Assembly (NCBI GenBank): GCA_040388535.1
Contig: JAZKBR010000001.1
Location: forward strand, 668,821 to 732,820
Origin: Gemmatimonadota bacterium
GTDB lineage: Bacteria; Gemmatimonadota; Gemmatimonadetes; Gemmatimonadales; GWC2-71-9
Reading direction: 5' to 3'
DNA: 64,000 nucleotides
Of the stretch, positions 1 to 64,000 are shown one piece after another. Below the pieces are notes generated by a model that saw nothing but the letters and a program-made list of their open reading frames with translations, had not been told where the DNA came from and ran no database searches. The stretch's first letter is position 1, and each line of letters begins with the position of its first letter. A program made the position numbers and the translations under genes.

Positions 1-93
1 ACACCGGGGCGGATCGGTTGCAGCCTGAAACTTGCCGCGCACTCCGTCCGTTTTGGCCGCGACATTCATGCACCCTCAAAGGAGCTAGTCCCA

Positions 94-732
94 ATGATCC
101 ATCGCTCGCGTCTGGCCCTCCCGCTGCTTGCTCTCCTCGCTCTGGCACCACTCCGCGCGTCGCAGGCGCAGTCGATCTCCTTCGGGATCACCGGTGGCGC
201 GTCGCTGTCGACGTTCACGGGCGACCTGGTGGAAGACGCCAAGAACTACTCGACCTATATCGTCGGTGGTTTCGCACGCATCGGCGCGATGGGCTTCGCG
301 GTGCAGCCCGGCCTCTACTACACCGGCAAGGGCGCCAAGAGCGAGAGCGCGAGCGGCACCACAGCTGGGACAGTGAAGCTCAACTACATCCAGGTTCCGC
401 TCGTGCTTCGGCTGGGTATTGGCAGCGGCAAGAGCCGCCTCTATGTCGGCGCCGGTCCGGCGATCGGCTTCAAGGTGAGTTGCAAGCTCGCGCAGCCGAC
501 AACCTCCAGCTACAGCGGGACAGATTGCGCCGAAGGTGCCAGCGAGGATCCCGTGAAGTCCACCGAGGTGAGTGGTATTGTTGAAGCCGGCATCGAGTTC
601 GGCAAGTTCTCGATCGGCGCTCGCGGCGACCTGGGCCTCACCAATGCGATCGAGTCGGTGCAGTCAGGCTCGACGTCCAATCTCGGCATCAAGACCCGCA
701 CCGTCTCGGCGGTGGCTGCAATCCGGTTCTGA
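94..732 (+). CDS. outer-membrane beta-barrel protein (PorT/OmpA-like barrel)
   Basis: A 212-residue exported protein. Residues 1-25 form a signal peptide (basic start, Leu/Ala-rich core, cleavage near ASQA-QS). The mature part has alternating hydrophobic, glycine and aromatic strands (for example LNYIQVPLVLRLGIG, then YVGAGPAIGFK) and ends in a phenylalanine (AAIRF), as outer-membrane barrels often do. This fits the small barrel family found in Bacteroidota and relatives. AAGGAG lies 8 nt before the ATG. The next gene is a paralogue sharing the AGPAI..K.SCK block, so the two are a tandem duplication. The cargo or function is unknown. Confidence 0.8.
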   Translation: MIHRSRLALPLLALLALAPLRASQAQSISFGITGGASLSTFTGDLVEDAKNYSTYIVGGFARIGAMGFAVQPGLYYTGKGAKSESASGTTAGTVKLNYIQVPLVLRLGIGSGKSRLYVGAGPAIGFKVSCKLAQPTTSSYSGTDCAEGASEDPVKSTEVSGIVEAGIEFGKFSIGARGDLGLTNAIESVQSGSTSNLGIKTRTVSAVAAIRF

Positions 733-774
733 TTTCCCGCAGGTCCGTTCCTTCCCCCTCGCTCGGAGAGTTGC

Positions 775-1389
775 ATGATTCGCAAGTTGATGTCGACAGT
801 CGCAGTGATCACGGTAGCCGGCTTCGCGCCGCTCGCGGCCCAGGGCCATTTCGGCATTGTGGCCGGTGGTGTGAGCTCCAATATGACCGCGAGTGGCGGC
901 GGCGCGTCGATTTCGTTCAAGTCCAGAACGGGCTTTGCCGCGGGCCTCTCGATGGTACACACCATCAGCAAGGACCTCGATTTCGCTCCCGAACTGCTCT
1001 ACATCCAGAAGGGAAGCAAGTTCACCGAGGGATCGGAGGCGGCGAGCCTGAAGGTTTCGTACGTGGAACTCCCCCTGCTCTTCCGCGCCAAGTTCGGCAC
1101 CGCGGGCACGCGCCCGTTCGTGATGGCGGGGCCGGCGATCGCGGTCAAGGCGTCGTGCAAGGTCTCGGGGAGTAGCGGTAACGTTTCGGTCTCATCGAAC
1201 TGCGATGACGTCGACGTCAACGTCAAGAGCACCGACGTGGGCGCGATGTTCGGCGCCGGCGTTGCGGCGAAGCGGCTTTCGATCAGCGTTCGGTACGAGC
1301 TCGGCCTGACGAACGTTGCCAAGAATTCGGATCCGGGCGAATCCGTGAAGAACAAGGCCCTCCTCGCGATGGTCGGGATCTCGCTCTAA
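775..1389 (+). CDS. outer-membrane beta-barrel protein, paralogue of the preceding gene
   Basis: A 204-residue protein with a signal peptide over residues 1-22 (…PLAAQG) and a predicted small beta-barrel. It shares with its upstream neighbour the segments LPLLFR / VPLVLR and GPAI-KASCK / GPAI-KVSCK, and similar length, so it is a tandem paralogue. It has two Cys residues about 20 positions apart in the mature part, also present in the first copy, which may form a disulfide in a surface loop (inference). The 42-bp gap to the first gene suggests one transcript. Function beyond outer-membrane location is not evident. Confidence 0.8.
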   Translation: MIRKLMSTVAVITVAGFAPLAAQGHFGIVAGGVSSNMTASGGGASISFKSRTGFAAGLSMVHTISKDLDFAPELLYIQKGSKFTEGSEAASLKVSYVELPLLFRAKFGTAGTRPFVMAGPAIAVKASCKVSGSSGNVSVSSNCDDVDVNVKSTDVGAMFGAGVAAKRLSISVRYELGLTNVAKNSDPGESVKNKALLAMVGISL

Positions 1390-1402
1390 CGCACCGGCGA
1401 CG

Positions 1403-2551
1403 CTACGGATCCATCCGGGCGTCGGCAATCGGTCCAGCAGCCGGGAGTGATGCCGCAGCAGTCGGCGTCACTCCCGGATTGCGTTCCAGGGCGCGAAGGA
1501 AATCCGCGAAGCGGTATTCGACATAGCCGAGGTGCCAGATCGAACCGGGCGCCGAGGCCGAGAGGTAGATGCGGATCGCATCACGCGAGGCATCGTACAG
1601 CAACGAGCCGCGATAGAGTGAGCCACGGACCCAGTCGGCATCGCTCCGCTGCAACACGGGCGTGCGATAGGTCGTCCAGTTGACGCCGTCGGAGCTGCGG
1701 GCAAAGAAGAGGTCCCGGCCGTAGCAGCTGTAGTTCCGATTCGCCGGATAGATCGCCCAGTACTCCCCGCGTGCTGGCACCCAGGTCACATCGATGTGCC
1801 ACACCGAGAAGCCGGGTTGGCGCAACCTGACCTGACGAGCCCCATCCCAGCCGGTTTCCGGGCGCGCCGGCTCGACGCCTGCCATACCGGAGCCGCGCTG
1901 CGTCATCACGCGAGTCACCCGGTTGCGACACTTGCTGGTGCCGGCATCGACGTACCACACGGCAGGCGCTTCACCGGGGCGGGCCGCAAGGGTCGGCGAG
2001 ACGATGCCGTGGTTGCGACGCCGGAAGGTGACCCTCGGCAGCGTCCAGTGGCGGCCATCGCCCGAGGAAATCGCCTTGATGATGTTCTGCCCATCACGGA
2101 CCTCGCGATAGATCATCACCAGCCGGTCGGCCGTCGCATCGTAGGTCAGGTCGGGATCGGAGTTGTAGCCGCTCGCGGGTTTGGCCACCACCGGATCAGG
2201 AAATCCGGCGGGCATTTCCCATTTGACCCCATCGTGGGAGACGGCAAGCGACGGGTTCTCCATCGCCTCGCTCGAACCGGGATAGGGCGTGTACGCCATC
2301 CAGTATTCCCAGCCGTGCCATGGCGCGGGGAAGCGCACCACATCGGGGTGTACCGCCTGGCCCGACCCTTCGAAGGTGGGAATCGCCAGCCGGGTGAGCG
2401 GTACCAGCGGCGTGAGGGGCAGGACGAGCGCCGCGCCGAAATCCTCGCCGAGCGGGGCGGGCTGCACCAGCGCGAGCGGCGTCTCTGCGGCGTCTCCGCA
2501 CGCAGCGAGCAGCAGGCTGGCACACAACAGCACTCGTCGGAAGAGTGGCAT
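1403..2551 (-). CDS. predicted lipoprotein with a beta-propeller (glycosidase/sialidase-like) fold
   Basis: A 382-residue protein beginning MPLFRR with a lipobox (LLLAAC, Cys about residue 18), so probably a lipid-anchored envelope protein. The rest carries repeated blade-like segments typical of five-bladed propellers and BNR proteins: VSHDGVKWEMP, SSGDGRHWTLP, RSSDGVNWTTY, each an S-x-DG-x-x-W pattern. Such folds occur in GH43/GH130/sialidase-type proteins, but no catalytic set could be assigned with confidence. The ATG at 2551 is chosen because GGGAG lies 7 nt upstream; an in-frame earlier start would add seven residues before the signal. It converges on the barrel gene upstream of 1389. 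Confidence 0.7.
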   Translation of the reverse strand: MPLFRRVLLCASLLLAACGDAAETPLALVQPAPLGEDFGAALVLPLTPLVPLTRLAIPTFEGSGQAVHPDVVRFPAPWHGWEYWMAYTPYPGSSEAMENPSLAVSHDGVKWEMPAGFPDPVVAKPASGYNSDPDLTYDATADRLVMIYREVRDGQNIIKAISSGDGRHWTLPRVTFRRRNHGIVSPTLAARPGEAPAVWYVDAGTSKCRNRVTRVMTQRGSGMAGVEPARPETGWDGARQVRLRQPGFSVWHIDVTWVPARGEYWAIYPANRNYSCYGRDLFFARSSDGVNWTTYRTPVLQRSDADWVRGSLYRGSLLYDASRDAIRIYLSASAPGSIWHLGYVEYRFADFLRALERNPGVTPTAAASLPAAGPIADARMDP

Positions 2552-2669
2552 GCACTCGCTCCCGTCACGCAAAGCATCGGTTTGTTGGGGGTACGCACCG
2601 GGGGGTGCGAGCCGAGAAGATCGCCCTGTCGCGGTTCTCGCGCAATTGTCGCGCTATCTTGAGCCCCTG

Positions 2670-3695
2670 ATGCCGTCGCGCCACACTCTCCCCGAAGCGC
2701 CCGCAGCCGGCCCCCTGCCATGGCGACGCCTCGCCGTTGTCGGCGCGTGGGCACCGTATCGCAGCGAGGACGCCATCGTCCGTGCCGCCCGGCGCCTCGG
2801 CCTGACTTCTGAGCCCTTCGATGTACTGCGGCAGGTTCGCCGATTTGGGGGGCTGGGTCGCGCCTGGATCGGACGTACCATCGAGCGATTCGACCCCGAC
2901 TTCATCCTCTGCACCCGGCACGCGTGGCTACTGGGCCCTGAGCGTCTCTCGCGTCTCCTCGACGGGCGTGCGTCGGCCTTCTGGTATTTCGATGCCCACG
3001 AAGTTCCCGGTGTCGCCGAGCTGGCCCGCCTCTGTGATGCGATGTACACCACCTACGCGAACCAGCGAGAGTATTACCGAGCGCTCGGTGTGAAGACGGT
3101 GCGCTTCCTGCCGCAGGCGCTCGACGCCGACCTCGAGAAGCCCGCGACGCGTCTGCGTGATGAGGACCGTTGCGACGTGTCGTTCGTCGGCTCAGGACAG
3201 TATCCCTACCGCTGGCCTTTGCTGGAAGAGGTCGCGCGACACTTCACCCTGCAGATTCGCGGACCCGGGTGGCAGGATGCGCCGGTCACACTTCCGGTTG
3301 TGGGAGGCGCCATCTACACCACCCGTCTTGCCGAGGTGGTTGGGGCGGCGGCGGTATCGCTAGGCGCCAACTCGGTCGCGGCACAGGATGGTGAACATGC
3401 CTCGGCGAGTGACCGGATGTGGAAGGTGATGGCGTGCGGCGGGGCCTATGTCGGCCCCTACGTCCCGGGGATCGAGGCCCTCGCTCGCGACCGGGAGCAC
3501 TGTCGCTGGTATCACACCACCGACGAGTGCATTGCGGTCATCCGGGAGCTACTTGAGCATCCCGAGGAGCGCCGGGCGATGGCGCTGCGCGGCAGGGCGC
3601 ACGCGCTGGCGCATCACAGCTACGACGCCCGGCTGCCGTTGCTGCTGACGGGACGCGAACAGCCGCTGGAATCCGCTGATCAGACCGGCACGTAG
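2670..3695 (+). CDS. CgeB-like glycosyltransferase
   Basis: A 341-residue protein resembling the CgeB/spore-maturation-like family of GT-B glycosyltransferases. The N-terminal half has a Rossmann-like start (RLAVVGAWAPY) and DFILCTRHAWLLGP. The C-terminal half has the DVSFVGSG..YRWPLLEE and SASDRMWKVMACGGAYVGP segments that build the nucleotide-sugar pocket in this family. The ATG at 2670 precedes the homologous region; the frame is open further upstream, but that stretch is antisense to the lipoprotein gene and has no family similarity. It overlaps the next gene tail to tail by 16 bp. The acceptor is unknown; a cell-surface glycan is likely from context. Confidence 0.72.
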   Translation: MPSRHTLPEAPAAGPLPWRRLAVVGAWAPYRSEDAIVRAARRLGLTSEPFDVLRQVRRFGGLGRAWIGRTIERFDPDFILCTRHAWLLGPERLSRLLDGRASAFWYFDAHEVPGVAELARLCDAMYTTYANQREYYRALGVKTVRFLPQALDADLEKPATRLRDEDRCDVSFVGSGQYPYRWPLLEEVARHFTLQIRGPGWQDAPVTLPVVGGAIYTTRLAEVVGAAAVSLGANSVAAQDGEHASASDRMWKVMACGGAYVGPYVPGIEALARDREHCRWYHTTDECIAVIRELLEHPEERRAMALRGRAHALAHHSYDARLPLLLTGREQPLESADQTGT

Positions 3696-4540
3696 TTGCG
3701 ATACTCGAAGGGCCGCCAGCCGGTGGTTCGCTCCACCAGATCCGACAACAGAAAGGCCGCGTGATGCCCTTGCCAGCGAACCGGTTCGATGAGACGCTCG
3801 GTGGTGCGGCGGGCCTCGATCCACGACTGCACTACGGCCGGGTGCGCCCCGACGAAGGGGCGGATCCCGGGAAACCACGGCAACAGCGGGCGCGCCTGAT
3901 CCTGCTCGCGCCGCCACGGATAGATCGCGAGGTCTTCGCTCCGCTTCGCCGCCAGCGCCCAGGCGGGGCGGGCCCAGCCGTAGTGATGCATGATCGCGTC
4001 GCTCGTGGCCGACCGGATCCGTCGGTTGTCATCGCCGACGCGAAAGCCCTGCGCATCCCTGAAGGAATGGATCCGATGCTCGCTCCCCAGCCGGACCGCC
4101 CGGGTTTCGCGACGATACCAGCTCCGGTTCGCCGCAACGGTGTCGAATCCGCCATAGAAATGGCGATAGCGTACCAGGACGCCTTCGACACGCGCGTCCG
4201 CATCGCGAGCGAGGATGACATCGCGCAGCATCTCCGCGGCCCCGTCCGCGAGGACCTCATCGGCCTGGATGTAAATCCCCCAGGGCGAGCGGCACGCGGC
4301 CATCGCGCGCTGGGTCTCGTCCGCGAGCATCGCCGGGCCGCGGGTGAAGTCCCAGGTGGTATCGAGAATCCGGATCCGCGGATCGCCGATGGCGAGCACA
4401 CGATCGCGGGTGTCGTCCTCGGAAGCGCCGACGTTCACGACCACCTCGCGCACCACGGGGAGCAGCGAGCGAATGCTCGCCTCCAGCGGGAAGTCGAGGA
4501 TGGTGGCGTTGCGGACCATGGTGAAGCCGGATATATCCAT
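3680..4540 (-). CDS. glycosyltransferase family 2
   Basis: A 286-residue GT-A enzyme. It opens with the family's first strand and helix (ISGFTMVRNATIL, then SLLPVVREVVVNVG..ED.T), has an acidic QADEV motif in the DxD position at about residue 98, and an aromatic-rich acceptor region in the second half. Family 2 enzymes move a sugar from a nucleotide donor to a glycan or lipid. The start at 4540 is chosen because the sequence begins there with the conserved first strand; the upstream extension overlaps the divergent gene. It is divergent from the next glycosyltransferase with only 29 bp between start codons. Confidence 0.78.
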   Translation of the reverse strand: MDISGFTMVRNATILDFPLEASIRSLLPVVREVVVNVGASEDDTRDRVLAIGDPRIRILDTTWDFTRGPAMLADETQRAMAACRSPWGIYIQADEVLADGAAEMLRDVILARDADARVEGVLVRYRHFYGGFDTVAANRSWYRRETRAVRLGSEHRIHSFRDAQGFRVGDDNRRIRSATSDAIMHHYGWARPAWALAAKRSEDLAIYPWRREQDQARPLLPWFPGIRPFVGAHPAVVQSWIEARRTTERLIEPVRWQGHHAAFLLSDLVERTTGWRPFEYRNYVPV

Positions 4541-4569
4541 CGCGCTCAAACTCCACCAACCGCGGCCTG

Positions 4570-5490
4570 ATGGCAAGCACACTCCACATCGCCCTCTATC
4601 ACCCGGCCCGCCTGCCAGTCCGGAAATACGGCGGGACCGAGCGCGTCGTGGTCTGGCTGGCGCGCGGCCTGGCCGAGCTGGGGCACAAAGTCACTCTCCT
4701 CGCCGCCCCGGGCAGTCAGGTCGCCGAGGCGACGCTGGTTCCGGTGGACCCGAAGGTCTCGGCCATTCCTGGCGGCCCCGATCTCACGCCGCTGCTTCCG
4801 CGCGGCGTCGACATCCTGCACGCGCACGTGCCGCTGCAACGGCCACCGCAGGGTGTTCCCTTCCTGTGGACCTTTCACGGGAATGGTGAAACCGGACGGA
4901 AATTTCCCGAGAGCACGGTGGCGCTGTCGGCGAATCACGCCGCGCGACACGGCATTTCCCGCTGGGTGCACAACGGGCTCGATCCGGCGGAATACCAGTT
5001 CCTCCCCGTCAAGCAGGACTTCGACCTCTTCCTCGGTCGGCTGCATACGGTCAAGGGATGGCGCTGGGCAGTGGAAGGAGCGCGCGAATGCAATCGCAAA
5101 CTGGTGGTTGCCGGCGGATGGCGACCGTCGTTGCGACCGGGGCTCCGGTTCGTCGGCGAGATCGGCGGATCGGAAAAGGTCCAGCTGCTCGCGGACGCCG
5201 CCTGTCTCTGGGTGCCTGCCCTGTGGGATGAGCCGTTCGGACTCACGACGATCGAGGCGATGGTCTCCGGCACGCCGGTACTCGGCACGCGCCGCGGCGC
5301 GTTGCCAGAGGTAATCACCGCACAGAGCGGAGCGATGGGAGACACCCTCGAGGAGCTGGTGTCGTTGCGAGCGGGGCTCGCCACGCTCGACCCCGAAGGC
5401 GTTCGCGCGCGCGTGCTCGAGGCGTTCACCCACCGGGTGATGGCCGAACGCTACGTCGAGCTCTATCGGGGAGTGAGCGGCCGAGGCTGA
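4570..5490 (+). CDS. GT4-type glycosyltransferase
   Basis: A 306-residue GT-B enzyme, short for the family. The N-terminus has the group-1 signature (HIALYHPARLPVRKYGGTERVV, then LARGLAELGHKVTLL), and the C-terminal domain has ALWDEPFGLTTIEAMVSGTPVLGTRRGALPEV (quoted in parts), which holds the E-x7-E donor-binding motif. A nucleotide-sugar-dependent transfer to a surface glycan is likely. The start codon is an ATG 29 bp from the divergent GT2 start, so both promoters must lie inside neighbouring coding sequence or overlap. The 3' end overlaps the next, oppositely oriented gene by 28 bp. Confidence 0.8.
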   Translation: MASTLHIALYHPARLPVRKYGGTERVVVWLARGLAELGHKVTLLAAPGSQVAEATLVPVDPKVSAIPGGPDLTPLLPRGVDILHAHVPLQRPPQGVPFLWTFHGNGETGRKFPESTVALSANHAARHGISRWVHNGLDPAEYQFLPVKQDFDLFLGRLHTVKGWRWAVEGARECNRKLVVAGGWRPSLRPGLRFVGEIGGSEKVQLLADAACLWVPALWDEPFGLTTIEAMVSGTPVLGTRRGALPEVITAQSGAMGDTLEELVSLRAGLATLDPEGVRARVLEAFTHRVMAERYVELYRGVSGRG

Positions 5491-6449
5491 TCGAGGAGGA
5501 GCTGGCGAAGCCGGTGCATGTAGGTGTGGTCCTGCAGCGCCCGCGCGCGCGCGGCCGCGCCAATACGTTCGGCCTCACCCGGATTCTCGAGCAGGTCGCG
5601 CACACGATGCTTCAGGTCCGCCGCATCGCGGAAGACGACCACTTCCCGGTCGGGCTGGAAGGCACGCGGCAGATCGCCGCGATCATCGACCACCTGCGCC
5701 GCTCCCATGGCCGCCAGTTCAAACACGCGCTGGTTGCACGACGCCTCGCGCGGATCACCCTCGACCGCGACATGATGAATGTTGATCGCGACGCTCGCCC
5801 CCGCGTACGCCTTGACGTAGGCGTCGGTGCTCGGTGCCTCGCCGCGGCAATAGTCCCGCAGCGCTGTCTTGCGCCATCCCGGTCCCCAGACGGCGAGCCC
5901 GAACTCGACCAATTCGCTCAGCAGCCGTTCACGGCGCGGTGTCGCAGCCCCGGCGAAGACGACATTGGCGCGGTACTGGTCCTTGGTGCGGATCGGGCGA
6001 TAGATCGACGGATCGGCCGCGCGCGAGAGGACATCGACCGTGCGACCGAGGCGCTCGTGAATTTCCGCCGCGACGTCGGTACCGATGGCATAGATATGAT
6101 CGTAGGGCCTGGCCAGCAGCGTCGCACTCGACACGGTACGCAGGTCATCGGGAAGCCAGTTGATCCAGCGGGCCCGCGAGCGGCCGCGCAGCTTGTCGAC
6201 CAGGGACTCCTCGAGCGGATCGCCGCCGAGCACCAGCACCAGCTCGGGATCCTGGTCATCGAGCACCTTCTCGAGCCGCTTGCTCAGGTCGCCGGCGCGG
6301 AAGCGCTGCAGCAGCGACGGCTTCGCGTTGAGGTCGAAGGTCGCGACGCGCGCGCCGAGCCGTTCGAGCGCGCGGCGCTGCTGGGCCGAGTGCGCGTGGC
6401 CGGCATCATCAAATTCTGCTACGAAGAGCACCGAACGTTCGGTGGTCAC
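5463..6449 (-). CDS. CgeB-like glycosyltransferase (second copy)
   Basis: A 328-residue GT-B protein of the same CgeB-like family as 2670-3695. Shared features are an early Rossmann strand (SVLFVAEFDD), the central ANVVFAGAATPRRERLLSEL block, and CNQRVFELAAMGAAQVVDDRGDLPRAF near the C-terminus, followed by a helical REL-type tail. The start is GTG at 6449 and overlaps the stop of the ABC exporter as GTGA, so translation is probably coupled and the two share an operon. It may act on the product flipped or exported by that ABC protein (inference). Confidence 0.72.
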   Translation of the reverse strand: MTTERSVLFVAEFDDAGHAHSAQQRRALERLGARVATFDLNAKPSLLQRFRAGDLSKRLEKVLDDQDPELVLVLGGDPLEESLVDKLRGRSRARWINWLPDDLRTVSSATLLARPYDHIYAIGTDVAAEIHERLGRTVDVLSRAADPSIYRPIRTKDQYRANVVFAGAATPRRERLLSELVEFGLAVWGPGWRKTALRDYCRGEAPSTDAYVKAYAGASVAINIHHVAVEGDPREASCNQRVFELAAMGAAQVVDDRGDLPRAFQPDREVVVFRDAADLKHRVRDLLENPGEAERIGAAARARALQDHTYMHRLRQLLLDQPRPLTPR

Positions 6450-8272
6450 GCCATCACCTCGGCAGCGGAGAACTGCAGGTCGTGGAGGCGGCGGTAGAGG
6501 CCGCCCTGGGCATGCAATACCTGGTGCGATCCGGACTCGATCACTCGCCCACCATCAAGGACGAGGATGCGGTCGGCATCGCGCACCGTGGCGAGCCGAT
6601 GGGCGATCACCAGCACGGTCCGATCCTGCATCAGTCGGTCGATGGCTTCCTGCACGAGTCGCTCCGATTCGGTGTCCAGGGCGCTGGTGGCCTCATCGAG
6701 AATCAGTATCGGCGCGTCGCGGAGCAGCGCCCTGGCAATGGCGATCCGCTGCCGCTGCCCTCCCGAGAGACGCGTTCCGCGCTCGCCGACCACGGTGTTG
6801 TAGCCGTCGGGGAGGGCGTCGATGAACTCGTGGGCATTCGCCGCGCGTGCCGCCACCTCGACATCCACATCGGAGGCATCCGGACGCCCGTAGGCGATGT
6901 TGGCCCGCACGGTGTCGTGCAGCAGCACCGTGTCCTGGCTCACGACGGCGATATGGGACCGCAACGAGGCGCGCGAGAGGGCGGTCAGCGGCACGCCATC
7001 GAGGCGGATCTCCCCCTGCTGCGGATCGTAGAAGCGCGGCACGAGTTCGAGCAAGGTCGTCTTCCCCGCGCCGCTCGGACCCACGAGAGCGACGACCTCT
7101 CCCTTGGCCACCCGGAAGGTCACATCCTGCAGCACCGGCCGCTCGGCGTCATAGCCGAAGCTCACCCGATCGAAGTGGAGATCGGTTGCGAAGGTCGCGG
7201 CGGGTGCGTCCGGCGCGTCGATCTCGGCGGCCGGGATGTCGAGAATGTTGAAGATCCGCTCGGCACTCGCTTCGGCGATCGCAAGTTGCGACGGAACCTG
7301 AGTGATCGCCTTGATGGGCGAAAGCAGGCGCGCGGCCGTCACCAGGAACGCGATCGCTTCGGGGCCGTTGAGCACGACGCGCGATACATCCTGGTTCGCT
7401 GAAGCCCAGAGGATCAGCATGATCACCGCGCCGCCGAACAGCTCACTCACCGGGGAAGTGAGTAGCGCGAATCGCTGCGTGCGTACGTAGCCCTTCCGGT
7501 AGCGTTCGGCCTGCCGGTCGAACGCGGCCGATTCCGTGGGCTCGGCCCCGAACGCGCGAATCAGCTTCATCGCGCCGAGGCGTTCGGTGATGGTGGCGGT
7601 GAGTTCGCCGCGCTCGTGGGTGAATGCGCGTGAATGGCGCTTCAGCCGCGCCTGCAGCAGCCGGACGCCGATCACCAGGATCGGCGCGAGCAACAGGACA
7701 CCGAGCGTGAGTCGCGGCGAGAGTGCCACCATCACGGCGAGCATCGTCAGGATCGCAATGAAATTCTGGAAGAACGCCGCGAGCACCGCCACCACGATCT
7801 GCTTCACCTGATCGGCGTCACTGACGAGCCCGGTGGCGAGCTGGCCGCCGCGGGTCCGCTGGAAGACGCCGAGGTCGAGTCGCAACAGGTGCTGCCAGAG
7901 CCGCACGCGGAGATCCTTGACCACACCTTCCTGCACCAGCACCGAGAGATATGCGGCGACGTAGGTCGCGACGATCTTGACGGCCAGGGCGCCGAGGAAG
8001 ATGCCGACCAGTCGTAGCGTGGCGACATCGCGCGGGACGCCATCCACGATCGGGCCGAGCACTCGGCCGAGGGTGCGCCCCAGCCAGGTATTGCTGCCGC
8101 CGAAGCTATCGTTCCCCGGGAACTGCAGCTTGAGGATCGGAATGAGCAGTGCCGCCGTGGCGCCATCAAGCACCGAGCCCACGAGAGCCGCGCCAAGCCC
8201 GACGATGAAGAGTCGTCGCTGCGGGCGCAACAGGGCAAAGAGGCGCGTGCGCACCCCCGGGCGATACCTCAA
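6446..8272 (-). CDS. MsbA-type ABC exporter (fused permease-ATPase)
   Basis: A 608-residue half-transporter with an exporter membrane domain (six predicted segments, residues about 15-310) and an ATPase domain. Visible are Walker A GPSGAGKTT, the signature LSGGQRQR, Walker B ILILDEATSALD and the H-loop IAHRLATV. As a homodimer it would flip a lipid-linked substrate across the inner membrane; lipid A or a glycolipid fits the surrounding glycosyltransferases, but the substrate is not determined. The start is TTG at 8272, overlapping the upstream stop as TTGA with GAGG about 6 nt before it; a GTG six codons later is the alternative. It is the middle gene of a three-gene minus-strand operon. Confidence 0.88.
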   Translation of the reverse strand: MRYRPGVRTRLFALLRPQRRLFIVGLGAALVGSVLDGATAALLIPILKLQFPGNDSFGGSNTWLGRTLGRVLGPIVDGVPRDVATLRLVGIFLGALAVKIVATYVAAYLSVLVQEGVVKDLRVRLWQHLLRLDLGVFQRTRGGQLATGLVSDADQVKQIVVAVLAAFFQNFIAILTMLAVMVALSPRLTLGVLLLAPILVIGVRLLQARLKRHSRAFTHERGELTATITERLGAMKLIRAFGAEPTESAAFDRQAERYRKGYVRTQRFALLTSPVSELFGGAVIMLILWASANQDVSRVVLNGPEAIAFLVTAARLLSPIKAITQVPSQLAIAEASAERIFNILDIPAAEIDAPDAPAATFATDLHFDRVSFGYDAERPVLQDVTFRVAKGEVVALVGPSGAGKTTLLELVPRFYDPQQGEIRLDGVPLTALSRASLRSHIAVVSQDTVLLHDTVRANIAYGRPDASDVDVEVAARAANAHEFIDALPDGYNTVVGERGTRLSGGQRQRIAIARALLRDAPILILDEATSALDTESERLVQEAIDRLMQDRTVLVIAHRLATVRDADRILVLDGGRVIESGSHQVLHAQGGLYRRLHDLQFSAAEVMA

Positions 8273-9834
8273 CTGCGCCTCGGCATCAGTAGCGCGACCG
8301 GCAGGACCACCTCTTCAGGCGAGACGCCGCCGTGCAGGAAGGCACCGCGATAGCGCGCCTGATATTCCCGCAGCTTGGTCGGATAGACGAAGAAGCGATC
8401 GCCGGTCGCGAGCAGCATCCTGGTGCCTGGTGTGCGCGCGGGGAGTCCCCATCCCTTGAGGTCATCGACGACGATCGCGCCCTCGGGGTCATCGATGCGA
8501 AGATCTTCGCCGAACTTGAAGCGCAGGTTCGCCGTGGCATCACGCCGGGCGAAGATGGTGGTCGGCGTGTGACAGTGGATCGACCCGTGATCGGTGGTGA
8601 GCAGCACCGGCACCTTGCGTCGTTCGGCTTCCTTGAGCGCCTCGAAGAGCGCGGAACGCTCAAACCACGTGCGCGTGAGGGCACGCAATGCCGGCGTATC
8701 GCGGGCGACCTCGAAGAGCGCCTCGTTTTCAGTACGACCGTGGGTGAGCTGGTCGATGAAGTTGAACACCAGCGCGGTCACCCCGTCGTGCGACAGGTGC
8801 CCGGAGAGCCGACGCAGCATCGCCTCGCCATCCGCGGCCGAGAACATCTTTTCGTACGACACCGGTACGTCGCGCCCGAGCAGATCGCGCAGCTGTTCGG
8901 CGAGCAGCGGCCCTTCGTGGGCATTGAGTGACGAGTCGTCGTTCTCGTCCCACCAGGTCGGATGGCGCGCCACCAGCTCGGCCGGATAGAGGCCCGAGAA
9001 GATCGCGTTCCGGCTGTAGGGTGTGGCAGTGGGGAGGATGGAGAAGTAGTGATCGACCTCGACGTCGAAATGGCGTTCCACGAGGGGCCGGATCATTGCC
9101 CACTGATCGAGGCGGAGGCAATCGACCACGACGAGCATCACGCGACCGTGCGACTCGAGGGTCGGACGCACGAACTCCGATACGACGTCGACCGAGAGCG
9201 GTGGACGATCGCCACCACCCTCGGAGAGCCAGCGCGGATAATTATTGCGGATGAAGCGCGCGAAATCCTGGCGCACGCCGGATTGCAGTGTGCGCAGCGC
9301 CTCGGTGAGGCCGGGTTCGTCGGCCTGGCCGAGGCGCACTTCCCACTCGGCAAGTTCGGCGACGAGCTCGACCCACTCGCGCCAGGCCAGCGTCTCGCCA
9401 CGACGACCCTCGAGCTCGCGGAACCGGGTGACGAAGTCGCGCGAGAGTCGCTGCTGGCGAATGCGATCGCCTTCGAGCAGTCGCGTCACCACCGAGAGCA
9501 CTTGCCGCGGTGAGACCGGTTTGGTGAGGTAGTCCGCGATCTCGGCGCCGATGGCGTCGCGCAGAGTCTCGGGTTCTTCCGACTTGGTGACCATCACCAC
9601 CGGCATCGAACCGTCGATGAGGCGCAACATCGGCACCAGATCGAGGCCGCGGGTGCCCGGCATCTGCTCGTCGAGGAGCACCACGCCGTACGGCTGGCGG
9701 CGGAGCAGGGCGAGTGCGTCGTCGCCGTTGGTGGCGCGCTCCACGGTGAAGCCCTGCTGCTCGAGGAAGAGCACCTGGGAATCCAGCGAGGCGATTTCGT
9801 CATCTACCCACAGAATGCTGCGCGGTCTGGCCAT
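8269..9834 (-). CDS. porX-like: PorX-like response regulator fused to a PglZ phosphatase-superfamily domain
   Basis: A 521-residue protein. Residues 1-120 are a receiver domain (acidic pair DD at 11-12, phospho-acceptor Asp55 in LLDEQMPG, TK at 83-84 and TKP at 104-106). Residues about 200-515 are a PglZ/alkaline-phosphatase-like domain with LVVVDCLRLDQW and the metal-ligand motif TTDHGS. This architecture is that of PorX, which in Bacteroidota works with sensor PorY and ECF sigma SigP to control type IX secretion. No PorY or secretion gene is in this window. The ATG at 9834 begins exactly at the receiver; earlier in-frame codons lie in the divergent promoter region. It overlaps the exporter gene (TTGA), linking it to glycolipid export. 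Confidence 0.8.
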   Translation of the reverse strand: MARPRSILWVDDEIASLDSQVLFLEQQGFTVERATNGDDALALLRRQPYGVVLLDEQMPGTRGLDLVPMLRLIDGSMPVVMVTKSEEPETLRDAIGAEIADYLTKPVSPRQVLSVVTRLLEGDRIRQQRLSRDFVTRFRELEGRRGETLAWREWVELVAELAEWEVRLGQADEPGLTEALRTLQSGVRQDFARFIRNNYPRWLSEGGGDRPPLSVDVVSEFVRPTLESHGRVMLVVVDCLRLDQWAMIRPLVERHFDVEVDHYFSILPTATPYSRNAIFSGLYPAELVARHPTWWDENDDSSLNAHEGPLLAEQLRDLLGRDVPVSYEKMFSAADGEAMLRRLSGHLSHDGVTALVFNFIDQLTHGRTENEALFEVARDTPALRALTRTWFERSALFEALKEAERRKVPVLLTTDHGSIHCHTPTTIFARRDATANLRFKFGEDLRIDDPEGAIVVDDLKGWGLPARTPGTRMLLATGDRFFVYPTKLREYQARYRGAFLHGGVSPEEVVLPVALLMPRRS

Positions 9835-9896
9835 AGGGTAAGGTAGGACGCCGCTTGGGGCCGCGACAACACGGACGCCGGCCTTAGATTCCTTCC

Positions 9897-10910
9897 GTGC
9901 CTGCCGCCCCACCCGCGATCCTCCTCGTCCGCTTCTCCTCGATCGGCGATCTGCTCCTCACCACGCCCCTGCTCCGGGTCCTCCGGGCGCGGCATCCCGG
10001 TGCCAGGATCTCGTTCGTGGTGCGCGAGGATATGGCCGAGACGCTGCGTCACAATCCGCGCCTCACCGAGTTGATCACCTGGCGGCGGGGGGATTCGCTC
10101 CCGGAGCTGGCCCGCCGGCTCAAGGCCACCGAGTGGACGCACCGGCTCGATCTGCACGGCTCGCTCCGCTCCCACGCGCTCCGACAGCTCGTCGGCGGCC
10201 GCTGGACCGGATACCCCAAGCACCGGTGGCGTCGCGCCATGCTGGTTCGGTCGGGAGCGGCTCGAGGCGGCGCGCTCGGTCCGGTGGCCGAACGCTACTT
10301 TGCGGCCGCTGCCGACCTCGACGTGACTCCCGATGGCGGATCGCCCGAGTTCTTCACGACCCGCGAGGCGGAGCGGGAGGCCGACACCTTTCTGGCCGAG
10401 CGCGGGCTCGGGACCCGGCGCACCCTGATCGCCTTTGCTCCCGGCGCAGCGCACTTCACCAAGAGGTGGCCGCTCGATCGCTGGGAAGCGCTGATGCGCC
10501 GGATCCGCTCGAATGCCGATGTGGTGATTCTCGGCGGACCCGGCGACCGGGCGGCGGCGGAAGCGATTGCGGCGGTCGGGGGTGACGCAGCAGCGAGCGC
10601 GGCAGGGAGTTTTTCGCTGACCGGAACGGCCGCACTGCTCAAGCGTTCCCGAGCGCTGGTCAGCTGCGACACTGGCGTCCTGCACCTCGCGACGGCCGTC
10701 GGGACGCCACTGGTCGGGCTCTATGGGCCGACGGTCGAGGAGTTCGGCTTCTTCCCCTACCGGGCGCGAGCGACCGTCCTCCAGCGCGAACTCAGTTGCC
10801 GTCCGTGCAGCACGCACGGAGGGCCAGTCTGTCCGCTCGGGCACCACCGCTGCATGACCGAGATCACACCGGAGGAGGTCGCCGCCGCGGTCGCCTCGTT
10901 GCCACGATGA
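9897..10910 (+). CDS. ADP-heptose:LPS heptosyltransferase-like GT9
   Basis: A 337-residue GT-B protein of family 9. It has the N-terminal ILLVRFSSIGDLLLTTPLLRVLR helix-strand block (quoted in two parts: LLVRFSSIGD and LLTTPLLRVL), the donor-site region FAPGAAHFTKRWPLDRWEAL and the classic SCDTGVLHLATAVGTPLVGLYGPT segment near residue 260. Family members add heptose to the LPS inner core, consistent with the diderm envelope. The start is GTG at 9897; an ATG is not available nearby. It diverges from the PorX-like gene with 62 bp between starts. Its stop overlaps the next ATG (ATGA). Confidence 0.85.
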   Translation: MPAAPPAILLVRFSSIGDLLLTTPLLRVLRARHPGARISFVVREDMAETLRHNPRLTELITWRRGDSLPELARRLKATEWTHRLDLHGSLRSHALRQLVGGRWTGYPKHRWRRAMLVRSGAARGGALGPVAERYFAAAADLDVTPDGGSPEFFTTREAEREADTFLAERGLGTRRTLIAFAPGAAHFTKRWPLDRWEALMRRIRSNADVVILGGPGDRAAAEAIAAVGGDAAASAAGSFSLTGTAALLKRSRALVSCDTGVLHLATAVGTPLVGLYGPTVEEFGFFPYRARATVLQRELSCRPCSTHGGPVCPLGHHRCMTEITPEEVAAAVASLPR

Positions 10911-11302
10911 GCGACTGGGACCCGCCCCTCCTGCTGCTCACCGAGCTGCAGCGACGCTTCGAACGGGGTCCGAAGCGCGAGGGGGCTTTCGCGGTGTGGC
11001 TGGTGGTGCGGATGGCGCTGGAGGTCGGGCGGGCCGAGGTTCCGGCCGACAAGCAGGATCGCAAGCGCCTGATGTTGCTCTCCCAGCGACTGGCGCCGCT
11101 GGCGGTGCCGCGCTCCCTGGCTCGCGGTCTCACGACCGCGCTGGGTCACCTTGAGGAGCTGACGCCCAACAGTGCCCGGGTCGCGCTGGCACAGTTGGTC
11201 GCGCCCGCCCGGGATGCCCTCGGAGCTGATGCCGGTGAGGCCGTGGCCCAGGCGGCGGTGTTGCTCCCGTCCCGAGCCGGGTGGCGCGCCCCGGCCTCCT
11301 GA
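10907..11302 (+). CDS. hypothetical helical protein
   Basis: A 131-residue protein that is not recognised. It is mostly alpha-helical with Leu/Ala/Arg-rich amphipathic stretches (LTELQRRFERG, RLMLLSQRLAPL, ARVALAQLVAPARDAL) and has no signal peptide, Cys cluster or obvious motif. It begins at ATGA overlapping the heptosyltransferase stop, so it is almost certainly co-translated with it. Codon use matches its neighbours. A small accessory or regulatory role for the upstream enzyme is possible but is only inferred from coupling. Confidence 0.6.
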   Translation: MSDWDPPLLLLTELQRRFERGPKREGAFAVWLVVRMALEVGRAEVPADKQDRKRLMLLSQRLAPLAVPRSLARGLTTALGHLEELTPNSARVALAQLVAPARDALGADAGEAVAQAAVLLPSRAGWRAPAS

Positions 11303-11308
11303 TCAGCT

Positions 11309-11734
11309 TCAGGGCTTCTTGGGCACCGGCTTCGGAGCGGAGGCATCCTTCGCCGCGCCCGCAATCGTGACCATCGTCCCCGCGTCGCCGTTCTTCTGCA
11401 CCGCGACCCACATCGAGGGTCCGTCCTGCTCGACGTAGAACGAGGTAACGCCGCCATTGGCCGACTCGTTGATGAGTCGATACGGCTCCTTGCCGAGCAG
11501 GTCGCGGTAATACGACAGGACGCTGTCGACCGAAACGTGCGTGGTAAAGAGGAACTGCATCGCCTCTTTGCTGCTTTCGGTCGTCAGCGGGGTAGCGTCG
11601 GGAGGCACCGGAAGATTCGGGAGCACCTTGCCCACCGGTGGCCGCTCGGGCTCCTGCACTGCGGGGGGCTTTTGCTGGCAGGCCCCAAGGGAGGCTGCCG
11701 CGAACAACAGTGTTGCGAAGATGGAATAGCGCAT
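11309..11734 (-). CDS. small lipoprotein, unknown function
   Basis: A 141-residue protein starting MRYSIFATLL with a lipobox (ASLGAC, Cys about 19), so a predicted lipoprotein. After a Pro/Glu-rich linker it has one compact alpha/beta domain (MQFLFTTHVSVDSVLSYYRDLL, here quoted only in part: SVDSVLSYYRDLLGKEPYRL) and a tail rich in Lys, Pro and Ala. The segment pattern helix-YYRDLL-strands resembles small periplasmic lipoproteins that monitor a two-value relation, but no family could be named. It lies convergent to the preceding gene (6-bp gap) and divergent from yebC. Confidence 0.65.
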   Translation of the reverse strand: MRYSIFATLLFAAASLGACQQKPPAVQEPERPPVGKVLPNLPVPPDATPLTTESSKEAMQFLFTTHVSVDSVLSYYRDLLGKEPYRLINESANGGVTSFYVEQDGPSMWVAVQKNGDAGTMVTIAGAAKDASAPKPVPKKP

Positions 11735-11849
11735 GGCCGAACCGTACCATCCGAGCAGGACCGGTGCAAGCCGGGGCGCGGGGCGAGCGCGCACATTGCC
11801 GCGCCCCCAGCCGGCGGCTAAGATCCCGGCATGACCGCAGGAGGGAGCT

Positions 11850-12599
11850 ATGGCTGGACACAGTAAATGGAAGACCATCAAGCGGAAGAAGGCGATCACC
11901 GACTCCCGCCGGGCCTCGACCTGGACCAAGCTGATCCGGGAAATCACCGTCGCGGCGAAGGCCGGCGGCGGCGATCCGAACAGCAATGCGCGGCTCCGGA
12001 AGGCGGTCGACGACGGCAAGGCGGGCAACATGCCCGGCGAGAACATCGAGCGCGCCATCAAGAAGGGCACCGGTGAACTCGAGGGTGTGAGCTACGAAGA
12101 GGTGATGTACGAGGGGTACGGTCCCGGCGGCTCGGCGATCCTGATCGACGGCTCCACCGACAACCCCAATCGCACCGTCGCCGATATCCGCCACGCCTTT
12201 TCGCGCAACCACGGCAACCTCGGCGCGACCAATTCGGTAGCGTGGATGTTCGATCGCAAGGGACTGATCATTCTCGTGGCCGGCAAGCGTTCCGAGGATC
12301 AGGCCATGGAAGACGCGCTCGATGCCGGCGCCAGCGACTTCACGTCGGACGGCGAGTTCTTCGTGGTCAGCACGGAGCCGAACTCGTTCCACTCGGTGAG
12401 CGACGCCCTGCGCGCCAAGGGGTACGAGATCGACTCCTCGGAGATCGCGATGGTGGCGAAGAACCTGGTGAAGCTCGACGCCGCCGATGGCGCCAAGCTG
12501 GTCAAGCTCATCGAAGTGCTCGACGAGCTCGACGACGTCTCGATGGTGTTCACGAATGTCGACATGGACGCCCTCGATCTCGACGAGGACGACGCCTGA
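11850..12599 (+). CDS. yebC: YebC/PmpR family protein
   Basis: A 249-residue protein with the family's invariant start MAGHSKWKTIKRKK and the downstream NPNARLRKAV-like region (NSNARLRKAVDDGKAGNMP in part), then YEGYGPGGSAILID and TDNPNRTVADIR. YebC proteins are ribosome-associated factors that relieve stalling in some species and have also been described as transcription regulators. Length matches the family. GGAGGGAG sits 3-9 nt before the ATG. It starts the long plus-strand run and is in the familiar yebC-ruvC-ruvA-ruvB order. Confidence 0.95.
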   Translation: MAGHSKWKTIKRKKAITDSRRASTWTKLIREITVAAKAGGGDPNSNARLRKAVDDGKAGNMPGENIERAIKKGTGELEGVSYEEVMYEGYGPGGSAILIDGSTDNPNRTVADIRHAFSRNHGNLGATNSVAWMFDRKGLIILVAGKRSEDQAMEDALDAGASDFTSDGEFFVVSTEPNSFHSVSDALRAKGYEIDSSEIAMVAKNLVKLDAADGAKLVKLIEVLDELDDVSMVFTNVDMDALDLDEDDA

Positions 12600-12619
12600 C
12601 TTCCCCCCGGTCGCTGACC

Positions 12620-13117
12620 GTGCTCGGCATCGACCCGGGCACCGCGACGATGGGCTACGGCGTGGTGAGTGGTATCGCGGGCAAACCCCCGCGGTTGCTG
12701 GAATGCGGCGTGGTACGAACACGGGCCGGTGAACTTCTCTCCGACCGGCTCAGCGTGATTTTCGACGGGGTCACCGAATTGCTGCAGCGCCACCGCCCCG
12801 ACGCCGTCGCGGTTGAAGGTCTCTTCCACGGCCGCAACGCACGGAGTGCGCTGATCCTCGGTCACGCCCGCGGCGTCGTGCTGCTGGCAGCGGCACGCGG
12901 CGGACTCGTTCCCGCCGAGATCTCCCCTGCCGAAGTGAAGCGCGCCGTCACCGGCACTGGTGCCGCGAGCAAGGCGCAAGTCGCGGCGATGGTGACGCGG
13001 CTGTTGCATCTCGTGGCCGCCCCATCGCCTGCGGATGCCGCCGATGGCGTGGCGATCGCACTCACCCATTTCATGCGCCTCGGCATCACGCCGCGGCCGG
13101 GCGGAGTGGCGCGGTGA
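12620..13117 (+). CDS. ruvC: Holliday junction endonuclease RuvC
   Basis: A 165-residue RNase H-fold nuclease. It shows GIDPGTATMGYG with the first catalytic Asp, VEGLFHGRNARSAL (Glu), the P-A-E-V-K-R segment and the C-terminal DAADGVAIA acidic pair. RuvC resolves Holliday junctions with RuvAB. The coordinates use GTG at 12620, which leaves only three residues before GIDPG and has no Shine-Dalgarno. Two in-frame CTG codons (12614, giving MTVLGIDPG; and 12596, overlapping the yebC stop as CTGA with GAGG 7 nt before) are real alternatives. The stop overlaps ruvA as GTGA. Confidence 0.93.
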   Translation: MLGIDPGTATMGYGVVSGIAGKPPRLLECGVVRTRAGELLSDRLSVIFDGVTELLQRHRPDAVAVEGLFHGRNARSALILGHARGVVLLAAARGGLVPAEISPAEVKRAVTGTGAASKAQVAAMVTRLLHLVAAPSPADAADGVAIALTHFMRLGITPRPGGVAR

Positions 13118-13710
13118 TCGCACTCGTCGAAGGCATCCTTGCCGTACGTGATCCGTCGGGGATCGTGATCGCGACGCCCGGCGGGATCGGCTACCAGGTG
13201 GAAGTGCCGCTCGGGGTGTTTGAACGGCTCCCGGCCGTGGGCCAGCGGCTGCAGCTCCACACCGAACTCGTGGTGCGCGAAGATGCCTGGGCGCTCTTCG
13301 GCTTCGACACTCCACTCGAACGTACGGTGTTCCGCCGACTCCTGGGCGCCTCCGGCGTTGGGGCGCGGATCGCGCTCGCGATGCTCTCGGCCCTCGGTCC
13401 CGACCGTACGGTGCGCGCGATTCGGGAGAAAGACCTCGCGGTCCTCTCCAGCGTGCCGGGGATCGGCAAGAAGAAGGCCGAGCGTTTGGTGCTCGAGCTT
13501 GGTGACCGCCTCGACGACCTGCCCGTGACGATCAGCGCCGGTGCCGCGGTCGCAGCGACACCCTCGGCTGATGCCGTGCGCGCATTGGGGGCCCTCGGCT
13601 ACCCGGCAGCGGCCGCCGAGGCCGCGGTGCGCGCGGCCATCGAAGGTGGTGCCCCGCTGGAGACTGCCGCGCTGGTGCGGCGGGCCCTTACCGATCTGAC
13701 CAGGACGTAA
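13114..13710 (+). CDS. ruvA: Holliday junction helicase subunit RuvA
   Basis: A 198-residue protein with the three RuvA domains: an OB-fold ([18 protein letters not shown], then [15 protein letters not shown]), two helix-hairpin-helix motifs ([12 protein letters not shown] and [16 protein letters not shown]), and a C-terminal three-helix domain that contacts RuvB ([12 protein letters not shown] to the end). It binds the junction as a tetramer and loads RuvB. The start is GTG at 13114, coupled to ruvC (GTGA). Confidence 0.95.
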
Positions 13711-13715
13711 CGCCT

Positions 13716-13898
13716 ATGTGGTCGACTTCCCGCCCAGCCCGGACTGCCGAGTGGCAGTGCACCCGCTGCGGCGTCACCAACCGGAAACAGGTCGATGTCG
13801 ATGCCACCGAGGTGCGCGATCGCTGCGTGACCTGTGGCCTCGCGCACATCGTCCGCGTCGATGCGTCGCCCGTGCGCTGGCGCGCGGTGGCGGCCTGA
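13716..13898 (+). CDS. zinc-ribbon microprotein between ruvA and ruvB
   Basis: A 60-residue protein with two CxxC pairs 18 residues apart ([11 protein letters not shown] and [10 protein letters not shown]), a spacing and glycine pattern typical of a zinc ribbon, and a basic N-terminus ([13 protein letters not shown]). It starts 5 bp after ruvA and ends 5 bp before ruvB, so it must be transcribed with them, although ruvA and ruvB are normally adjacent. The Cys pairs and spacing argue that it is a genuine coding gene rather than a spacer. A nucleic-acid or RuvAB contact is possible but only inferred. Confidence 0.72.
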
Positions 13899-13903
13899 CC
13901 GCC

Positions 13904-14941
13904 ATGGGCGATCGGCTCGAGGTGACGACCCCGGCAGTGCTCCCCGACGAAGGGATCAACGAGAACGCGCTGCGTCCGTCGCGTCTCGATGAGTTCGTCG
14001 GGCAGCCGCAGGTGCGCACCTCGCTCCAGATCGCCATCGATGCCGCGCGCAAGCGCGGCGACCAGCTCGATCACGTGCTCTTCTTCGGGCCGCCCGGCCT
14101 CGGCAAGACCACGCTTGCCATGCTGATGGCACGCGAGATGGGCGTGCAGTGCCGCACCACGTCGGGTCCCGTGCTCGAGAAGCCAGGCGATCTGGTCGGA
14201 CTGCTCACGTCCCTCGGCCCCGGTGACATCCTGTTCATCGACGAGATTCATCGCCTCCGCCCGCAGCTCGAGGAGTTCCTTTACCCGGCGATGGAGGATT
14301 TCCGCGTCGATGTCCGATTGAGCGACGGACCCCACGCACAGACGCTGCCGATGAACGTCGAGCGCTTCACGCTGATCGGCGCCACCACACGCTTCGGCCT
14401 GCTGACGCCGCCGATGCGCGCGCGCTTCGGACTGGTCGAGCGGCTGCACTTCTATCCCACCGAGGATCTCGCGGCCATCGTGACGCGTTCGGCCAAGGTC
14501 CTTGGCATTTCGATCGCGGAGCACGGCGCAGCAGAAATTGCCCGGCGGTCACGCGGTACACCGCGTGTAGCCAACCGGCTGTTGCGGCGCGTGCGAGACT
14601 ACGCCGAAGTGCGCGCCGATGGCGTGATTACCTCGGACGTGGCCGCCGCCGCGCTGGCACGGCTCAACGTGGACCAGTTCGGCCTCGACGACATGGATAA
14701 CCGGATCCTCGCCACCATTATCGAGAAGTTCGATGGCGGACCGGTCGGCCTGAGCACCATCGCCGCATCGGTCGGCGAAGACGCCGCGACGCTCGAAGAA
14801 GTATACGAGCCGTATCTGCTGCAGCAGGGATTTCTCGAGCGAACGTCGCGCGGACGCGTCGCCACCGCCCACGCGTGGCGTCGCCTCGGCCTCACGCCGC
14901 CGCAACGACCCGACAGCCAGCCCTCCCTGCTCGATGGCTGA
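13904..14941 (+). CDS. ruvB: Holliday junction branch-migration ATPase RuvB
   Basis: A 345-residue AAA+ motor. It shows the N-terminal [12 protein letters not shown], Walker [12 protein letters not shown], Walker [11 protein letters not shown], sensor 1 [10 protein letters not shown], the arginine-finger region [13 protein letters not shown] and the C-terminal winged helix ([19 protein letters not shown] in part). It drives branch migration on RuvA-bound junctions. The ATG at 13904 is used; the frame is open upstream but that part overlaps the microprotein and is not RuvB-like. Its end overlaps queA by 8 bp. Confidence 0.96.
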
Positions 14942-15992
14942 GCGGCAGTGGACCGCCAGCGACTTCGACTACCCGCTTCCTCCCGACCTTGTTGCGCAGG
15001 TGCCCAGCGGGGTGAGGGGCCAGTCGCGGCTGCTGGTTGTCGAGCGCGCGGAGGTGGGTGCGACGCTGGCGCCGCGCCCCACACTGGACTCCACGTTCAG
15101 CGACCTACCCTCGCTGATGGCCCCCGGCGATTTGCTCGTGGTCAACGCCACCCGCGTCCGTCACGCGCGCCTGCTGGGAACCCGCCCGGGAGGCGGGCCC
15201 GCGGAGATCCTGCTGATTCATCCGGCCACCGACGATCGCTGGGTCGCCATGGGGAAGCCGGGTCGCGCAATGCAGCCAGGAAAGCAGATTCTGCTGGGTG
15301 ATGGCGTGGCAGTCGAAACCGTTGCGGTGCTCGACGACGGCATGCGCGAGGTGCGCTTCGTGGGGGCGACGGCCGCCGATGCGATTGCACGATTCGGCCG
15401 CTTGCCGCTGCCACCCTACATCGATCGCGACCCGACCGCCGACGACGAGACGCGTTACCAGACCGTCTACGCCGATCGCGAAGGAAGTGTCGCGGCCCCA
15501 ACCGCGGGACTTCACTTCACCACGGAGATGCTCGCGGCGATTCGCGAGCGCGGAGTGGCGATTGCCGAGCTCGATCTCGAGGTGGGCCCGGGAACGTTCC
15601 GCCCGGTCGAAGGTGAGGCGATCACGGAACACGTGATGCACGCCGAGCGTTTCGAAATTCCGGTGACGCTGGCCGACGCGATCGTCGCATGCCGGCAACG
15701 CGGCGGGAGCGTGTGGGCTGTGGGCACCACTGTGGTTCGCGCTCTCGAGAGTGCCGCGCGCGACGATGGCACGGTGACACCGGGCCACGCGGAGACCCGT
15801 CTGATGATCACCCCCGGCTACCACTTTCGTGTGGTCGATCGGCTGATCACGAATTTTCACCTGCCCCGATCTACCCTGTTGATGCTGGTTGCAGCGGTTG
15901 CAGGCTACGAAACGACCATGGCCGCCTACCGCCACGCCGTGGCTGAGCGGTACCGGTTCTACAGTTATGGCGACGCGATGTGCATCCTGTGA
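14934..15992 (+). CDS. queA: S-adenosylmethionine:tRNA ribosyltransferase-isomerase QueA
   Basis: A 352-residue protein of normal length. It has [13 protein letters not shown] at the start, [16 protein letters not shown], the [23 protein letters not shown] segment (in parts) and the C-terminal [16 protein letters not shown]. QueA moves ribose from SAM to preQ1-tRNA, making epoxyqueuosine. It sits directly before tgt, which inserts the preQ1 base, with only dinB-like gene between, so the queuosine steps are clustered. The start overlaps ruvB. Confidence 0.95.
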
Positions 15993-16002
15993 GGAGCTTC
16001 CC

Positions 16003-16509
16003 ATGAGCAATCCGACCCCTTACGTCACCGAAACGCTCGCACTTCTGGGCGATCTGGATCCACTTGTCGTCCTCGCCGAGACGCCGGACTACATCCTGGC
16101 GCAGGTCGAGGAACTCGAGGAAGAGCAATTTCACATTCCCGAAGGCCCCGGCAAGTGGTCGCTCGCGCAGGTCTTCATGCATCTCGCTGATGCCGAGATC
16201 GCCTTCGGCTGGCGCGCGCGACTGATGCTCACGCAGGAAAATCCGCCGATGCACGGTTGGGACGAGGGTGCCTGGATGACGCGCTTCGACGGTGCCAATA
16301 CCGACCCGGAGCAAGCGCTCGACACCTTCCTCACACTGCGCGACTGGAACATGCGCGTCTGGCAGGCGGCCACCGCCGCCGACCTCGGTCGCATGGGGAT
16401 CCACTCGGAGCGCGGCCCCGAATCATTCGACCTGTTGCGTCGAATGACAGCCGGGCACGACCTGCGGCACCGGCGCCAGGTTGATCGCATCGTGGCGAGC
16501 CTGCGCTGA
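16003..16509 (+). CDS. DinB-like four-helix metalloprotein
   Basis: A 168-residue protein of the DinB/YfiT superfamily. The histidine triad typical of the fold is visible: MHLADAEI near residue 63 and GHDLRHRRQVDRI near residue 155. Such proteins are metal-binding and in some cases thiol-dependent transferases; the actual reaction here is unknown. GAGGAG is 7 nt before the ATG. It lies between queA and tgt in the same operon (its stop abuts tgt), which is not the usual content of that pair and suggests a lineage-specific insertion. Confidence 0.8.
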   Translation: MSNPTPYVTETLALLGDLDPLVVLAETPDYILAQVEELEEEQFHIPEGPGKWSLAQVFMHLADAEIAFGWRARLMLTQENPPMHGWDEGAWMTRFDGANTDPEQALDTFLTLRDWNMRVWQAATAADLGRMGIHSERGPESFDLLRRMTAGHDLRHRRQVDRIVASLR

Positions 16510-17926
<1,417 letters not shown>

Positions 17927-17927
<1 letters not shown>

Positions 17928-18463
17928 TGGCGGTCCTCGATATCCACCTTCTGGGCTCGCCCGTGTTGCGGCAGCGCGCCGACGAGATCACCACGGTGGA
18001 CGATGACGTGCGCGCCCTGATCGACAACATGTTCGAGACGATGGGCGTTGCCATGGGCGTGGGCCTCGCCGCCAACCAGATCGGCGTCGCGCGGCGCATC
18101 GCGGTCATCAATGCCGAAGGGCACACCTTCGCGATGATCAACCCGCAGATCGTCGCGGAGGAGGGAAAGGCGACGGCCGAAGAAGGGTGCCTTTCGATTC
18201 CGGAAGCGTTCGCCGAAGTCACCCGGCCCGAGCGCGTGACGCTCGAGGCGCTGGACGAAGAAGGGAAGCCGTTCCGGGTCGAAGCGGCTGGTCTGGTAGC
18301 CCGCGCGATCCAGCACGAGATCGATCACCTCGATGGCATTCTCTTCATCGATCATCTCTCGCCGATGAAGCGACAGCTGCTCGTGACGCGCTGGAAGAAG
18401 GACAACCGTGGCGAGTCCCTCACGCGCACGCCGCGGCCCGAGGAGTCGGAAGCCACGGACTGA
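17927..18463 (+). CDS. def: peptide deformylase
   Basis: A 178-residue metalloprotease with all three family motifs: GVGLAANQIGV, EEGCLSIPE and QHEIDHLDGILFID (the HExxH zinc site). It removes the formyl group from nascent proteins. It overlaps yajC by one base (TGATG) and fmt follows in the same way, giving the usual def-fmt pair. Confidence 0.95.
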
Positions 18464-19386
18464 TGCGCGTCCTCTTCTTCGGGACGCCGGACTTCGCGGT
18501 TCCGTCCCTCCAGGCCCTGCTCGCTGCCGGTATTGATGTCACCCTCGTGGTGACACAGCCGGATCACGGGCAGGGTCACTTGCATCGCACCCCGCGGCCG
18601 CCCGCCGTGAAGCTCGTCGCCGAGGCCGCCGGACTCCCCATCGCGCAGCCCGAACGTCCGCGGGGCGACGACTTCTATCAGCAGCTGCGCGACGCGAACG
18701 CCGACCTCGGCGTGGTGGTCGCCTACGGGCACCTGCTGCGCCCCGAGTTGCTCGCCATTCCTCGCCTCGGCTTCGTCAACGTGCACGCGTCGCTGCTACC
18801 GCGCTGGCGAGGCGCTGCACCGATTCACTGGGCACTCCTCTCGGGCGACGAAGAAACCGGCGTCAGCATCATGCGGGTCGAGGCGGGGCTTGATACTGGT
18901 GCGGTCTGGCACACCAGGGCGCACCGCGTGCGTCCCACCGACACCACCGGCCTGCTCTTCAGTGAACTCGCGACGCTTGGTGCCGAAGCATTGATCGAGG
19001 CGCTCCCGCTCATCGCCAGCGAGATGCCGCCGACGCCACAGGACGACCACGCGGCTACCATTGCTCCCAAGGTTGCGCGGGAGATCGCGCGCATCGACTG
19101 GCGCGAACCGGCCAGGGCGGTCTCGTGCCGAATCCGCGCGATGGATCCTCGACCCGGCGCGTGGGCAACCATCGCGGGCCACGAGATGAAGCTGTTCGGT
19201 CCTCGAGTCGTCGAGTCGAAGGTGGCTGCCGCCGGCACGCTGATGGAGACCGATCATCACCTCGTGGTGGCGTGCGGCAGTGGCGCGCTCGAAATTGCCG
19301 AAGTGCAGCCTTCGGGCAAGCGGCGGATGAGTGCCGTTGACTGGATCCGCGGCAGTGGCGTGGCACCCGGAGCCCGCTTCGAATGA
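18463..19386 (+). CDS. fmt: methionyl-tRNA formyltransferase
   Basis: A 307-residue enzyme beginning MRVLFFGTPDFAVPSLQALL, with FVNVHASLLPRWRGAAPI and GETGV-like substrate segment (DEETGVSIM). These hold the formyl-THF binding and catalytic Asn/His/Asp region. The second, OB-like domain binds the tRNA. It formylates initiator Met-tRNA, the step def later undoes. The ATG at 18463 overlaps the def stop (TGATG). Confidence 0.95.
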   Translation: MRVLFFGTPDFAVPSLQALLAAGIDVTLVVTQPDHGQGHLHRTPRPPAVKLVAEAAGLPIAQPERPRGDDFYQQLRDANADLGVVVAYGHLLRPELLAIPRLGFVNVHASLLPRWRGAAPIHWALLSGDEETGVSIMRVEAGLDTGAVWHTRAHRVRPTDTTGLLFSELATLGAEALIEALPLIASEMPPTPQDDHAATIAPKVAREIARIDWREPARAVSCRIRAMDPRPGAWATIAGHEMKLFGPRVVESKVAAAGTLMETDHHLVVACGSGALEIAEVQPSGKRRMSAVDWIRGSGVAPGARFE

Positions 19387-20045
19387 GGCCACTGCCCCGC
19401 GTCCTCGCGTTCAGCGATGATCGCGTGGCAGCGCTCGAGGATTTCGGGATCCGCGCCGCAGCGATCGCGGCGGTCGGATCCGCTGCCGGGTTGGTGGCCA
19501 GGTTGCCTGGCGGCACCGCCGATCAGCTGTCGGCGCTCGCGCTCCGCTGCGCGTCGCTGGTGCGCCCCCCCGAGGCCGCGCTCTTCGTGACCGGGCGGGT
19601 GGATATTGCGATGGCGGCTGGGGCGAGCGGGACGATTCTCCGGGAAAGAGATCTCGGGATCGAAGACGCGCGCCGCGTCACGGCCGCAGGGGCGCCGCTC
19701 GCGGCGTCCCGATCTCCGCACCAGCGGGCGCTCTGGCTCCTTCGGTCCGTCCATTCCGTGGAGTCCGCCCGGGCCGCGATCACCGAAGGCGCCGACGGCC
19801 TGATTCTCGGCTCGATCTGGGCTACCGCCTCGCATCCCGGCCGGGCACCGGTCGGGGTCGCCCTCCTGCGAGAGGTCGTCGCCCTCGGCCTCCCGACCTT
19901 TGCGATCGGAGGCGTCACCCCGGAGCGTTCCCGCGAGGTGCAGAAGGCCGGCGCCTGGGGCGTCGCCGCCATCGGCGCCCTGTGGGACGCGCCAGATCCC
20001 TATCTTGCCACCCGGGCGCTGCTCGCCCCGTGGCTGACTGCCTGA
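19383..20045 (+). CDS. thiamine-phosphate synthase / TenI-like protein
   Basis: A 220-residue TIM-barrel protein of the ThiE/TenI family. The C-terminal half has the diphosphate/phosphate-binding segments ADGLILGSIWATASHPG and FAIGGVTPERSREV, then GAWGVAAIGALW. The N-terminal half is divergent and the HMP-diphosphate-binding Q-x-D stretch expected in ThiE is not clear. Thus it may be ThiE, or the TenI-like aromatase/isomerase of the thiazole branch; the adjacent thiS and thiG favour a thiazole role. It overlaps fmt as ATGA and is followed by thiS 14 bp later. Confidence 0.75.
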   Translation: MRPLPRVLAFSDDRVAALEDFGIRAAAIAAVGSAAGLVARLPGGTADQLSALALRCASLVRPPEAALFVTGRVDIAMAAGASGTILRERDLGIEDARRVTAAGAPLAASRSPHQRALWLLRSVHSVESARAAITEGADGLILGSIWATASHPGRAPVGVALLREVVALGLPTFAIGGVTPERSREVQKAGAWGVAAIGALWDAPDPYLATRALLAPWLTA

Positions 20046-20059
20046 ACCGGAAACGAACG

Positions 20060-20260
20060 ATGCAACTCACGATCAATGGCGATCCGCGCGAGATTCCCGA
20101 CGCGCTCAATGTCGAAGCCCTGCTGCAGCACCTCGAACTCGACCCGCGCGCGGTCGTGGTCGAACTCAACCGTGTGATCATCCGCCGGCCCGCAATCGCG
20201 AGCACCACGCTCAGCGAAAACGACAGCGTCGAGATCGTGCATTTCGTGGGGGGTGGCTGA
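20060..20260 (+). CDS. thiS: sulfur carrier protein ThiS
   Basis: A 66-residue ubiquitin-fold protein (MQLTINGDPREIPDALNVEALL) that ends in the required Gly-Gly (VHFVGGG), which becomes the thiocarboxylate. It donates sulfur for the thiazole ring made by ThiG. The start ATG at 20060 fits the fold exactly; the frame is open upstream but overlaps the previous gene. It lies one base before thiG, so is co-translated with it. Confidence 0.93.
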   Translation: MQLTINGDPREIPDALNVEALLQHLELDPRAVVVELNRVIIRRPAIASTTLSENDSVEIVHFVGGG

Positions 20261-21025
20261 ATGCTCGAGATCGGCGGCGTCACCTTCCGGTCGCGACTGA
20301 TGGTCGGCACCGGCAAGTATCGCAACAACGACGAGATGGTCCAGGCGATCGCGGCCTCAGGGGCCGCAGTCGTCACGGTCGCCGTGCGTCGCGTCTCGCT
20401 CGACCGCAGCGACGAAGGCGGCATCCTGCACCACCTCGATCCGAAGCAGTACTTCCTGCTCTCGAATACCGCGGGCTGCTACTCGGCGGATGAGGCGATC
20501 CGCTACGCGCGCCTCGCGCGCGAGGCCGGTTTCAACGATTTCGTCAAGCTGGAAGTCATCGGCGACAAGGAGACGCTCCTTCCCGATACCGCGGGACTGC
20601 TGGTCGCGACCAAGGTACTCGCCGACGAAGGCTTCAAGGTGCTCGCCTACACCAATGACGACCTGATCACCGCACTGCGTCTCGAAGAGGCCGGTGCCGT
20701 CGCGGTGATGCCGCTGGCTTCGCCGATCGGATCGGGACTCGGGCTGCTGAACCCGTATTTCATTCGCACGATCAAGTCGCGACTGCGCGTGCCCGTGATT
20801 GTCGATGCCGGCGTGGGGACCGCGTCCGACGCCTGCCTGGTGATGGAACAGGGTGTCGACGGGATCCTGATGAACACCGCGCTCGCCGAAGCGACCAATC
20901 CGGTCCTGATGGCCGAGGCGATGCGGCTAGGCGTCGACGCGGGGCGCGCATCGTACCTCGCGGGGCGGATGCCGCGTCGCGAAGTGGCGGTGCCGTCGAG
21001 CCCCACCAGCGGGATGCTGCGCTGA
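20261..21025 (+). CDS. thiG: thiazole synthase ThiG
   Basis: A 254-residue TIM barrel with FRSRLMVGTGKYRNNDEM at the start, the Schiff-base lysine region NDFVKLEVIGD, VLAYTNDD, and phosphate-binding VIVDAGVGTASDA. It forms the thiazole phosphate from deoxyxylulose phosphate, ThiS thiocarboxylate and dehydroglycine. No thiC, thiD or glycine oxidase/thiH is in the window. Its stop codon lies inside the CTGA that appears to start rsmB. Confidence 0.95.
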   Translation: MLEIGGVTFRSRLMVGTGKYRNNDEMVQAIAASGAAVVTVAVRRVSLDRSDEGGILHHLDPKQYFLLSNTAGCYSADEAIRYARLAREAGFNDFVKLEVIGDKETLLPDTAGLLVATKVLADEGFKVLAYTNDDLITALRLEEAGAVAVMPLASPIGSGLGLLNPYFIRTIKSRLRVPVIVDAGVGTASDACLVMEQGVDGILMNTALAEATNPVLMAEAMRLGVDAGRASYLAGRMPRREVAVPSSPTSGMLR

Positions 21026-22326
21026 GCGACACCGGCCTTCCGCCGCGGCGCGCTGCACTGGGGATGATGGCCGCAGTGCGTCGCGGCGTGCCATTCGATG
21101 TCGCGCTGGATCGTGGCCTCGCCGCGCTCCCTGAACGCGACAAGCGACTCGCTCACGAACTCGCGGCCGGCATCCTGCGGCAATCAGGCGCGCTCGACCA
21201 GGTCATTGCGCCGTTCGTGCCGCGCGGGATCAGCTCGGTGGCACCCGAACTGCTCGACGTGCTGCGTCTCGGTGCCTACCAGCTGCGCCATCTCGAACGC
21301 GTGCCACCACACGCGGCCGTCGCGACGAGCGTGGCGCTCGCCCGCGAAGTCCTCGGCGAACGCGCGGCTGGGTTCGCGAATGCGGTGCTGCGCCGAGTAT
21401 CCGAACTCGGTCCTGATGCGCCGACTGACCAGGCCGTCGATCTGATTTCGCAACTCGCTGCAACGTGGTCGCATCCGGCGTGGCTGGTGGCACGCTGGCT
21501 CGAGCGATTCGGCGCGGCCGACACCGAAGCGCTGCTCGAATGGAACAACACTCACCCCGCCCTGGTGGTGCAGCCGGCGCGCGGTGGATCGGGCGACCTC
21601 GAGCGGCTCTTTCGTGACGAAGATGTCCGCTCATTCGCGGCCCCGTATGGCGCTGGCATCGTTGTCGACGCCACGCGTCCGGAACGACTCCCCGGCTTCG
21701 ATCGCGGGATGTTCTATGTCCAGGACCCGGCGCAGGCAATGGTCCTTCGCTTCGCCGACTTTGCACCGGGCGCCCTGGTCTTCGACGCCTGCGCAGCCCC
21801 CGGCGGCAAGACGCTCGGACTCGCCCGCAACGCGGTCGGGGTCGTGGCGGCCGACGCATCACGCCGCCGGCTACAGCGGCTGCGCGAAAATCTCCGCCGC
21901 GCGGGACACGGACACGAATTTCCACTGGTGGCCGACGCGCTGCACCCGCCGGTTCGCCCGGTCGCGGCCTACCTCCTCGATGCGCCCTGTCTTGGCACCG
22001 GGACCTTCGCCCGGCACCCCGATGCCCGGCTGCGGGTGACAGCCGAAGCACTCACCCGTCTGGCCCAGGAGCAGGCCGCGCTGCTCGATGCAGCAGCCGA
22101 TCGAGTGGCCCCAGGCGGGGTGCTATGTTACGCCACCTGCTCGCTGGAACCGGAAGAAGATGCCAGCCAGGTGGAGGCTTTTCTGGCGCGCCATCGCGAT
22201 TTCCGCCGTGAACCGACTGCTGCAGTTCCGAGTGAATTGCTCTCGGCCGACGGCGATCTCGAAGTCCTGCCGCAACGGCATGGGATGGACGGCGCGTTCG
22301 CGGCACGACTGGTTCGCATCGCATGA
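21022..22326 (+). CDS. rsmB: 16S rRNA m5C967 methyltransferase RsmB (NusB domain + methyltransferase)
   Basis: A 434-residue protein if begun at CTG 21022. An N-terminal NusB-like helical domain (about 1-140) precedes a Rossmann methyltransferase with VFDACAAPGGKTLGLA (SAM site), DAPCLGTGTFARHPD (first Cys) and the catalytic CYATCSLEPEED. The first ATG (21064) would cut helix 1, because the family-conserved R-x-A…L…V..G helix starts at PPRRAALGMMAAVRRG, whose first residues lie before that ATG. The only in-frame start-like codon upstream is CTG at 21022, which overlaps the thiG stop as CTGA. If ATG 21064 is used the protein is 420 residues. Confidence 0.9.
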   Translation: MSDTGLPPRRAALGMMAAVRRGVPFDVALDRGLAALPERDKRLAHELAAGILRQSGALDQVIAPFVPRGISSVAPELLDVLRLGAYQLRHLERVPPHAAVATSVALAREVLGERAAGFANAVLRRVSELGPDAPTDQAVDLISQLAATWSHPAWLVARWLERFGAADTEALLEWNNTHPALVVQPARGGSGDLERLFRDEDVRSFAAPYGAGIVVDATRPERLPGFDRGMFYVQDPAQAMVLRFADFAPGALVFDACAAPGGKTLGLARNAVGVVAADASRRRLQRLRENLRRAGHGHEFPLVADALHPPVRPVAAYLLDAPCLGTGTFARHPDARLRVTAEALTRLAQEQAALLDAAADRVAPGGVLCYATCSLEPEEDASQVEAFLARHRDFRREPTAAVPSELLSADGDLEVLPQRHGMDGAFAARLVRIA

Positions 22327-23057
22327 TCGGTGAATGGTGGCGTTCGCGAGAGCGCAAACCGCTGCTGGTGGGAATCGGCGTCGTTCTCGCGGCGGCCTTC
22401 GCGGGATACCTCGCGACCTGCGCCATCTATCCGGCGCAGATTCTCGCCGACAATGTCGTGGTGCCGGCGCTGCGCGGGCTCGACAGCACGGCCGCGATTG
22501 CGAAGCTCGCCGAGCTCGGATTGCGCGGCCGGGTCGCCGACGATATCACCGATCCGCTGGTGGCGCCGGGTCAGGTGTCGTGGCAATCGCCCGCACCGGA
22601 AACGGTCTTGCCGGCCGATGCGGTGGTGCGGCTGGGGGTCTCGTCAGGACGACCGCCGATCGTCATCCCTGACCTCGTCGACCTGCCGATCGACCTGGCG
22701 CGCACCGTAGTGGCAGCCGCCGGACTCGTGGTCGGATCGGTCGACACGGTGACCGAAGCGACCGAATACGGGACCGTGGTGCGCCAGTCGCCATCAGCCG
22801 GCTTGCCGGGCACCCCGCAGCGCCCCGTCGACCTCACCGTGAGTCGCGGTGCCGCTTCGGTGCGAGTGCCCGAGCTGGTGGGTCTGACGCTGATCGCCGC
22901 ACGCGACCGACTCGCGGCCCAAGGGCTCCGCGTCGGGGTGATCGATCAGCGATTCGAAGGGAAGGCCGGGAGCGTGCTGGCGCAGTCGCCGGCCCCCGGT
23001 GAACTGGTGACAAAGGAGAGTGGCGTGAACCTGACCATCAGCGGAGCGATGCCGTGA
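22323..23057 (+). CDS. single-span membrane protein with three PASTA domains, no kinase
   Basis: A 244-residue protein with a short cytoplasmic start, one membrane segment (about 15-35), and three PASTA repeats (about 45-105, 110-175 and 178-243), each with the V/IPDLV or VPELVGL opening and a closing SPxPG-like turn (QSPSAGLPG, QSPAPGELV). PASTA domains bind peptidoglycan fragments and normally lie outside a Ser/Thr kinase or PBP. There is no kinase or transpeptidase here. The gene lies between rsmB and rpe, exactly where Firmicutes carry prpC-prkC(PASTA). ATGA overlaps rsmB; GTGA overlaps rpe. Confidence 0.85.
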   Translation: MIGEWWRSRERKPLLVGIGVVLAAAFAGYLATCAIYPAQILADNVVVPALRGLDSTAAIAKLAELGLRGRVADDITDPLVAPGQVSWQSPAPETVLPADAVVRLGVSSGRPPIVIPDLVDLPIDLARTVVAAAGLVVGSVDTVTEATEYGTVVRQSPSAGLPGTPQRPVDLTVSRGAASVRVPELVGLTLIAARDRLAAQGLRVGVIDQRFEGKAGSVLAQSPAPGELVTKESGVNLTISGAMP

Positions 23058-23719
23058 CCCTCCGGATCGCGCCAAGCGTGCTGAGCACCGATCTCGGTCG
23101 ACTGCGCGAACAGATCGCCGAGGCGGAAGCTGGCGGCGCCGACTGGCTGCACGTCGACGTGATGGATGGCAACTTCGTGCCGAACATCTCGTTCGGGGCG
23201 CCCATGATCAAGGCGCTGAAGAAGTACAGCACCCTGCCGCTCGATGTACATCTGATGGTCGAGCGCCCGGAGCAATACATCGCCGAGTACGCTGACCTCG
23301 GCGCGTCGGTCTTCTCGTTTCACCCCGAGGCCACCATCCACGTGCAGCGACAGCTCGCCGCCGTGCGCGAGCGCGGGATGAAGGCCGGACTGGTGCTGAA
23401 CCCCGGGACGCCGCTGGGCATTCTCGAGGAGGTCGTCGACGATGTCGACCTCGTCCTGCTGATGACCGTGAACCCGGGCTTCGGTGGCCAGAGCTACCTC
23501 CCGGGATCGACCCGGAAGTTGCGTCGCATCGCGGCACTGCTGGCGCATTACGAGCGCGCACCCGTGCTCGAGGTCGATGGTGGCATTACCACCCAGACGA
23601 TTGCGACGCCATATGGCGCCGGCGCCGACACCTTCGTGGCGGGCACCGCCGTCTTCGGCCAACCCGATATCGCCGAAGCGGTGCGAGCGCTTCGACGCGC
23701 CGCGCTGCCGCGGAGCTGA
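23054..23719 (+). CDS. rpe: ribulose-phosphate 3-epimerase
   Basis: A 221-residue TIM barrel of normal length. It shows LRIAPSVLSTDLGRL, the metal/catalytic WLHVDVMDGNFVPNISFG, PLDVHLMVERP, and MTVNPGFGGQSYLP, then LEVDGGI. It interconverts ribulose-5-P and xylulose-5-P. It begins at GTG coupled to the PASTA gene, as rpe does in the equivalent Firmicutes locus, and overlaps the following thioredoxin-like gene by one base. Confidence 0.95.
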   Translation: MTLRIAPSVLSTDLGRLREQIAEAEAGGADWLHVDVMDGNFVPNISFGAPMIKALKKYSTLPLDVHLMVERPEQYIAEYADLGASVFSFHPEATIHVQRQLAAVRERGMKAGLVLNPGTPLGILEEVVDDVDLVLLMTVNPGFGGQSYLPGSTRKLRRIAALLAHYERAPVLEVDGGITTQTIATPYGAGADTFVAGTAVFGQPDIAEAVRALRRAALPRS

Positions 23720-24258
23720 TGATGCGACGGCAATGGCTGCTGGTGGGACTCATCCTCGTGACGCTCGGCATCGGCACCTGGGCGCTGGTGCGCTTCAGCG
23801 GGCAAACCGCCATCGGGGTCGGGCAGATCGCGCCGGGCTTCACCGCGAAGGATCTCACCTCCGGCAAGCGTGTCTCGTTCGACAGCAGCTATCGCGGCAA
23901 GGTGACGCTCGTCAACGTCTGGGCAACCTGGTGCGAGCCGTGCAAGGAAGAAATTCCGGCGATGGACTCGCTCTACCAGGTCATGGGACCGAAGGGATTC
24001 AAGATCGCGGCTGTCAGCATCGATCGCGGTGGTGAAGCCGTGGTGAAGCAATTCGCGAAGGACTACCACATCTCCTTCGATGTGCTCCACGACCCCAGTG
24101 GCGAGATCGAACGGATCTACCAGACCACCGGTGTGCCCGAGAGTTTTCTCGTCGGACGTGACGGCCGGATCGTGCGGATCATGCTGCGCGGTTACACCTG
24201 GAACTCGGCGGCGAGTCGCCGCGTGGTGGAAGAATTGCTGGCCACACCCGCCAGCTGA
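23719..24258 (+). CDS. TlpA/ResA-like thioredoxin, CEPC active site
   Basis: A 179-residue membrane-anchored, periplasm-facing thioredoxin. Residues about 4-24 are an uncleaved signal anchor, followed by the fold entry GQIAPGFTAKDLTSG, NVWATWCEPCKEEIPAMD with the redox pair CEPC, and VPESFLVGRDGRIV with the cis-Pro. CEPC is also the active site of ResA, which reduces apocytochrome c. The next gene is a tandem paralogue with CGPC. The two probably differ in redox potential or partner (inference). Confidence 0.85.
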   Translation: MMRRQWLLVGLILVTLGIGTWALVRFSGQTAIGVGQIAPGFTAKDLTSGKRVSFDSSYRGKVTLVNVWATWCEPCKEEIPAMDSLYQVMGPKGFKIAAVSIDRGGEAVVKQFAKDYHISFDVLHDPSGEIERIYQTTGVPESFLVGRDGRIVRIMLRGYTWNSAASRRVVEELLATPAS

Positions 24259-24276
24259 CAGGGGAGCACTGACATC

Positions 24277-24810
24277 GTGAATCGGCAATGGCTCTGGGTA
24301 GGTGCGATCGTCGCAGGACTCGGCGTGGGTGCGTGGGCGCTCACGCGCTACGCGTCGCCACCTGATGGCGCCCAGCTCGGTCAGCGCGCCCCCGATTTCA
24401 AGGTGGTCAACCCGGCCACCCACGACAGCGTCTCGCTTCGCGCGAATTACGCCGGTCACGTGACCCTCATCAATGTGTGGGCGACCTGGTGCGGGCCCTG
24501 CCGCAAGGAGATGCCGTCAATGGAGCGGCTCTATCAGGCGTACAAGGATCGTGGCTTCCGGATCGCGGCCGTCAGTGTCGACGAAGGCGACGACGCCGCC
24601 GTGCTCGCGTTCGGCAAGGAGCTGCAACTCAGCTTCGACCTGCTGCACGACCAGAGCGGCCTCATCCAGCAGACCTACCAGACAATGGGAGTGCCACAGA
24701 GTTGGCTGGTGGATGGCAATGGCCGCATCGTTTACGTCGGGATCGGTGGCGAGATGTGGGACAGCGCCGAACAGAAGGCCCGCATCGAAGCGCTGCTCGG
24801 AAGTCGCTGA
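24277..24810 (+). CDS. TlpA-like thioredoxin, CGPC active site
   Basis: A 177-residue paralogue of the preceding gene with the same plan: N-terminal membrane anchor (about 5-25), AQLGQRAPDFKV, NVWATWCGPCRKEMPSME and VPQSWLVDGNGRIVYVGIGG. The redox pair is CGPC, the classic thioredoxin motif, where the first copy has CEPC. The start is GTG at 24277 with GGGGAG upstream (GACAGGGGAGCACTGACATC). The stop is one base before tsaD, so it belongs to the same transcript. Confidence 0.85.
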   Translation: MNRQWLWVGAIVAGLGVGAWALTRYASPPDGAQLGQRAPDFKVVNPATHDSVSLRANYAGHVTLINVWATWCGPCRKEMPSMERLYQAYKDRGFRIAAVSVDEGDDAAVLAFGKELQLSFDLLHDQSGLIQQTYQTMGVPQSWLVDGNGRIVYVGIGGEMWDSAEQKARIEALLGSR

Positions 24811-24811
24811 G

Positions 24812-25855
24812 GTGCGCGTGCTCGCCCTTGAGACCTCCTGCGACGAAACCTCCGCCGCCGTCGTACGTCGCGAGGGAGCGCGGGTGCATCTCGAAGGATT
24901 GGCGATTCTGTCACAGGACATCCACCGGATCTTCGGTGGTGTGGTTCCCGAGCTCGCCTCCCGGGCCCATCTCGGCACCGTAGGTCCAGTGGTAGACCTG
25001 GCGCTCAAGGAAGCCGGAGCAACGCTTGCCACCATCGACGCGATCGCGGTGACGCGTGGCCCGGGGCTGCTCGGCGCGCTGCTCGTCGGGGTGACCTGGG
25101 CGAAGACGCTCGCCTGGCGTGAGCGGCTGCCGCTGATCGGAGTGCACCACCTCGAAGGGCATCTCTTCGCCCCGACGCTGGAGCTCGACGATGTCGAGCC
25201 ACCGTTCACCGCACTGCTCGTCAGCGGTGGCCATACGATGCTGCTCGATGTGCCGGCGTGGGGCGAGTATCACCTCCTCGGCCAGACGCGCGACGATGCC
25301 GTGGGCGAAGCATTCGACAAGGTGGGCACGTTGCTCGGCCTCGACTACCCGGCCGGTGCCGCGATGGAGCGACTCGCCGCGACGGGCGATCCGAAGCGCT
25401 TCACCTTTCCTCGCCCGTTGCTCAAGGGCGTGGCCGAAGCAGATCAGTTTGCGTTCTCGTTCAGCGGCCTCAAGACGGCGGTGTTGCGCGCGGTGCAGCA
25501 GAGCGCCGATCTCGAGACCGACCGGGCGAGTCTCGCCCGCGGCTTTCAGGACGCGGCAATCGAGGTGCTGGTGCGCAAGACGATGCACGCGGCCCAGGAA
25601 TTCAACCGGCCGCTGGTCGTGCTCGGTGGTGGCGTCGCGAGCAGCCGGGCACTCGCCGAGGCAATGCGCAGCGCGGCAGGCGGTCGCGCCCGGATTGCGG
25701 TGGCCTCGCCGCGTCTCAACACCGACAACGCCGCGATGATTGGCGCCGCCGGGAGCTGGCGGCTCGCCCGCGGCGAGCACCACGGTGTCGACCTCGACGC
25801 CCGCGACCATTTTCCGCTACCCGGCCTCGAGCCCGCACCCGGAGTCGCTTCATGA
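24812..25855 (+). CDS. tsaD: tRNA threonylcarbamoyladenosine transferase TsaD
   Basis: A 347-residue ASKHA-fold protein. It begins VRVLALETSCDETSAAVV, contains the metal site VHHLEGHLFAP, VSGGHTMLL, and the C-terminal GGGVASSRAL and PRLNTDNAAMIGAAG. With TsaB and TsaE it adds the threonylcarbamoyl group to A37 of ANN-decoding tRNAs. The start is GTG at 24812, one base after the previous stop. The end overlaps lgt by 4 bp (ATGA). Confidence 0.95.
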   Translation: MRVLALETSCDETSAAVVRREGARVHLEGLAILSQDIHRIFGGVVPELASRAHLGTVGPVVDLALKEAGATLATIDAIAVTRGPGLLGALLVGVTWAKTLAWRERLPLIGVHHLEGHLFAPTLELDDVEPPFTALLVSGGHTMLLDVPAWGEYHLLGQTRDDAVGEAFDKVGTLLGLDYPAGAAMERLAATGDPKRFTFPRPLLKGVAEADQFAFSFSGLKTAVLRAVQQSADLETDRASLARGFQDAAIEVLVRKTMHAAQEFNRPLVVLGGGVASSRALAEAMRSAAGGRARIAVASPRLNTDNAAMIGAAGSWRLARGEHHGVDLDARDHFPLPGLEPAPGVAS

Positions 25856-26730
25856 TCATCGCGCATCCGCTCAACTTCCACACGCCGGCCATTTTCGGGC
25901 TGCGATCGATCGAGATCACCGGCTACGGCGTGATGATGATGTGCTGCTTTCTGGTCGGCGGCTGGCTCATCGATCGCGAGTGCCGGCGCAACAAATTCGC
26001 CTCCGACTACGCCGGGGACATGATCCTCGCCGCGCTGGTAGGTGGCATTGTCGGCGCGAAGCTCTGGTATGTCGCGCTGCACGGACCGGGCGCACTGCTG
26101 ACGCGCGGCGGGCTGGTCTATTACGGCGGCTTTGTGGGCGGCACGCTCGCCGTGATCCTCAACGGCTGGCGGCGCGATGTGCCGCTGCGCTGGACAGCAC
26201 AGCTCTGCGCGCCGGCACTCGCAGCGGCGTATGCGGTGGGCCGCGTCGGCTGCTATCTCGTGGGCGACGACTACGGCAGGCCCACGTCGCTCCCCTGGGC
26301 GGTCGCGTTTCCCGAGGGGCTGCCGCGCACCACCGCTGGTGCGATGCAGGCCGAATTCGGACTGCCGATTCCGCCCGGCGCCACCGCCGACACGCTGCTC
26401 GCGGTGCATCCAACGCAGCTGTACGAAATCGCGATGATGCTGGTGGTATTCGCGGTGCTCTGGCGCTGGCGCGCGCAGGTACGCGGCACGGGGTGGCTCT
26501 TCGGCGCGTATCTCGTCTTCGCGGGGCTCGAGCGATTCACGGTGGAATTCTTTCGCGCGAAGGACGATCGCTTCTTCGCGGGACTCACGCTCGCGCAGCT
26601 TTTTTCCATCGCGCTGGTCACGATTGGCGCGACCCTGATCGCCCGCTGGTCGCCCCTGCCGAACCCCGCTCCTGGGGCCTGGCTGGAGGGTGGAAAAGGG
26701 ACCCTTGACAGCGCCCCTAGGAGGCCCTAG
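25852..26730 (+). CDS. lgt: prolipoprotein diacylglyceryl transferase, variant active site
   Basis: A 292-residue integral membrane protein with about seven segments. Family landmarks are SIEITGYGVMM near the start, GGLVYYGGFVGG, GRVGCYLVGDDYG and HPTQLYEI, and FTVEFFRAKDDRF near the end. It would attach diacylglycerol to lipobox cysteines, and several lipoproteins are predicted in this window. Two positions usually important in E. coli Lgt differ: the His of the GG..FHGG region is Tyr (YYGG), and the Asn in GRIxN is Cys (GRVGC). This resembles the GCxYG-type branch seen in other phyla. It ends the long plus-strand run. Confidence 0.82.
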   Translation: MIIAHPLNFHTPAIFGLRSIEITGYGVMMMCCFLVGGWLIDRECRRNKFASDYAGDMILAALVGGIVGAKLWYVALHGPGALLTRGGLVYYGGFVGGTLAVILNGWRRDVPLRWTAQLCAPALAAAYAVGRVGCYLVGDDYGRPTSLPWAVAFPEGLPRTTAGAMQAEFGLPIPPGATADTLLAVHPTQLYEIAMMLVVFAVLWRWRAQVRGTGWLFGAYLVFAGLERFTVEFFRAKDDRFFAGLTLAQLFSIALVTIGATLIARWSPLPNPAPGAWLEGGKGTLDSAPRRP

Positions 26731-26733
26731 GTT
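26705..26733 (+). promoter_or_regulatory. candidate sigma70-type promoter at the end of lgt
   Basis: TTGACA at 26705-26710, a 17-bp spacer and TAGGTT at 26728-26733 (three of six matches to TATAAT). It overlaps the last codons of lgt and points to the hairpin-terminator cassette that follows, with no ORF downstream on this strand. The -10 is weak, and the sigma factor of this lineage may have different preferences. Confidence 0.35.
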
Positions 26734-26739
26734 TTTCCC

Positions 26740-26890
26740 TAGTCGGTGGCCACAACGGCACCACGCGAGAAAGTCCCAGGACGAAGAAGGGTGAAGCGAA
26801 CACACCTGTTCGTCTTCGTATACTCAGGGGGCGTTCTGGGACCTCCCAAACAAAACGGCCCGCCAGTGATGGCGGGCCGTTTTGTTGTAT
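26740..26890 (+). ncRNA. candidate small structured RNA with intrinsic terminator
   Basis: Between the convergent ends of lgt and the iron permease. One 11-bp helix pairs 26773-26783 with 26832-26842 (one G-U), enclosing a 9-bp helix with one bulge pairing 26793-26801 with 26808-26817 around the loop ACACCT. It is followed by a 16-bp hairpin at 26849-26886 and a U-rich tail. A candidate promoter is upstream. No known RNA family was recognised, and the strand is uncertain because the hairpins are symmetrical. It might instead be only a complex bidirectional terminator. Confidence 0.4.
26849..26886. terminator. strong bidirectional intrinsic terminator
   Basis: A perfect 16-bp stem (AACAAAACGGCCCGCC with its complement) around the loop AGTGAT, with A-rich left and T-rich right flanks so that both strands give a hairpin followed by U residues. 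It separates convergent lgt and the FTR1 gene. Confidence 0.85.
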
Positions 26891-26927
26891 CGATCGACGG
26901 CGACTGAAGTCGCCGCTCGGCCTGCGC

Positions 26928-29033
26928 TTATCGCTGCTTCGCGATGTCTTCCGCGCTCGCCTCGACCACGGCTTCCTTGAGACGCTCGACTTCGCCGCGC
27001 AGCGCTGCCAGATCCCCTTCCATCCGCTCCAGTGAGCGCAGCATGGCCACTTCGCGGCCGGGGCCTTCCGTGACAGCCGAGAGGACGACCGGGGCCGCCA
27101 GCGGGGCGCTGGGGGCCTCGGTGCGCTTGCGCGCCTCTGCGGGACGCTGGACCAGGAAGAGGTAGCCAACAGCGACAATGGCAAGCGTGGCGAGAATGCC
27201 CTGCGCCAGCAACGATTCGAGGGTCGGGTAGATCCCCAGCGCCGGCCACCGTGGCCAGCCGAGGAGGATCGTGGTCGGCACGGCGCCGCCCGCCTGCAGC
27301 TCGGCGATCGCCTTCCCCGCAAAGACAAAGGCCGTGTAGTAGAGGAAGCCACTCGTGACCGCAAAGAACGGCTTGAGCGGGAGCTTCACGCCCCACTTGT
27401 TGATCGCGACGTACACCACCGCGAGCGCGATACTGCCGACGAGGATCCCCAACGTGACCGGCCAGAAGGTGCCGCCGACCTCACCCCCGGACACGTAGAG
27501 CGCCTTGTAGAAGAGCACCGTCTCGAAGCCTTCGCGATAGACGGCGAGGAATGCGGCCGACGCCAGCGCGAACGCCGAGCCACCGGTAACGGCGACCTGC
27601 ACGCGCTCCTTCACGAAGGCAGTCCACTTGGCGACTTCCATCTTCGACAGCAGCCAGTAGCTCACGTAGAAGAGCACGCCGACCGCTGCGACCATCGTGA
27701 AGCCTTCCATTGACTCGCGATGCGCCGGCGAAAGCACGAAGACGGTCTCGAGCAGCACGGCGGTGAGCAACGAGAGGAGCACCGCGGCACCGACGCCGAT
27801 ATGGATGTCGCGCTTCCGGTGCCCGGCGCCGGTCTTGACGAGGAAGGCCATCAGCGCGCCGATGATCAGGATCGCCTCGAGCCCTTCGCGGAGCATGATG
27901 ACCAGCGACTGGAGAAAGAGATTCGTCGGCGAGAGGGTGTCACCGACCACCCGTTCGGCCTGCTCGAGCGAGGCCGCGAGCTCACGCTGCACGCCATCGA
28001 GTTCTGCCGGCGTGGCACCACCGGCGACCCGGGTCCGCAGCGTCGCGAAAGTCGCTTCGAGCGTGGTCGCGAGTTCGGGGCGCTTGGCGCGCACAGTGCG
28101 TTCGACCTTCTCGAAGGCGAGATAGGCATCAAAGGCGGCCGAGACCGCTTCCTGATGGCTTCCTGCTGCTGCCAGTTCGCCAGCCTCCTTCACCTTGCCA
28201 CGCACCGCGGTAAATACCTGCGCCGTCACCGCGGCATCATCACCCGCGGGCTGAAAGGCACGCACGGCGGCGAGTCGCGCCGGCGAGGCCACCGGACCAA
28301 GCTCGGCCAGCACCTGGTCATCGGAGAGCTTCGCCACGGCGGGGAATGCGCGGAGCGAGGTGGGCACCTCTCCAGCGGGCTTCGCCTGCCGGAGGGTGGC
28401 CGCATAGAGTGCCAGGGCCCAGCGATCGTCCGCCGAGAGCCGCGTCTCGAACGAAGGCATCGCGGTACCGGCCACGCCGATAGTGACCCGCTGATAGAAC
28501 GCCAGCGGCGACACGTCGTGTAGTGCAGCGTAATTGGTGAGGTTGGTCGGAACCGGCGTCAGGGCACGGGCCGCTGGGCCATCGCCCCGGCCGGCATCAC
28601 CGTGACAAGCGCGACACTCGCGGGCGTACAGTTCGGCACCACGAGCGAGCGAGGGCGTGTGTTCCGGGATCTCTACCAGAACCACCCGCAGTCCGATCGC
28701 GAGCGCATCGGTCATCCGCTTGATGCCGGCATCGACCGAATCCGGTGCGCCGATCCGCCCGACCAGCAGAAGCACCCGGTCGAGATCCGCCTCGGTGGCC
28801 GCGGCAACCGACGCCGGCAGCAGCTTCGCGGTGCGCTTGGCTTCAGTGAGGAAGAGCTTTGCTTCGTCGACTTCAGCCGCTGCAACCACCCGCCCGCCAA
28901 CCACGCCGATCCGGTACTCCTGAGCCGCAAGCTGCGCTGACGCCGCGATGCGCCGCGCGACGGCCGCCGAATCCGTAGTCGTCATCGAGCCCGTGAGGGC
29001 AAGCAGGATGGTTGTCGCCTGAATGAGAATCAT
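26928..29033 (-). CDS. cytochrome c-FTR1 fusion iron permease
   Basis: A 701-residue protein. Residues 1-20 act as a signal sequence. A monohaem cytochrome c domain follows (CRACH at 140-144, distal Met near AMPSF 191-195). After a helical linker (265-365) comes an FTR1/EfeU permease with the two iron motifs LREGLEAIL (381-389) and YREGFETVL (499-507), about seven membrane segments, and a C-terminal coiled coil. It would import ferric iron, possibly after redox steps by the haem domain (inference). ATG 29033 is used; a TTG at 29039 is in frame. A Fur-box match covers both starts. Confidence 0.85.
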   Translation of the reverse strand: MILIQATTILLALTGSMTTTDSAAVARRIAASAQLAAQEYRIGVVGGRVVAAAEVDEAKLFLTEAKRTAKLLPASVAAATEADLDRVLLLVGRIGAPDSVDAGIKRMTDALAIGLRVVLVEIPEHTPSLARGAELYARECRACHGDAGRGDGPAARALTPVPTNLTNYAALHDVSPLAFYQRVTIGVAGTAMPSFETRLSADDRWALALYAATLRQAKPAGEVPTSLRAFPAVAKLSDDQVLAELGPVASPARLAAVRAFQPAGDDAAVTAQVFTAVRGKVKEAGELAAAGSHQEAVSAAFDAYLAFEKVERTVRAKRPELATTLEATFATLRTRVAGGATPAELDGVQRELAASLEQAERVVGDTLSPTNLFLQSLVIMLREGLEAILIIGALMAFLVKTGAGHRKRDIHIGVGAAVLLSLLTAVLLETVFVLSPAHRESMEGFTMVAAVGVLFYVSYWLLSKMEVAKWTAFVKERVQVAVTGGSAFALASAAFLAVYREGFETVLFYKALYVSGGEVGGTFWPVTLGILVGSIALAVVYVAINKWGVKLPLKPFFAVTSGFLYYTAFVFAGKAIAELQAGGAVPTTILLGWPRWPALGIYPTLESLLAQGILATLAIVAVGYLFLVQRPAEARKRTEAPSAPLAAPVVLSAVTEGPGREVAMLRSLERMEGDLAALRGEVERLKEAVVEASAEDIAKQR

Positions 29034-29038
29034 TATCA
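29024..29038. promoter_or_regulatory. Fur box overlapping the iron-permease start codon
   Basis: TGAGAATCATTATCA matches the 7-1-7 Fur consensus TGATAATnATTATCA at 14 of 15 positions and overlaps the ATG and TTG start candidates. With a -10-like TAGTAT at 29066-29061 on the minus strand it would lie just downstream of transcription start, a good place for iron-dependent repression. Confidence 0.7.
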
Positions 29039-29086
29039 AACGCTTTTTTGAAGTCGGGAAATACTAGAGGCCACCCGTCGGGATTG

Positions 29087-29467
29087 CTACCCCTCGAGGA
29101 TCGCGACGGCCGCCGCGACGTCGCGGCTATGGGAGAGGGAGAGGTGAATGGTGACCCGGTGCGGCCGGAGCAGTTCGGCAGCCCGGCCAGTCAACTCGAC
29201 TTCCGGCCGGCCGTCGGGGAGGCGACGGACCCCGATCTCGCGCCAGCCCACGGCCCGTGCTCCGGGGAGCACCTGCAGCGCCTTGTAGACAGCCTCCTTG
29301 GCCGCCAGCCGCGCCGCGAACGCGGGGGCCGGGTCGCCGAGCGACTCGACATACTCTCGCTCGAAATCGGTAAGGGTCCGATCAAGAATCCTCCCGCCGT
29401 GGCGAGCCAGCAGGGCCCGCGCCCGCGGCAACTCGACCACGTCGAGACCTACGGCGACTATGGCCAT
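29087..29467 (-). CDS. acpS: holo-[acyl-carrier-protein] synthase-like
   Basis: A 126-residue 4'-phosphopantetheinyl transferase with the AcpS motifs VGLDVVELPR (metal-binding Asp) and FAARLAAKEAVYKAL (Glu and Lys), and a C-terminal strand HLSLSHSRDVAAAV with the S-H-S. It transfers phosphopantetheine from CoA to apo-ACP. The ATG at 29467 begins the conserved core; the longer open frame upstream overlaps its neighbour and is not AcpS-like. It overlaps the preceding gene by 10 bp. Confidence 0.9.
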   Translation of the reverse strand: MAIVAVGLDVVELPRARALLARHGGRILDRTLTDFEREYVESLGDPAPAFAARLAAKEAVYKALQVLPGARAVGWREIGVRRLPDGRPEVELTGRAAELLRPHRVTIHLSLSHSRDVAAAVAILEG

Positions 29468-30069
29468 GGCAACGACCAGAACGCCCGGCTCACCGGCGCA
29501 AACCACGCCGGCGCCGGCAACTGACCGCCGAGCCAGCCGGCCACGAGCAGGCCAACGACGACAATCACCCCGGCCGCTATCCAGAACGGCTGCATCGGTC
29601 GTCGCCACGCCGCGATTTCATCGGCCAGCGCTCGCCACCTCGCGGCATCGACAGAAGCGACACGCTCGGCCCCCTCCCAGCCGGTCGTGACCGCGAGTGC
29701 CCGCGCCCGTCGCGAGGCCGGGTCATCGGGCACCCCTTCGAGCCGCTCCAGTGCCATCCCCTCGGCCAGCAGTCGCTGCAGCAGTGCATCCGCCACTTCG
29801 GCGTCGGGGAGCAAGGCCGCGAGTCGCTTGCCAGGAAAGCGCGCGTGGGCGGCGGCGCTGCGCATGATGGCCTCAGCGTCTCCGAGCACGCGCATACGCA
29901 ACGACCGGACGGCGCCCTCGAAGGCTTCCCGCCAGGCGGCGTGCTCCATCGTGCCTGCGCCCTTCGCGGAGACGAGCGCGTCAAGCAACGCCAGCCGGAC
30001 GTCGTCGTAGGGCGTCTTGCGCGCTGGGTCGGCGAGACGACCGAGATCAGGAGCGAGCGGTTCAGTCAT
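29458..30069 (-). CDS. hypothetical protein with C-terminal membrane anchor
   Basis: A 203-residue protein not recognised. The first 150 residues are helical and charged, without Cys or known motif (PDLGRLADPARKTPYDD at the start, LRMRVLGDAEAIMR in the middle). Residues about 168-188 form one membrane segment (FWIAAGVIVVVGLLVAGWLG), placing the helical domain in the cytoplasm if the tail is short. It starts at ATGA overlapping the CYTH stop and overlaps acpS by 10 bp, so it is part of a tightly coupled operon. Confidence 0.62.
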   Translation of the reverse strand: MTEPLAPDLGRLADPARKTPYDDVRLALLDALVSAKGAGTMEHAAWREAFEGAVRSLRMRVLGDAEAIMRSAAAHARFPGKRLAALLPDAEVADALLQRLLAEGMALERLEGVPDDPASRRARALAVTTGWEGAERVASVDAARWRALADEIAAWRRPMQPFWIAAGVIVVVGLLVAGWLGGQLPAPAWFAPVSRAFWSLPWP

Positions 30070-30656
30070 CGTGGCCAATGGGCCGGCATTTCGTCGGGAG
30101 ATTCGAGCGCGAGCCTTGCCGGGTGCCCGTTCCGGGCCGCGAACTGCGCCGCGAACACCGCCAGCGGTTCCGCGCTGAAGCTCGCTCGGTCGAGTCCGGT
30201 CACGACGATTGCCGCTTCGATTGAATCGCGATCGCCCTCGACCTCGACGAGCGTGTCGCCGTCGGGGTACCACTCGAGTCGCACCATCGCTCCGCCGACA
30301 TCGAACACCTCGACGTAGCGATCAATGGCGTGGATCACTTCGAAGCGGAGTTGCCGCAGCAGCGTCGCAGCGGGCGCACCGCCCGAGAGCATGCTCTCCA
30401 CTTCGGGTCGCGCCTTGTAACCGTGCAGATCGACGGTGGTCGCACCCTTCCAGCCGAGCACTTCGTGCACCGAGCCGTCGGCCTGCTGATAGGAACGCAC
30501 CCGCACTACTTCGTCGGCGAGCGCAAACTCGCCGCCGCGATCGAAGCGACGGTCGAGCATTCGCCCGGCAAACGAGGGCCGATGGCCCGCGTCGCTGAGC
30601 CGACGACGCAGCGCGTCGGCATCGGGCACCACTGCCTTCAATTCGAGTTCTAGCAG
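30066..30656 (-). CDS. CYTH domain protein (triphosphate tunnel metalloenzyme), CTG start proposed
   Basis: A 196-residue protein of the CYTH superfamily (class IV adenylate cyclase, thiamine triphosphatase, inorganic triphosphatase). The signature ExExK is ELELK immediately at the start. Beta-strand residues typical of the tunnel follow (VVRVRSYQ, GWKGATT, RLEWYPDGDTLVEVEGD). If translation began at TTG 30641 the protein would open MKAVV and lose both metal-binding Glu residues. CTG at 30656 gives MLELELK and has GGAGG 7 nt upstream. It overlaps the HAD gene stop. The substrate is unknown; it lies between phosphatase and acpS genes. Confidence 0.78.
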   Translation of the reverse strand: MLELELKAVVPDADALRRRLSDAGHRPSFAGRMLDRRFDRGGEFALADEVVRVRSYQQADGSVHEVLGWKGATTVDLHGYKARPEVESMLSGGAPAATLLRQLRFEVIHAIDRYVEVFDVGGAMVRLEWYPDGDTLVEVEGDRDSIEAAIVVTGLDRASFSAEPLAVFAAQFAARNGHPARLALESPDEMPAHWPR

Positions 30657-31345
30657 AGGAGTGCCTCCATCACGGCCGCGGTATCGGTAAAGGTCTCGAA
30701 CGAACGATATGCCCCGGCGGCATCAAGCTCGGCCACCGAATAGGAGCCGGTCGCGACCCCGATGGCACGCGCGCCAATGGAAGCGCCGCAGGTCACGTCA
30801 GCCGGCGTGTCGCCCAGGATCACGACATCGTGGCCTGACGGAAGATGACCAAGGAATGCTTCAGCGCGCGCGGCGGCGATCGGCGGCAAGTCGGGGCGGT
30901 GCCCGCTGTCGGAGCCAAATGCGCCGAGGGCAAAGCGGTCGAAGGCGAGCCCGGCCGCAGCCAGCTTGAGACGCGCTCCGGGAACGATGTTTCCGGTCAG
31001 GAGCCCCACCAGCACATCGTCGCGCAGCTCGAGTGCCGCGAGCAATTCGGTGATCCCAGGCAGCGTGCGCACCAGATGACCGCGCTCGCCGAGCACCCGC
31101 TCGAGATGGTTCACGTAGCGGCTCAGGAGAAAATCAGTCTGTTCCGGCGTAGCGCGATCAGGAGCACCGGCCGCGTGATAGAGCTCGCGCACGATCTGCG
31201 GATCAGTCTTGCCGTCGAAGCGTACTGACTCGAAGAACGAGGTATCGGCAAACTCCTCGGCGAAGGCGGCCTCGATGGCTCGCCGGCCGGCGGAGGCGCT
31301 CAGCAGCAGCGTGCCGTCGATATCGAAGAGTACCAGCCGTTTCAT
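30650..31345 (-). CDS. HAD-superfamily phosphatase (phosphoglycolate phosphatase-like)
   Basis: A 231-residue haloacid-dehalogenase-like hydrolase. Motif I is LFDIDGTLLL (nucleophile Asp), motif II LLTGN, and motif IV VILGDTPADV. The helical cap lies between residues about 15 and 95, as in type I phosphoglycolate/beta-phosphoglucomutase relatives. It starts as TGATG overlapping the NlpC/P60 stop and its own stop lies within the next gene. The substrate is not determined. Confidence 0.85.
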   Translation of the reverse strand: MKRLVLFDIDGTLLLSASAGRRAIEAAFAEEFADTSFFESVRFDGKTDPQIVRELYHAAGAPDRATPEQTDFLLSRYVNHLERVLGERGHLVRTLPGITELLAALELRDDVLVGLLTGNIVPGARLKLAAAGLAFDRFALGAFGSDSGHRPDLPPIAAARAEAFLGHLPSGHDVVILGDTPADVTCGASIGARAIGVATGSYSVAELDAAGAYRSFETFTDTAAVMEALLC

Positions 31346-32127
31346 CAGGCGAGTCGGCGGATGCCGACGAGCCGGGCGCGTAGCGGTGCGGCGCGACTTC
31401 CGATGCCCCAGGGCTCGAGGGTGACCTGCCCCGTTTCGACGGTGCTGTGGACGATATGCTCGTCGGGGGCCAGTATCGCGACGTGCGTGATGGCACTGCT
31501 GTCGGCGCCACGGAAGAAGGCGAGATCGCCACGACGGCGTTCGATGAAGTCGACCTCGGTACCGTACTCGATCTGGTCACGGGCATCGCGCGAAATCGGG
31601 ACGCCGCGTGCGAGGAAGGTGGTCTGCACCAGCCCCGAGCAGTCGATCCCGGATGCGGTGATGCCACCCCAGAGGTACGGCGAGCCGGCGAACTCGCGCC
31701 ACGCCCAGGCATCGGGGAAATCGTTCTGCGCATCGGAGACGACGTTGTAGTACGGACGCACCCGGCCGGCCAGCACCGTCGCGGCCGATCCATCGGGGAG
31801 GCGGACCCGATCGGGGCCTTCGATCACGAGTCGCGAACGATGTGGCGCGCGCAAGGCGACACCAACACTGTCTTCGAGTAGCGCGCCCTCGGACCAGCCG
31901 GAAACACCGAGCCACTGCTCGGCCTCGCTGAAATCCACGTGCCGCACGTAACCCTCGTGAATCCACCCTTCGTAGTCGTCCACGACGGTGCGAACGCGGA
32001 GCATCCGGCCTTCGTGGCCGAGCACCTCGGCGCCCTCACCCAGCACCATCTGGGAGACTTGTTCGGTAGCGAGTGTTGGTCCGGCGAGAAGTGGAGCGAC
32101 AGCCTTGGTGACCAGAATTGCTTTCAC
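31345..32127 (-). CDS. NlpC/P60 cysteine peptidase with SH3b domain
   Basis: A 260-residue peptidoglycan-type endopeptidase. The N-terminal part has SH3b-like strands (EVLGHEGRMLRVRTVVDD, then GWIHEGYV). The C-terminal NlpC/P60 domain shows catalytic GIDCSGLVQ (Cys), THVAILAPD (His) and a third polar residue after HIVHST. Members cut D-Glu-meso-DAP bonds. No signal peptide is evident, so it may be cytoplasmic or act on recycled murein peptides, like some YkfC relatives. The start is GTG at 32127 (GTGA overlap with the microprotein). Confidence 0.82.
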   Translation of the reverse strand: MKAILVTKAVAPLLAGPTLATEQVSQMVLGEGAEVLGHEGRMLRVRTVVDDYEGWIHEGYVRHVDFSEAEQWLGVSGWSEGALLEDSVGVALRAPHRSRLVIEGPDRVRLPDGSAATVLAGRVRPYYNVVSDAQNDFPDAWAWREFAGSPYLWGGITASGIDCSGLVQTTFLARGVPISRDARDQIEYGTEVDFIERRRGDLAFFRGADSSAITHVAILAPDEHIVHSTVETGQVTLEPWGIGSRAAPLRARLVGIRRLA

Positions 32128-32312
32128 GCCGATTGATCCTTTGCGGCACAGGTTCGGCAGCGGGTGACGCCGCGAATGGTGCAGACGAGACAGAGAAAGG
32201 TGCCACACACCTCGCACGGGTACCCTTCGGAGGCGCGATCTTCGCGACCGCACGCGCGACAGATCATCGCATCGCGTTCCGTAATGGGTGGGCGCTGGTG
32301 TGTGGTCGCCAT
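32124..32312 (-). CDS. zinc-finger microprotein with four CxxC pairs
   Basis: A 62-residue protein with eight cysteines as four CxxC pairs (CRACG, CEVCG, CLVC, CRTC), enough for two zinc sites, a B-box- or double-zinc-ribbon-like layout. It is preceded by a short polar start MATTHQRPPIT. The ATG overlaps the NtrC-like stop (TGATG) and its stop overlaps the NlpC/P60 start (GTGA), so it is translated with both. No function is known; a protein-protein adaptor is plausible. Confidence 0.75.
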   Translation of the reverse strand: MATTHQRPPITERDAMICRACGREDRASEGYPCEVCGTFLCLVCTIRGVTRCRTCAAKDQSA

Positions 32313-33661
32313 CAGTGTGGAATCGCGTAACGCTTGATCTTGGCGATCAAGGTGGCCCGGGAGATGCCCAGTTCCTGCGCCGCGCGGGTCCGGTTTCCGC
32401 CGTGATGCTTGAGCGTCCGGTCGATATGCATCCGCTCCACCTCCTCCATCGTCAGCGGCGTGTGCCGCCGATCGAACGGCCCCGAGCGTGCGCGGAACTC
32501 TCCCGGCAGATGCTCGGCCCCGATCTGTGGCTGACCGCGTGCCAGCAGCAGCGCGCGTTCGAGCACGTTACGCATCTCGCGCACATTCCCCGGCCAGCCG
32601 TGATGCAGCAGGCGATCGAAGGCATCGTCCGAAATCTTCGTTGGCGCGCCCGGCATCGACGGCGCCAGCTCCCGGAGGAAGCGGCGGATCAAGGTAAGAA
32701 TATCATCCTGACCCCGGTCGCGAAGGGGCGGCACCTCGAGTGGCATCACGTTGAGCCGGTAGTACAGGTCTTCGCGGAATCGTCCCGATTCGACCATCGT
32801 CGACAGCGATCGCGAGGTCGCGGCGACGACCCGGATATCCACCGGAATTTCCCGGGTCCCACCCGCACGCCGGAACGCCCGCTGTTCAAGCACGGCGTCG
32901 ATCTTGGCCTGCAACTCCAACGGCAAGTCGGCGACTTCGTCGAGAAAGAGGGTGCCGCCGTCCGCAACCTCGAGCAGCCCCTGCCGTCGCGCCCCTCCCT
33001 CAGGAGTGTCGACCGTCTGTTCCCGACCGAAGAGTTCGAGGTCGAGCCAGCTCGCGTCGCCGGTGCCGCAGGCGACCTCGATGAACGGCGCGCTCGAGCG
33101 CGGCGAGAGATCGTGCAGCAGACGGGCCGCCCATCGCTTGCCGCTGCCGCTCTCCCCGTGAATGAGGACCGCCGTACGATCGTTGCGGGCCAGGACCGAG
33201 AGCTGGTGCGCAAACTCGCGCATCACCACGGAGCCACCAAGCGAATCGAGGCCGTCGGTGGTGGCGCTCTGGCCGATGAGGGTCCGGTTGACCCGGCGAA
33301 GTCGGACCTTCTCGGCAGCGCGGGTGACCGCAGCGCCGAGGTGCTCGAGGTCGACCGGCTTGACGAGGAAGTTTTCGGCGCCGGCCTGCATCGCCTGCAC
33401 CGCAGTGGCAATGGCGGCATCGCCGGTCATCATGATGACCGCGGTATCGCGAGTGCGGAATTGTTCGAGGACTTCGAGGCCGTCCATTCCGGGAAGGCCG
33501 AGGTCAAGCAGGACCACGTCGGGGCGGGCACGATCGAAGGTGACCAGGCCAGCTTCGCCGCTGAGTTCCGTGAAGACATCCCAGCCGCGATGCTCGAAAT
33601 ACGCGCCGATATTCTTCAGCAGCGTCACGTCGTCGTCGATCAGGAGCAGCGATTCGGTCAT
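32312..33661 (-). CDS. NtrC-family response regulator lacking the GAFTGA motif
   Basis: A 449-residue protein: receiver (1-120, phospho-acceptor Asp53 in LLDLGLPGMDG, FLVKP at 98-102), AAA+ domain (130-365, Walker A GESGSGK 169-175, Walker B LFLDE 238-242, LYYRLNVMPL), and a Fis-type helix-turn-helix (about 405-446, RAAQELGISRATLIAKI). Between ELFGRE and LLEVADGG, where sigma54 activators carry GAFTGA, the sequence is QTVDTPEGGARRQ with no such motif. So it may not engage sigma54. ATG 33661 begins the receiver. No sensor kinase is adjacent. Confidence 0.88.
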   Translation of the reverse strand: MTESLLLIDDDVTLLKNIGAYFEHRGWDVFTELSGEAGLVTFDRARPDVVLLDLGLPGMDGLEVLEQFRTRDTAVIMMTGDAAIATAVQAMQAGAENFLVKPVDLEHLGAAVTRAAEKVRLRRVNRTLIGQSATTDGLDSLGGSVVMREFAHQLSVLARNDRTAVLIHGESGSGKRWAARLLHDLSPRSSAPFIEVACGTGDASWLDLELFGREQTVDTPEGGARRQGLLEVADGGTLFLDEVADLPLELQAKIDAVLEQRAFRRAGGTREIPVDIRVVAATSRSLSTMVESGRFREDLYYRLNVMPLEVPPLRDRGQDDILTLIRRFLRELAPSMPGAPTKISDDAFDRLLHHGWPGNVREMRNVLERALLLARGQPQIGAEHLPGEFRARSGPFDRRHTPLTMEEVERMHIDRTLKHHGGNRTRAAQELGISRATLIAKIKRYAIPH

Positions 33662-33741
33662 GGGGTCGGCACGTCGTTCGGGGTGGCGGAAGCTAAGCCG
33701 GACGTCCAATAACTTACCACTTCATTTCGGGGAGGGGCCCG

Positions 33742-34644
33742 TCAGCCGGGATGCGCCACCCGGATCGCCCCCGGGACCACGGTGGCCACGAACGGGGTCT
33801 CGCCCCCGGCCTCGCCGTCCAACTGCACTGGCTGCGGGCCCTCCAGCGTCCGGACCGAGATTTCCTTCCCCCGCGCATAGCCCACGAAGACGTCCTTGCC
33901 GTAGGTGCCGGAAGCATCGCGGAGGAGGTCCCAGACCGCTCGGACGCTCCCCCCAACCGAATTGGATTGGAACACCACCAGGTCGAGCAGGCCGTCTTCC
34001 GGAGAGATGCCCTGACCCAGCCGGATGATCGGCGGGATGATGTCGCCGCAATTGGCCACCAGCAGCATCGCGGCGTCGAGTTGCGTCACCGAGCCATCGA
34101 CAGTGATCTCGTAGGGGACGCTGCGAACCTGGGGCAGCACCCGGAGCGTGGTGGCGAAGTAGGCCATCATTCCCCATTTGTGCTTCTGCCGCGAGGGCGT
34201 CTCGGTCATCACCCGCGCATCGGCGCCGGCCCCGCACGCGACGGCGAAGTAGTGGGTGCCGTCGTACCGTTCCATCCGACCGAGATCGAGCGGGCGGACG
34301 CTGCCCCGCAGGATCGCATCGATCGCTTTGACCGGATTGTTCGGGAGCTTGAGATTTCCTGCGAGCAGATTGCCGGTGCCGCCGGGAATGACTCCGAGCG
34401 TGACATCGGTGCCGACCAGCGCCGCGGCCGCCTGCATCGTGGTACCATCGCCGCCGAAGACCGCGACCATGTCGACGCCACTGCTGACACCATACTCCGA
34501 CAGCTTCCTTGCATCCCCCGGACCACCTGTGGCGAGGGTTTCGAGTTCCCACCCTGCTGTGCGAAAGACCTGTTCGATTCCCTTGACCGCCGCGGCCGCC
34601 GTACGCGCAGCGTTGGGATTCGCAATCAACAACGCCTTGGCCAA
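33742..34644 (-). CDS. diacylglycerol/lipid kinase family protein (YegS-like)
   Basis: A 300-residue protein of the DAGK catalytic superfamily. It shows LLIANPNA at the start, VAVFGGDGTTMQAAAAL with the GGDG nucleotide-binding loop, and GVIPGGTGNLLAGN. The C-terminal half is the beta-rich lid typical of YegS/BmrU. It would phosphorylate a lipid alcohol. The start is TTG at 34644, abutting the TamB stop (TAATTG), with AAGGA 7 nt before it, so it forms an operon with the envelope genes upstream. Confidence 0.82.
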   Translation of the reverse strand: MAKALLIANPNAARTAAAAVKGIEQVFRTAGWELETLATGGPGDARKLSEYGVSSGVDMVAVFGGDGTTMQAAAALVGTDVTLGVIPGGTGNLLAGNLKLPNNPVKAIDAILRGSVRPLDLGRMERYDGTHYFAVACGAGADARVMTETPSRQKHKWGMMAYFATTLRVLPQVRSVPYEITVDGSVTQLDAAMLLVANCGDIIPPIIRLGQGISPEDGLLDLVVFQSNSVGGSVRAVWDLLRDASGTYGKDVFVGYARGKEISVRTLEGPQPVQLDGEAGGETPFVATVVPGAIRVAHPG

Positions 34645-37600
34645 TTAATAGTCCTTCTGCCAGAGCAGACCCGCACCGAGCTGGTAGCGGCTTTGGATAT
34701 TGAAGACATCACTGGTGCGGCACGACTGGAGTGGTTCCGCTGTCGCCTGGGCGCGCCAGGTCTTCGAGAAGCGGTACTCGAGCGTCGCGCCGAAATTCTT
34801 CCCCGAGAAGCTCTGTTTCGCGCCACCAAAACAGCCGCCGGCGGTCGCGGTGACGAACCATTTGGATCCGATCTGTCGGCCGACCGCGAGCTGCGTCAGG
34901 TTCGACCCGCCAGTATAGCCCCCGTTAAGGAATCCGGGGCGGATCTCGAAGAGGTCGAATCCGAGTTCATTTCCGAGCGAGCGCTGAAACTCGTTGGAAA
35001 GCGCGGTTCCCAGCAGGGCCATCCCGGTCTGCACCGCCTGCGACACCCCATTGGATTGTCCGCCCGCGACCTGAAACTCACTCCGCCCGAAGATCAGGTA
35101 GGACACCAGGTCGCGTTCGGCGATGCTCCTCCCCGGGCTCGTGAGGGAGAGGCTCGGCACCAGAATCGAGCCACCGATCTTGGCCACGATGGGAATTTCC
35201 TCGCCGTCGACGGTGCGGACGACGTGTCGTGCCTGGAGGTCGAGCAAGGCGTTCAGGTCGGGGGTGCCGAGGTACCGCACCGTACCACGTTCGATGGTGA
35301 AGTCGCGACTCACCGGCCCGATCTTGAGGGTGTAGGTCCCCCGCGGTGCGTTGAACTCACCGTCGAGGCGGTATTGCTTGCGCAACTTGTTGACTGTGAC
35401 CTGTCCTTCAAGTTGCACGTTTGCCTCGGAGCTGCGCAGCCAGACCTCACTCCCGACCTGGAAGGTCAGGTTGCGGATCTCGAGCGAATCGAGGAAGCGG
35501 CTCTGGAACGCGGCGCCCAGGCTCTGTCGCCGGAACGCCGTGGTGTCGACGAGATCGAGATTCTCAGGGTCCTCGAGGTCGACGATTCGCTTGGTGACCA
35601 GGTCGGCGAAGTAGAGCACGCTCCCCGAGAGCGTCCCATCGCCGGTGAGAACCGGACGCTCGATCGGCCCCCGCAGCAGGAAGGAACCGGTCGGGCGCAG
35701 CCGCAGGTAATCCGGGACATCCATCACCAGGAAGCCCTGCGAGTTGAAGCGCAGGTCAAGATTCGGCTGCGTCAGCCCCACGAACCGGATGCCCCCCTTG
35801 ATGTCGATGTCGCCCTCGCCACTGCTCATCAGCAGCGTGTCGACCACCAGCGAATCGCCACTGAAGCGGGCGACCCCTTCGATCGGCCCGTAGCGCACGC
35901 CGAGACTTGGCAGCGTCATCCGTCCTTCGTGGATTGCCAGCGAACCATCGAGACGGGGAGCAGCCCATGTGCCGGTTGCGCGCATATCCAGGGCCATCGT
36001 CCCCTTCGTGTCCTTGATCGACGGCGTGAAGGCCTCGAGCACCAGGAGATCCACCGAGTCGGCACTGGCGGTGATCTCGAGCGGGCCGGGCAGCTTCCGC
36101 TCGGTCCGCTTCGCGAGCGCGAGGTCGAGCGGCAGCGCGACATCGACTTCCAGAATCGGGTCGCCGGTGCGCCAGAAGGAGAGGCGCGACCGCAGCTTCT
36201 GCTCCTGATAGTCGAACACCGCACGCATCATCGGCGCCCGCACGTCACCAACGACCGGACCCGCGACGCCCATGCTGCCGCGCATCAGCGGGAGGTCGCG
36301 CGTACCGGTGAGATGCAGGTCGAGTGACGCGAGGCCGGAGATGGTGCTCGCCTCGGCATTGAGCAGGTTGAACACATCGCTCAGCTGCAACCCAACCACA
36401 CTCGCGGTGAGATCACCGGCCCCGCCACCGGGCACCACGCCCACCATCGTGAAGGCGCCACTGCCATCGGTGGTATGCATCGCGAGAGTATCGGCGAGCG
36501 TGACTCCGCGGTCGGTGATGGTCATCCGCGCCGGACGCACCAGCTGCCACTGCTGTACCGGCAGGCCGAGTGTCAGGGAGTCGAGTTGCAGGGTCGAAAC
36601 ATCACCGCGTGAAAGCCAGGCGCCGCCACCAGCGAAATGCGCGCGATGCATCCGGGCGTTCCCGGCGAGCAACAGGGAATCGGGACGGCCCGACAGCCTT
36701 ACCCGGACCGAATCGATCACCCGGGCACCCATCGAGAGCGTGTCGATGGTCGCGTTGAGCGTGATCCCATTGGCACCGAGCGAATCGGCGGTGAACATCC
36801 CGGACATCGCAGTGACCCGCCAGCTGTCGAGCAGCAGGTCCTCGACCTCGAAGGTCCCGGCGACGGTCGCGTTGTCCAGCGAGCCATGCACCGTGAGCGC
36901 CGCGCGAGCGAGGCCGTCGAGGATGTGCGGGTGAAGGGTGTCGGCGGCGACGCCGAGTGTCGCCCGTGCGAGGGAATCGAAGGCGGCGAGTGACGAGGCC
37001 GCACCGGTAACGCGCAGCGTGCCCGAATCGGGTGCGGCGTACCCGATGGTGCCGGCCGCGTCGACGCGCCCGTCGGGCCAGAGCACGGTGGCGGTGTCAA
37101 CGGTGATGAGGCCGTCGGCCGCGCGGAATCCGGCCATGATGGCCTGGAAGGTGACGCCGCCCACGCGCGACTGATCAAAATTCACCGTCATCCGGCCGCG
37201 CGGCGGGATCAGGGAGTCGATCGTTCCGCTCACGACGATTCGCCCATTGAGCGCGCTCGACGTTCCCTTCCCCGTCATCGCGGCGATGTCGGCACGCTGC
37301 AGATCCACCACCAGCGAGTCGGCGCCGAAGCGCGGCGGCATCAAGGTCACCTTCCCTTTGGCCACGATATGCCCGACCTCTCCCGAGAGATCGGCGTTGA
37401 GATCAAGTGATTCGAGCGAGCCGTTGGCCACGACATGTCCGGTGAGGCCACCAAGCGCCGCGAGCTGGGGATACCCGGAGCGCAATGCGTTGAACGAGAG
37501 CTGGTCGAAATCGGCATCGAGCGCGAGCCCGAGCACCGGATTGCGAGTGTCGAAGCGAACGGCGCCTACCATCCGCGAGAGTGCCGCGTTCGGCGCGCGG

Positions 37601-39036
37601 TGTTCGACGGTCCCCTGAAAGCGCGCATTCTGCCATGAGCCGTCGAGGTGACCCACCAGGTGGAGATCACCCGGAATGATGATCGCTGGCACCAGGCGGT
37701 TCACCGTCCCGAGTGCGATCACCGACTCGTCAAGCCGGAACCCCTCGAATACGGCGCCTTCGGCGCCGCCGAAATGGATCAGCCCATTGATCACGAAGTG
37801 GGAACGGGGGGTACCCGCCACCAGCGCGTCGGCGAACCAGAGATCGCCTCCGAGCGTGAGGCCATCGAGGAAGCCGTTCGCGAGCAGGCGACCGTTGAGG
37901 GTGCCCGCGACCGGCAGGGTATCGAGATAGGGACGCATCACCCGCACCGGCACATTCCGCAGCGCGAGATCGAGGTCGCGCATGCCGAGGCCGCGGGCGT
38001 TGTCGACGATCGCCACCAGCTTGCCGGTGGCAGAGGTGTCACCGGCACCGAGCGTCAGATGCGTCAGCGCATAGTCGGTGCGAGTGCCGCTGCTGGACTT
38101 GGCCACGACCCGACCGCTTCCCTTCCAGTCGGGGAAGTCGGGTGAAATCCAGTGCAGATCCGCGAGATCGACTCGCCGCGCGTCGAGTGCGAAATCGAAG
38201 AGAATGGTGTCGCGAGGCCAGCGCACGGCGCCGCCGCCACGGACGCTCGTCCCCGGCAGATCGGCGTGTTCGAGCGTAAACCGCAACGAATCGTGGGCGG
38301 TCAGGATCTCGCCCTTGAGGTCGGTGAGGGTGAGCTTCGGGTCGCCGAGCTCAGCAGCAAGCGACGCGATCTGGGCGAGAATCGGCTCGTGCGCGGGCGT
38401 CGACAGCCGCAGATAAGGAATCGAGGCCGTGAAGTGCTTCGCGGTATACACCCGCACCAGACCGTCGACACCAGGGCGGATGTCAGGCTGGTTGGGCGCG
38501 GCCGCGTTACGCGAGGCGGGGAGCTTCGGTGGCCGAGCGGTGGTGGGTGCGTCGACCCGGATATCGCCGTCGTGGATCGCGACGCTGCGGAATTCGACCA
38601 GCGGCGGGGCGCTGTTGCTTGGCTTCCCCGACGCGACGCGGAAGACTTCCTCGTAGTTCCAGCGCCCACGCTGCAAGCGCACCAGGTGAATCAGTGGTTT
38701 CTCGAGCCGCAGTTCGCTCATCACGATCCGGCCGGCGAGGAGCTCGGGGAGGATGTAGCGCGCCTCGATTTCGGGGGCCTGCAACACCACGCCGCCCAGC
38801 GAATCATGAATCGTCACATCACGGAGCACGATGTGATTAAGGATGTTGCCGCCGAGCGAGCCGATATGAATCCGCCCAGCGACACTGCCGGTGAGGTAGG
38901 CAGTGGCGAGGCGCGCCGAGAGGGCACGTCCGGGCGTGGTCCAGAGCAGCGCCACTACAGTCCCCGCGATCGTCGCGAGGACGACCGCGGGCGGCAGCAG
39001 CAGCCCGGCCGTGATCCGGTGGACCCAGCGTCGCAT
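34645..39036 (-). CDS. tamB-like: TamB/YhdP-like translocation and assembly protein
   Basis: A 1463-residue protein with one N-terminal membrane segment (LLLPPAVVLATIAGTVVALLW) and then a very long, repetitive beta-strand region of the AsmA/TamB type (repeats of G-x-hydrophobic-x-D/N and VxGxVxxxG). The C-terminal DUF490/TamB domain ends with a barrel-like close (EYRFSKTWRAQATAE, then QSRYQLGAGLLWQKDY). Such proteins bridge the periplasm, moving lipids or assisting outer-membrane proteins with a TamA/Omp85 partner. That partner is the adjacent upstream gene (their ends abut). Length is at the upper end for the family. Confidence 0.9.
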   Translation of the reverse strand: MRRWVHRITAGLLLPPAVVLATIAGTVVALLWTTPGRALSARLATAYLTGSVAGRIHIGSLGGNILNHIVLRDVTIHDSLGGVVLQAPEIEARYILPELLAGRIVMSELRLEKPLIHLVRLQRGRWNYEEVFRVASGKPSNSAPPLVEFRSVAIHDGDIRVDAPTTARPPKLPASRNAAAPNQPDIRPGVDGLVRVYTAKHFTASIPYLRLSTPAHEPILAQIASLAAELGDPKLTLTDLKGEILTAHDSLRFTLEHADLPGTSVRGGGAVRWPRDTILFDFALDARRVDLADLHWISPDFPDWKGSGRVVAKSSSGTRTDYALTHLTLGAGDTSATGKLVAIVDNARGLGMRDLDLALRNVPVRVMRPYLDTLPVAGTLNGRLLANGFLDGLTLGGDLWFADALVAGTPRSHFVINGLIHFGGAEGAVFEGFRLDESVIALGTVNRLVPAIIIPGDLHLVGHLDGSWQNARFQGTVEHRAPNAALSRMVGAVRFDTRNPVLGLALDADFDQLSFNALRSGYPQLAALGGLTGHVVANGSLESLDLNADLSGEVGHIVAKGKVTLMPPRFGADSLVVDLQRADIAAMTGKGTSSALNGRIVVSGTIDSLIPPRGRMTVNFDQSRVGGVTFQAIMAGFRAADGLITVDTATVLWPDGRVDAAGTIGYAAPDSGTLRVTGAASSLAAFDSLARATLGVAADTLHPHILDGLARAALTVHGSLDNATVAGTFEVEDLLLDSWRVTAMSGMFTADSLGANGITLNATIDTLSMGARVIDSVRVRLSGRPDSLLLAGNARMHRAHFAGGGAWLSRGDVSTLQLDSLTLGLPVQQWQLVRPARMTITDRGVTLADTLAMHTTDGSGAFTMVGVVPGGGAGDLTASVVGLQLSDVFNLLNAEASTISGLASLDLHLTGTRDLPLMRGSMGVAGPVVGDVRAPMMRAVFDYQEQKLRSRLSFWRTGDPILEVDVALPLDLALAKRTERKLPGPLEITASADSVDLLVLEAFTPSIKDTKGTMALDMRATGTWAAPRLDGSLAIHEGRMTLPSLGVRYGPIEGVARFSGDSLVVDTLLMSSGEGDIDIKGGIRFVGLTQPNLDLRFNSQGFLVMDVPDYLRLRPTGSFLLRGPIERPVLTGDGTLSGSVLYFADLVTKRIVDLEDPENLDLVDTTAFRRQSLGAAFQSRFLDSLEIRNLTFQVGSEVWLRSSEANVQLEGQVTVNKLRKQYRLDGEFNAPRGTYTLKIGPVSRDFTIERGTVRYLGTPDLNALLDLQARHVVRTVDGEEIPIVAKIGGSILVPSLSLTSPGRSIAERDLVSYLIFGRSEFQVAGGQSNGVSQAVQTGMALLGTALSNEFQRSLGNELGFDLFEIRPGFLNGGYTGGSNLTQLAVGRQIGSKWFVTATAGGCFGGAKQSFSGKNFGATLEYRFSKTWRAQATAEPLQSCRTSDVFNIQSRYQLGAGLLWQKDY

Positions 39037-41178
39037 CTAGAAGGCCTGCCCCACGGAGAAGTGCAGCGTGTAATTCCTGCCGCGATCCTTCACGTAGTCG
39101 GGCCGCACCTGAATCAGTTCGCCCGTGATGCTGTTGGCCGAATAGAGCGTGCCGGCCTGGAGCTTGTAGGGGTTGTAGCCGACATCAAAGCGGATCGGCC
39201 CGAGCGGCGAGGCAAAGCGGAGGCCGACACCCGGCGTCACCCGGACCACGGCATTGTTGCCGCCTTCCCAGAGCGCACCCGCATCGACAAAGGCCGCAAA
39301 GCGAAGGCGTTGCGACAGCACCGGCGAGGGCAGTCGCAGCTCGAGGTTCGCCACGGCGATGCGGTCACCGCCGGTCGCGGCGACGCGCACCAGAGCGGCG
39401 TCGGGCTCGCCGGCCTCGTTGAACGAGGAATCCCGGGCGACATAGACCACCGGACCAAGTTCGTTGCGATCGAAGCCGCGCACGTCGTTGGGGCCGCCAG
39501 CGTAGAAACGCTGATCCGGTGGCACAAAGTTGGCGGTCGTCCCGCTCGCGAGATTGATCTTCGGCGCGTAGACCGCACCGCCGCGCAGGTGACTCGCGAG
39601 CACGATGCTCCGCGTCAACGGAAGGTAGAACGAGGCGTCGCCCACGACGCGCCAGAACTGCTGTCGATCGGAACTGCCGATGAAGCGCGACGAGACGGTG
39701 GCCTCGATCGACATCAGTGATCCGCGGGACGGATCGAGGAGATTGTTGACTCGCTGCCGGACCGCGCTGAGCGTGAGCGTCGCGAGCACCCGTCGCTCGC
39801 GCAGCTGATCGATATCCTTGGCGACGCAGGCGTTGAAGAAGGCACAGAAGCTCACCGCGTTGGCCGACGTGGTCCCGTAGGCAAATCGATAGGTCAGCGA
39901 CACCGGGATCCGGGCGTAGGTCTCCCGCGTGATCGCCGCCGACGCACCGATTTCGTCGCGCAGATAGACCTTGTATTCACTGCGACGTTCCGTGAACGCC
40001 GACAGCAACAGCGAGTTATCTGGCGAGAGAAAGCCGTTGCGGCGAAGTGACAGGGTCAGTCCGTAGTTTGCCAGTCGGGACCCGACCGAGTCCTCGCGCA
40101 GCGACGAGCAGATATTCCGCTCTGCACCAAACCCGAGCGGCGAACCGACGCCGATCTTCGAGACATGTCCCGAGAGATCGACGATCTTGCCGCCGCCGAG
40201 CGCATTGCGCGCCGTCCACCCCGCACCGGCCCGGAAACAATCGGTCGTGGCATAGCCCAGCGACGCCTGGGCGCGATGCATCGCCCCTTCCTGTACCGTC
40301 ACCAGCAGCGGGACGCGAGTGCTCGAATCGGAAAACCTGGTGCTGTCGATCGCCACGCTCGCGAACCGGAAGAGTTCGGAGCCGTAGAGCGCCCGCTGCG
40401 ACCGATAGATCTCTTCCTGCCGGTAGGGTTGTCCGGCGTGCGCCGTCAGCAGCGAAGCGATGTAGCCGGAGTCGACCTGCTTGTATCCCACCACATGGAT
40501 GTCGCTGAAGACGGCGGGAGTGCCCGGTCGTGCTTCGAGGATGACCTGCGCCGTCCGCAACGTGTCGTTCACCACGAAGCGACCCGAGACGAGCGCATTG
40601 GGGTAGCCGCTATTGCTCAGCCGCGTGACCAGGGTGTCCCTGGAAGCCTCGAGGACATAGCGTGAGAAGACGTCACCCTTGGCGAGCGGGAGATCGAGCG
40701 TGAGTTCCTTCCGGTCCGCCTCGGCGAGCGAGTCGAGCCCCGCAAACTCGAGCGTCTCGACCCGCACCGGCAATCCTTCGGTGATCTTGAAGGTGATGTA
40801 GATGTCCTGGTCGGTCCGGCGAACCACCGTGTCGACCTTGACGTCGAGGTAGCCGCTGCGGCGATAGACCAGCTGCACCCGCAGAATGTCGCGAAGGAAG
40901 TCCTGCTGGTTGAAGAGCCGCTTCTGGCCAAGCCCGAGCCAGCGGAACGCACTCCAGCGCGCGAACGCCGACGAGTTCGTCGTCGCGATCGCCGCTGCGA
41001 GGGTGGTGGCATCGACGGCGTGGTTGCCGGAGAACGAGAGTCCCCGGATGACCAGTTGCGACGATTGCGCCGCAACCGGCACCGGAGCGCTCGCGCCCAG
41101 GGCGACCGCCACAAGACCCCCCTGAAGCAGCCGCCGTGTGCCGCTGCTCCACCCGCTTGACCCGCCGATTGACCGCAT
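39037..41178 (-). CDS. Omp85 family outer-membrane protein (BamA/TamA-like)
   Basis: A 713-residue protein. A signal peptide covers 1-37 (…PVPVAAQSSQ). POTRA-like domains follow at about 38-330 (IRGLSFSGNHAVD, VRVETLEFAGLDSL, VFSDIHVVGYKQVD). The C-terminal half is a 16-stranded-type barrel that ends HFSVGQAF with a terminal Phe. The order Omp85 then TamB on one transcript matches the TamA-TamB pair, so it is better seen as TamA-like than BamA. The stop abuts the TamB start codon. Confidence 0.9.
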   Translation of the reverse strand: MRSIGGSSGWSSGTRRLLQGGLVAVALGASAPVPVAAQSSQLVIRGLSFSGNHAVDATTLAAAIATTNSSAFARWSAFRWLGLGQKRLFNQQDFLRDILRVQLVYRRSGYLDVKVDTVVRRTDQDIYITFKITEGLPVRVETLEFAGLDSLAEADRKELTLDLPLAKGDVFSRYVLEASRDTLVTRLSNSGYPNALVSGRFVVNDTLRTAQVILEARPGTPAVFSDIHVVGYKQVDSGYIASLLTAHAGQPYRQEEIYRSQRALYGSELFRFASVAIDSTRFSDSSTRVPLLVTVQEGAMHRAQASLGYATTDCFRAGAGWTARNALGGGKIVDLSGHVSKIGVGSPLGFGAERNICSSLREDSVGSRLANYGLTLSLRRNGFLSPDNSLLLSAFTERRSEYKVYLRDEIGASAAITRETYARIPVSLTYRFAYGTTSANAVSFCAFFNACVAKDIDQLRERRVLATLTLSAVRQRVNNLLDPSRGSLMSIEATVSSRFIGSSDRQQFWRVVGDASFYLPLTRSIVLASHLRGGAVYAPKINLASGTTANFVPPDQRFYAGGPNDVRGFDRNELGPVVYVARDSSFNEAGEPDAALVRVAATGGDRIAVANLELRLPSPVLSQRLRFAAFVDAGALWEGGNNAVVRVTPGVGLRFASPLGPIRFDVGYNPYKLQAGTLYSANSITGELIQVRPDYVKDRGRNYTLHFSVGQAF

Positions 41179-41229
41179 TGTCTAAATCTGGTTTCTTGAA
41201 GGGGTTACGCCAACCTTCTCGCTGTCTCG

Positions 41230-42780
41230 ATGTCCCGCCGGAGCCCGATGTCCCGTCCGCTCGTTGCGCTGCTGGGACTGCTCGTCACCGCCTGCGGCAG
41301 TGGCATCCCCAAGGGCCTGACCTATTACTGGTCCGGGGACCCGCGCTCACTGGACCCGGCACTCTCTACGGACGTTCCGACGGGCGAGGCGGTCACACTC
41401 CTTTTCGATAACCTGACCCAGTTCGACCCCGAAGGGGCCGTGGTGCCGGGGCTGGCCACCCGCTGGTGGCCCTCACCTGACGGGAAGACCTGGACCTTCC
41501 GGCTCCGCGCCGGCGTGGTCTTCAGCGATGGACGCCCGCTCGGTGTGGCCGCGATCGAAGCCTCATTCCTCCGGGCATTGCGGATGCGGAAGGAGGGCGG
41601 CCGGATCTGGCCCCTGCTCCCTATCGACGGTTCAACCGCGGTGGCGGACTCCGGCGCCGAACACCTTCGGGGCCTCGCTGTACTCGACGATTCGACCATC
41701 GCATTCACCCTCACCGAACCGCTCAACATCTTCCCCAAGCTGATCGCGATGCCGGTCGCGGCGATCGTGCCGACCCCGACCGCCGAGGAATTCGGGGAGC
41801 ATCCGGTCGGGAGCGGCCCCTGGAAGTTCGTGTCGTGGTCGCACGACGACCTGGTCGTCTTCGCGCGGAATCCCCGCTGGTGGGGCGCACCCATCTCGGC
41901 TGATACCCTGCGGGTCCGGATCATCCCCGAGACGTTCACCCAGGCGGCTGAGTACGAGTCGGGCCGGCTCTCGGTGGTGGAAATTCCGGCAGGCGAAAGC
42001 CAGCGCTGGGATGAAACGCACGGCGCCGAGCTGCAGCGACGACCGGCGATTCGCGCGGTCTATGTCGCGATGAATACCACGCGCGGCCCGCTCACCGATG
42101 TGCGGGTGCGCCGGGCGATCAATCACGCCGTGAATGTGCCGGCGATCCTCGACCGGGTGATTCACAACCGGGGGGTGCTCGCGGCCGGCACGATCCCGCC
42201 AGGCCTCGATGGCTACGACTCCACTCGGAAGCGCTATCAGTATGACCCCGCCCTCGCGCGTCGGCTGCTCGCCGAGGCCGGCCACGCCACCGACCTGAAG
42301 CTGCAGCTCTGGCGCTCGCAACGGGCCGACTTCGCGCGGATCGCGCAGGCGATCCAGGCCGACCTCGAGCGCGTCGGCGTGGCGCTCGAAATCGTCGAGC
42401 GCGATGCCTCGACCGCACGCGCCACCGCGCGCAAGGGCGACGCCGATCTCTTCCTCGCCGACTGGTGGGCCGACTACCCTGACGGCGAGAACTTCACCTA
42501 CCCGCTTTTTCATTCGAGCAACGCGGGCACCGGTGGCAACTACGCCTTCGTGAAGAATCCCCAGCTCGACTCGATGCTGGTGCGCGCCCGCGCGACACCG
42601 GACTCACTCGAGAAGCGCCGGTTGCTGACGGAGATCGATGCCCGGGTCTTCGACCTCGCACCCTGGCTCTTCTGCTGGTTTCCCACCGATGTCTGGGCGA
42701 TGCGGCCCGAGGTGCACGGCTGGAAGTATCCCGCCGTCTTCACCGGACAGCGCTGGACCACCGTGACCCTCGATCGATGA
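41230..42780 (+). CDS. peptide-type ABC substrate-binding lipoprotein
   Basis: A 516-residue class-C binding protein. A lipobox is visible (LLGLLVTAC, Cys about residue 23). The mature domain has SLDPALSTDVPTGEAV, the LFDNLTQFD strand, VVPGLATRW, VSDGRPLG-like loops and LFLADWWADYPDG, features of the SBP_bac_5 (DppA/OppA) family. It would deliver oligopeptides or similar ligands. A second ATG (41248) is possible. The stop overlaps the permease start (ATGA). Only one permease gene and no ATPase follow. Confidence 0.88.
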   Translation: MSRRSPMSRPLVALLGLLVTACGSGIPKGLTYYWSGDPRSLDPALSTDVPTGEAVTLLFDNLTQFDPEGAVVPGLATRWWPSPDGKTWTFRLRAGVVFSDGRPLGVAAIEASFLRALRMRKEGGRIWPLLPIDGSTAVADSGAEHLRGLAVLDDSTIAFTLTEPLNIFPKLIAMPVAAIVPTPTAEEFGEHPVGSGPWKFVSWSHDDLVVFARNPRWWGAPISADTLRVRIIPETFTQAAEYESGRLSVVEIPAGESQRWDETHGAELQRRPAIRAVYVAMNTTRGPLTDVRVRRAINHAVNVPAILDRVIHNRGVLAAGTIPPGLDGYDSTRKRYQYDPALARRLLAEAGHATDLKLQLWRSQRADFARIAQAIQADLERVGVALEIVERDASTARATARKGDADLFLADWWADYPDGENFTYPLFHSSNAGTGGNYAFVKNPQLDSMLVRARATPDSLEKRRLLTEIDARVFDLAPWLFCWFPTDVWAMRPEVHGWKYPAVFTGQRWTTVTLDR

Positions 42781-43697
42781 TTCGCTACATCGCGCTCCGC
42801 CTGCTGCTGCTGATCCCGACGCTGCTCGGCGTGCTCGCCGTCACCTTCGCGCTGCTCTACCTCGCGCCCGGCGACCCGGTGGCCGCGATTGTCGGCGAGC
42901 GCGCCGACAGTGCCACGGTAGCGCGTGTGCGGCAGGAACTCCGACTCGATGACCCGGTACCGCTTCGGTTCGTGCGCTACGCCGGTGGCGTAGTTCGCGG
43001 CGATCTGGGTCGCAGCTATATCACCCGACGGCCGATCGTGCGCGAGCTGGCGCAACGCTTTCCCGCCACGCTTCGCCTTGCCGGAGCAGCGATGCTGATC
43101 GCGATCTGTTTCGGCTTGAGCATCGGCATTCTTGGCGCTCTGCGGCCAGGTTCGTGGGCCGACCGAATCGCGACCCTTGGCGCCTATCTCGGGATCTCTT
43201 TTCCGGTCTACTGGGTCGGTTTGCTGCTGATCCTGGGCTTCGCTGTGACGCTGCGCTGGTTTCCACCCTCGGGGTACGGCGGCCTGCTCTTCCTGGTACT
43301 CCCCGCGATCACCCTGGGGATGCGATCGGTCGCGTTCCTGGCCCGGATGACGCGCTCGGCCATGCGTGAAGTGCTCGGCAGCGACCTGGTCCGGACCGCC
43401 CGCGCGAAGGGGCTCAGCGAGCGGCGCGTGGTCCTCCGCCACGCCCTCGGCAATGCGCTGTTGCCGATCATCACCGTGATCGGGCTCGACTTCGGTTCGT
43501 ACCTCACTGGCTCGATCCTCACCGAGACGATCTTTTCGTGGCCAGGTGTTGGCCGGTATGTCCTCACCGCCATCGACAAGCGCGACCTGCCGGCGATTCA
43601 GGGGAGTATCCTCTTTCTGTCGCTGGTGTTCGTCCTCGCCAACCTGCTCACCGACCTCTGCTACGCCGCCGCCGACCCACGAGTCGCCTATGACTAA
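42777..43697 (+). CDS. DppB/OppB-like ABC permease
   Basis: A 306-residue inner-membrane permease with about six segments. It begins MIRYIALRLLLLIPTLLGVL and has the N-terminal LYLAPGDPVAAIVG motif of DppB, a conserved LGRSYITRRPI loop and the ATPase-contacting EAA-type loop (RTARAKGLSERRVVLRHALGNALLP). No DppC partner, nor DppD/F ATPase, is found near, which is unusual because these permeases act as heterodimers. Its last 8 bp overlap dacB. Confidence 0.88.
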   Translation: MIRYIALRLLLLIPTLLGVLAVTFALLYLAPGDPVAAIVGERADSATVARVRQELRLDDPVPLRFVRYAGGVVRGDLGRSYITRRPIVRELAQRFPATLRLAGAAMLIAICFGLSIGILGALRPGSWADRIATLGAYLGISFPVYWVGLLLILGFAVTLRWFPPSGYGGLLFLVLPAITLGMRSVAFLARMTRSAMREVLGSDLVRTARAKGLSERRVVLRHALGNALLPIITVIGLDFGSYLTGSILTETIFSWPGVGRYVLTAIDKRDLPAIQGSILFLSLVFVLANLLTDLCYAAADPRVAYD

Positions 43698-45183
43698 GCG
43701 TGCCCTGCTCCTGCTCGCCGCCGCCGTGACCCTCACCGGCGCGCTGCCGGCCCAGTCGCTCACCAAGCGCCTCGATGCCCGGCTCGATGCGCCGGGACTC
43801 GATCGCCTCCTCTGGGGCGTCGCTGTCACCGACACCAACGGCAAACTTCTCTACGGTCGCAACGCCGATCGGCTCTTCATTCCGGCGAGCAACACGAAGC
43901 TGCTGGTAAGCGCCGTGGCCACGGCGTTACTGGGCCCCGACTTCACCGTGCGGACGTCGCTCTACGGGACCGGCCCGATCAGCAACGGAGTGTTGCAAGG
44001 CGACCTGGTGCTGTACGGCCGTGGCGACCCGACCTTCTCGCGCCGCTGCTACCGCGCCGATACCACGACCGCCAACGCCTGCGACAGCGATGCATTCAGC
44101 CGATTGCACGACCTCGCGGTGCAGCTCCGCTTTCGCGGCGTCACCGTCGTGGCGGGGGACCTGATCGGGGATGGCTCCTGGTTCGATGAAGAGCTGATCC
44201 ACCCGAGCTGGGAAATTGGCGACCTCACCTGGTGGTATGCCGCACCGGTGAGCGGGCTTGGCTTCAACGACAATTCGTACGATGTCCACGAGGCACCGGG
44301 CGACTCCGCCGGTGCACCGGCGCGGATCACTTTCTTTCCCGACCTTGGCGCGGCCACGATCGACAATCGTGCCGAGACCGGGATTCGCGGCGCGCGGCGC
44401 AGCTTCGATGTCTCGCGCTCACTCGATGGCAACAGCTACCTCGCCGCCGGGGTGATCCCCGCGGGCGCTGGTGCGCGCACCGAATACGCCGCAGTGGTCG
44501 ACCCCAATCGCTTCACCGCGCTCGCCCTGCGCCGCGAACTGCTGGCCCAGGGCATCACGATCCGTGGTGCCACCCGGTCCACCGTGGATTCGCTCGCGTT
44601 CGCGCACGCGCGGGCCACGACCGCTCTCGCCGCCGTCACCTCCCGGCCGTTTCGTGAGTGGGTCTACCCGATTCTCAACAGCTCGCAGAACTGGTACGCC
44701 GAGATGACGCTGAAGCAACTCGGCAAGCGTTTCGGCGGGGTTGGCTCGTGGCGTGAGGGGCTGCGGGTCGAGCGACGCTTCCTGATCGACTCCATGCAGA
44801 TCGATTCGACCCAGTTCCAGGTCGAGGATGGCTCCGGCCTCGCGGCCAACAACCTCGTCACCCCGCTCGCATTCACGAAGCTGTTGCGTTTCATGCGCGC
44901 GCATCCCAACTTCGCCGCATTCGAAGCCGCCCTGCCGGTAGCGGGGAAGAGCGGCACCATCAAGTCGCGATTTGTCGGCACCCCGATGGACGGACACGTG
45001 CGCGCCAAGACGGGGAGCATCTCGCGTGTGAATTCGCTGAGCGGATTTGTCGACCGCCCCGATGGCTCGTTGCTGATCTTCTCGATCCAGGCCAACCACC
45101 AGACGATTGGCGGGAGCCGGATGCTCGCAGCGATCGACTCCGTCGTGGTAGAAATGGGCAAGACCAAGGGAAAGAAGCCGTGA
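43690..45183 (+). CDS. dacB: D-alanyl-D-alanine carboxypeptidase/endopeptidase (PBP4 type)
   Basis: A 497-residue class C penicillin-binding protein. A signal peptide (LLLLAAAVTLTGALPAQS) precedes the transpeptidase fold with SxxK PASNTKLL (Ser about 63), an SxN motif in NSSQNWYAEM and the KTG triad VRAKTGSISRV. It has the large domain inserted between the SxxK and SxN motifs, as in E. coli DacB. It trims or cleaves murein peptides in the periplasm. It overlaps the permease gene by 8 bp, so peptide uptake and wall hydrolysis appear coupled (inference). Confidence 0.92.
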   Translation: MTKRALLLLAAAVTLTGALPAQSLTKRLDARLDAPGLDRLLWGVAVTDTNGKLLYGRNADRLFIPASNTKLLVSAVATALLGPDFTVRTSLYGTGPISNGVLQGDLVLYGRGDPTFSRRCYRADTTTANACDSDAFSRLHDLAVQLRFRGVTVVAGDLIGDGSWFDEELIHPSWEIGDLTWWYAAPVSGLGFNDNSYDVHEAPGDSAGAPARITFFPDLGAATIDNRAETGIRGARRSFDVSRSLDGNSYLAAGVIPAGAGARTEYAAVVDPNRFTALALRRELLAQGITIRGATRSTVDSLAFAHARATTALAAVTSRPFREWVYPILNSSQNWYAEMTLKQLGKRFGGVGSWREGLRVERRFLIDSMQIDSTQFQVEDGSGLAANNLVTPLAFTKLLRFMRAHPNFAAFEAALPVAGKSGTIKSRFVGTPMDGHVRAKTGSISRVNSLSGFVDRPDGSLLIFSIQANHQTIGGSRMLAAIDSVVVEMGKTKGKKP

Positions 45184-46559
45184 CCATCGCTCCATCCGCG
45201 CTGCGTGTCGCCATCGTCGGTTCCGGCCCCTCCGGCTTCTACGCCGCTGAATCGCTCCAGAAGGCCGGCGCAGGCGTGCAAGTCGATCTCTTCGACCGGC
45301 TGCCGACGCCCTATGGGCTGGTGCGCGGCGGCGTGGCCCCCGATCACCCCAAGATCAAGTCGGTCACGCGGGTCTTCGACCGGATCGCGGCCCAGCCCGG
45401 ATTCCGCTATCTCGGGCACGTGGTCGTCGGCGAAGACGTTTCCGTCGCCGAGCTGCGCGACTATTACGACGCGGTGATCCTCGCCTATGGCGCGCAGACC
45501 GATCGCCACCTCGGTATTCCGGGCGAACGGCTCCCAGGAAGTCACGCGGCAACGGAACTCGTCGGCTGGTACAACGGTCATCCCGACTACGTCGAGCGCC
45601 AGTTCGATCTCACCCAGCGCGCCGCCGCGATCATCGGTCTCGGCAATGTCGCGATGGATGTGACCCGCATCCTGGCGAAGTCATCCGATGCCCTCGCCAC
45701 AACCGACCTTGCCGCGCACGCCCTCGCCGCGCTGCGCGACACACGCCTCGAGACGCTGCACATCATCGGCCGTCGTGGGCCGGTGCAGGCCGCCTGCACG
45801 ACGCCCGAGTTGCGCGAGCTGGGTGAAATCGAGGGAGTCGACGTGATTGTCGATCCGCGCGACCTCGAGCTCGATCCGGTCAGCGCGGCGCAACTCGCCG
45901 GCGGCGATGATCGCACCGCGGAGAAGAATCTGGAAATTCTTCGCGCCTGGGCGGGGCGCGGCAGCACCGGTGCCACCCGACGGATCGTCTTCCACTTCAA
46001 TGCCTCGCCGGTGGAAATCCAAGGTGAGCACCACGTCACCGGAATGCGCCTGGTGCGGAATCGACTCGAGCCCGACGGTCGCGGCGATGTCCGCGCGGTC
46101 GCCACCGACGAGTATCAGGCGTTGCCGCTCGGGCTGGTCTTCCGCTCGGTCGGCTATCGTGGAGTCGCCCTGGACGGCGCACCGTTTGATGAGAAGCGCG
46201 GGGTGATCCCCAACGTCGGCGGCCGGGTAGTCGAGTCGGCCGATAGTGCCACCACGGTGCGAGGACTCTACGTCTGCGGCTGGATCAAGCGTGGGCCCCA
46301 GGGCGTGATCGGCACGAACAAGTCCGATGCCGCCGAGACGGTGGATCACCTGATTGCCGACGCTGCCACGGGTCGGCTCGAGACCGGGCGCACGGTCGCC
46401 GCAATTGACGAATTGCTGGCTGAGCGGGGGGTCCGGGTCACCGACTGGAAGGACTGGCTGCAGCTTGACCGCGAAGAACAGGCCCGGGGCGCACCAGCTG
46501 GCCGACCGCGCGAAAAGGTGACCCAGGTAGCGGAGATGCTCGCACTCGTCGGCAAGTAG
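45180..46559 (+). CDS. ferredoxin/adrenodoxin-type NADP+ reductase
   Basis: A 459-residue flavoprotein of the adrenodoxin-reductase/FprA type. An FAD site VAIVGSGPSGFYAAESL opens it, KSVTRVFDRIA follows, the NADP-binding GLGNVAMDVTRIL appears at about 148, and the C-terminal FAD part YVCGWIKRGPQGVIGTNK closes it. It transfers electrons between NADPH and a ferredoxin. The start is GTG at 45180, coupled to dacB. Partner ferredoxin is not in the window. Confidence 0.9.
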   Translation: MTIAPSALRVAIVGSGPSGFYAAESLQKAGAGVQVDLFDRLPTPYGLVRGGVAPDHPKIKSVTRVFDRIAAQPGFRYLGHVVVGEDVSVAELRDYYDAVILAYGAQTDRHLGIPGERLPGSHAATELVGWYNGHPDYVERQFDLTQRAAAIIGLGNVAMDVTRILAKSSDALATTDLAAHALAALRDTRLETLHIIGRRGPVQAACTTPELRELGEIEGVDVIVDPRDLELDPVSAAQLAGGDDRTAEKNLEILRAWAGRGSTGATRRIVFHFNASPVEIQGEHHVTGMRLVRNRLEPDGRGDVRAVATDEYQALPLGLVFRSVGYRGVALDGAPFDEKRGVIPNVGGRVVESADSATTVRGLYVCGWIKRGPQGVIGTNKSDAAETVDHLIADAATGRLETGRTVAAIDELLAERGVRVTDWKDWLQLDREEQARGAPAGRPREKVTQVAEMLALVGK

Positions 46560-46585
46560 CGCGTCCCAGCCACTATCTTCCGGCC

Positions 46586-47137
46586 ATGTCCTTCAAGATC
46601 TACACGCGCACCGGCGACGCAGGCGAAACCGGACTGTTCGGCGGTGGTCGCGTCTCCAAGGATCATCCGCGTGTCGCCGCCTATGGTGACATCGACGAAC
46701 TGAATTCGGTCCTCGGGATGGTGCGCGCCACGGCCCCCACCGACCTCTACGACGCGCTGCTCGAGACCATCCAGCGCGATCTCTTCGCCATTGGCGGCCA
46801 CCTCGCGACGCCTGATCCCGAACGCGTTCGCAAGGCGCTCGAGAAGGCCGAACTCTCCCCCGACCGGGTGACCGAGTTCGAGCGGGTGATGGATGAAGCC
46901 GATGTCGAACTCACTCCGCTCAAGGCCTTCATCCTGCCAGGCGGCGCCCCCAAGGCGGCCGTGCTGCACCTTGCCCGCACCGTCTGCCGACGGGCCGAGC
47001 GCAGCATTGTCCATCTCGCGGCCTCGAGTGAAGTCCCCGAACTCTTCATCGTCTACGTCAATCGACTCTCCGATCTGCTCTTCACGCTGGCTCGGCTGGC
47101 GAACCATCGCGCCGGTCTCGAGGATGTCACCTGGTAG
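46586..47137 (+). CDS. ATP:cob(I)alamin adenosyltransferase, PduO type
   Basis: A 183-residue five-helix protein. It shows the N-terminal YTRTGDAGETGLFGGGRVSKDHPRV (in parts), AYGDIDELNSVLG, and the C-terminal LARTVCRRAERSI and YVNRLSDLLFTLAR. It makes adenosylcobalamin from ATP and reduced cobalamin. It is freestanding rather than in a cobalamin cluster. Its last codons contain the CTG proposed to start aroB. Confidence 0.92.
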   Translation: MSFKIYTRTGDAGETGLFGGGRVSKDHPRVAAYGDIDELNSVLGMVRATAPTDLYDALLETIQRDLFAIGGHLATPDPERVRKALEKAELSPDRVTEFERVMDEADVELTPLKAFILPGGAPKAAVLHLARTVCRRAERSIVHLAASSEVPELFIVYVNRLSDLLFTLARLANHRAGLEDVTW

Positions 47138-48195
47138 GCTCGGTCACCATTCAGCATCGCGCGGGGAGCTATCCCGTCGTCGTGCACGACGGGGCCGTTG
47201 CCGAGCTCGCCCGCCTGGTCGCGCGACACCATCCCGGGAAGCGCGCTGTCGTGATCAGCGACAGCAACGTTGCCGCACTCCTCCCCTCCCCGTTGCCTGC
47301 GGCGGTCCGCCTTACCTTCCCCGCCGGTGAGCGCCACAAGACGCGCGAGAGCTGGCGCACGCTGAGCGATCAGTTGCTGGCACTGGAGCTCGGTCGAGAC
47401 ACCGTGCTGATCGCCTGTGGCGGCGGTGTCACCACCGACCTGGTCGGGTTTGTCGCCGCGACGTACCTCCGTGGCGTGCCGTGGATCGCTGTACCGACCA
47501 CCACGCTGGCGATGGTCGACGCCGCTGTCGGCGGGAAGACCGGAGTCGACACCGCAAGCGGCAAGAACCTCATCGGCGCGATCCACCATCCCGATGCGGT
47601 GCTGGTCGACCCTTCCCTGCTGGCGCCACTGCCGGAGCGGAACTTTCGCGAAGGGCTCGCTGAAGCGGTCAAGCACGCAGCGATCCTCGACGCCGACCAC
47701 GGCCAGTGGCTTCGCAGCCACACCGACGCGATTGCCCGGCGCGACGTCGCCACGCTGACCTCACTGCTCCTGCGCAGCATCGAACTGAAGGCCGGCATCG
47801 TCTCGGCGGATGAATTCGAGTCGGGGGCGCGGGCGATCCTCAATGCCGGGCACACCGTGGCACACGCGCTCGAGCAGGTAACCGGTTACAGCATCCCGCA
47901 CGGCGAGGCCGTGGCCATCGGGCTCGTGCTCGAAACGCGCTGCGCCGAGCAGATGGGCGTATGTGCTGCGGGGACTGCCGAGACGATCGCCGATCTCCTC
48001 CGCTCACTGCACTTGCCGGTCTCGTGGCCGGCCGGCATTGACGCCGACGCCCTGCTGGCGGCGATGCGCAGCGACAAGAAGAATCGCAGCGGTGTGGTGC
48101 GTGCTGCGTTGCTCAAGTCCTTTGGTGAAGTCGCGCGGGACGGCGACTCGTGGACGGTTCCGCTCGATCTGGAAGTCATTCGCTCGCTGGTGTAG
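47131..48195 (+). CDS. aroB: 3-dehydroquinate synthase, CTG start proposed
   Basis: A 354-residue enzyme if started at CTG 47131. It has NAD-binding LIACGGGVTTDLVGFVAA, PTTTLAMVDAAVGGKTGVD, LAEAVKHA and GHTVAHALEQ (metal ligands). It closes the shikimate pathway's first ring. The first GTG (47182) would begin in the middle of the conserved N-terminal beta strand, since SVTIQHRAGSYPVVVHDG aligns with the start of other AroBs. There is no ATG, GTG or TTG upstream in frame before the stop. CTG 47131 has GAGGA 6 nt before it and overlaps the cobalamin gene by 7 bp. Confidence 0.9.
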   Translation: MVGSVTIQHRAGSYPVVVHDGAVAELARLVARHHPGKRAVVISDSNVAALLPSPLPAAVRLTFPAGERHKTRESWRTLSDQLLALELGRDTVLIACGGGVTTDLVGFVAATYLRGVPWIAVPTTTLAMVDAAVGGKTGVDTASGKNLIGAIHHPDAVLVDPSLLAPLPERNFREGLAEAVKHAAILDADHGQWLRSHTDAIARRDVATLTSLLLRSIELKAGIVSADEFESGARAILNAGHTVAHALEQVTGYSIPHGEAVAIGLVLETRCAEQMGVCAAGTAETIADLLRSLHLPVSWPAGIDADALLAAMRSDKKNRSGVVRAALLKSFGEVARDGDSWTVPLDLEVIRSLV

Positions 48196-48276
48196 GTGTG
48201 CGGTTCGTGGGCTCGGCGCAGGAGCCGCGGTCGTCGGATCAGGATCCGCGCGTCCGCGATTCGGTCGCGACCGGCG

Positions 48277-48341
48277 GCGGGCGCTACCGCCCGCTCGGCG
48301 GTCGCGCCTGCGAATCGCTCGCCGGCGCAGAGAGCGCCGGC
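48277..48341. repeat. paired GC-rich hairpins, REP-like
   Basis: Two perfect inverted repeats 26 bp apart: GCGGGCG-CTAC-CGCCCGC (48277-48294) and GCCGGCGC-AGAGA-GCGCCGGC (48321-48341). Neither has a T run, so they are unlikely to be simple terminators. Paired hairpins with unequal loops in an intergenic region are typical of dispersed REP/BIME-like elements, but no second copy is present in this window. Confidence 0.4.
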
Positions 48342-48791
48342 TATGGACGCGCTCCCTACTGATCCTCCTCCCGCGGCCCCCGCACCGAGCCCCCATGAGT
48401 GAGTGCTTTCTGTGACTTCCCGGGAGATTCGCGGGCGTTGCGCCGTGGGTCCCTCTGAGCGGCCTCATGAAGGCGCGAGCGGAGTCTATGGAGTCGCTAG
48501 CGTGATGTCCGTCGGCGTAATGCAGCCGCGGAGAGGGAGCCCACGGCGCGACGCCCGATCACACCTGTGCTGAAAAACACGACTTACCAACAAAGCGCCC
48601 GACGCCGAGCGATGAGGGAGGCTATGCGAGACAAGGACTTACCACGTTTGCCCACAGAAAGGTGCAAAACTGCCCTGTGGAGAGTGTGCACGAAACGGCT
48701 AAGTGATAGCAGCGTAAGTCATTGCAATGTTTATGTTTAGGCCCTCTTGACAGATCCGCAGGACACCCCATCTTGCGGGTGCTGTCCGAGA

Positions 48792-48803
48792 ATCATCCCA
48801 TAC
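48792..48803 (+). promoter_or_regulatory. ATCATCCCATAC motif in the sigma-factor leader
   Basis: A 12-mer 10 bp before the sigma-factor ATG. The same 12-mer appears at 53008-53019 before the MoxR-type gene, with GTCC a few bases upstream in both. It may be a shared promoter or operator element. Confidence 0.35.
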
Positions 48804-48813
48804 CAAAACCCAA

Positions 48814-49725
48814 TTGCCGAATGGGCCACTAATGCCCCGTCGCACCCGCCGTCTCCCGGAACGGGCCCGCGTGCCCTTGGCCGCGGCCGAGTCGTTCGAA
48901 CAGTATTTGCGCGACATCAAAGACCTCCCGATGATCACCAATATCGAAGAGGAGCGAGCCCTGGCGCGGAAGGCGCGCGAGGGATGTCCCGATGCTGCCG
49001 AACGGCTGGTCACCGCCAATCTCCGGTTCGTGATCGCCTTCGTGAAGCGCTATCAGGGGCACGGCCTCGATCTCGGCGATCTGGTGGCCATCGGCAACGA
49101 AGGATTGCTCCGGGCCGTGCGCAAGTTCGATCCGGATCGCGGCGTGAAATTCATCTCGTATGCCGTCTGGTGGGTGCGACAGGCCGTGCTGAAGGCGCTG
49201 GCCGAGCAGACCCGGTCGGTCCGTTTCCCACTCAACCAGAACACCGCCGTGGTGCGCTTCGCCAAGGCGCAGGGGTTGCTGGCCCAGGAGATCGGCCGCA
49301 CACCGACCGACGAAGAGCTCTCGGTCGCGCTCAACATGCCGCTCGAAGATGTGCGCGACGCCAAGCGCCTCTTCGTGACCGAGGTTTCGCTCGATGCCCC
49401 GGTCGACACCGGCGACAATCGTTCCGCCTCCCTGGGCGAGCGCATCCCCCTCGGCGAGGGCGGCGAGATCGAGTCCAACACCGACGAAGTGCTGCGGCGG
49501 GATTTCATCGACCGGCTCTTCCGTCGCTACCTCACTCCTCGTGAGCGCCGGATCCTCTCGCTCTACTACGGGCTCGATCCGAAAGAAGAGGCCCGCACGC
49601 TCGAAGAGATCGGCGAAGCGCTCGGGGTCACCCGCGAACGGATTCGTCAACTGCGTGAGCGCGCCTTCGCCAAGCTCCGCGCCTGTCCCGAGGTCCAGCA
49701 TCTGGGAGAGTTCCGGGCCGCCTAG
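48814..49725 (+). CDS. RNA polymerase sigma70-family factor (short, primary type)
   Basis: A 303-residue sigma factor with region 1.2 (FEQYLRDIKDLPM), full region 2 (AERLVTANLRFVIAFVKRY, GVKFISYAVWWVRQAVL with the -10 readers), region 3 and region 4.2 helix-turn-helix (LEEIGEALGVTRERIRQLRERAF). It lacks region 1.1. The short length and the RQAVLKALAEQTRSVRFPL pattern resemble the primary sigma of Bacteroidota more than the long RpoD of Proteobacteria, so it could be the primary or a group 2 sigma. A second ATG at 48832 is equally possible. Confidence 0.9.
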   Translation: MPNGPLMPRRTRRLPERARVPLAAAESFEQYLRDIKDLPMITNIEEERALARKAREGCPDAAERLVTANLRFVIAFVKRYQGHGLDLGDLVAIGNEGLLRAVRKFDPDRGVKFISYAVWWVRQAVLKALAEQTRSVRFPLNQNTAVVRFAKAQGLLAQEIGRTPTDEELSVALNMPLEDVRDAKRLFVTEVSLDAPVDTGDNRSASLGERIPLGEGGEIESNTDEVLRRDFIDRLFRRYLTPRERRILSLYYGLDPKEEARTLEEIGEALGVTRERIRQLRERAFAKLRACPEVQHLGEFRAA

Positions 49726-49734
49726 ATTGCAGGG

Positions 49735-50952
49735 ATGAGCAACGCCATTGCCGCCTCGATTGCCGCCGCCATCGGCCCGGATGCTGTCCGGACTGATGTC
49801 GGCGGTCGCATTATCACCACCCCGCCATCGATCGAATCGCTGGCCCATCTGCTCGGCCTCGCCTACGACGGCGGCTGGAGTGTCGCCGTGACCGGCGCGG
49901 GGACCTGGCAGGTCAACGATGCGCCAGCGACGCTTACGATCTCGACGCGCGCGCTCGACCAGGTCGTCCGGGGCGTCCGGCCCAAGTGGACCGTGACCGT
50001 TCAAGGGGGCATGTCGCTGGACGCGCTGACCCGGACCCTGCAGAGCCAGGGCGCGGCGCTCTGGATCGATCCACCCGGTCGGGCCGATCGCAGCATCGGT
50101 TCGGTCGTGGCCACGGGCACCCTGGGCCCGATGCTCGTGCCGCTCATCGATCAGGTCAAGGCGCTCACAGTGGTGAGCGGCGATGGCCGGGTTCTCCGCC
50201 TCACCAACAACCAGCCTGGTGGGCCGTCGCTCGCGGAACAGCTCCGTCCGCATGTCGGAGGCTTCGGCGCATTCGGCGTGATTGCCGAGGTGGAAATCCT
50301 TGCGCGTGAATCGGTGCAGATCGACCAGACCTTCGTCACCACGGGTGATCGCGATCGTCTCACGGCATCGGCGAATGACTTCGAAGCGGTCTCCGCCGGA
50401 GTGAGCGCCGCCGAAGTCCTCTCGCCTGCCCTTGCCGCTCAATCGGAATGGCTGCTCGCGGTTCGGCATCTCCACGACCCCGACCGGTGGCACGCGGTGG
50501 CACGCGACGAGGCGATGGCCCGCTCACCTGGTCTGGTCTGGCGCGAGCTCACTCCTGCCGACGCGAGTCAGCTCTGGAACAGCTCCGCCCGGGCGATGTC
50601 ATCGGCCCCGGTGACCTTCCGACTCGCTGCCACGGCCCCGGGGTTCGATGAGACGCTCGACCTGGTGATTGCACGAATGGGCGAAGGCGTGCTCTCGGCA
50701 ACGCCTGCCACGGGCTCGCTCCGCTGGTGCGGCGAGGCCACCCGAGAGCAGTTGCGGCTGCTGCGCACCGAGCTGGCCGCGCGAGAGATCCCGCTCACGA
50801 TCGAACGGGCGCCTTGGGCCATTCGAGGCTCGCTCGGCCATCTCGGCGCCTTTCACGAGGGTGTAGGAGGCGTGGTGGACCGCCTGCGTGAGTCTTTCGA
50901 TCCCGGTGGCATCCTCTGCCCCGCGCTGCAGCCGGCCGAGTCGGGGAGCTGA
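49735..50952 (+). CDS. FAD-binding oxidoreductase, GlcE-like
   Basis: A 405-residue flavoprotein of the FAD-binding PCMH type. The N-terminal half has TPPSIESLAHLLGLAY, WSVAVTGAGTW and GGMSLDALTRTLQ, then DPPGRADRSIGSVVATG with the flavin-diphosphate loop. The C-terminal half is a divergent cap ending in FDPGGILCPAL, the usual close of FAD-linked oxidases. Its size matches GlcE, the second flavin subunit of glycolate oxidase. GlcD and GlcF genes are not adjacent. The next two genes overlap it in series. Confidence 0.82.
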   Translation: MSNAIAASIAAAIGPDAVRTDVGGRIITTPPSIESLAHLLGLAYDGGWSVAVTGAGTWQVNDAPATLTISTRALDQVVRGVRPKWTVTVQGGMSLDALTRTLQSQGAALWIDPPGRADRSIGSVVATGTLGPMLVPLIDQVKALTVVSGDGRVLRLTNNQPGGPSLAEQLRPHVGGFGAFGVIAEVEILARESVQIDQTFVTTGDRDRLTASANDFEAVSAGVSAAEVLSPALAAQSEWLLAVRHLHDPDRWHAVARDEAMARSPGLVWRELTPADASQLWNSSARAMSSAPVTFRLAATAPGFDETLDLVIARMGEGVLSATPATGSLRWCGEATREQLRLLRTELAAREIPLTIERAPWAIRGSLGHLGAFHEGVGGVVDRLRESFDPGGILCPALQPAESGS

Positions 50953-51623
50953 TGCGCGGAATATGTTTCGATTTCAACGGCGTCATCGTCGACGACGAGC
51001 GCCATCATTGCCTCGCGGTGATCTCGACGCTGGCGGAATACGGCATCATGCTCGACCGCGCGGGCTACTATCGCGACTACCTCGGCTTCGATGACGAGGG
51101 CTGCTTCCGGCACGCGTGGGCGGGAGCCCGGCTCCAGCTGAGCGATGCCCTGCTGGGCGATCTCGTGGCGCAGAAGGGCGAGCGATACCGCGCCCTGCTC
51201 GACGCCGACCTCACACTCGTGCCGGGGATCCAGCCGTTCGTGCATGCGCTCACCGCGGCCGGGATCCGGCTGGTCGTCGTCTCCGCGGCGCGCCGCTGGG
51301 AGATCGACCACGTCCTCGCGATTGCCGGCTTGAGTCACGCCTTTGCCGGGATCGTGTCGGCAGAGGATGTTTCGCGCACCAAACCCGACCCGGAAGGCTA
51401 TCTCCGCGGGCTCGCCGTACTGGACCTGCCCGCAAGTCAGTGCGTCGTCATCGAGGACTCGCTCCCCGGACTGCGCGCGGGACGCAGCGCCGGCATGCGA
51501 GTGGCGATGCTTACCACTTCGCACTCGCACGGCACGCTTGCCGCGCAGCTCCCCGACCTGATCTGGGACGACTACACCGACCGCACCCCCGAGGAGTTGC
51601 CGTGGAACCGATCATCGTCCTGA
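50952..51623 (+). CDS. HAD-superfamily phosphatase (beta-phosphoglucomutase-like)
   Basis: A 223-residue HAD hydrolase. It shows motif I CFDFNGVIVDDE, motif II VVVSAARRW, motif III SRTKPDPEGY and motif IV CVVIEDSLPGLRAG. The first motif reads DFNG, where the second Asp of DxD is replaced by Asn, a variant also seen in some family members and one that may affect the general acid. ATG overlaps the previous stop (TGATG), and its end overlaps the YgfZ gene by 22 bp. Confidence 0.82.
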   Translation: MRGICFDFNGVIVDDERHHCLAVISTLAEYGIMLDRAGYYRDYLGFDDEGCFRHAWAGARLQLSDALLGDLVAQKGERYRALLDADLTLVPGIQPFVHALTAAGIRLVVVSAARRWEIDHVLAIAGLSHAFAGIVSAEDVSRTKPDPEGYLRGLAVLDLPASQCVVIEDSLPGLRAGRSAGMRVAMLTTSHSHGTLAAQLPDLIWDDYTDRTPEELPWNRSSS

Positions 51624-52516
51624 ACTCGGCAGAACTTCATGCACTTGAGAGCGAGCGCTCGGTGATCCCGGTGGACGTTGCCGTCTTTCATCTTGCCGGG
51701 AGTGCTGTCGCCGATTGCCTGCAGGGCGTGCTCACCAACGATGTGATCAAGGGTGGCGAAGATGCGCTACTGTGGGGCGCGGTGCTCACACCGAAGGGGA
51801 TGATCATCAGCGACGTGTGGGTGCGCCGTCGCGGCGCCGAGGCGTGGGTGATGGTGCCGATGGCCGCGCGGGAGACGCTGCAGCAGCTCTTTACTCGATC
51901 GTTCCCGCCGCGACTCGCCAAGGCGCGCGATGTGACCGACACGATGTCGGTGCGCTGGCTCATAGGCGGGGCGCCAGAAGCGCTGGCCGAGGCCGACCTC
52001 ATTCGCCCGCGTGACGCGGCGCCGTTCGCCGCCTTGCTTCTCACGGAGGCGCCGGGCCGCGACGAGGCGCGGCTTGCCGAGGCTGGCTGGCACCTGCGTC
52101 CTGCTGCCTGGGCTGATGCGCTTCGCGTTCTCGAAGGGTGGCCAACGCTCGGGCGCGAAATCGACGAGAAGACGCTGCCGCAGGAAGTGCGCTTCGACGA
52201 GTTGCAGGGTGTCCGGTATGACAAGGGGTGTTACACCGGCCAGGAAACCGTGGCGCGACTCCACTTCCGCGGCCACGCGAATCGTGCGCTGGTAGGCTTG
52301 CGCTGGAGTGACGGACAGCGACCGGTGAGCGCGGCGGTGCATCTTGGAGAACGTGAGGTTGGCACCGTGCGCACGCTGGCACATTTCGGCGATGAATGGC
52401 TCGGACTGGGAATCCTGCGTCGTGATGTGAGTGTCGGCACGGAGGTGATTGCCGGCGGCGCCAACGCGCTGGTGGTGGCGTTACCGTTTGATGAAGCCGA
52501 GGCAGCCCTGGCGTAA
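51602..52516 (+). CDS. ygfZ: YgfZ/GcvT-domain folate-binding protein
   Basis: A 304-residue protein with the YgfZ signature GVRYDKGCYTGQETVARLHFRG (in parts KGCYTGQE), and a GcvT-like N-terminal domain (VFHLAGSAVADCLQGVLTNDV). YgfZ uses folate to support iron-sulfur enzymes such as MiaB. The start is GTG at 51602, where the conserved core begins, overlapping the HAD gene by 22 bp. A strong terminator follows 6 bp after its stop. Confidence 0.88.
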   Translation: MEPIIVLNSAELHALESERSVIPVDVAVFHLAGSAVADCLQGVLTNDVIKGGEDALLWGAVLTPKGMIISDVWVRRRGAEAWVMVPMAARETLQQLFTRSFPPRLAKARDVTDTMSVRWLIGGAPEALAEADLIRPRDAAPFAALLLTEAPGRDEARLAEAGWHLRPAAWADALRVLEGWPTLGREIDEKTLPQEVRFDELQGVRYDKGCYTGQETVARLHFRGHANRALVGLRWSDGQRPVSAAVHLGEREVGTVRTLAHFGDEWLGLGILRRDVSVGTEVIAGGANALVVALPFDEAEAALA

Positions 52517-52522
52517 ATGCGC

Positions 52523-52552
52523 GACGCCCCGGACAGTGATGTCCGGGGCGTC
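52523..52552. terminator. bidirectional intrinsic terminator
   Basis: A perfect 13-bp inverted repeat (GACGCCCCGGACA and complement) around the loop GTGA. It lies between the convergent ygfZ and small-lipoprotein genes. The downstream T run is poor, so it may act with help or only stabilise 3' ends. Confidence 0.7.
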
Positions 52553-52580
52553 GGGGTGCGACAGTTACCGAACGACGAGC

Positions 52581-52790
52581 TTACGGCTTCGGAGCCGGGG
52601 CCATCGAGTCCTTCTTCGCGACCATCGAGTCGTGCTTCGCGACCATCGTGTCGTGCTTCGCCATCATCGTGTCGGCGGTCGCGGCCGGAGCCGGAGCTGC
52701 CATCGTCGCGGTGGTGTCCGTGGTCTCTGCCTTCTTCTCGCCGCACGCTGCAACGGCCACAACAGCCGCCACCATCAAGAACTTCCGCAT
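52581..52790 (-). CDS. small lipoprotein with short repeats
   Basis: A 69-residue protein with a lipobox (VVAVAAC, Cys about 16), then EKKAETTDTT and an Ala/Pro linker, and a C-terminal tandem repeat of about seven residues (MAKHDTM, VAKHDSM, VAKKDSM). It would be a surface or periplasm-facing lipoprotein with a charged repetitive tail. ATG 52790 starts the signal; an earlier in-frame ATG adds 11 residues. No family is recognised. Repeat DNA may vary in copy number between strains. Confidence 0.62.
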   Translation of the reverse strand: MRKFLMVAAVVAVAACGEKKAETTDTTATMAAPAPAATADTMMAKHDTMVAKHDSMVAKKDSMAPAPKP

Positions 52791-52813
52791 CGCCTCTCCC
52801 CTGGTTGTGATGA

Positions 52814-52836
52814 CTGTGGTCACCTTGTGGTCACCG
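52814..52836. repeat. tandem TGTGGTCACC repeat in the intergenic region
   Basis: Two near-perfect copies of TGTGGTCACC lie end to end about 25 bp upstream of the small-lipoprotein start. They could be an operator or a slippage repeat. No copy is seen elsewhere in the window. Confidence 0.35.
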
Positions 52837-52912
52837 AAGCCGTTACCGTGTATCGGCCACTGTCGCCCAGTGCACCGGCCACCAAGTTAGGGGCCTGACG
52901 GCCGCTGTCAAG

Positions 52913-52924
52913 AAGCTAACCCCA
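52913..52924 (+). promoter_or_regulatory. AAGCTAACCCCA motif upstream of the MoxR-type gene
   Basis: A 12-mer 127 bp before the MoxR-type ATG. An identical copy lies at 60111-60122, before the VWA gene. This may be a shared binding site for the two partner genes (inference). Confidence 0.35.
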
Positions 52925-53050
52925 TTCGGTGTCAGAACTTCCGGCCAGAATGGCCGCCGAAAAGCGGGTTTTGAGGGCCGGAAACCCGAAGCCGGGGGGT
53001 CCTGCGTATCATCCCATACTACCTGAACGCCCCCCAACCGGGAGTCCGTC

Positions 53051-54490
53051 ATGTCCACGCATCCCAGCACCCTTGGCGACCTCCGGCAGAGCCGCTGGGG
53101 CGAGTCAGCCCTCTGCGGTCGCTCGGTTCGCGACGAGATCCGGACCAATCTGCTGGCGCGGATGCGTTCGGGCGGGGCGCTCTTTCCCGGGATCGTTGGC
53201 TACGAGGAAACCATCGAGCCACAGCTCGTGAACGCCCTGCTGGCCCGGCACGACTTCATCCTGCTGGGCACCCGCGGGCAGGCCAAGTCCCGACTGCTGC
53301 GTGGCCTGGTGGGATACCTCGACGAGGTCATCCCCATCGTGGCGGGGAGCGAGATCAACGACGACCCGTTCGCTCCAATCTCGAAATTCGCCCGCGACCT
53401 GATCGCCGCCTATGGCGATGCCACGCCGATCGACTGGCTTCCCCGGGAACAACGCTTCGTCGAGAAGCTGGCGACACCCGACGTGACGATTGCCGACATC
53501 ATCGGCGATCTGGACCCGATCAAGGCGGCACGTGGTGGGCACATCCTTAGCAGCGAGCTGACGATGCACTTCGGGCTGCTCCCGCGTGCCAACCGCGGCA
53601 TCTTCGCGCTGAACGAGCTGCCGGATCTCTCGGGCAAGATTCAGGTCGGGCTCTTCAACATCATGCAGGAAGGTGACGTCCAGATCAAAGGCTATCCGGT
53701 CCGGCTCCCGCTCGACGTGCTCCTCGCGTTCACGGCGAACCCCGAGGACTACACCGCCCGCGGCAAGATCATCACCCCGCTCAAGGACCGTATCGGATCG
53801 GAGATTCGTACCCATTACCCCGATCGGGTCGAGCTGGGGATGGCGATCACCGTTCAGGAGGCATGGCTCCAGCGCGATGGCAGTCCGGTGACGATTCCCG
53901 ACCTGGTGGCCGAACTGGTCGAACGGGTGGCGTTCGAGGCACGCAACGACAAGCGCGTCGACAAGCGCTCCGGTGTCAGTCAGCGCCTGCCGATCTCGCT
54001 CCTCGAAGTCGTCGCCAGCAATGCGGAACGGCGCGTGCTCGCGGTACACGACAGTCGCGTGGTGGCGCGAGTGAGTGACGTCTATGCCGGGCTCCCCGCA
54101 ATCACGGGGAAGCTGGAGCTTGAGTATGAGGGGGAGCTGCAAGGCGGCGACGCCGTGGCACGAGAGCTCATTCGTCGGGCGGCGGGCGCGGTCTTCGAAG
54201 AACGAGCGGGCGACGCGGAAGTCGAGGGGATCGTCGCCTGGTTCGACCAGGGCGGCGCCCTCAAGGTCGGGGCCGAGGAGAAGACCGAGACCTGCTGGCT
54301 CGGCTTCCAGCTGGTGCCGGGACTCTTCGAGCTGGTGCACATCTGGGAGCTGGCGCCAATCGACGACAAGGAGCTCACCGTGGTGGCCTGCGAACTGGTG
54401 CTCGAAGCGCTCGCGGCGCGGCAACGCATCACGCGGAGCGATGAGAGTGGGTGGCAGCGAGTGAGATCGTCGCGGAGGCGGGAGCAGTGA
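53051..54490 (+). CDS. MoxR/Mg-chelatase-like AAA+ ATPase
   Basis: A 479-residue AAA+ protein of the MoxR/ChlI class. It has a Walker A variant [10 protein letters not shown] (73-80; Ala where the usual Gly precedes Lys), sensor-rich segments [11 protein letters not shown] and [27 protein letters not shown] (in parts), and [10 protein letters not shown]-like helical lid. Such ATPases work with VWA proteins as chaperones that mature or insert cofactors in target enzymes. The VWA partner is probably 60182-61459. No target enzyme is evident. GGGAGTC precedes the ATG. Confidence 0.82.
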
Positions 54491-54646
54491 AACGATGGGC
54501 GACCCGGGCGCCGCAGTGAGCGAGACGGTGATCACTCCCGAGGTGATCACCGGTGGTTCCACGATACTGCCTGACCCCGAAACCATCGCACGGAGCAGAA
54601 CCACATACCGACGGCTGCGGGAGACGACGCCGGACAACGGAAACGC

Positions 54647-55354
54647 TCACCGAAGCTCCGGCCGGCCCGCGAAGCGAATCCCGACGCCGAAGAACGGTCC
54701 CGCCTGCTCTTCCACCCGAAGGTTCGTCCCCCAGGGATCATCGAAGCGCTCGTAGCGCCAGCCAACAATGGCGTAGAGGGGAAGATTCTTTGGTGCTTGC
54801 CCCAGCAAGCTCCCCTCGGCGTCGAAACCCAGGAACTTCAGCGCCTTGGTCGACCCATTCTTCACATTGGCGAACCGCCCACCGGCGGCGAGCGACACCA
54901 GCAGTCGACTCCCCCCGATACCCCACTGCGATCGCGCCCCTGCCCGATACAGCATCTGTTTCTTTGTGGCTAGCGGATCGGCATCGGAAGTCGCGATTCG
55001 CCGCGCCACGCCACCCTCCATGCTCAAGCCAGTTGAGCCGATCAGGAGCCGAGCCTCCTGCAGGGAATATTTCTTCCCTACCACCTGGTCCGACTGGTCG
55101 AACTCGCCCGAGATCGAGCGGACGTAAACACCGATGTTGGACGCCCGGACGTACAATTCGGCCCCAGAGAGCGTCCCGGACCCGGGGGGCGCGGTCGCGC
55201 CACTTGCGACCGACGTTCGTCGGGCCGGAGAAGTCACCAGCCCGATGCGCGCTTCGCCCTTGTAGGACTCGACCGGCGGGAACGCCTCGATCACCTGCGC
55301 TCCAACGCGGGCGAGCGGGAGACACAGCAGCGAGAGCAGCACCGCGCGATTCAC
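54647..55354 (-). CDS. exported, probably barrel-type, protein of unknown function
   Basis: A 235-residue protein with a signal peptide (LLSLLCLPLARVGAQ). The mature part alternates hydrophobic strands and glycine turns (ELYVRASNIGVYVRSI, LLVSLAAGGRFANV, LPLYAIVGWRYERFD), consistent with an outer-membrane barrel, but it ends without a terminal aromatic. It is the last gene of a three-gene operon behind a Ser/Thr kinase and overlaps its neighbour as ATGA. Function not recognised. Confidence 0.65.
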   Translation of the reverse strand: MNRAVLLSLLCLPLARVGAQVIEAFPPVESYKGEARIGLVTSPARRTSVASGATAPPGSGTLSGAELYVRASNIGVYVRSISGEFDQSDQVVGKKYSLQEARLLIGSTGLSMEGGVARRIATSDADPLATKKQMLYRAGARSQWGIGGSRLLVSLAAGGRFANVKNGSTKALKFLGFDAEGSLLGQAPKNLPLYAIVGWRYERFDDPWGTNLRVEEQAGPFFGVGIRFAGRPELR

Positions 55355-56433
55355 TGTTCCTCCTGCGCAAAGTAGGCGAGGCCACGATACGCCACCCTGG
55401 CGTTGGCATTGGATGCAACGAGATTGTCTCGCTGGATGACCCAGGCCTTCCTGGCTGCGTCATTCGCTGCTGCATTGGGAACGATCACACGTCCACGATC
55501 GAGGTACCAGGAAAGCGCCGTCGTCAGAATCCCAAGGCCGACCCCCCAACCGCTTGCCCGCGAGTCCGGTTTCACATTCGCATCCTTTAACGACGGGGAG
55601 CGGTAGGCGCGAACACTGGCATAGACGAAGCCGCCGATCACGATGCCGGAAATCACGGACCGTGCCCGGGCTGGCGCGGTCCGTTCCGGTCGGAGAGTCG
55701 TTGCATCAAGCGCCTGCGGAACACTCTGCAACTGCACCGGGGGCGTCTGCAGGGTCATCCGGTAGGACAAGAGGATGCGATCACCGCTTTCCGGCTCGAT
55801 GGCAGTAATCACGACCCGGTAGGCGCCGCTCGCGTAGTGCGGCTGGTCTGTCACCACGGGCGCGAAGCGCAAGGTGCCCCGTTCCGTCGGTCCTACCGAG
55901 TCCACAAGTTCCCCGATACTCGGATCACCGGCGCGAACGACGCGAAGGGTGAAGGCCGCAGGACGCGTGGCGAACGCCTCGAACGTGAGGGTTCCACTCA
56001 CTCCCGAAATCACGGCGCTATCCGGGACGCTGGCGTTGGCGCCGAAAGTCGTTCGCCGAGCGAAGGCGAGCAGGGAGTCGAGGCCCCTCCACGTCATCGT
56101 GCGCGGGAGTGGCGCCGTCGGCGCAACTCGCACGAGCGCGCGGAGCGCAGCCATGGCGCTGTCGCCAAACTGCTCGCGCTCCCCCGCCGGGAAACGCGAG
56201 GCCGCTGCGAGTTGAAGCGCCTGCAGCCGCTGGTTGCGGCGCAAGCCAGGGAGCCCTAGGGTGAGGCGGGCAATGGAATCGGCAGCGTGGTAATTCAGGT
56301 CATCAAACGAGCGCCGCCCGGTGGTGAGGAGATCCTGGGTAGGGTCATCTCCCTGTGCGACAGCACTCATCGCCACGCAGGCGCAAATCAAAACTCCAAA
56401 CATGGACCGTCGGACTGCCTCCTTGATCTCCAT
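55351..56433 (-). CDS. exported protein of unknown function, kinase operon
   Basis: A 360-residue protein with a signal sequence (SMFGVLICACVAMSAVAQ), a helical repeat-like region (NYHAADSIARLTLGLPGLRR, then FGDSAMAALRALVRV), beta-strands, and one membrane segment near residues 260-280 (ARSVISGIVIGGFVYASVRAY). The first part resembles TPR-like sensors; not confirmed. ATG 56433 has GGAG 7 nt before it and an earlier in-frame ATG would add 11 residues. It lies between a PEGA-tailed kinase and a predicted barrel, all on one transcript. Confidence 0.6.
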   Translation of the reverse strand: MEIKEAVRRSMFGVLICACVAMSAVAQGDDPTQDLLTTGRRSFDDLNYHAADSIARLTLGLPGLRRNQRLQALQLAAASRFPAGEREQFGDSAMAALRALVRVAPTAPLPRTMTWRGLDSLLAFARRTTFGANASVPDSAVISGVSGTLTFEAFATRPAAFTLRVVRAGDPSIGELVDSVGPTERGTLRFAPVVTDQPHYASGAYRVVITAIEPESGDRILLSYRMTLQTPPVQLQSVPQALDATTLRPERTAPARARSVISGIVIGGFVYASVRAYRSPSLKDANVKPDSRASGWGVGLGILTTALSWYLDRGRVIVPNAAANDAARKAWVIQRDNLVASNANARVAYRGLAYFAQEEQ

Positions 56434-56483
56434 CGACAGGCTCCAGGGTGAGAGGGTCGTACGCAACGAGCCACCAATTCACG

Positions 56484-58043
56484 TCAGGGCGGGCACTCCG
56501 CATTGCGGCGCACGCGCCGGGTCTCGCCGGGAAGCAGCACGAGCTGATCGGTCCGGCTGGTGCAGCCCGGTTGATTGCTGCTCACGCGGAGCGTCACGGT
56601 CCCAGCGGGTACCACGAGATCGACGAACGCACCGGAAATGCTGATGGGCTGGGTGGAGCCGTTCACGTATACGAAGGTTCCAGGCAAGGCGGACATGATC
56701 GAGAGCGTCGCTGTGGTTGCGACAGGAGGACGTGGGGGTCCCCCAAGTGAGTCCTGCTTCGATGCAGTCGCCTGAGGTGACTCACGGTGTTCTGCCATGT
56801 CCTGCGCGGGCGCGGGCACGCGCGATTTCGTCGTGGCAGGATCGCGACCAGGTTTCTCCCGGTCACGCGCGACGAGCGAAAGAGGAGGCGAACGATGCGC
56901 TGCCGTGTCGGGCGCGGTGACCGGTGCTGGCGCCGGCGGCGGAATCGTCAGCGGTTCGCTCTGGAGCTGCGGCTGCAGGGCGTTGCCGATGCTGGACTCC
57001 GCTGGCGTCGAGCTGACGCCGATAGCGGTCAGGATCCTTGCTCGTGCGGAGGGAATCGCCACAAGGGTGGAGCCGATCATGACCAGTACCGAAACAAGCC
57101 CGGCGATACGCCTCGGGGCCCGCTGCTGACGTGATCGACGTGGTGCCGGCGGCAGCTTGCGAAGGGAGGGCGCCTCGCCCGTCGAGGCAATTTCTGTCGC
57201 TGCGATTTTGACGATCGACAGATCAGGCCACCGCTCCTCCGGATCAAGCGCCATCATGCGGTGGATGAGCATGGCGAGGTCGCGAGGGCATGCCGGGTCC
57301 ATTTCCGTCACCGATGGGGGTGGGCGCGTCACCTGTGCCGCGACCAGCTCACCTGGCGAATCACCGGGAAACGGCCGCGCCCCCGTGATGCATTCGTAGG
57401 CCACGACCCCAAGCGAATACTGGTCGGCCGTGGCAGTCAGCGAACGATCGGCTGCGAGCTGCTCCGGACTCATGTATCCGAGTGTACCGACCGTCATCCC
57501 CGTCTCGGTGAGTGACGTCTTGCCAACAATCTTCGCAATTCCGAAGTCGGTGATCACCAGGTAGTCGGTGGATGCATCAATCAGCAGGTTCGAGGGCTTG
57601 ATATCACGATGGATCACGCCCTGTGCGTGCGCGAACGCCAGGGCATCAGCGGCCTGTGCGAGGTATCGTGCCACGCGGGATTCGTCGAGCGGGCCTTGCT
57701 GCAGGAGCGTTTCGAGCGATTCGCCAGGAACGAAGTCCATCTCGAACCAGAGGATGTCGCCATCCTCTCCACGCGCGTGGACACCAATGATGTGAGGATG
57801 GCGGAGCTGGGCCACCGCGACGGCCTCAGTGCGGAACCGCTCGGCCATCCCGTCTTCATACCCCTTCTCGGGGCGCATGACCTTGATCGCGACCAGCCGT
57901 TGAAAGTCCAGGTTCTCCGCCAGATAGACGACGGCCATCCCCCCGAAGCCGAGTTCACGGATGATCTGGTATCTGCCACTTAAGGCCTGCTGCACCTGAT
58001 TGCGCAGGCGAGCTCGAACCGCGGGGACGGGTGAAGTGTCCAT
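56484..58043 (-). CDS. transmembrane Ser/Thr protein kinase with C-terminal PEGA domain
   Basis: A 519-residue Hanks-type kinase. The kinase domain spans about 25-300 with Gly loop LGFGGMAVVY, Lys54 (VAIKVM), HRDIKPSN (Asp147), DFG 166-168, GYMSPEQL. After a Pro/Arg linker a membrane segment (about 325-345) leads outside to a PEGA domain at the end (GTFVYVNGS, SGAFVDLVVPAGTVTLRV). PEGA domains occur in surface and kinase ectodomains. ATG 58043 is used; an upstream GTG (58100) would add 19 residues. It heads an operon of two exported proteins, likely linked to its signal. Confidence 0.9.
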   Translation of the reverse strand: MDTSPVPAVRARLRNQVQQALSGRYQIIRELGFGGMAVVYLAENLDFQRLVAIKVMRPEKGYEDGMAERFRTEAVAVAQLRHPHIIGVHARGEDGDILWFEMDFVPGESLETLLQQGPLDESRVARYLAQAADALAFAHAQGVIHRDIKPSNLLIDASTDYLVITDFGIAKIVGKTSLTETGMTVGTLGYMSPEQLAADRSLTATADQYSLGVVAYECITGARPFPGDSPGELVAAQVTRPPPSVTEMDPACPRDLAMLIHRMMALDPEERWPDLSIVKIAATEIASTGEAPSLRKLPPAPRRSRQQRAPRRIAGLVSVLVMIGSTLVAIPSARARILTAIGVSSTPAESSIGNALQPQLQSEPLTIPPPAPAPVTAPDTAAHRSPPLSLVARDREKPGRDPATTKSRVPAPAQDMAEHRESPQATASKQDSLGGPPRPPVATTATLSIMSALPGTFVYVNGSTQPISISGAFVDLVVPAGTVTLRVSSNQPGCTSRTDQLVLLPGETRRVRRNAECPP

Positions 58044-58142
58044 GCTGCTGCTGGGAGGCCTCACGAAGGGCTGCACAGGGGGAGCACCAACGCTACCCAC
58101 CCTGGGACCAAACCCGGGTGGGGACCTAAGGTAGAGCCTAGT

Positions 58143-58159
58143 CCAACTGCGTTAGTTGG
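58143..58159. promoter_or_regulatory. inverted repeat CCAACT-GCGTT-AGTTGG upstream of the kinase
   Basis: A perfect 6-bp inverted repeat with a 5-nt centre, about 100 bp upstream of the kinase start in the only sizeable gap of this minus-strand block. It may be an operator for the kinase operon or the terminator of the gene beyond. The lack of a T run argues against a terminator. Confidence 0.3.
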
Positions 58160-58228
58160 CCGTTATTTGTGGGGTTGTCGGCTGCCCAGCGGGTCGCCGC
58201 TGGGGTCGTGCGGGACGCCGGGGCGCGC

Positions 58229-58837
58229 TTAGGCGCCTACCGCTGCGACGACAATCCCCGCACACCGAGGCAACCCGAGCCACTCGGTATTCAGCGTCAG
58301 GTGGTAGCTGCGCGGGTCAGTCCAGTCGCGATTGTAGTACTGGCGATGGTAACGCGATCGGTGAGCATCGGTGTCGCGCACTCGCTTCTCCGCTTCCTCA
58401 CGGGTGGTCGCATCGCGGGCCGCAATCACACCCACCCGGTAGCCGAGTGACGCGACCAGCTTGACGTGGAGGGTGTCCTCGCGCTTGCCGATGACGGCGG
58501 AGGCGGCACGCCCCACCAGGACCGCGTGATCGACGGCGGCCTCGGCCACGACCTGCTCGGTGATCCGCACCAGCCGAGCCTCCTCCGCTTCGGGGAGTTC
58601 GACGGCAGTCGGTGTGAGTAGTTCCGGCGTCGCCACGGTGAGCGCCCGCGCCACGCGTTCGGCGAAGGTCGGCCCGCGCTCCTCCTTTTCGCGCACCTCA
58701 GCGGGCGTCATTCCCGCGCGCGCGGCGACTTCCTCGACCAGTTGATTGTCGACGACTCGCCAGCCGAGGCGATCGGAGACGAGGCGAGCGAGGGTCGAGC
58801 CACCCGCACCGAACTCACGCGAAATGGTGATCAGCAT
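58229..58837 (-). CDS. cytidylate-kinase-like nucleotide kinase
   Basis: A 202-residue P-loop-type protein of the cytidylate-kinase-like family. It begins ITISREFGAGGSTLARLVSD, where GAGGS takes the place of the Walker A loop as in this family, and has LVGRAASAVIG and a C-terminal Arg/Tyr-rich lid (RSRYHRQYYNRDW). Substrate not known; many such proteins phosphorylate CMP or other nucleotides. It immediately follows the MFS gene (adjacent ends at 58837/58838), so shares its transcript. Confidence 0.8.
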   Translation of the reverse strand: MLITISREFGAGGSTLARLVSDRLGWRVVDNQLVEEVAARAGMTPAEVREKEERGPTFAERVARALTVATPELLTPTAVELPEAEEARLVRITEQVVAEAAVDHAVLVGRAASAVIGKREDTLHVKLVASLGYRVGVIAARDATTREEAEKRVRDTDAHRSRYHRQYYNRDWTDPRSYHLTLNTEWLGLPRCAGIVVAAVGA

Positions 58838-60103
58838 TCATGCCTCCCTGGCCACCCACAGTTGCTTGCGCAGCAGGAACGTGCCGACAAATCCGATCAA
58901 TGCATTGAGCAGGAAACTCCAGGCGACGCCGAAGTGCTCGGCGATGAACCCCGACTGGAACGCCCCCAGCGGCGCAAGTCCGAGCACCACGAACGAATAG
59001 ACCGCCATCACCCGGCCCCGCAGTTCCGACGGCGCCGCGAGCTGCAGCTCGGTGGCGGTCGCGATCCCTTGTCCGGCCATCGCGGCGCCGGCCAGCGCGA
59101 GCGCCAGCAGTGCCGGCCAGGGCGAGCGGATCACCGCCAGCAGCATCGTCGCGGTCGCGAGCGTGAAGGAGGCGATCACCGAGGTGCGCAGCCGCGAAAT
59201 CCGGTTGCCGAGCGCGCCCATGGCGATCGCACCGATCGCCGCCCCGACGCCGACCGCCGCCGTGAGCGCGCCATAGCCCCGAGAGCCGACGTGCAGCGCG
59301 TTACGGGCGTACACCGAGAGCATCGGGACGAAGGAACCCGCGAAGACGGTGAGCAACATCATCTGCCACGACAATGCCGCCAGTGTCGGCCGCGACTGGA
59401 TGAAGCGCAGTCCGGTGAATACCGAAGGACGCTCGATGGCAGGGCGCGGCAGGTGCGGGGTCGTGATCCGGGAGAGGCCGATCAGGACGGCCACGTAGCT
59501 GAGCGCATTCACGGCGAACGCGGCTCCGGGCCCGGCCGTCGCGACAACCACGCCGGCGATCGCCGGACCGATGACACGGGCGAGGTTGTAGGTCGTGCTG
59601 TTGATCGCCGCTGCTGAAATCAGATCTTCGGGCGGGACCAGCTCCACGAGGAAGGCCTGCCGGGCGGGAACCTCGAACGCCGTCGCCAGTCCGAAGAGCA
59701 CCGCGAGCCCCCAGATCCACTGGACCGTGACATGGCCAGTGAGCGTGAGCCCCGCGAGCGCGGCTGCTTCGAACAGCATCACCGTTTGCAGTAGCATCAC
59801 AAAGCGACGCTTGTCGACCCGGTCGGCGACGACGCCGCCGTAGAGGGTCAGAAAGAGGATCGGCAGCGTCGCGAGCGTGGTGGTCACGCCCACGGCGAAA
59901 GCGGAATGGGTCAGTTCGAGGACCAGCCACCCCTGGGCAATCGACTGCATCCAGGTGCCGATCAGCGAGATCCCCTGGCCCGTGAGGAAGCGGCGGAAAT
60001 CGATGTGCCGAAGCGCCCGGGCCGGCCCGTGATAGACGCCACGGCTGATCTCTCGCAGCGGCTCAAGCGCACGATCGATCAGGGAGGTGGCCGGGGAGGG
60101 CAT
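58838..60103 (-). CDS. MFS exporter (enterobactin-exporter/DHA3 type)
   Basis: A 421-residue transporter with 12 predicted membrane segments. It has the N-terminal RRFLTGQGISLIGTWMQSIAQ and YGGVVADRVDKRRFVML loop, the motif-A-like region of DHA3 drug/siderophore exporters, and the central NSTTYNLARVIGPAIAGVVV. It would export a small molecule by proton antiport. It is divergent from the VWA gene with 78 bp between starts. Confidence 0.85.
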   Translation of the reverse strand: MPSPATSLIDRALEPLREISRGVYHGPARALRHIDFRRFLTGQGISLIGTWMQSIAQGWLVLELTHSAFAVGVTTTLATLPILFLTLYGGVVADRVDKRRFVMLLQTVMLFEAAALAGLTLTGHVTVQWIWGLAVLFGLATAFEVPARQAFLVELVPPEDLISAAAINSTTYNLARVIGPAIAGVVVATAGPGAAFAVNALSYVAVLIGLSRITTPHLPRPAIERPSVFTGLRFIQSRPTLAALSWQMMLLTVFAGSFVPMLSVYARNALHVGSRGYGALTAAVGVGAAIGAIAMGALGNRISRLRTSVIASFTLATATMLLAVIRSPWPALLALALAGAAMAGQGIATATELQLAAPSELRGRVMAVYSFVVLGLAPLGAFQSGFIAEHFGVAWSFLLNALIGFVGTFLLRKQLWVAREA

Positions 60104-60110
60104 TGTTCCA

Positions 60111-60122
60111 AGCTAACCCCAA
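60111..60122 (+). promoter_or_regulatory. AAGCTAACCCCA motif upstream of the VWA gene
   Basis: Identical to the 12-mer at 52913-52924. It is 60 bp before the VWA start and 8 bp from the divergent MFS start, so it could serve either. Confidence 0.35.
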
Positions 60123-60181
60123 CCGAAGGAGTGGTGGGGACGCGCATTGAACCTCCCCGTCCCGTGGGGTACCATCCATGG

Positions 60182-61459
60182 ATGCGCTACACCACCTACT
60201 CCCGGTACCTGGCCGGCATGGCCGATCAGGTCAACCTGCAATCGCTGCTCGATGATCTCGGCGATTTCCTGTTGCAGTCAGGATTCGATGGCACACCCTG
60301 GTGGGGCGATTCTGCGGAGGGCGAGGGTGAGCGCAACACGGCTGACCTGCGCCAGGCAATTCTCAAGGCGCTGATGGAATCAGGGCAACTCACTCCCGAG
60401 ATGCTCCGGGCGCTCCGCGGCGAGTCTAGCGGCGATGCGGCGAAGGATGCGCAGGTCGAGCAGGATCTCGCCGAGATGCTTGACCGGATCATTCAGCGCC
60501 TCGTGGACGAAGGGTATCTCAAACTCGAGGGCACCCCGGAGCGCGTCCCCGACACGGGTCTGCCGGGCGGCGAAGCGCGCGCCGCTGCGCGCACCGTGCG
60601 ATTCGATGTGACCGAAAAAGGAGCCGACTTCCTCGGCTACAAGACGCTCAAGGAACTGCTCGGCGCCCTGGGGAAATCCGCAATCGGGGCGCACGAGACG
60701 ACTCACCTGGCGACCAGCAACGAGGCCGAAGCAGCGAGCCGCCCCTACGAGTTCGGCGACGTGCTCAACCTCGATGTTCCCGCGACGCTCGCATCGGCCA
60801 TCGCGCGACATGGTCTCGGTGTGCCGATTCCGCTCGACTACCGCGACCTGATGGTGGTGCAGTCGGAGTATCGATCATCGGCGGCCACGGTGCTGATGCT
60901 CGACTGCTCCCATTCGATGATCCTCTACGGCGAAGATCGCTTCACCCCCGCCAAGCGGGTCGCGCTGGCACTGACCCACCTGATTCGCACCCAGTACCCC
61001 GGCGATTCGATCCGGGTGGTGCTCTTCCACGATTCCGCCGAAGAGATTCCTGTCTCGGCGCTCGCGAATGTGAAGGTCGGGCCGTGGCACACCAACACCG
61101 CTGGCGGGCTCGCGCTCGCCCGGCGCCTGCTGGCCGGCCAGAAGCAGGAGATGAAGCAGATCGTGATGATCACCGACGGCAAACCGTCAGCAATCACGTT
61201 GCCTGATGGACGGATCTATGTGAATTCGATGGGGCTCGACCCGAGCATCCTCAAGGCGACCTTCGCCGAGGTGGCTGCCTGCCGGCGCAGCGGCATCCTT
61301 ATCAATACTTTCATGCTCGCGCGCGACCGGGCACTCGTGGATTTCGTCAAGCAGGTCTCGCAGATCTGCCGCGGCAAGGCCTACTTCGCCAATCCGATGA
61401 CGCTGGGGCAGTTCCTGCTGATGGATTTTCTCAAGGGGAAGAGTCGCCGCGTCGCCTGA
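60182..61459 (+). CDS. VWA domain protein, CoxE/MoxR-partner type
   Basis: A 425-residue protein. The N-terminal 200 residues are helical and charged. A von Willebrand A domain follows, with MIDAS DCSHS (241-245, DxSxS), threonine in the middle region ([12 protein letters not shown]) and the third motif [11 protein letters not shown]. It resembles the CoxE-type VWA proteins that act with MoxR ATPases in maturing metalloenzymes. The matching ATPase is 53051-54490, 5.7 kb upstream, with unrelated genes inserted. ATG 60182 is followed by [11 protein letters not shown]. Confidence 0.85.
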
Positions 61460-61482
61460 AGCGCTTCACGAAAGAAAGCGCT
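61460..61482. terminator. possible hairpin between convergent genes
   Basis: AGCGCTT and AAGCGCT pair around a 9-nt loop between the VWA stop and the asnB 3' end. The stem is short and partly inside asnB, so confidence is low. Confidence 0.3.
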
Positions 61483-63313
61483 CGCCCCACTCCTGCACCG
61501 TCAGGAGCCGCCACAGCTCCTTCATCGGCTGGCCGCGTCGGAAGGCGTCGAAGTGCTGCCGGACGACGCCCGCATTGAGCAACCCGAGATCGTCCACGCT
61601 GCGCGAATGGAGCATATCGCCAATCGCGTCGCCCTGCGGACCGCGGAACCATGCTCGTACTGGCGTGGCATACCCCTTCTTGTCGGTCCGATCGACCACG
61701 GAGGCCGGTAGCGCGTCGCGAACAGCCTCGCGGAGGATCCGCTTGGTCACGCCCCCGGAGAGCTTGGCCGACGCCGGCAGGTTTCGCGCGTAGGACACCA
61801 TCGACATCGTGATGTAGGGCACCCGGCTTTCGATGCCGAACGCCATCGAGAAACGATCCTCGGCCTGAAGGAGCATCGGCAGGCGGGTGACGTGAAAGTC
61901 GCTGCGCAGGTGGCTCTCGAGGCTCCAGAAGCCGCGGCGCACCACGGCCCCGTCAACATCGTGCGCCGAGTCGCGCAGCAGCGGCCCGAGCGAATCGGTG
62001 TTCCAGCTCCGCGCCTTGCCGAAGACGCGCGCCCCGCGGCGCGCCCATCCGGGCCACACCGGCCCGAGCAGACTGCGCGCCATGCGCGCCTCAGACAGCG
62101 ACTGGTGGGTCGCCTCGGCCCGAAGCTCGGCGGCTCCGAGGCGCCACTGCCCGGAGCGGAAAAGTTGTCGCAGGTAGGAGGGGTAGTAATAGGGGTATCC
62201 GCCGAACAACTCATCGGCTCCCTGGCCATTGATGACCACCTTGATTCCGTGCGCCGCGACCAGTTGCATCACGTGCCACCAGCTGTACACGGCCTCACCC
62301 CACACCGGCTCCTCGAAGTGCCACACCGTCTGCCGCAATACATCGAGCGCATCCGATCCGTCGGGCTCGTGTTCGTGATGGATTACCGTGGGGTAACGCT
62401 GCAGCACGTCCTGCACGAACCGGCGCTCATCGAGCTCGGTGCCGGGATACACTACCGAGAAGGTATGCAGTGAGTAGGGAAGTTTCGGCGCGGCGATCGC
62501 GACGAGCGCACTCGAATCGATGCCACCGCTCAGGCAGGCCCCCACCGGGACATCACTGCGCAAATGCAGATCAACACTCGCATCGAGCAACCGCCGCAAC
62601 GTCGCCGGGGAGTCATCTTTCGGCGCTGCCGCCATCTCGGCCGCATCGTCGAGCCACTGGGTTTCGGTGACGCTCTCGGCGCGCACGGTGAGCCGGCAGC
62701 CAGGAGGCAACTGCTTCACCTCGCGCAGGGTCGTCGCGTGCAGGTCGGTGCGCATCTGGTAAATCGCGAGTGACGCGAGGGTCGAGACATCAGGCGTGCG
62801 CAGCGGCAAGAGCGGCAGCAGCGCCTTCAGCTCGGAGCCGAACCCGAAGGTGGAGCCGACGGTCGCGTGATAGCATGGCTTGATGCCGTAGCGGTCGCGC
62901 ACCAGTTCGAGTTGTTGCCGCCGGGCGTCCCACAGCGCGAAGGCCCACATCCCGCGAAACCGGTGAATCGCATCGGCACCCCAAGCATGCCACGCGTGGA
63001 GGATGACCTCAGTGTCGCTCTTGCTGCGGAAGATGTAGCCGCGCCCCTCGAGTTCCCGGCCGAGCTCGAGGTAGTTGTAGATCTCGCCGTTGAAGACGAT
63101 CCGCAAGGAACCATCGGCATTGGCCATCGGCTGATGGCCGGCAGGGGAGAGATCGATGATGCTGAGGCGAAGATGGCCGAGGGCGAGTCCGCCCTCTAGC
63201 CACCGGCCGGCATCATCGGGACCGCGATGCCGGATGGCGTGACACATCCGCTCCAGCAGTGCGGGGTCGGCAGCGCGCCCATCTCGTTGCCAGAACCCCG
63301 CAATGCCACACAC
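61466..63313 (-). CDS. asnB: glutamine-hydrolysing asparagine synthase
   Basis: A 615-residue class B enzyme. It opens MCGIAGF with the nucleophile Cys2, has the glutaminase segment IRHRGPDDAG and IVFNGEIYNYLELG, and the synthetase part with the pyrophosphate motif CLSGGIDSSALVAIA and VVINGQGADELFGGY. It makes asparagine or, in polysaccharide clusters, amidates sugars; the role here is not fixed. It overlaps the protease gene by one base. Confidence 0.92.
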   Translation of the reverse strand: MCGIAGFWQRDGRAADPALLERMCHAIRHRGPDDAGRWLEGGLALGHLRLSIIDLSPAGHQPMANADGSLRIVFNGEIYNYLELGRELEGRGYIFRSKSDTEVILHAWHAWGADAIHRFRGMWAFALWDARRQQLELVRDRYGIKPCYHATVGSTFGFGSELKALLPLLPLRTPDVSTLASLAIYQMRTDLHATTLREVKQLPPGCRLTVRAESVTETQWLDDAAEMAAAPKDDSPATLRRLLDASVDLHLRSDVPVGACLSGGIDSSALVAIAAPKLPYSLHTFSVVYPGTELDERRFVQDVLQRYPTVIHHEHEPDGSDALDVLRQTVWHFEEPVWGEAVYSWWHVMQLVAAHGIKVVINGQGADELFGGYPYYYPSYLRQLFRSGQWRLGAAELRAEATHQSLSEARMARSLLGPVWPGWARRGARVFGKARSWNTDSLGPLLRDSAHDVDGAVVRRGFWSLESHLRSDFHVTRLPMLLQAEDRFSMAFGIESRVPYITMSMVSYARNLPASAKLSGGVTKRILREAVRDALPASVVDRTDKKGYATPVRAWFRGPQGDAIGDMLHSRSVDDLGLLNAGVVRQHFDAFRRGQPMKELWRLLTVQEWGERFLS

Positions 63314-64000
63314 TAGCGGTAGACGACCGTCTTCACGCGCTTCCCGGCCGGGAGGCTCGCCCCATCAGGAACCCCGTTGATGATCGCGAGCGTCTGCGCC
63401 GAGACGGCGCCGTTGCTCTGTTGTGCCAGTGTTGCCACCGGCGTCGCGCGAGGAAGCGTCACGATCCGGAGGTACTTGCGCTGCTGGAACTGCTGGCTGG
63501 CAGACGTGGGCCCGAATGACCGGAGCACCTGAGTGATCGCACCGCCCTGCTGCCCCCAGCTCGAGGCGAGCGCGAGGCCGAGGAACTGGAAGACCTGACC
63601 GTTGTGCTGCAGGAAGAGCACGCTGCCCCGCAGTTGCTGGCCGTCCTGAGTCGCCGCGGTGAAATCCGCGGTGACGGCCGGCACGCCATTGACCGTGGTG
63701 CGCTGGGCGCCGGGTGAGGTCAGCCCCTGCTGCGCCAGAAACGCCTGCGCGGCCGCATCCACCGTGCTCTGCTGTGCCCCCGACAAGGAGACCTGCGCCG
63801 TGCCGTTGGGCTCGGCCATGGCGACCTGGGCGAGCGTGTTCGACGTCTGCCAGCCCTGCGGCACCATGAACTGGAACTTCAGGCCCGGATGCAGGAAGCG
63901 ACCGTTCTCGAAATATCCCTGTTCCGGATCTTCGCCGAAGAGCAGGCCATCGATGCGGGTGAGGAACCGATCGCGATCGGAGTGCAATCGCGACGGATTG
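63313..64000 (-). CDS. C-terminal part of an M48-type metalloprotease (cut by window edge)
   Basis: The frame runs to the end of the window, so the 5' part is missing. About 229 residues are visible. They begin NPSRLHSDRDRFL, with GLLFGEDPEQGYF and FLHPGLKFQFMVPQGW, the usual tail after an M48 protease domain. A beta-rich region and a LysM-like end follow (RIVTLPRATPVATLA, then GVPDGASLPAGKRVKTV). The HExxH site would lie beyond the window. Family assignment rests on this tail only. Confidence 0.65.
   Translation of the reverse strand, partial: NPSRLHSDRDRFLTRIDGLLFGEDPEQGYFENGRFLHPGLKFQFMVPQGWQTSNTLAQVAMAEPNGTAQVSLSGAQQSTVDAAAQAFLAQQGLTSPGAQRTTVNGVPAVTADFTAATQDGQQLRGSVLFLQHNGQVFQFLGLALASSWGQQGGAITQVLRSFGPTSASQQFQQRKYLRIVTLPRATPVATLAQQSNGAVSAQTLAIINGVPDGASLPAGKRVKTVVYR

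Follow-up and report, generated by a model that had tools for sequence, protein, structure and literature searches.

In a bacterium of the order Gemmatimonadales, the CYTH gene that follows a HAD-family hydrolase gene is very probably translated from a CTG codon, which bacteria hardly ever use as a start; no ATG, GTG or TTG precedes its catalytic motif. The stretch of DNA that was analysed as a whole (64,000 nucleotides, hereafter the window) carries the following features at this junction:

30650-31345, minus strand: HAD-family hydrolase gene (Pfam HAD matches), the upstream partner of the CYTH gene, with a TAG stop at 30652-30650 and a 7-nt overlap with CYTH.
30664-30668, minus strand: GGAGG, a Shine-Dalgarno-like sequence inside the end of the HAD gene, 7 nt 5' of the CTG; spacing the same in the relatives G003 and G066.
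30654-30656, minus strand: CTG, the putative CYTH start codon; the sole column common to the ATG and GTG starts of relatives, occupied by CTG also in the congener G003.
30069-30656, minus strand: CYTH / triphosphate tunnel metalloenzyme (TTM) gene, 196 aa when read from the CTG, stop at 30066-30068; matched to TTMs by PDB profile, AlphaFold and Foldseek.
30636-30650, minus strand: ELELK (ExExK) metal-binding motif of the first beta strand; invariant in 110 of 110 homologues, strand at residues 2-9 of the model.
30639-30641, minus strand: TTG, the first canonical start, which would cut off both Glu; the corresponding codon is CTG in G003.

The minus strand of the junction reads GTGATGGAGGCACTCCTCTGCTAGAACTCGAATTGAAG, that is GGAGG, 7 nt, CTG, and then CTA GAA CTC GAA TTG AAG, as the earlier note had described it. 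The HAD frame ends with CTC CTC TGC TAG, so that the two genes share the seven nucleotides CTGCTAG, and this overlap also agrees with the earlier description. Upstream of the first Glu of ELELK, the CYTH frame meets its nearest stop at a distance of 25 codons, with no ATG, GTG or TTG between them in the window, and the CTG at 30656-30654 stands two codons 5' of this Glu. The first canonical start is the TTG at 30641, from which the protein would begin with MK; it was correctly noted before that every ATG, GTG or TTG start misses the motif. The presence of GGAGG, taken alone, is weak evidence, because the HAD codons ATG GAG GCN partly dictate it.

Homologues of the CYTH gene were collected by whole-genome searches (family: present in 50 of 102 genomes; order: in 160 of 288), and the DNA of 110 of them was read. 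All 110 encode E.E.K. A canonical start precedes the motif in 107, the nearest one being ATG in 67, GTG in 34 and TTG in six, and in 62 homologues it lies exactly two codons before the first Glu, i.e., at the column of the window's CTG. The three remaining homologues, without a canonical start, are those of the window (CTG), of its congener G003 (CTG) and of G066 (ATC); the three codons occupy one shared column, and each has GGAGG 7 nt upstream. An alignment-based scan of contigs returned 80 loci, mostly on the same contigs, with no start-less case beyond G066, and a contig scan with a single CYTH protein as query returned no loci. Of the two questions raised earlier, whether the motif is always encoded and whether it always follows CTG, the first is answered with yes and the second with no, as ATG and GTG prevail. 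Relatives with an ordinary ATG before the motif had been named as grounds for abandoning the CTG start; such relatives do occur, but their ATG falls at the identical column, and so they locate the start instead of refuting it. No ATG, GTG or TTG fits the conserved N-terminus in the window, and CTG stands at the homologous column and is kept in G003.

G003 is the only congener besides the window's genome which retains the CYTH gene. Its product is about 60% identical to that of the window, and its CTG is kept despite synonymous differences nearby (CTA/CTT, CTC/CTT and TTG/CTG). In the phylogenetic tree the window and G003 genes are sisters (support 100/97), whereas the ATC-bearing gene of G066 belongs to another clade together with ATG- and GTG-starting relatives, so canonical CYTH starts were lost at least twice. 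In G084 (L036) the homologous stretch, aligned in register with CTGCTAGAA of the window, is ATGCTAGAG, with ATGCTAG in place of CTGCTAG. Therefore a single A-to-C change from an ancestral ATGCTAG, silent for HAD (Leu CTA to CTC), would explain the CTG of the window. The same one-base difference might be taken for a sequencing or assembly error that turned ATG into CTG; however, CTG was found in the independent genome of G003 with many synonymous differences around it, and the window lies on a contig of 766 kb in an assembly of 11 contigs, which makes such an error very improbable.

In seven congeners (L112-L114, L116-L119) the CYTH gene is missing, and HAD is followed directly by the gene which comes after CYTH in the window. 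Given these deletions, the gene is dispensable and could be poorly expressed. The losses, along with the TTG at 30641 being the first canonical start, are what speaks for translation beginning at this TTG or further downstream, with ExExK lost and the gene non-catalytic or decaying. Against this, the TTG is not conserved: G003 has CTG there, and its next start is a GTG located past ELELK. Furthermore, ELELK and the other strictly invariant residues are retained, and according to the structural model a TTG start would cost the barrel the greater part of its first strand. All residues invariant across the 110 homologues are present in the window protein, which differs from the family in two columns that are nearly invariant, with R instead of G at residue 104 and G instead of M at residue 133. 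Differences between the window and G003 genes amount to 0.28, 0.25 and 0.52 per first, second and third codon position, respectively, with dN of 0.32, dS of 1.17 and dN/dS of about 0.27, i.e., the gene is under purifying selection. Considering the invariant residues, this ratio, the CTG in place of TTG in G003 and the confidently modelled TTM fold, decay or truncation of the gene is unlikely, and we regard a start at or beyond the TTG as improbable. The earlier note had left the choice between CTG initiation and loss of function; the shared start column, the CTG of G003, the invariant residues and dN/dS favour the former.

Two further readings place the beginning of the protein upstream. Relative to HAD, CYTH lies in the -1 frame, which upstream of ELELK is open for 25 codons in the window and for 123 in G003, as would be needed for a HAD-CYTH fusion produced by -1 ribosomal frameshifting near the HAD stop. 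Nevertheless, by inspection the junction CTCCTCTGCTAG contains no heptamer of the X_XXY_YYZ type, relatives possess separate ATG or GTG starts (in some of them an in-frame stop precedes E.E.K by 3-9 codons), and in G066, which also has no canonical start, a stop is located 9 codons before E.E.K. Such a fusion seems quite unlikely, only slightly less so than the sequencing error considered above. Initiation at an ATA codon present in the open frame about 18 codons before the CTG, giving an N-terminal extension, is the least probable of all: this ATA lies deep inside HAD, relatives mostly start at position -2 from E.E.K, and no matching codon occurs in the inspected stretch of G003.

The identity of the protein was assessed by profile and structure comparison. 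With Pfam CYTH it scored 19.8, short of the gathering threshold (23.2); the same Pfam model is matched by 34 of 40 aligned family members at E <= 0.01. The family profile matched solved TTMs in the PDB (best E 5.5e-11, SaTTM). The AlphaFold model (pLDDT 95.9, pTM 0.90) is a tunnel-shaped beta barrel whose first strand, formed by residues 2-9, carries ELELK, and the top Foldseek matches were TTMs, the best again being SaTTM (E 1.8e-9, TMq 0.68). Like SaTTM and other CYTH TTMs (PMC8233210), the window protein possesses RxR, the TTM fold and a second ExE with both Glu (E138 and E140, invariant), as well as the N-terminal ExExK in the form of ELELK, provided that translation starts at the CTG; it is unlike them in the Pfam score given above. 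The HF motif, which is located four residues before ExExK in the class IV adenylyl cyclase CyaB, is absent, the protein starting only two residues before ExExK, and with TIGR00318 it scored 23.8 bits, short of the cut-off of 57.95. According to the motif rules separating phosphatases from adenylyl cyclases (HF and the second Glu of ExE; PMC8233210), the lack of HF and the retained second Glu suggest a triphosphatase and not an adenylyl cyclase, and we infer this activity from the sequence.

The CYTH start is not an isolated case: the pattern recurs in at least two more genes of the window and in a gene of a sister genus. The window genes, both recognized by comparing N-termini with those of congeners, are:

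21022-22326, plus strand: rsmB-like rRNA methyltransferase gene with a putative CTG start at 21022-21024, in a CTGA overlap with a thiG-like gene.
47131-48195, plus strand: aroB-like gene with a putative CTG start at 47131-47133, in a CTGGTAG overlap with an upstream adenosyltransferase-like gene.

Of nine congeners, eight have CTG at the rsmB-like start column and the ninth (G005) has TTG, with no other usable start. The rsmB-like gene of G096, a member of another genus, also has CTG. The aroB-like column contains CTG in six congeners and ATG in one (G006); three of the six with CTG (G000, G001 and G005) have no alternative start. In this overlap the Trp codon of the upstream gene fixes TGG, which leaves the start free to vary in its first base alone. 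In G044 and G101 (L188, L192) the only codon found before the conserved N-terminus of AroB is an ATA overlapping the upstream TAA, possibly an ATA start. CTG starts also occur outside the genus of the window, as a junction survey in the sister genus (g37) showed: an alkyladenine DNA glycosylase-like gene (L218:9483-9486; L268-L274) starts at a CTGA overlap in G088, G089 and G093, and G091 has TTGA, its TTG falling at the same column as the CTG of its relatives. Switching between CTG and TTG at a fixed column is what would be expected of a working start codon.

Three clear CTG cases were obtained from 55 conserved ORFs of the window. The surveys of non-canonical starts, both window-wide and in g37, were noisy and give no reliable rate. 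In the window-wide ones, reading frames that run into upstream genes, along with the frameshifts and in-frame stops of draft genomes, resembled conserved extensions, and use was made only of cases that were confirmed individually for each gene. A conserved ATPase-like ORF of G088 (C6; L213-L218 joined, 95581-97012) is split by one in-frame stop codon.

Taken together, these data are best explained by a functional TTM gene translated from the CTG at 30656-30654 through a coupled restart after HAD, an explanation we hold to be highly likely. Ribosomes finishing HAD at the TAG (30652-30650) would be held by the GGAGG within the end of HAD and would restart 4 nt upstream at the CTG, which the ordinary initiator tRNA would read as fMet, yielding (f)M-L-E-L-E-L-K. 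We infer both the initiation at CTG and the coupling; in this pair stop and start overlap, and the Shine-Dalgarno-like sequence lies in the upstream gene. Once released, ribosomes of E. coli bind anew to a start close to the stop, and a Shine-Dalgarno sequence on the upstream side draws them there (PMC9955659); overlap with the upstream stop together with such a sequence favours restart (PMC9955659; PMC6728339). Because the CTG cases share the overlap with an upstream stop, and because upstream-side Shine-Dalgarno sequences recruit ribosomes in E. coli, coupled restart is the favoured route. Counting against it, a coupled downstream ORF in E. coli was not translated from AUA at the AUG position (PMC9955659), and CUG in E. 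coli reporters gave about 0.86% of AUG expression (PMC11497404).

A relaxed initiation machinery was considered as the cause of the CTG starts and was not found. The initiator tRNA looks ordinary in its CAT anticodon, GGG/CCC stem and anticodon stem-loop, and so do IF3 and the checked 16S rRNA positions (G1338/A1339); the anti-Shine-Dalgarno sequence GGATCACCTCCTT is intact in the 16S rRNA of the window genome.

CTG starts are of a known, very rare kind and appear to recur here unusually often. They make up 0.024% of annotated bacterial starts (PMC11497404), a figure biased by gene finders which rarely allow CTG, and four switches to CUG were reconstructed among about 69,000 ancestral starts (PMC5622118; the total was summed in this analysis). 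As in the bacterial CUG starts already described (PMC11497404; PMC5622118), CTG would be decoded here by the initiator tRNA with a Shine-Dalgarno sequence upstream, but the examples known so far are exceedingly few and, in E. coli, inefficient, whereas here CTG recurs at the overlaps of several conserved genes and seems to have persisted across the genus. The junctions also resemble NTGA coupled pairs (PMC6728339, PMC12548453) in being formed by co-directed genes with an overlap of a few nucleotides and a Shine-Dalgarno sequence inside the upstream gene. In such pairs N is described with canonical starts, and the parts of PMC6728339 and PMC12548453 consulted do not mention CTGA; the CYTH overlap differs from them in its length, which is 7 nt in the window (CTGCTAG) and exceeds this in G003.

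Gene finders limited to ATG, GTG and TTG would drop the catalytic motif or misplace the starts of such genes. In bacteria CTG is regarded as almost without use as a start (under 1% of AUG in E. coli reporters), yet it appears to have been kept throughout the genus in so central a gene as aroB. We tentatively suggest, at somewhat less than even odds, that CTG (occasionally ATC or ATA) is a stable and long-lived start at the overlapping junctions of rsmB, aroB, CYTH and DNA glycosylase genes in this family of Gemmatimonadales, restarting ribosomes being less choosy than those initiating de novo. If this is true, it would become a testable question whether termination-reinitiation at overlaps relaxes the selection on start codons.
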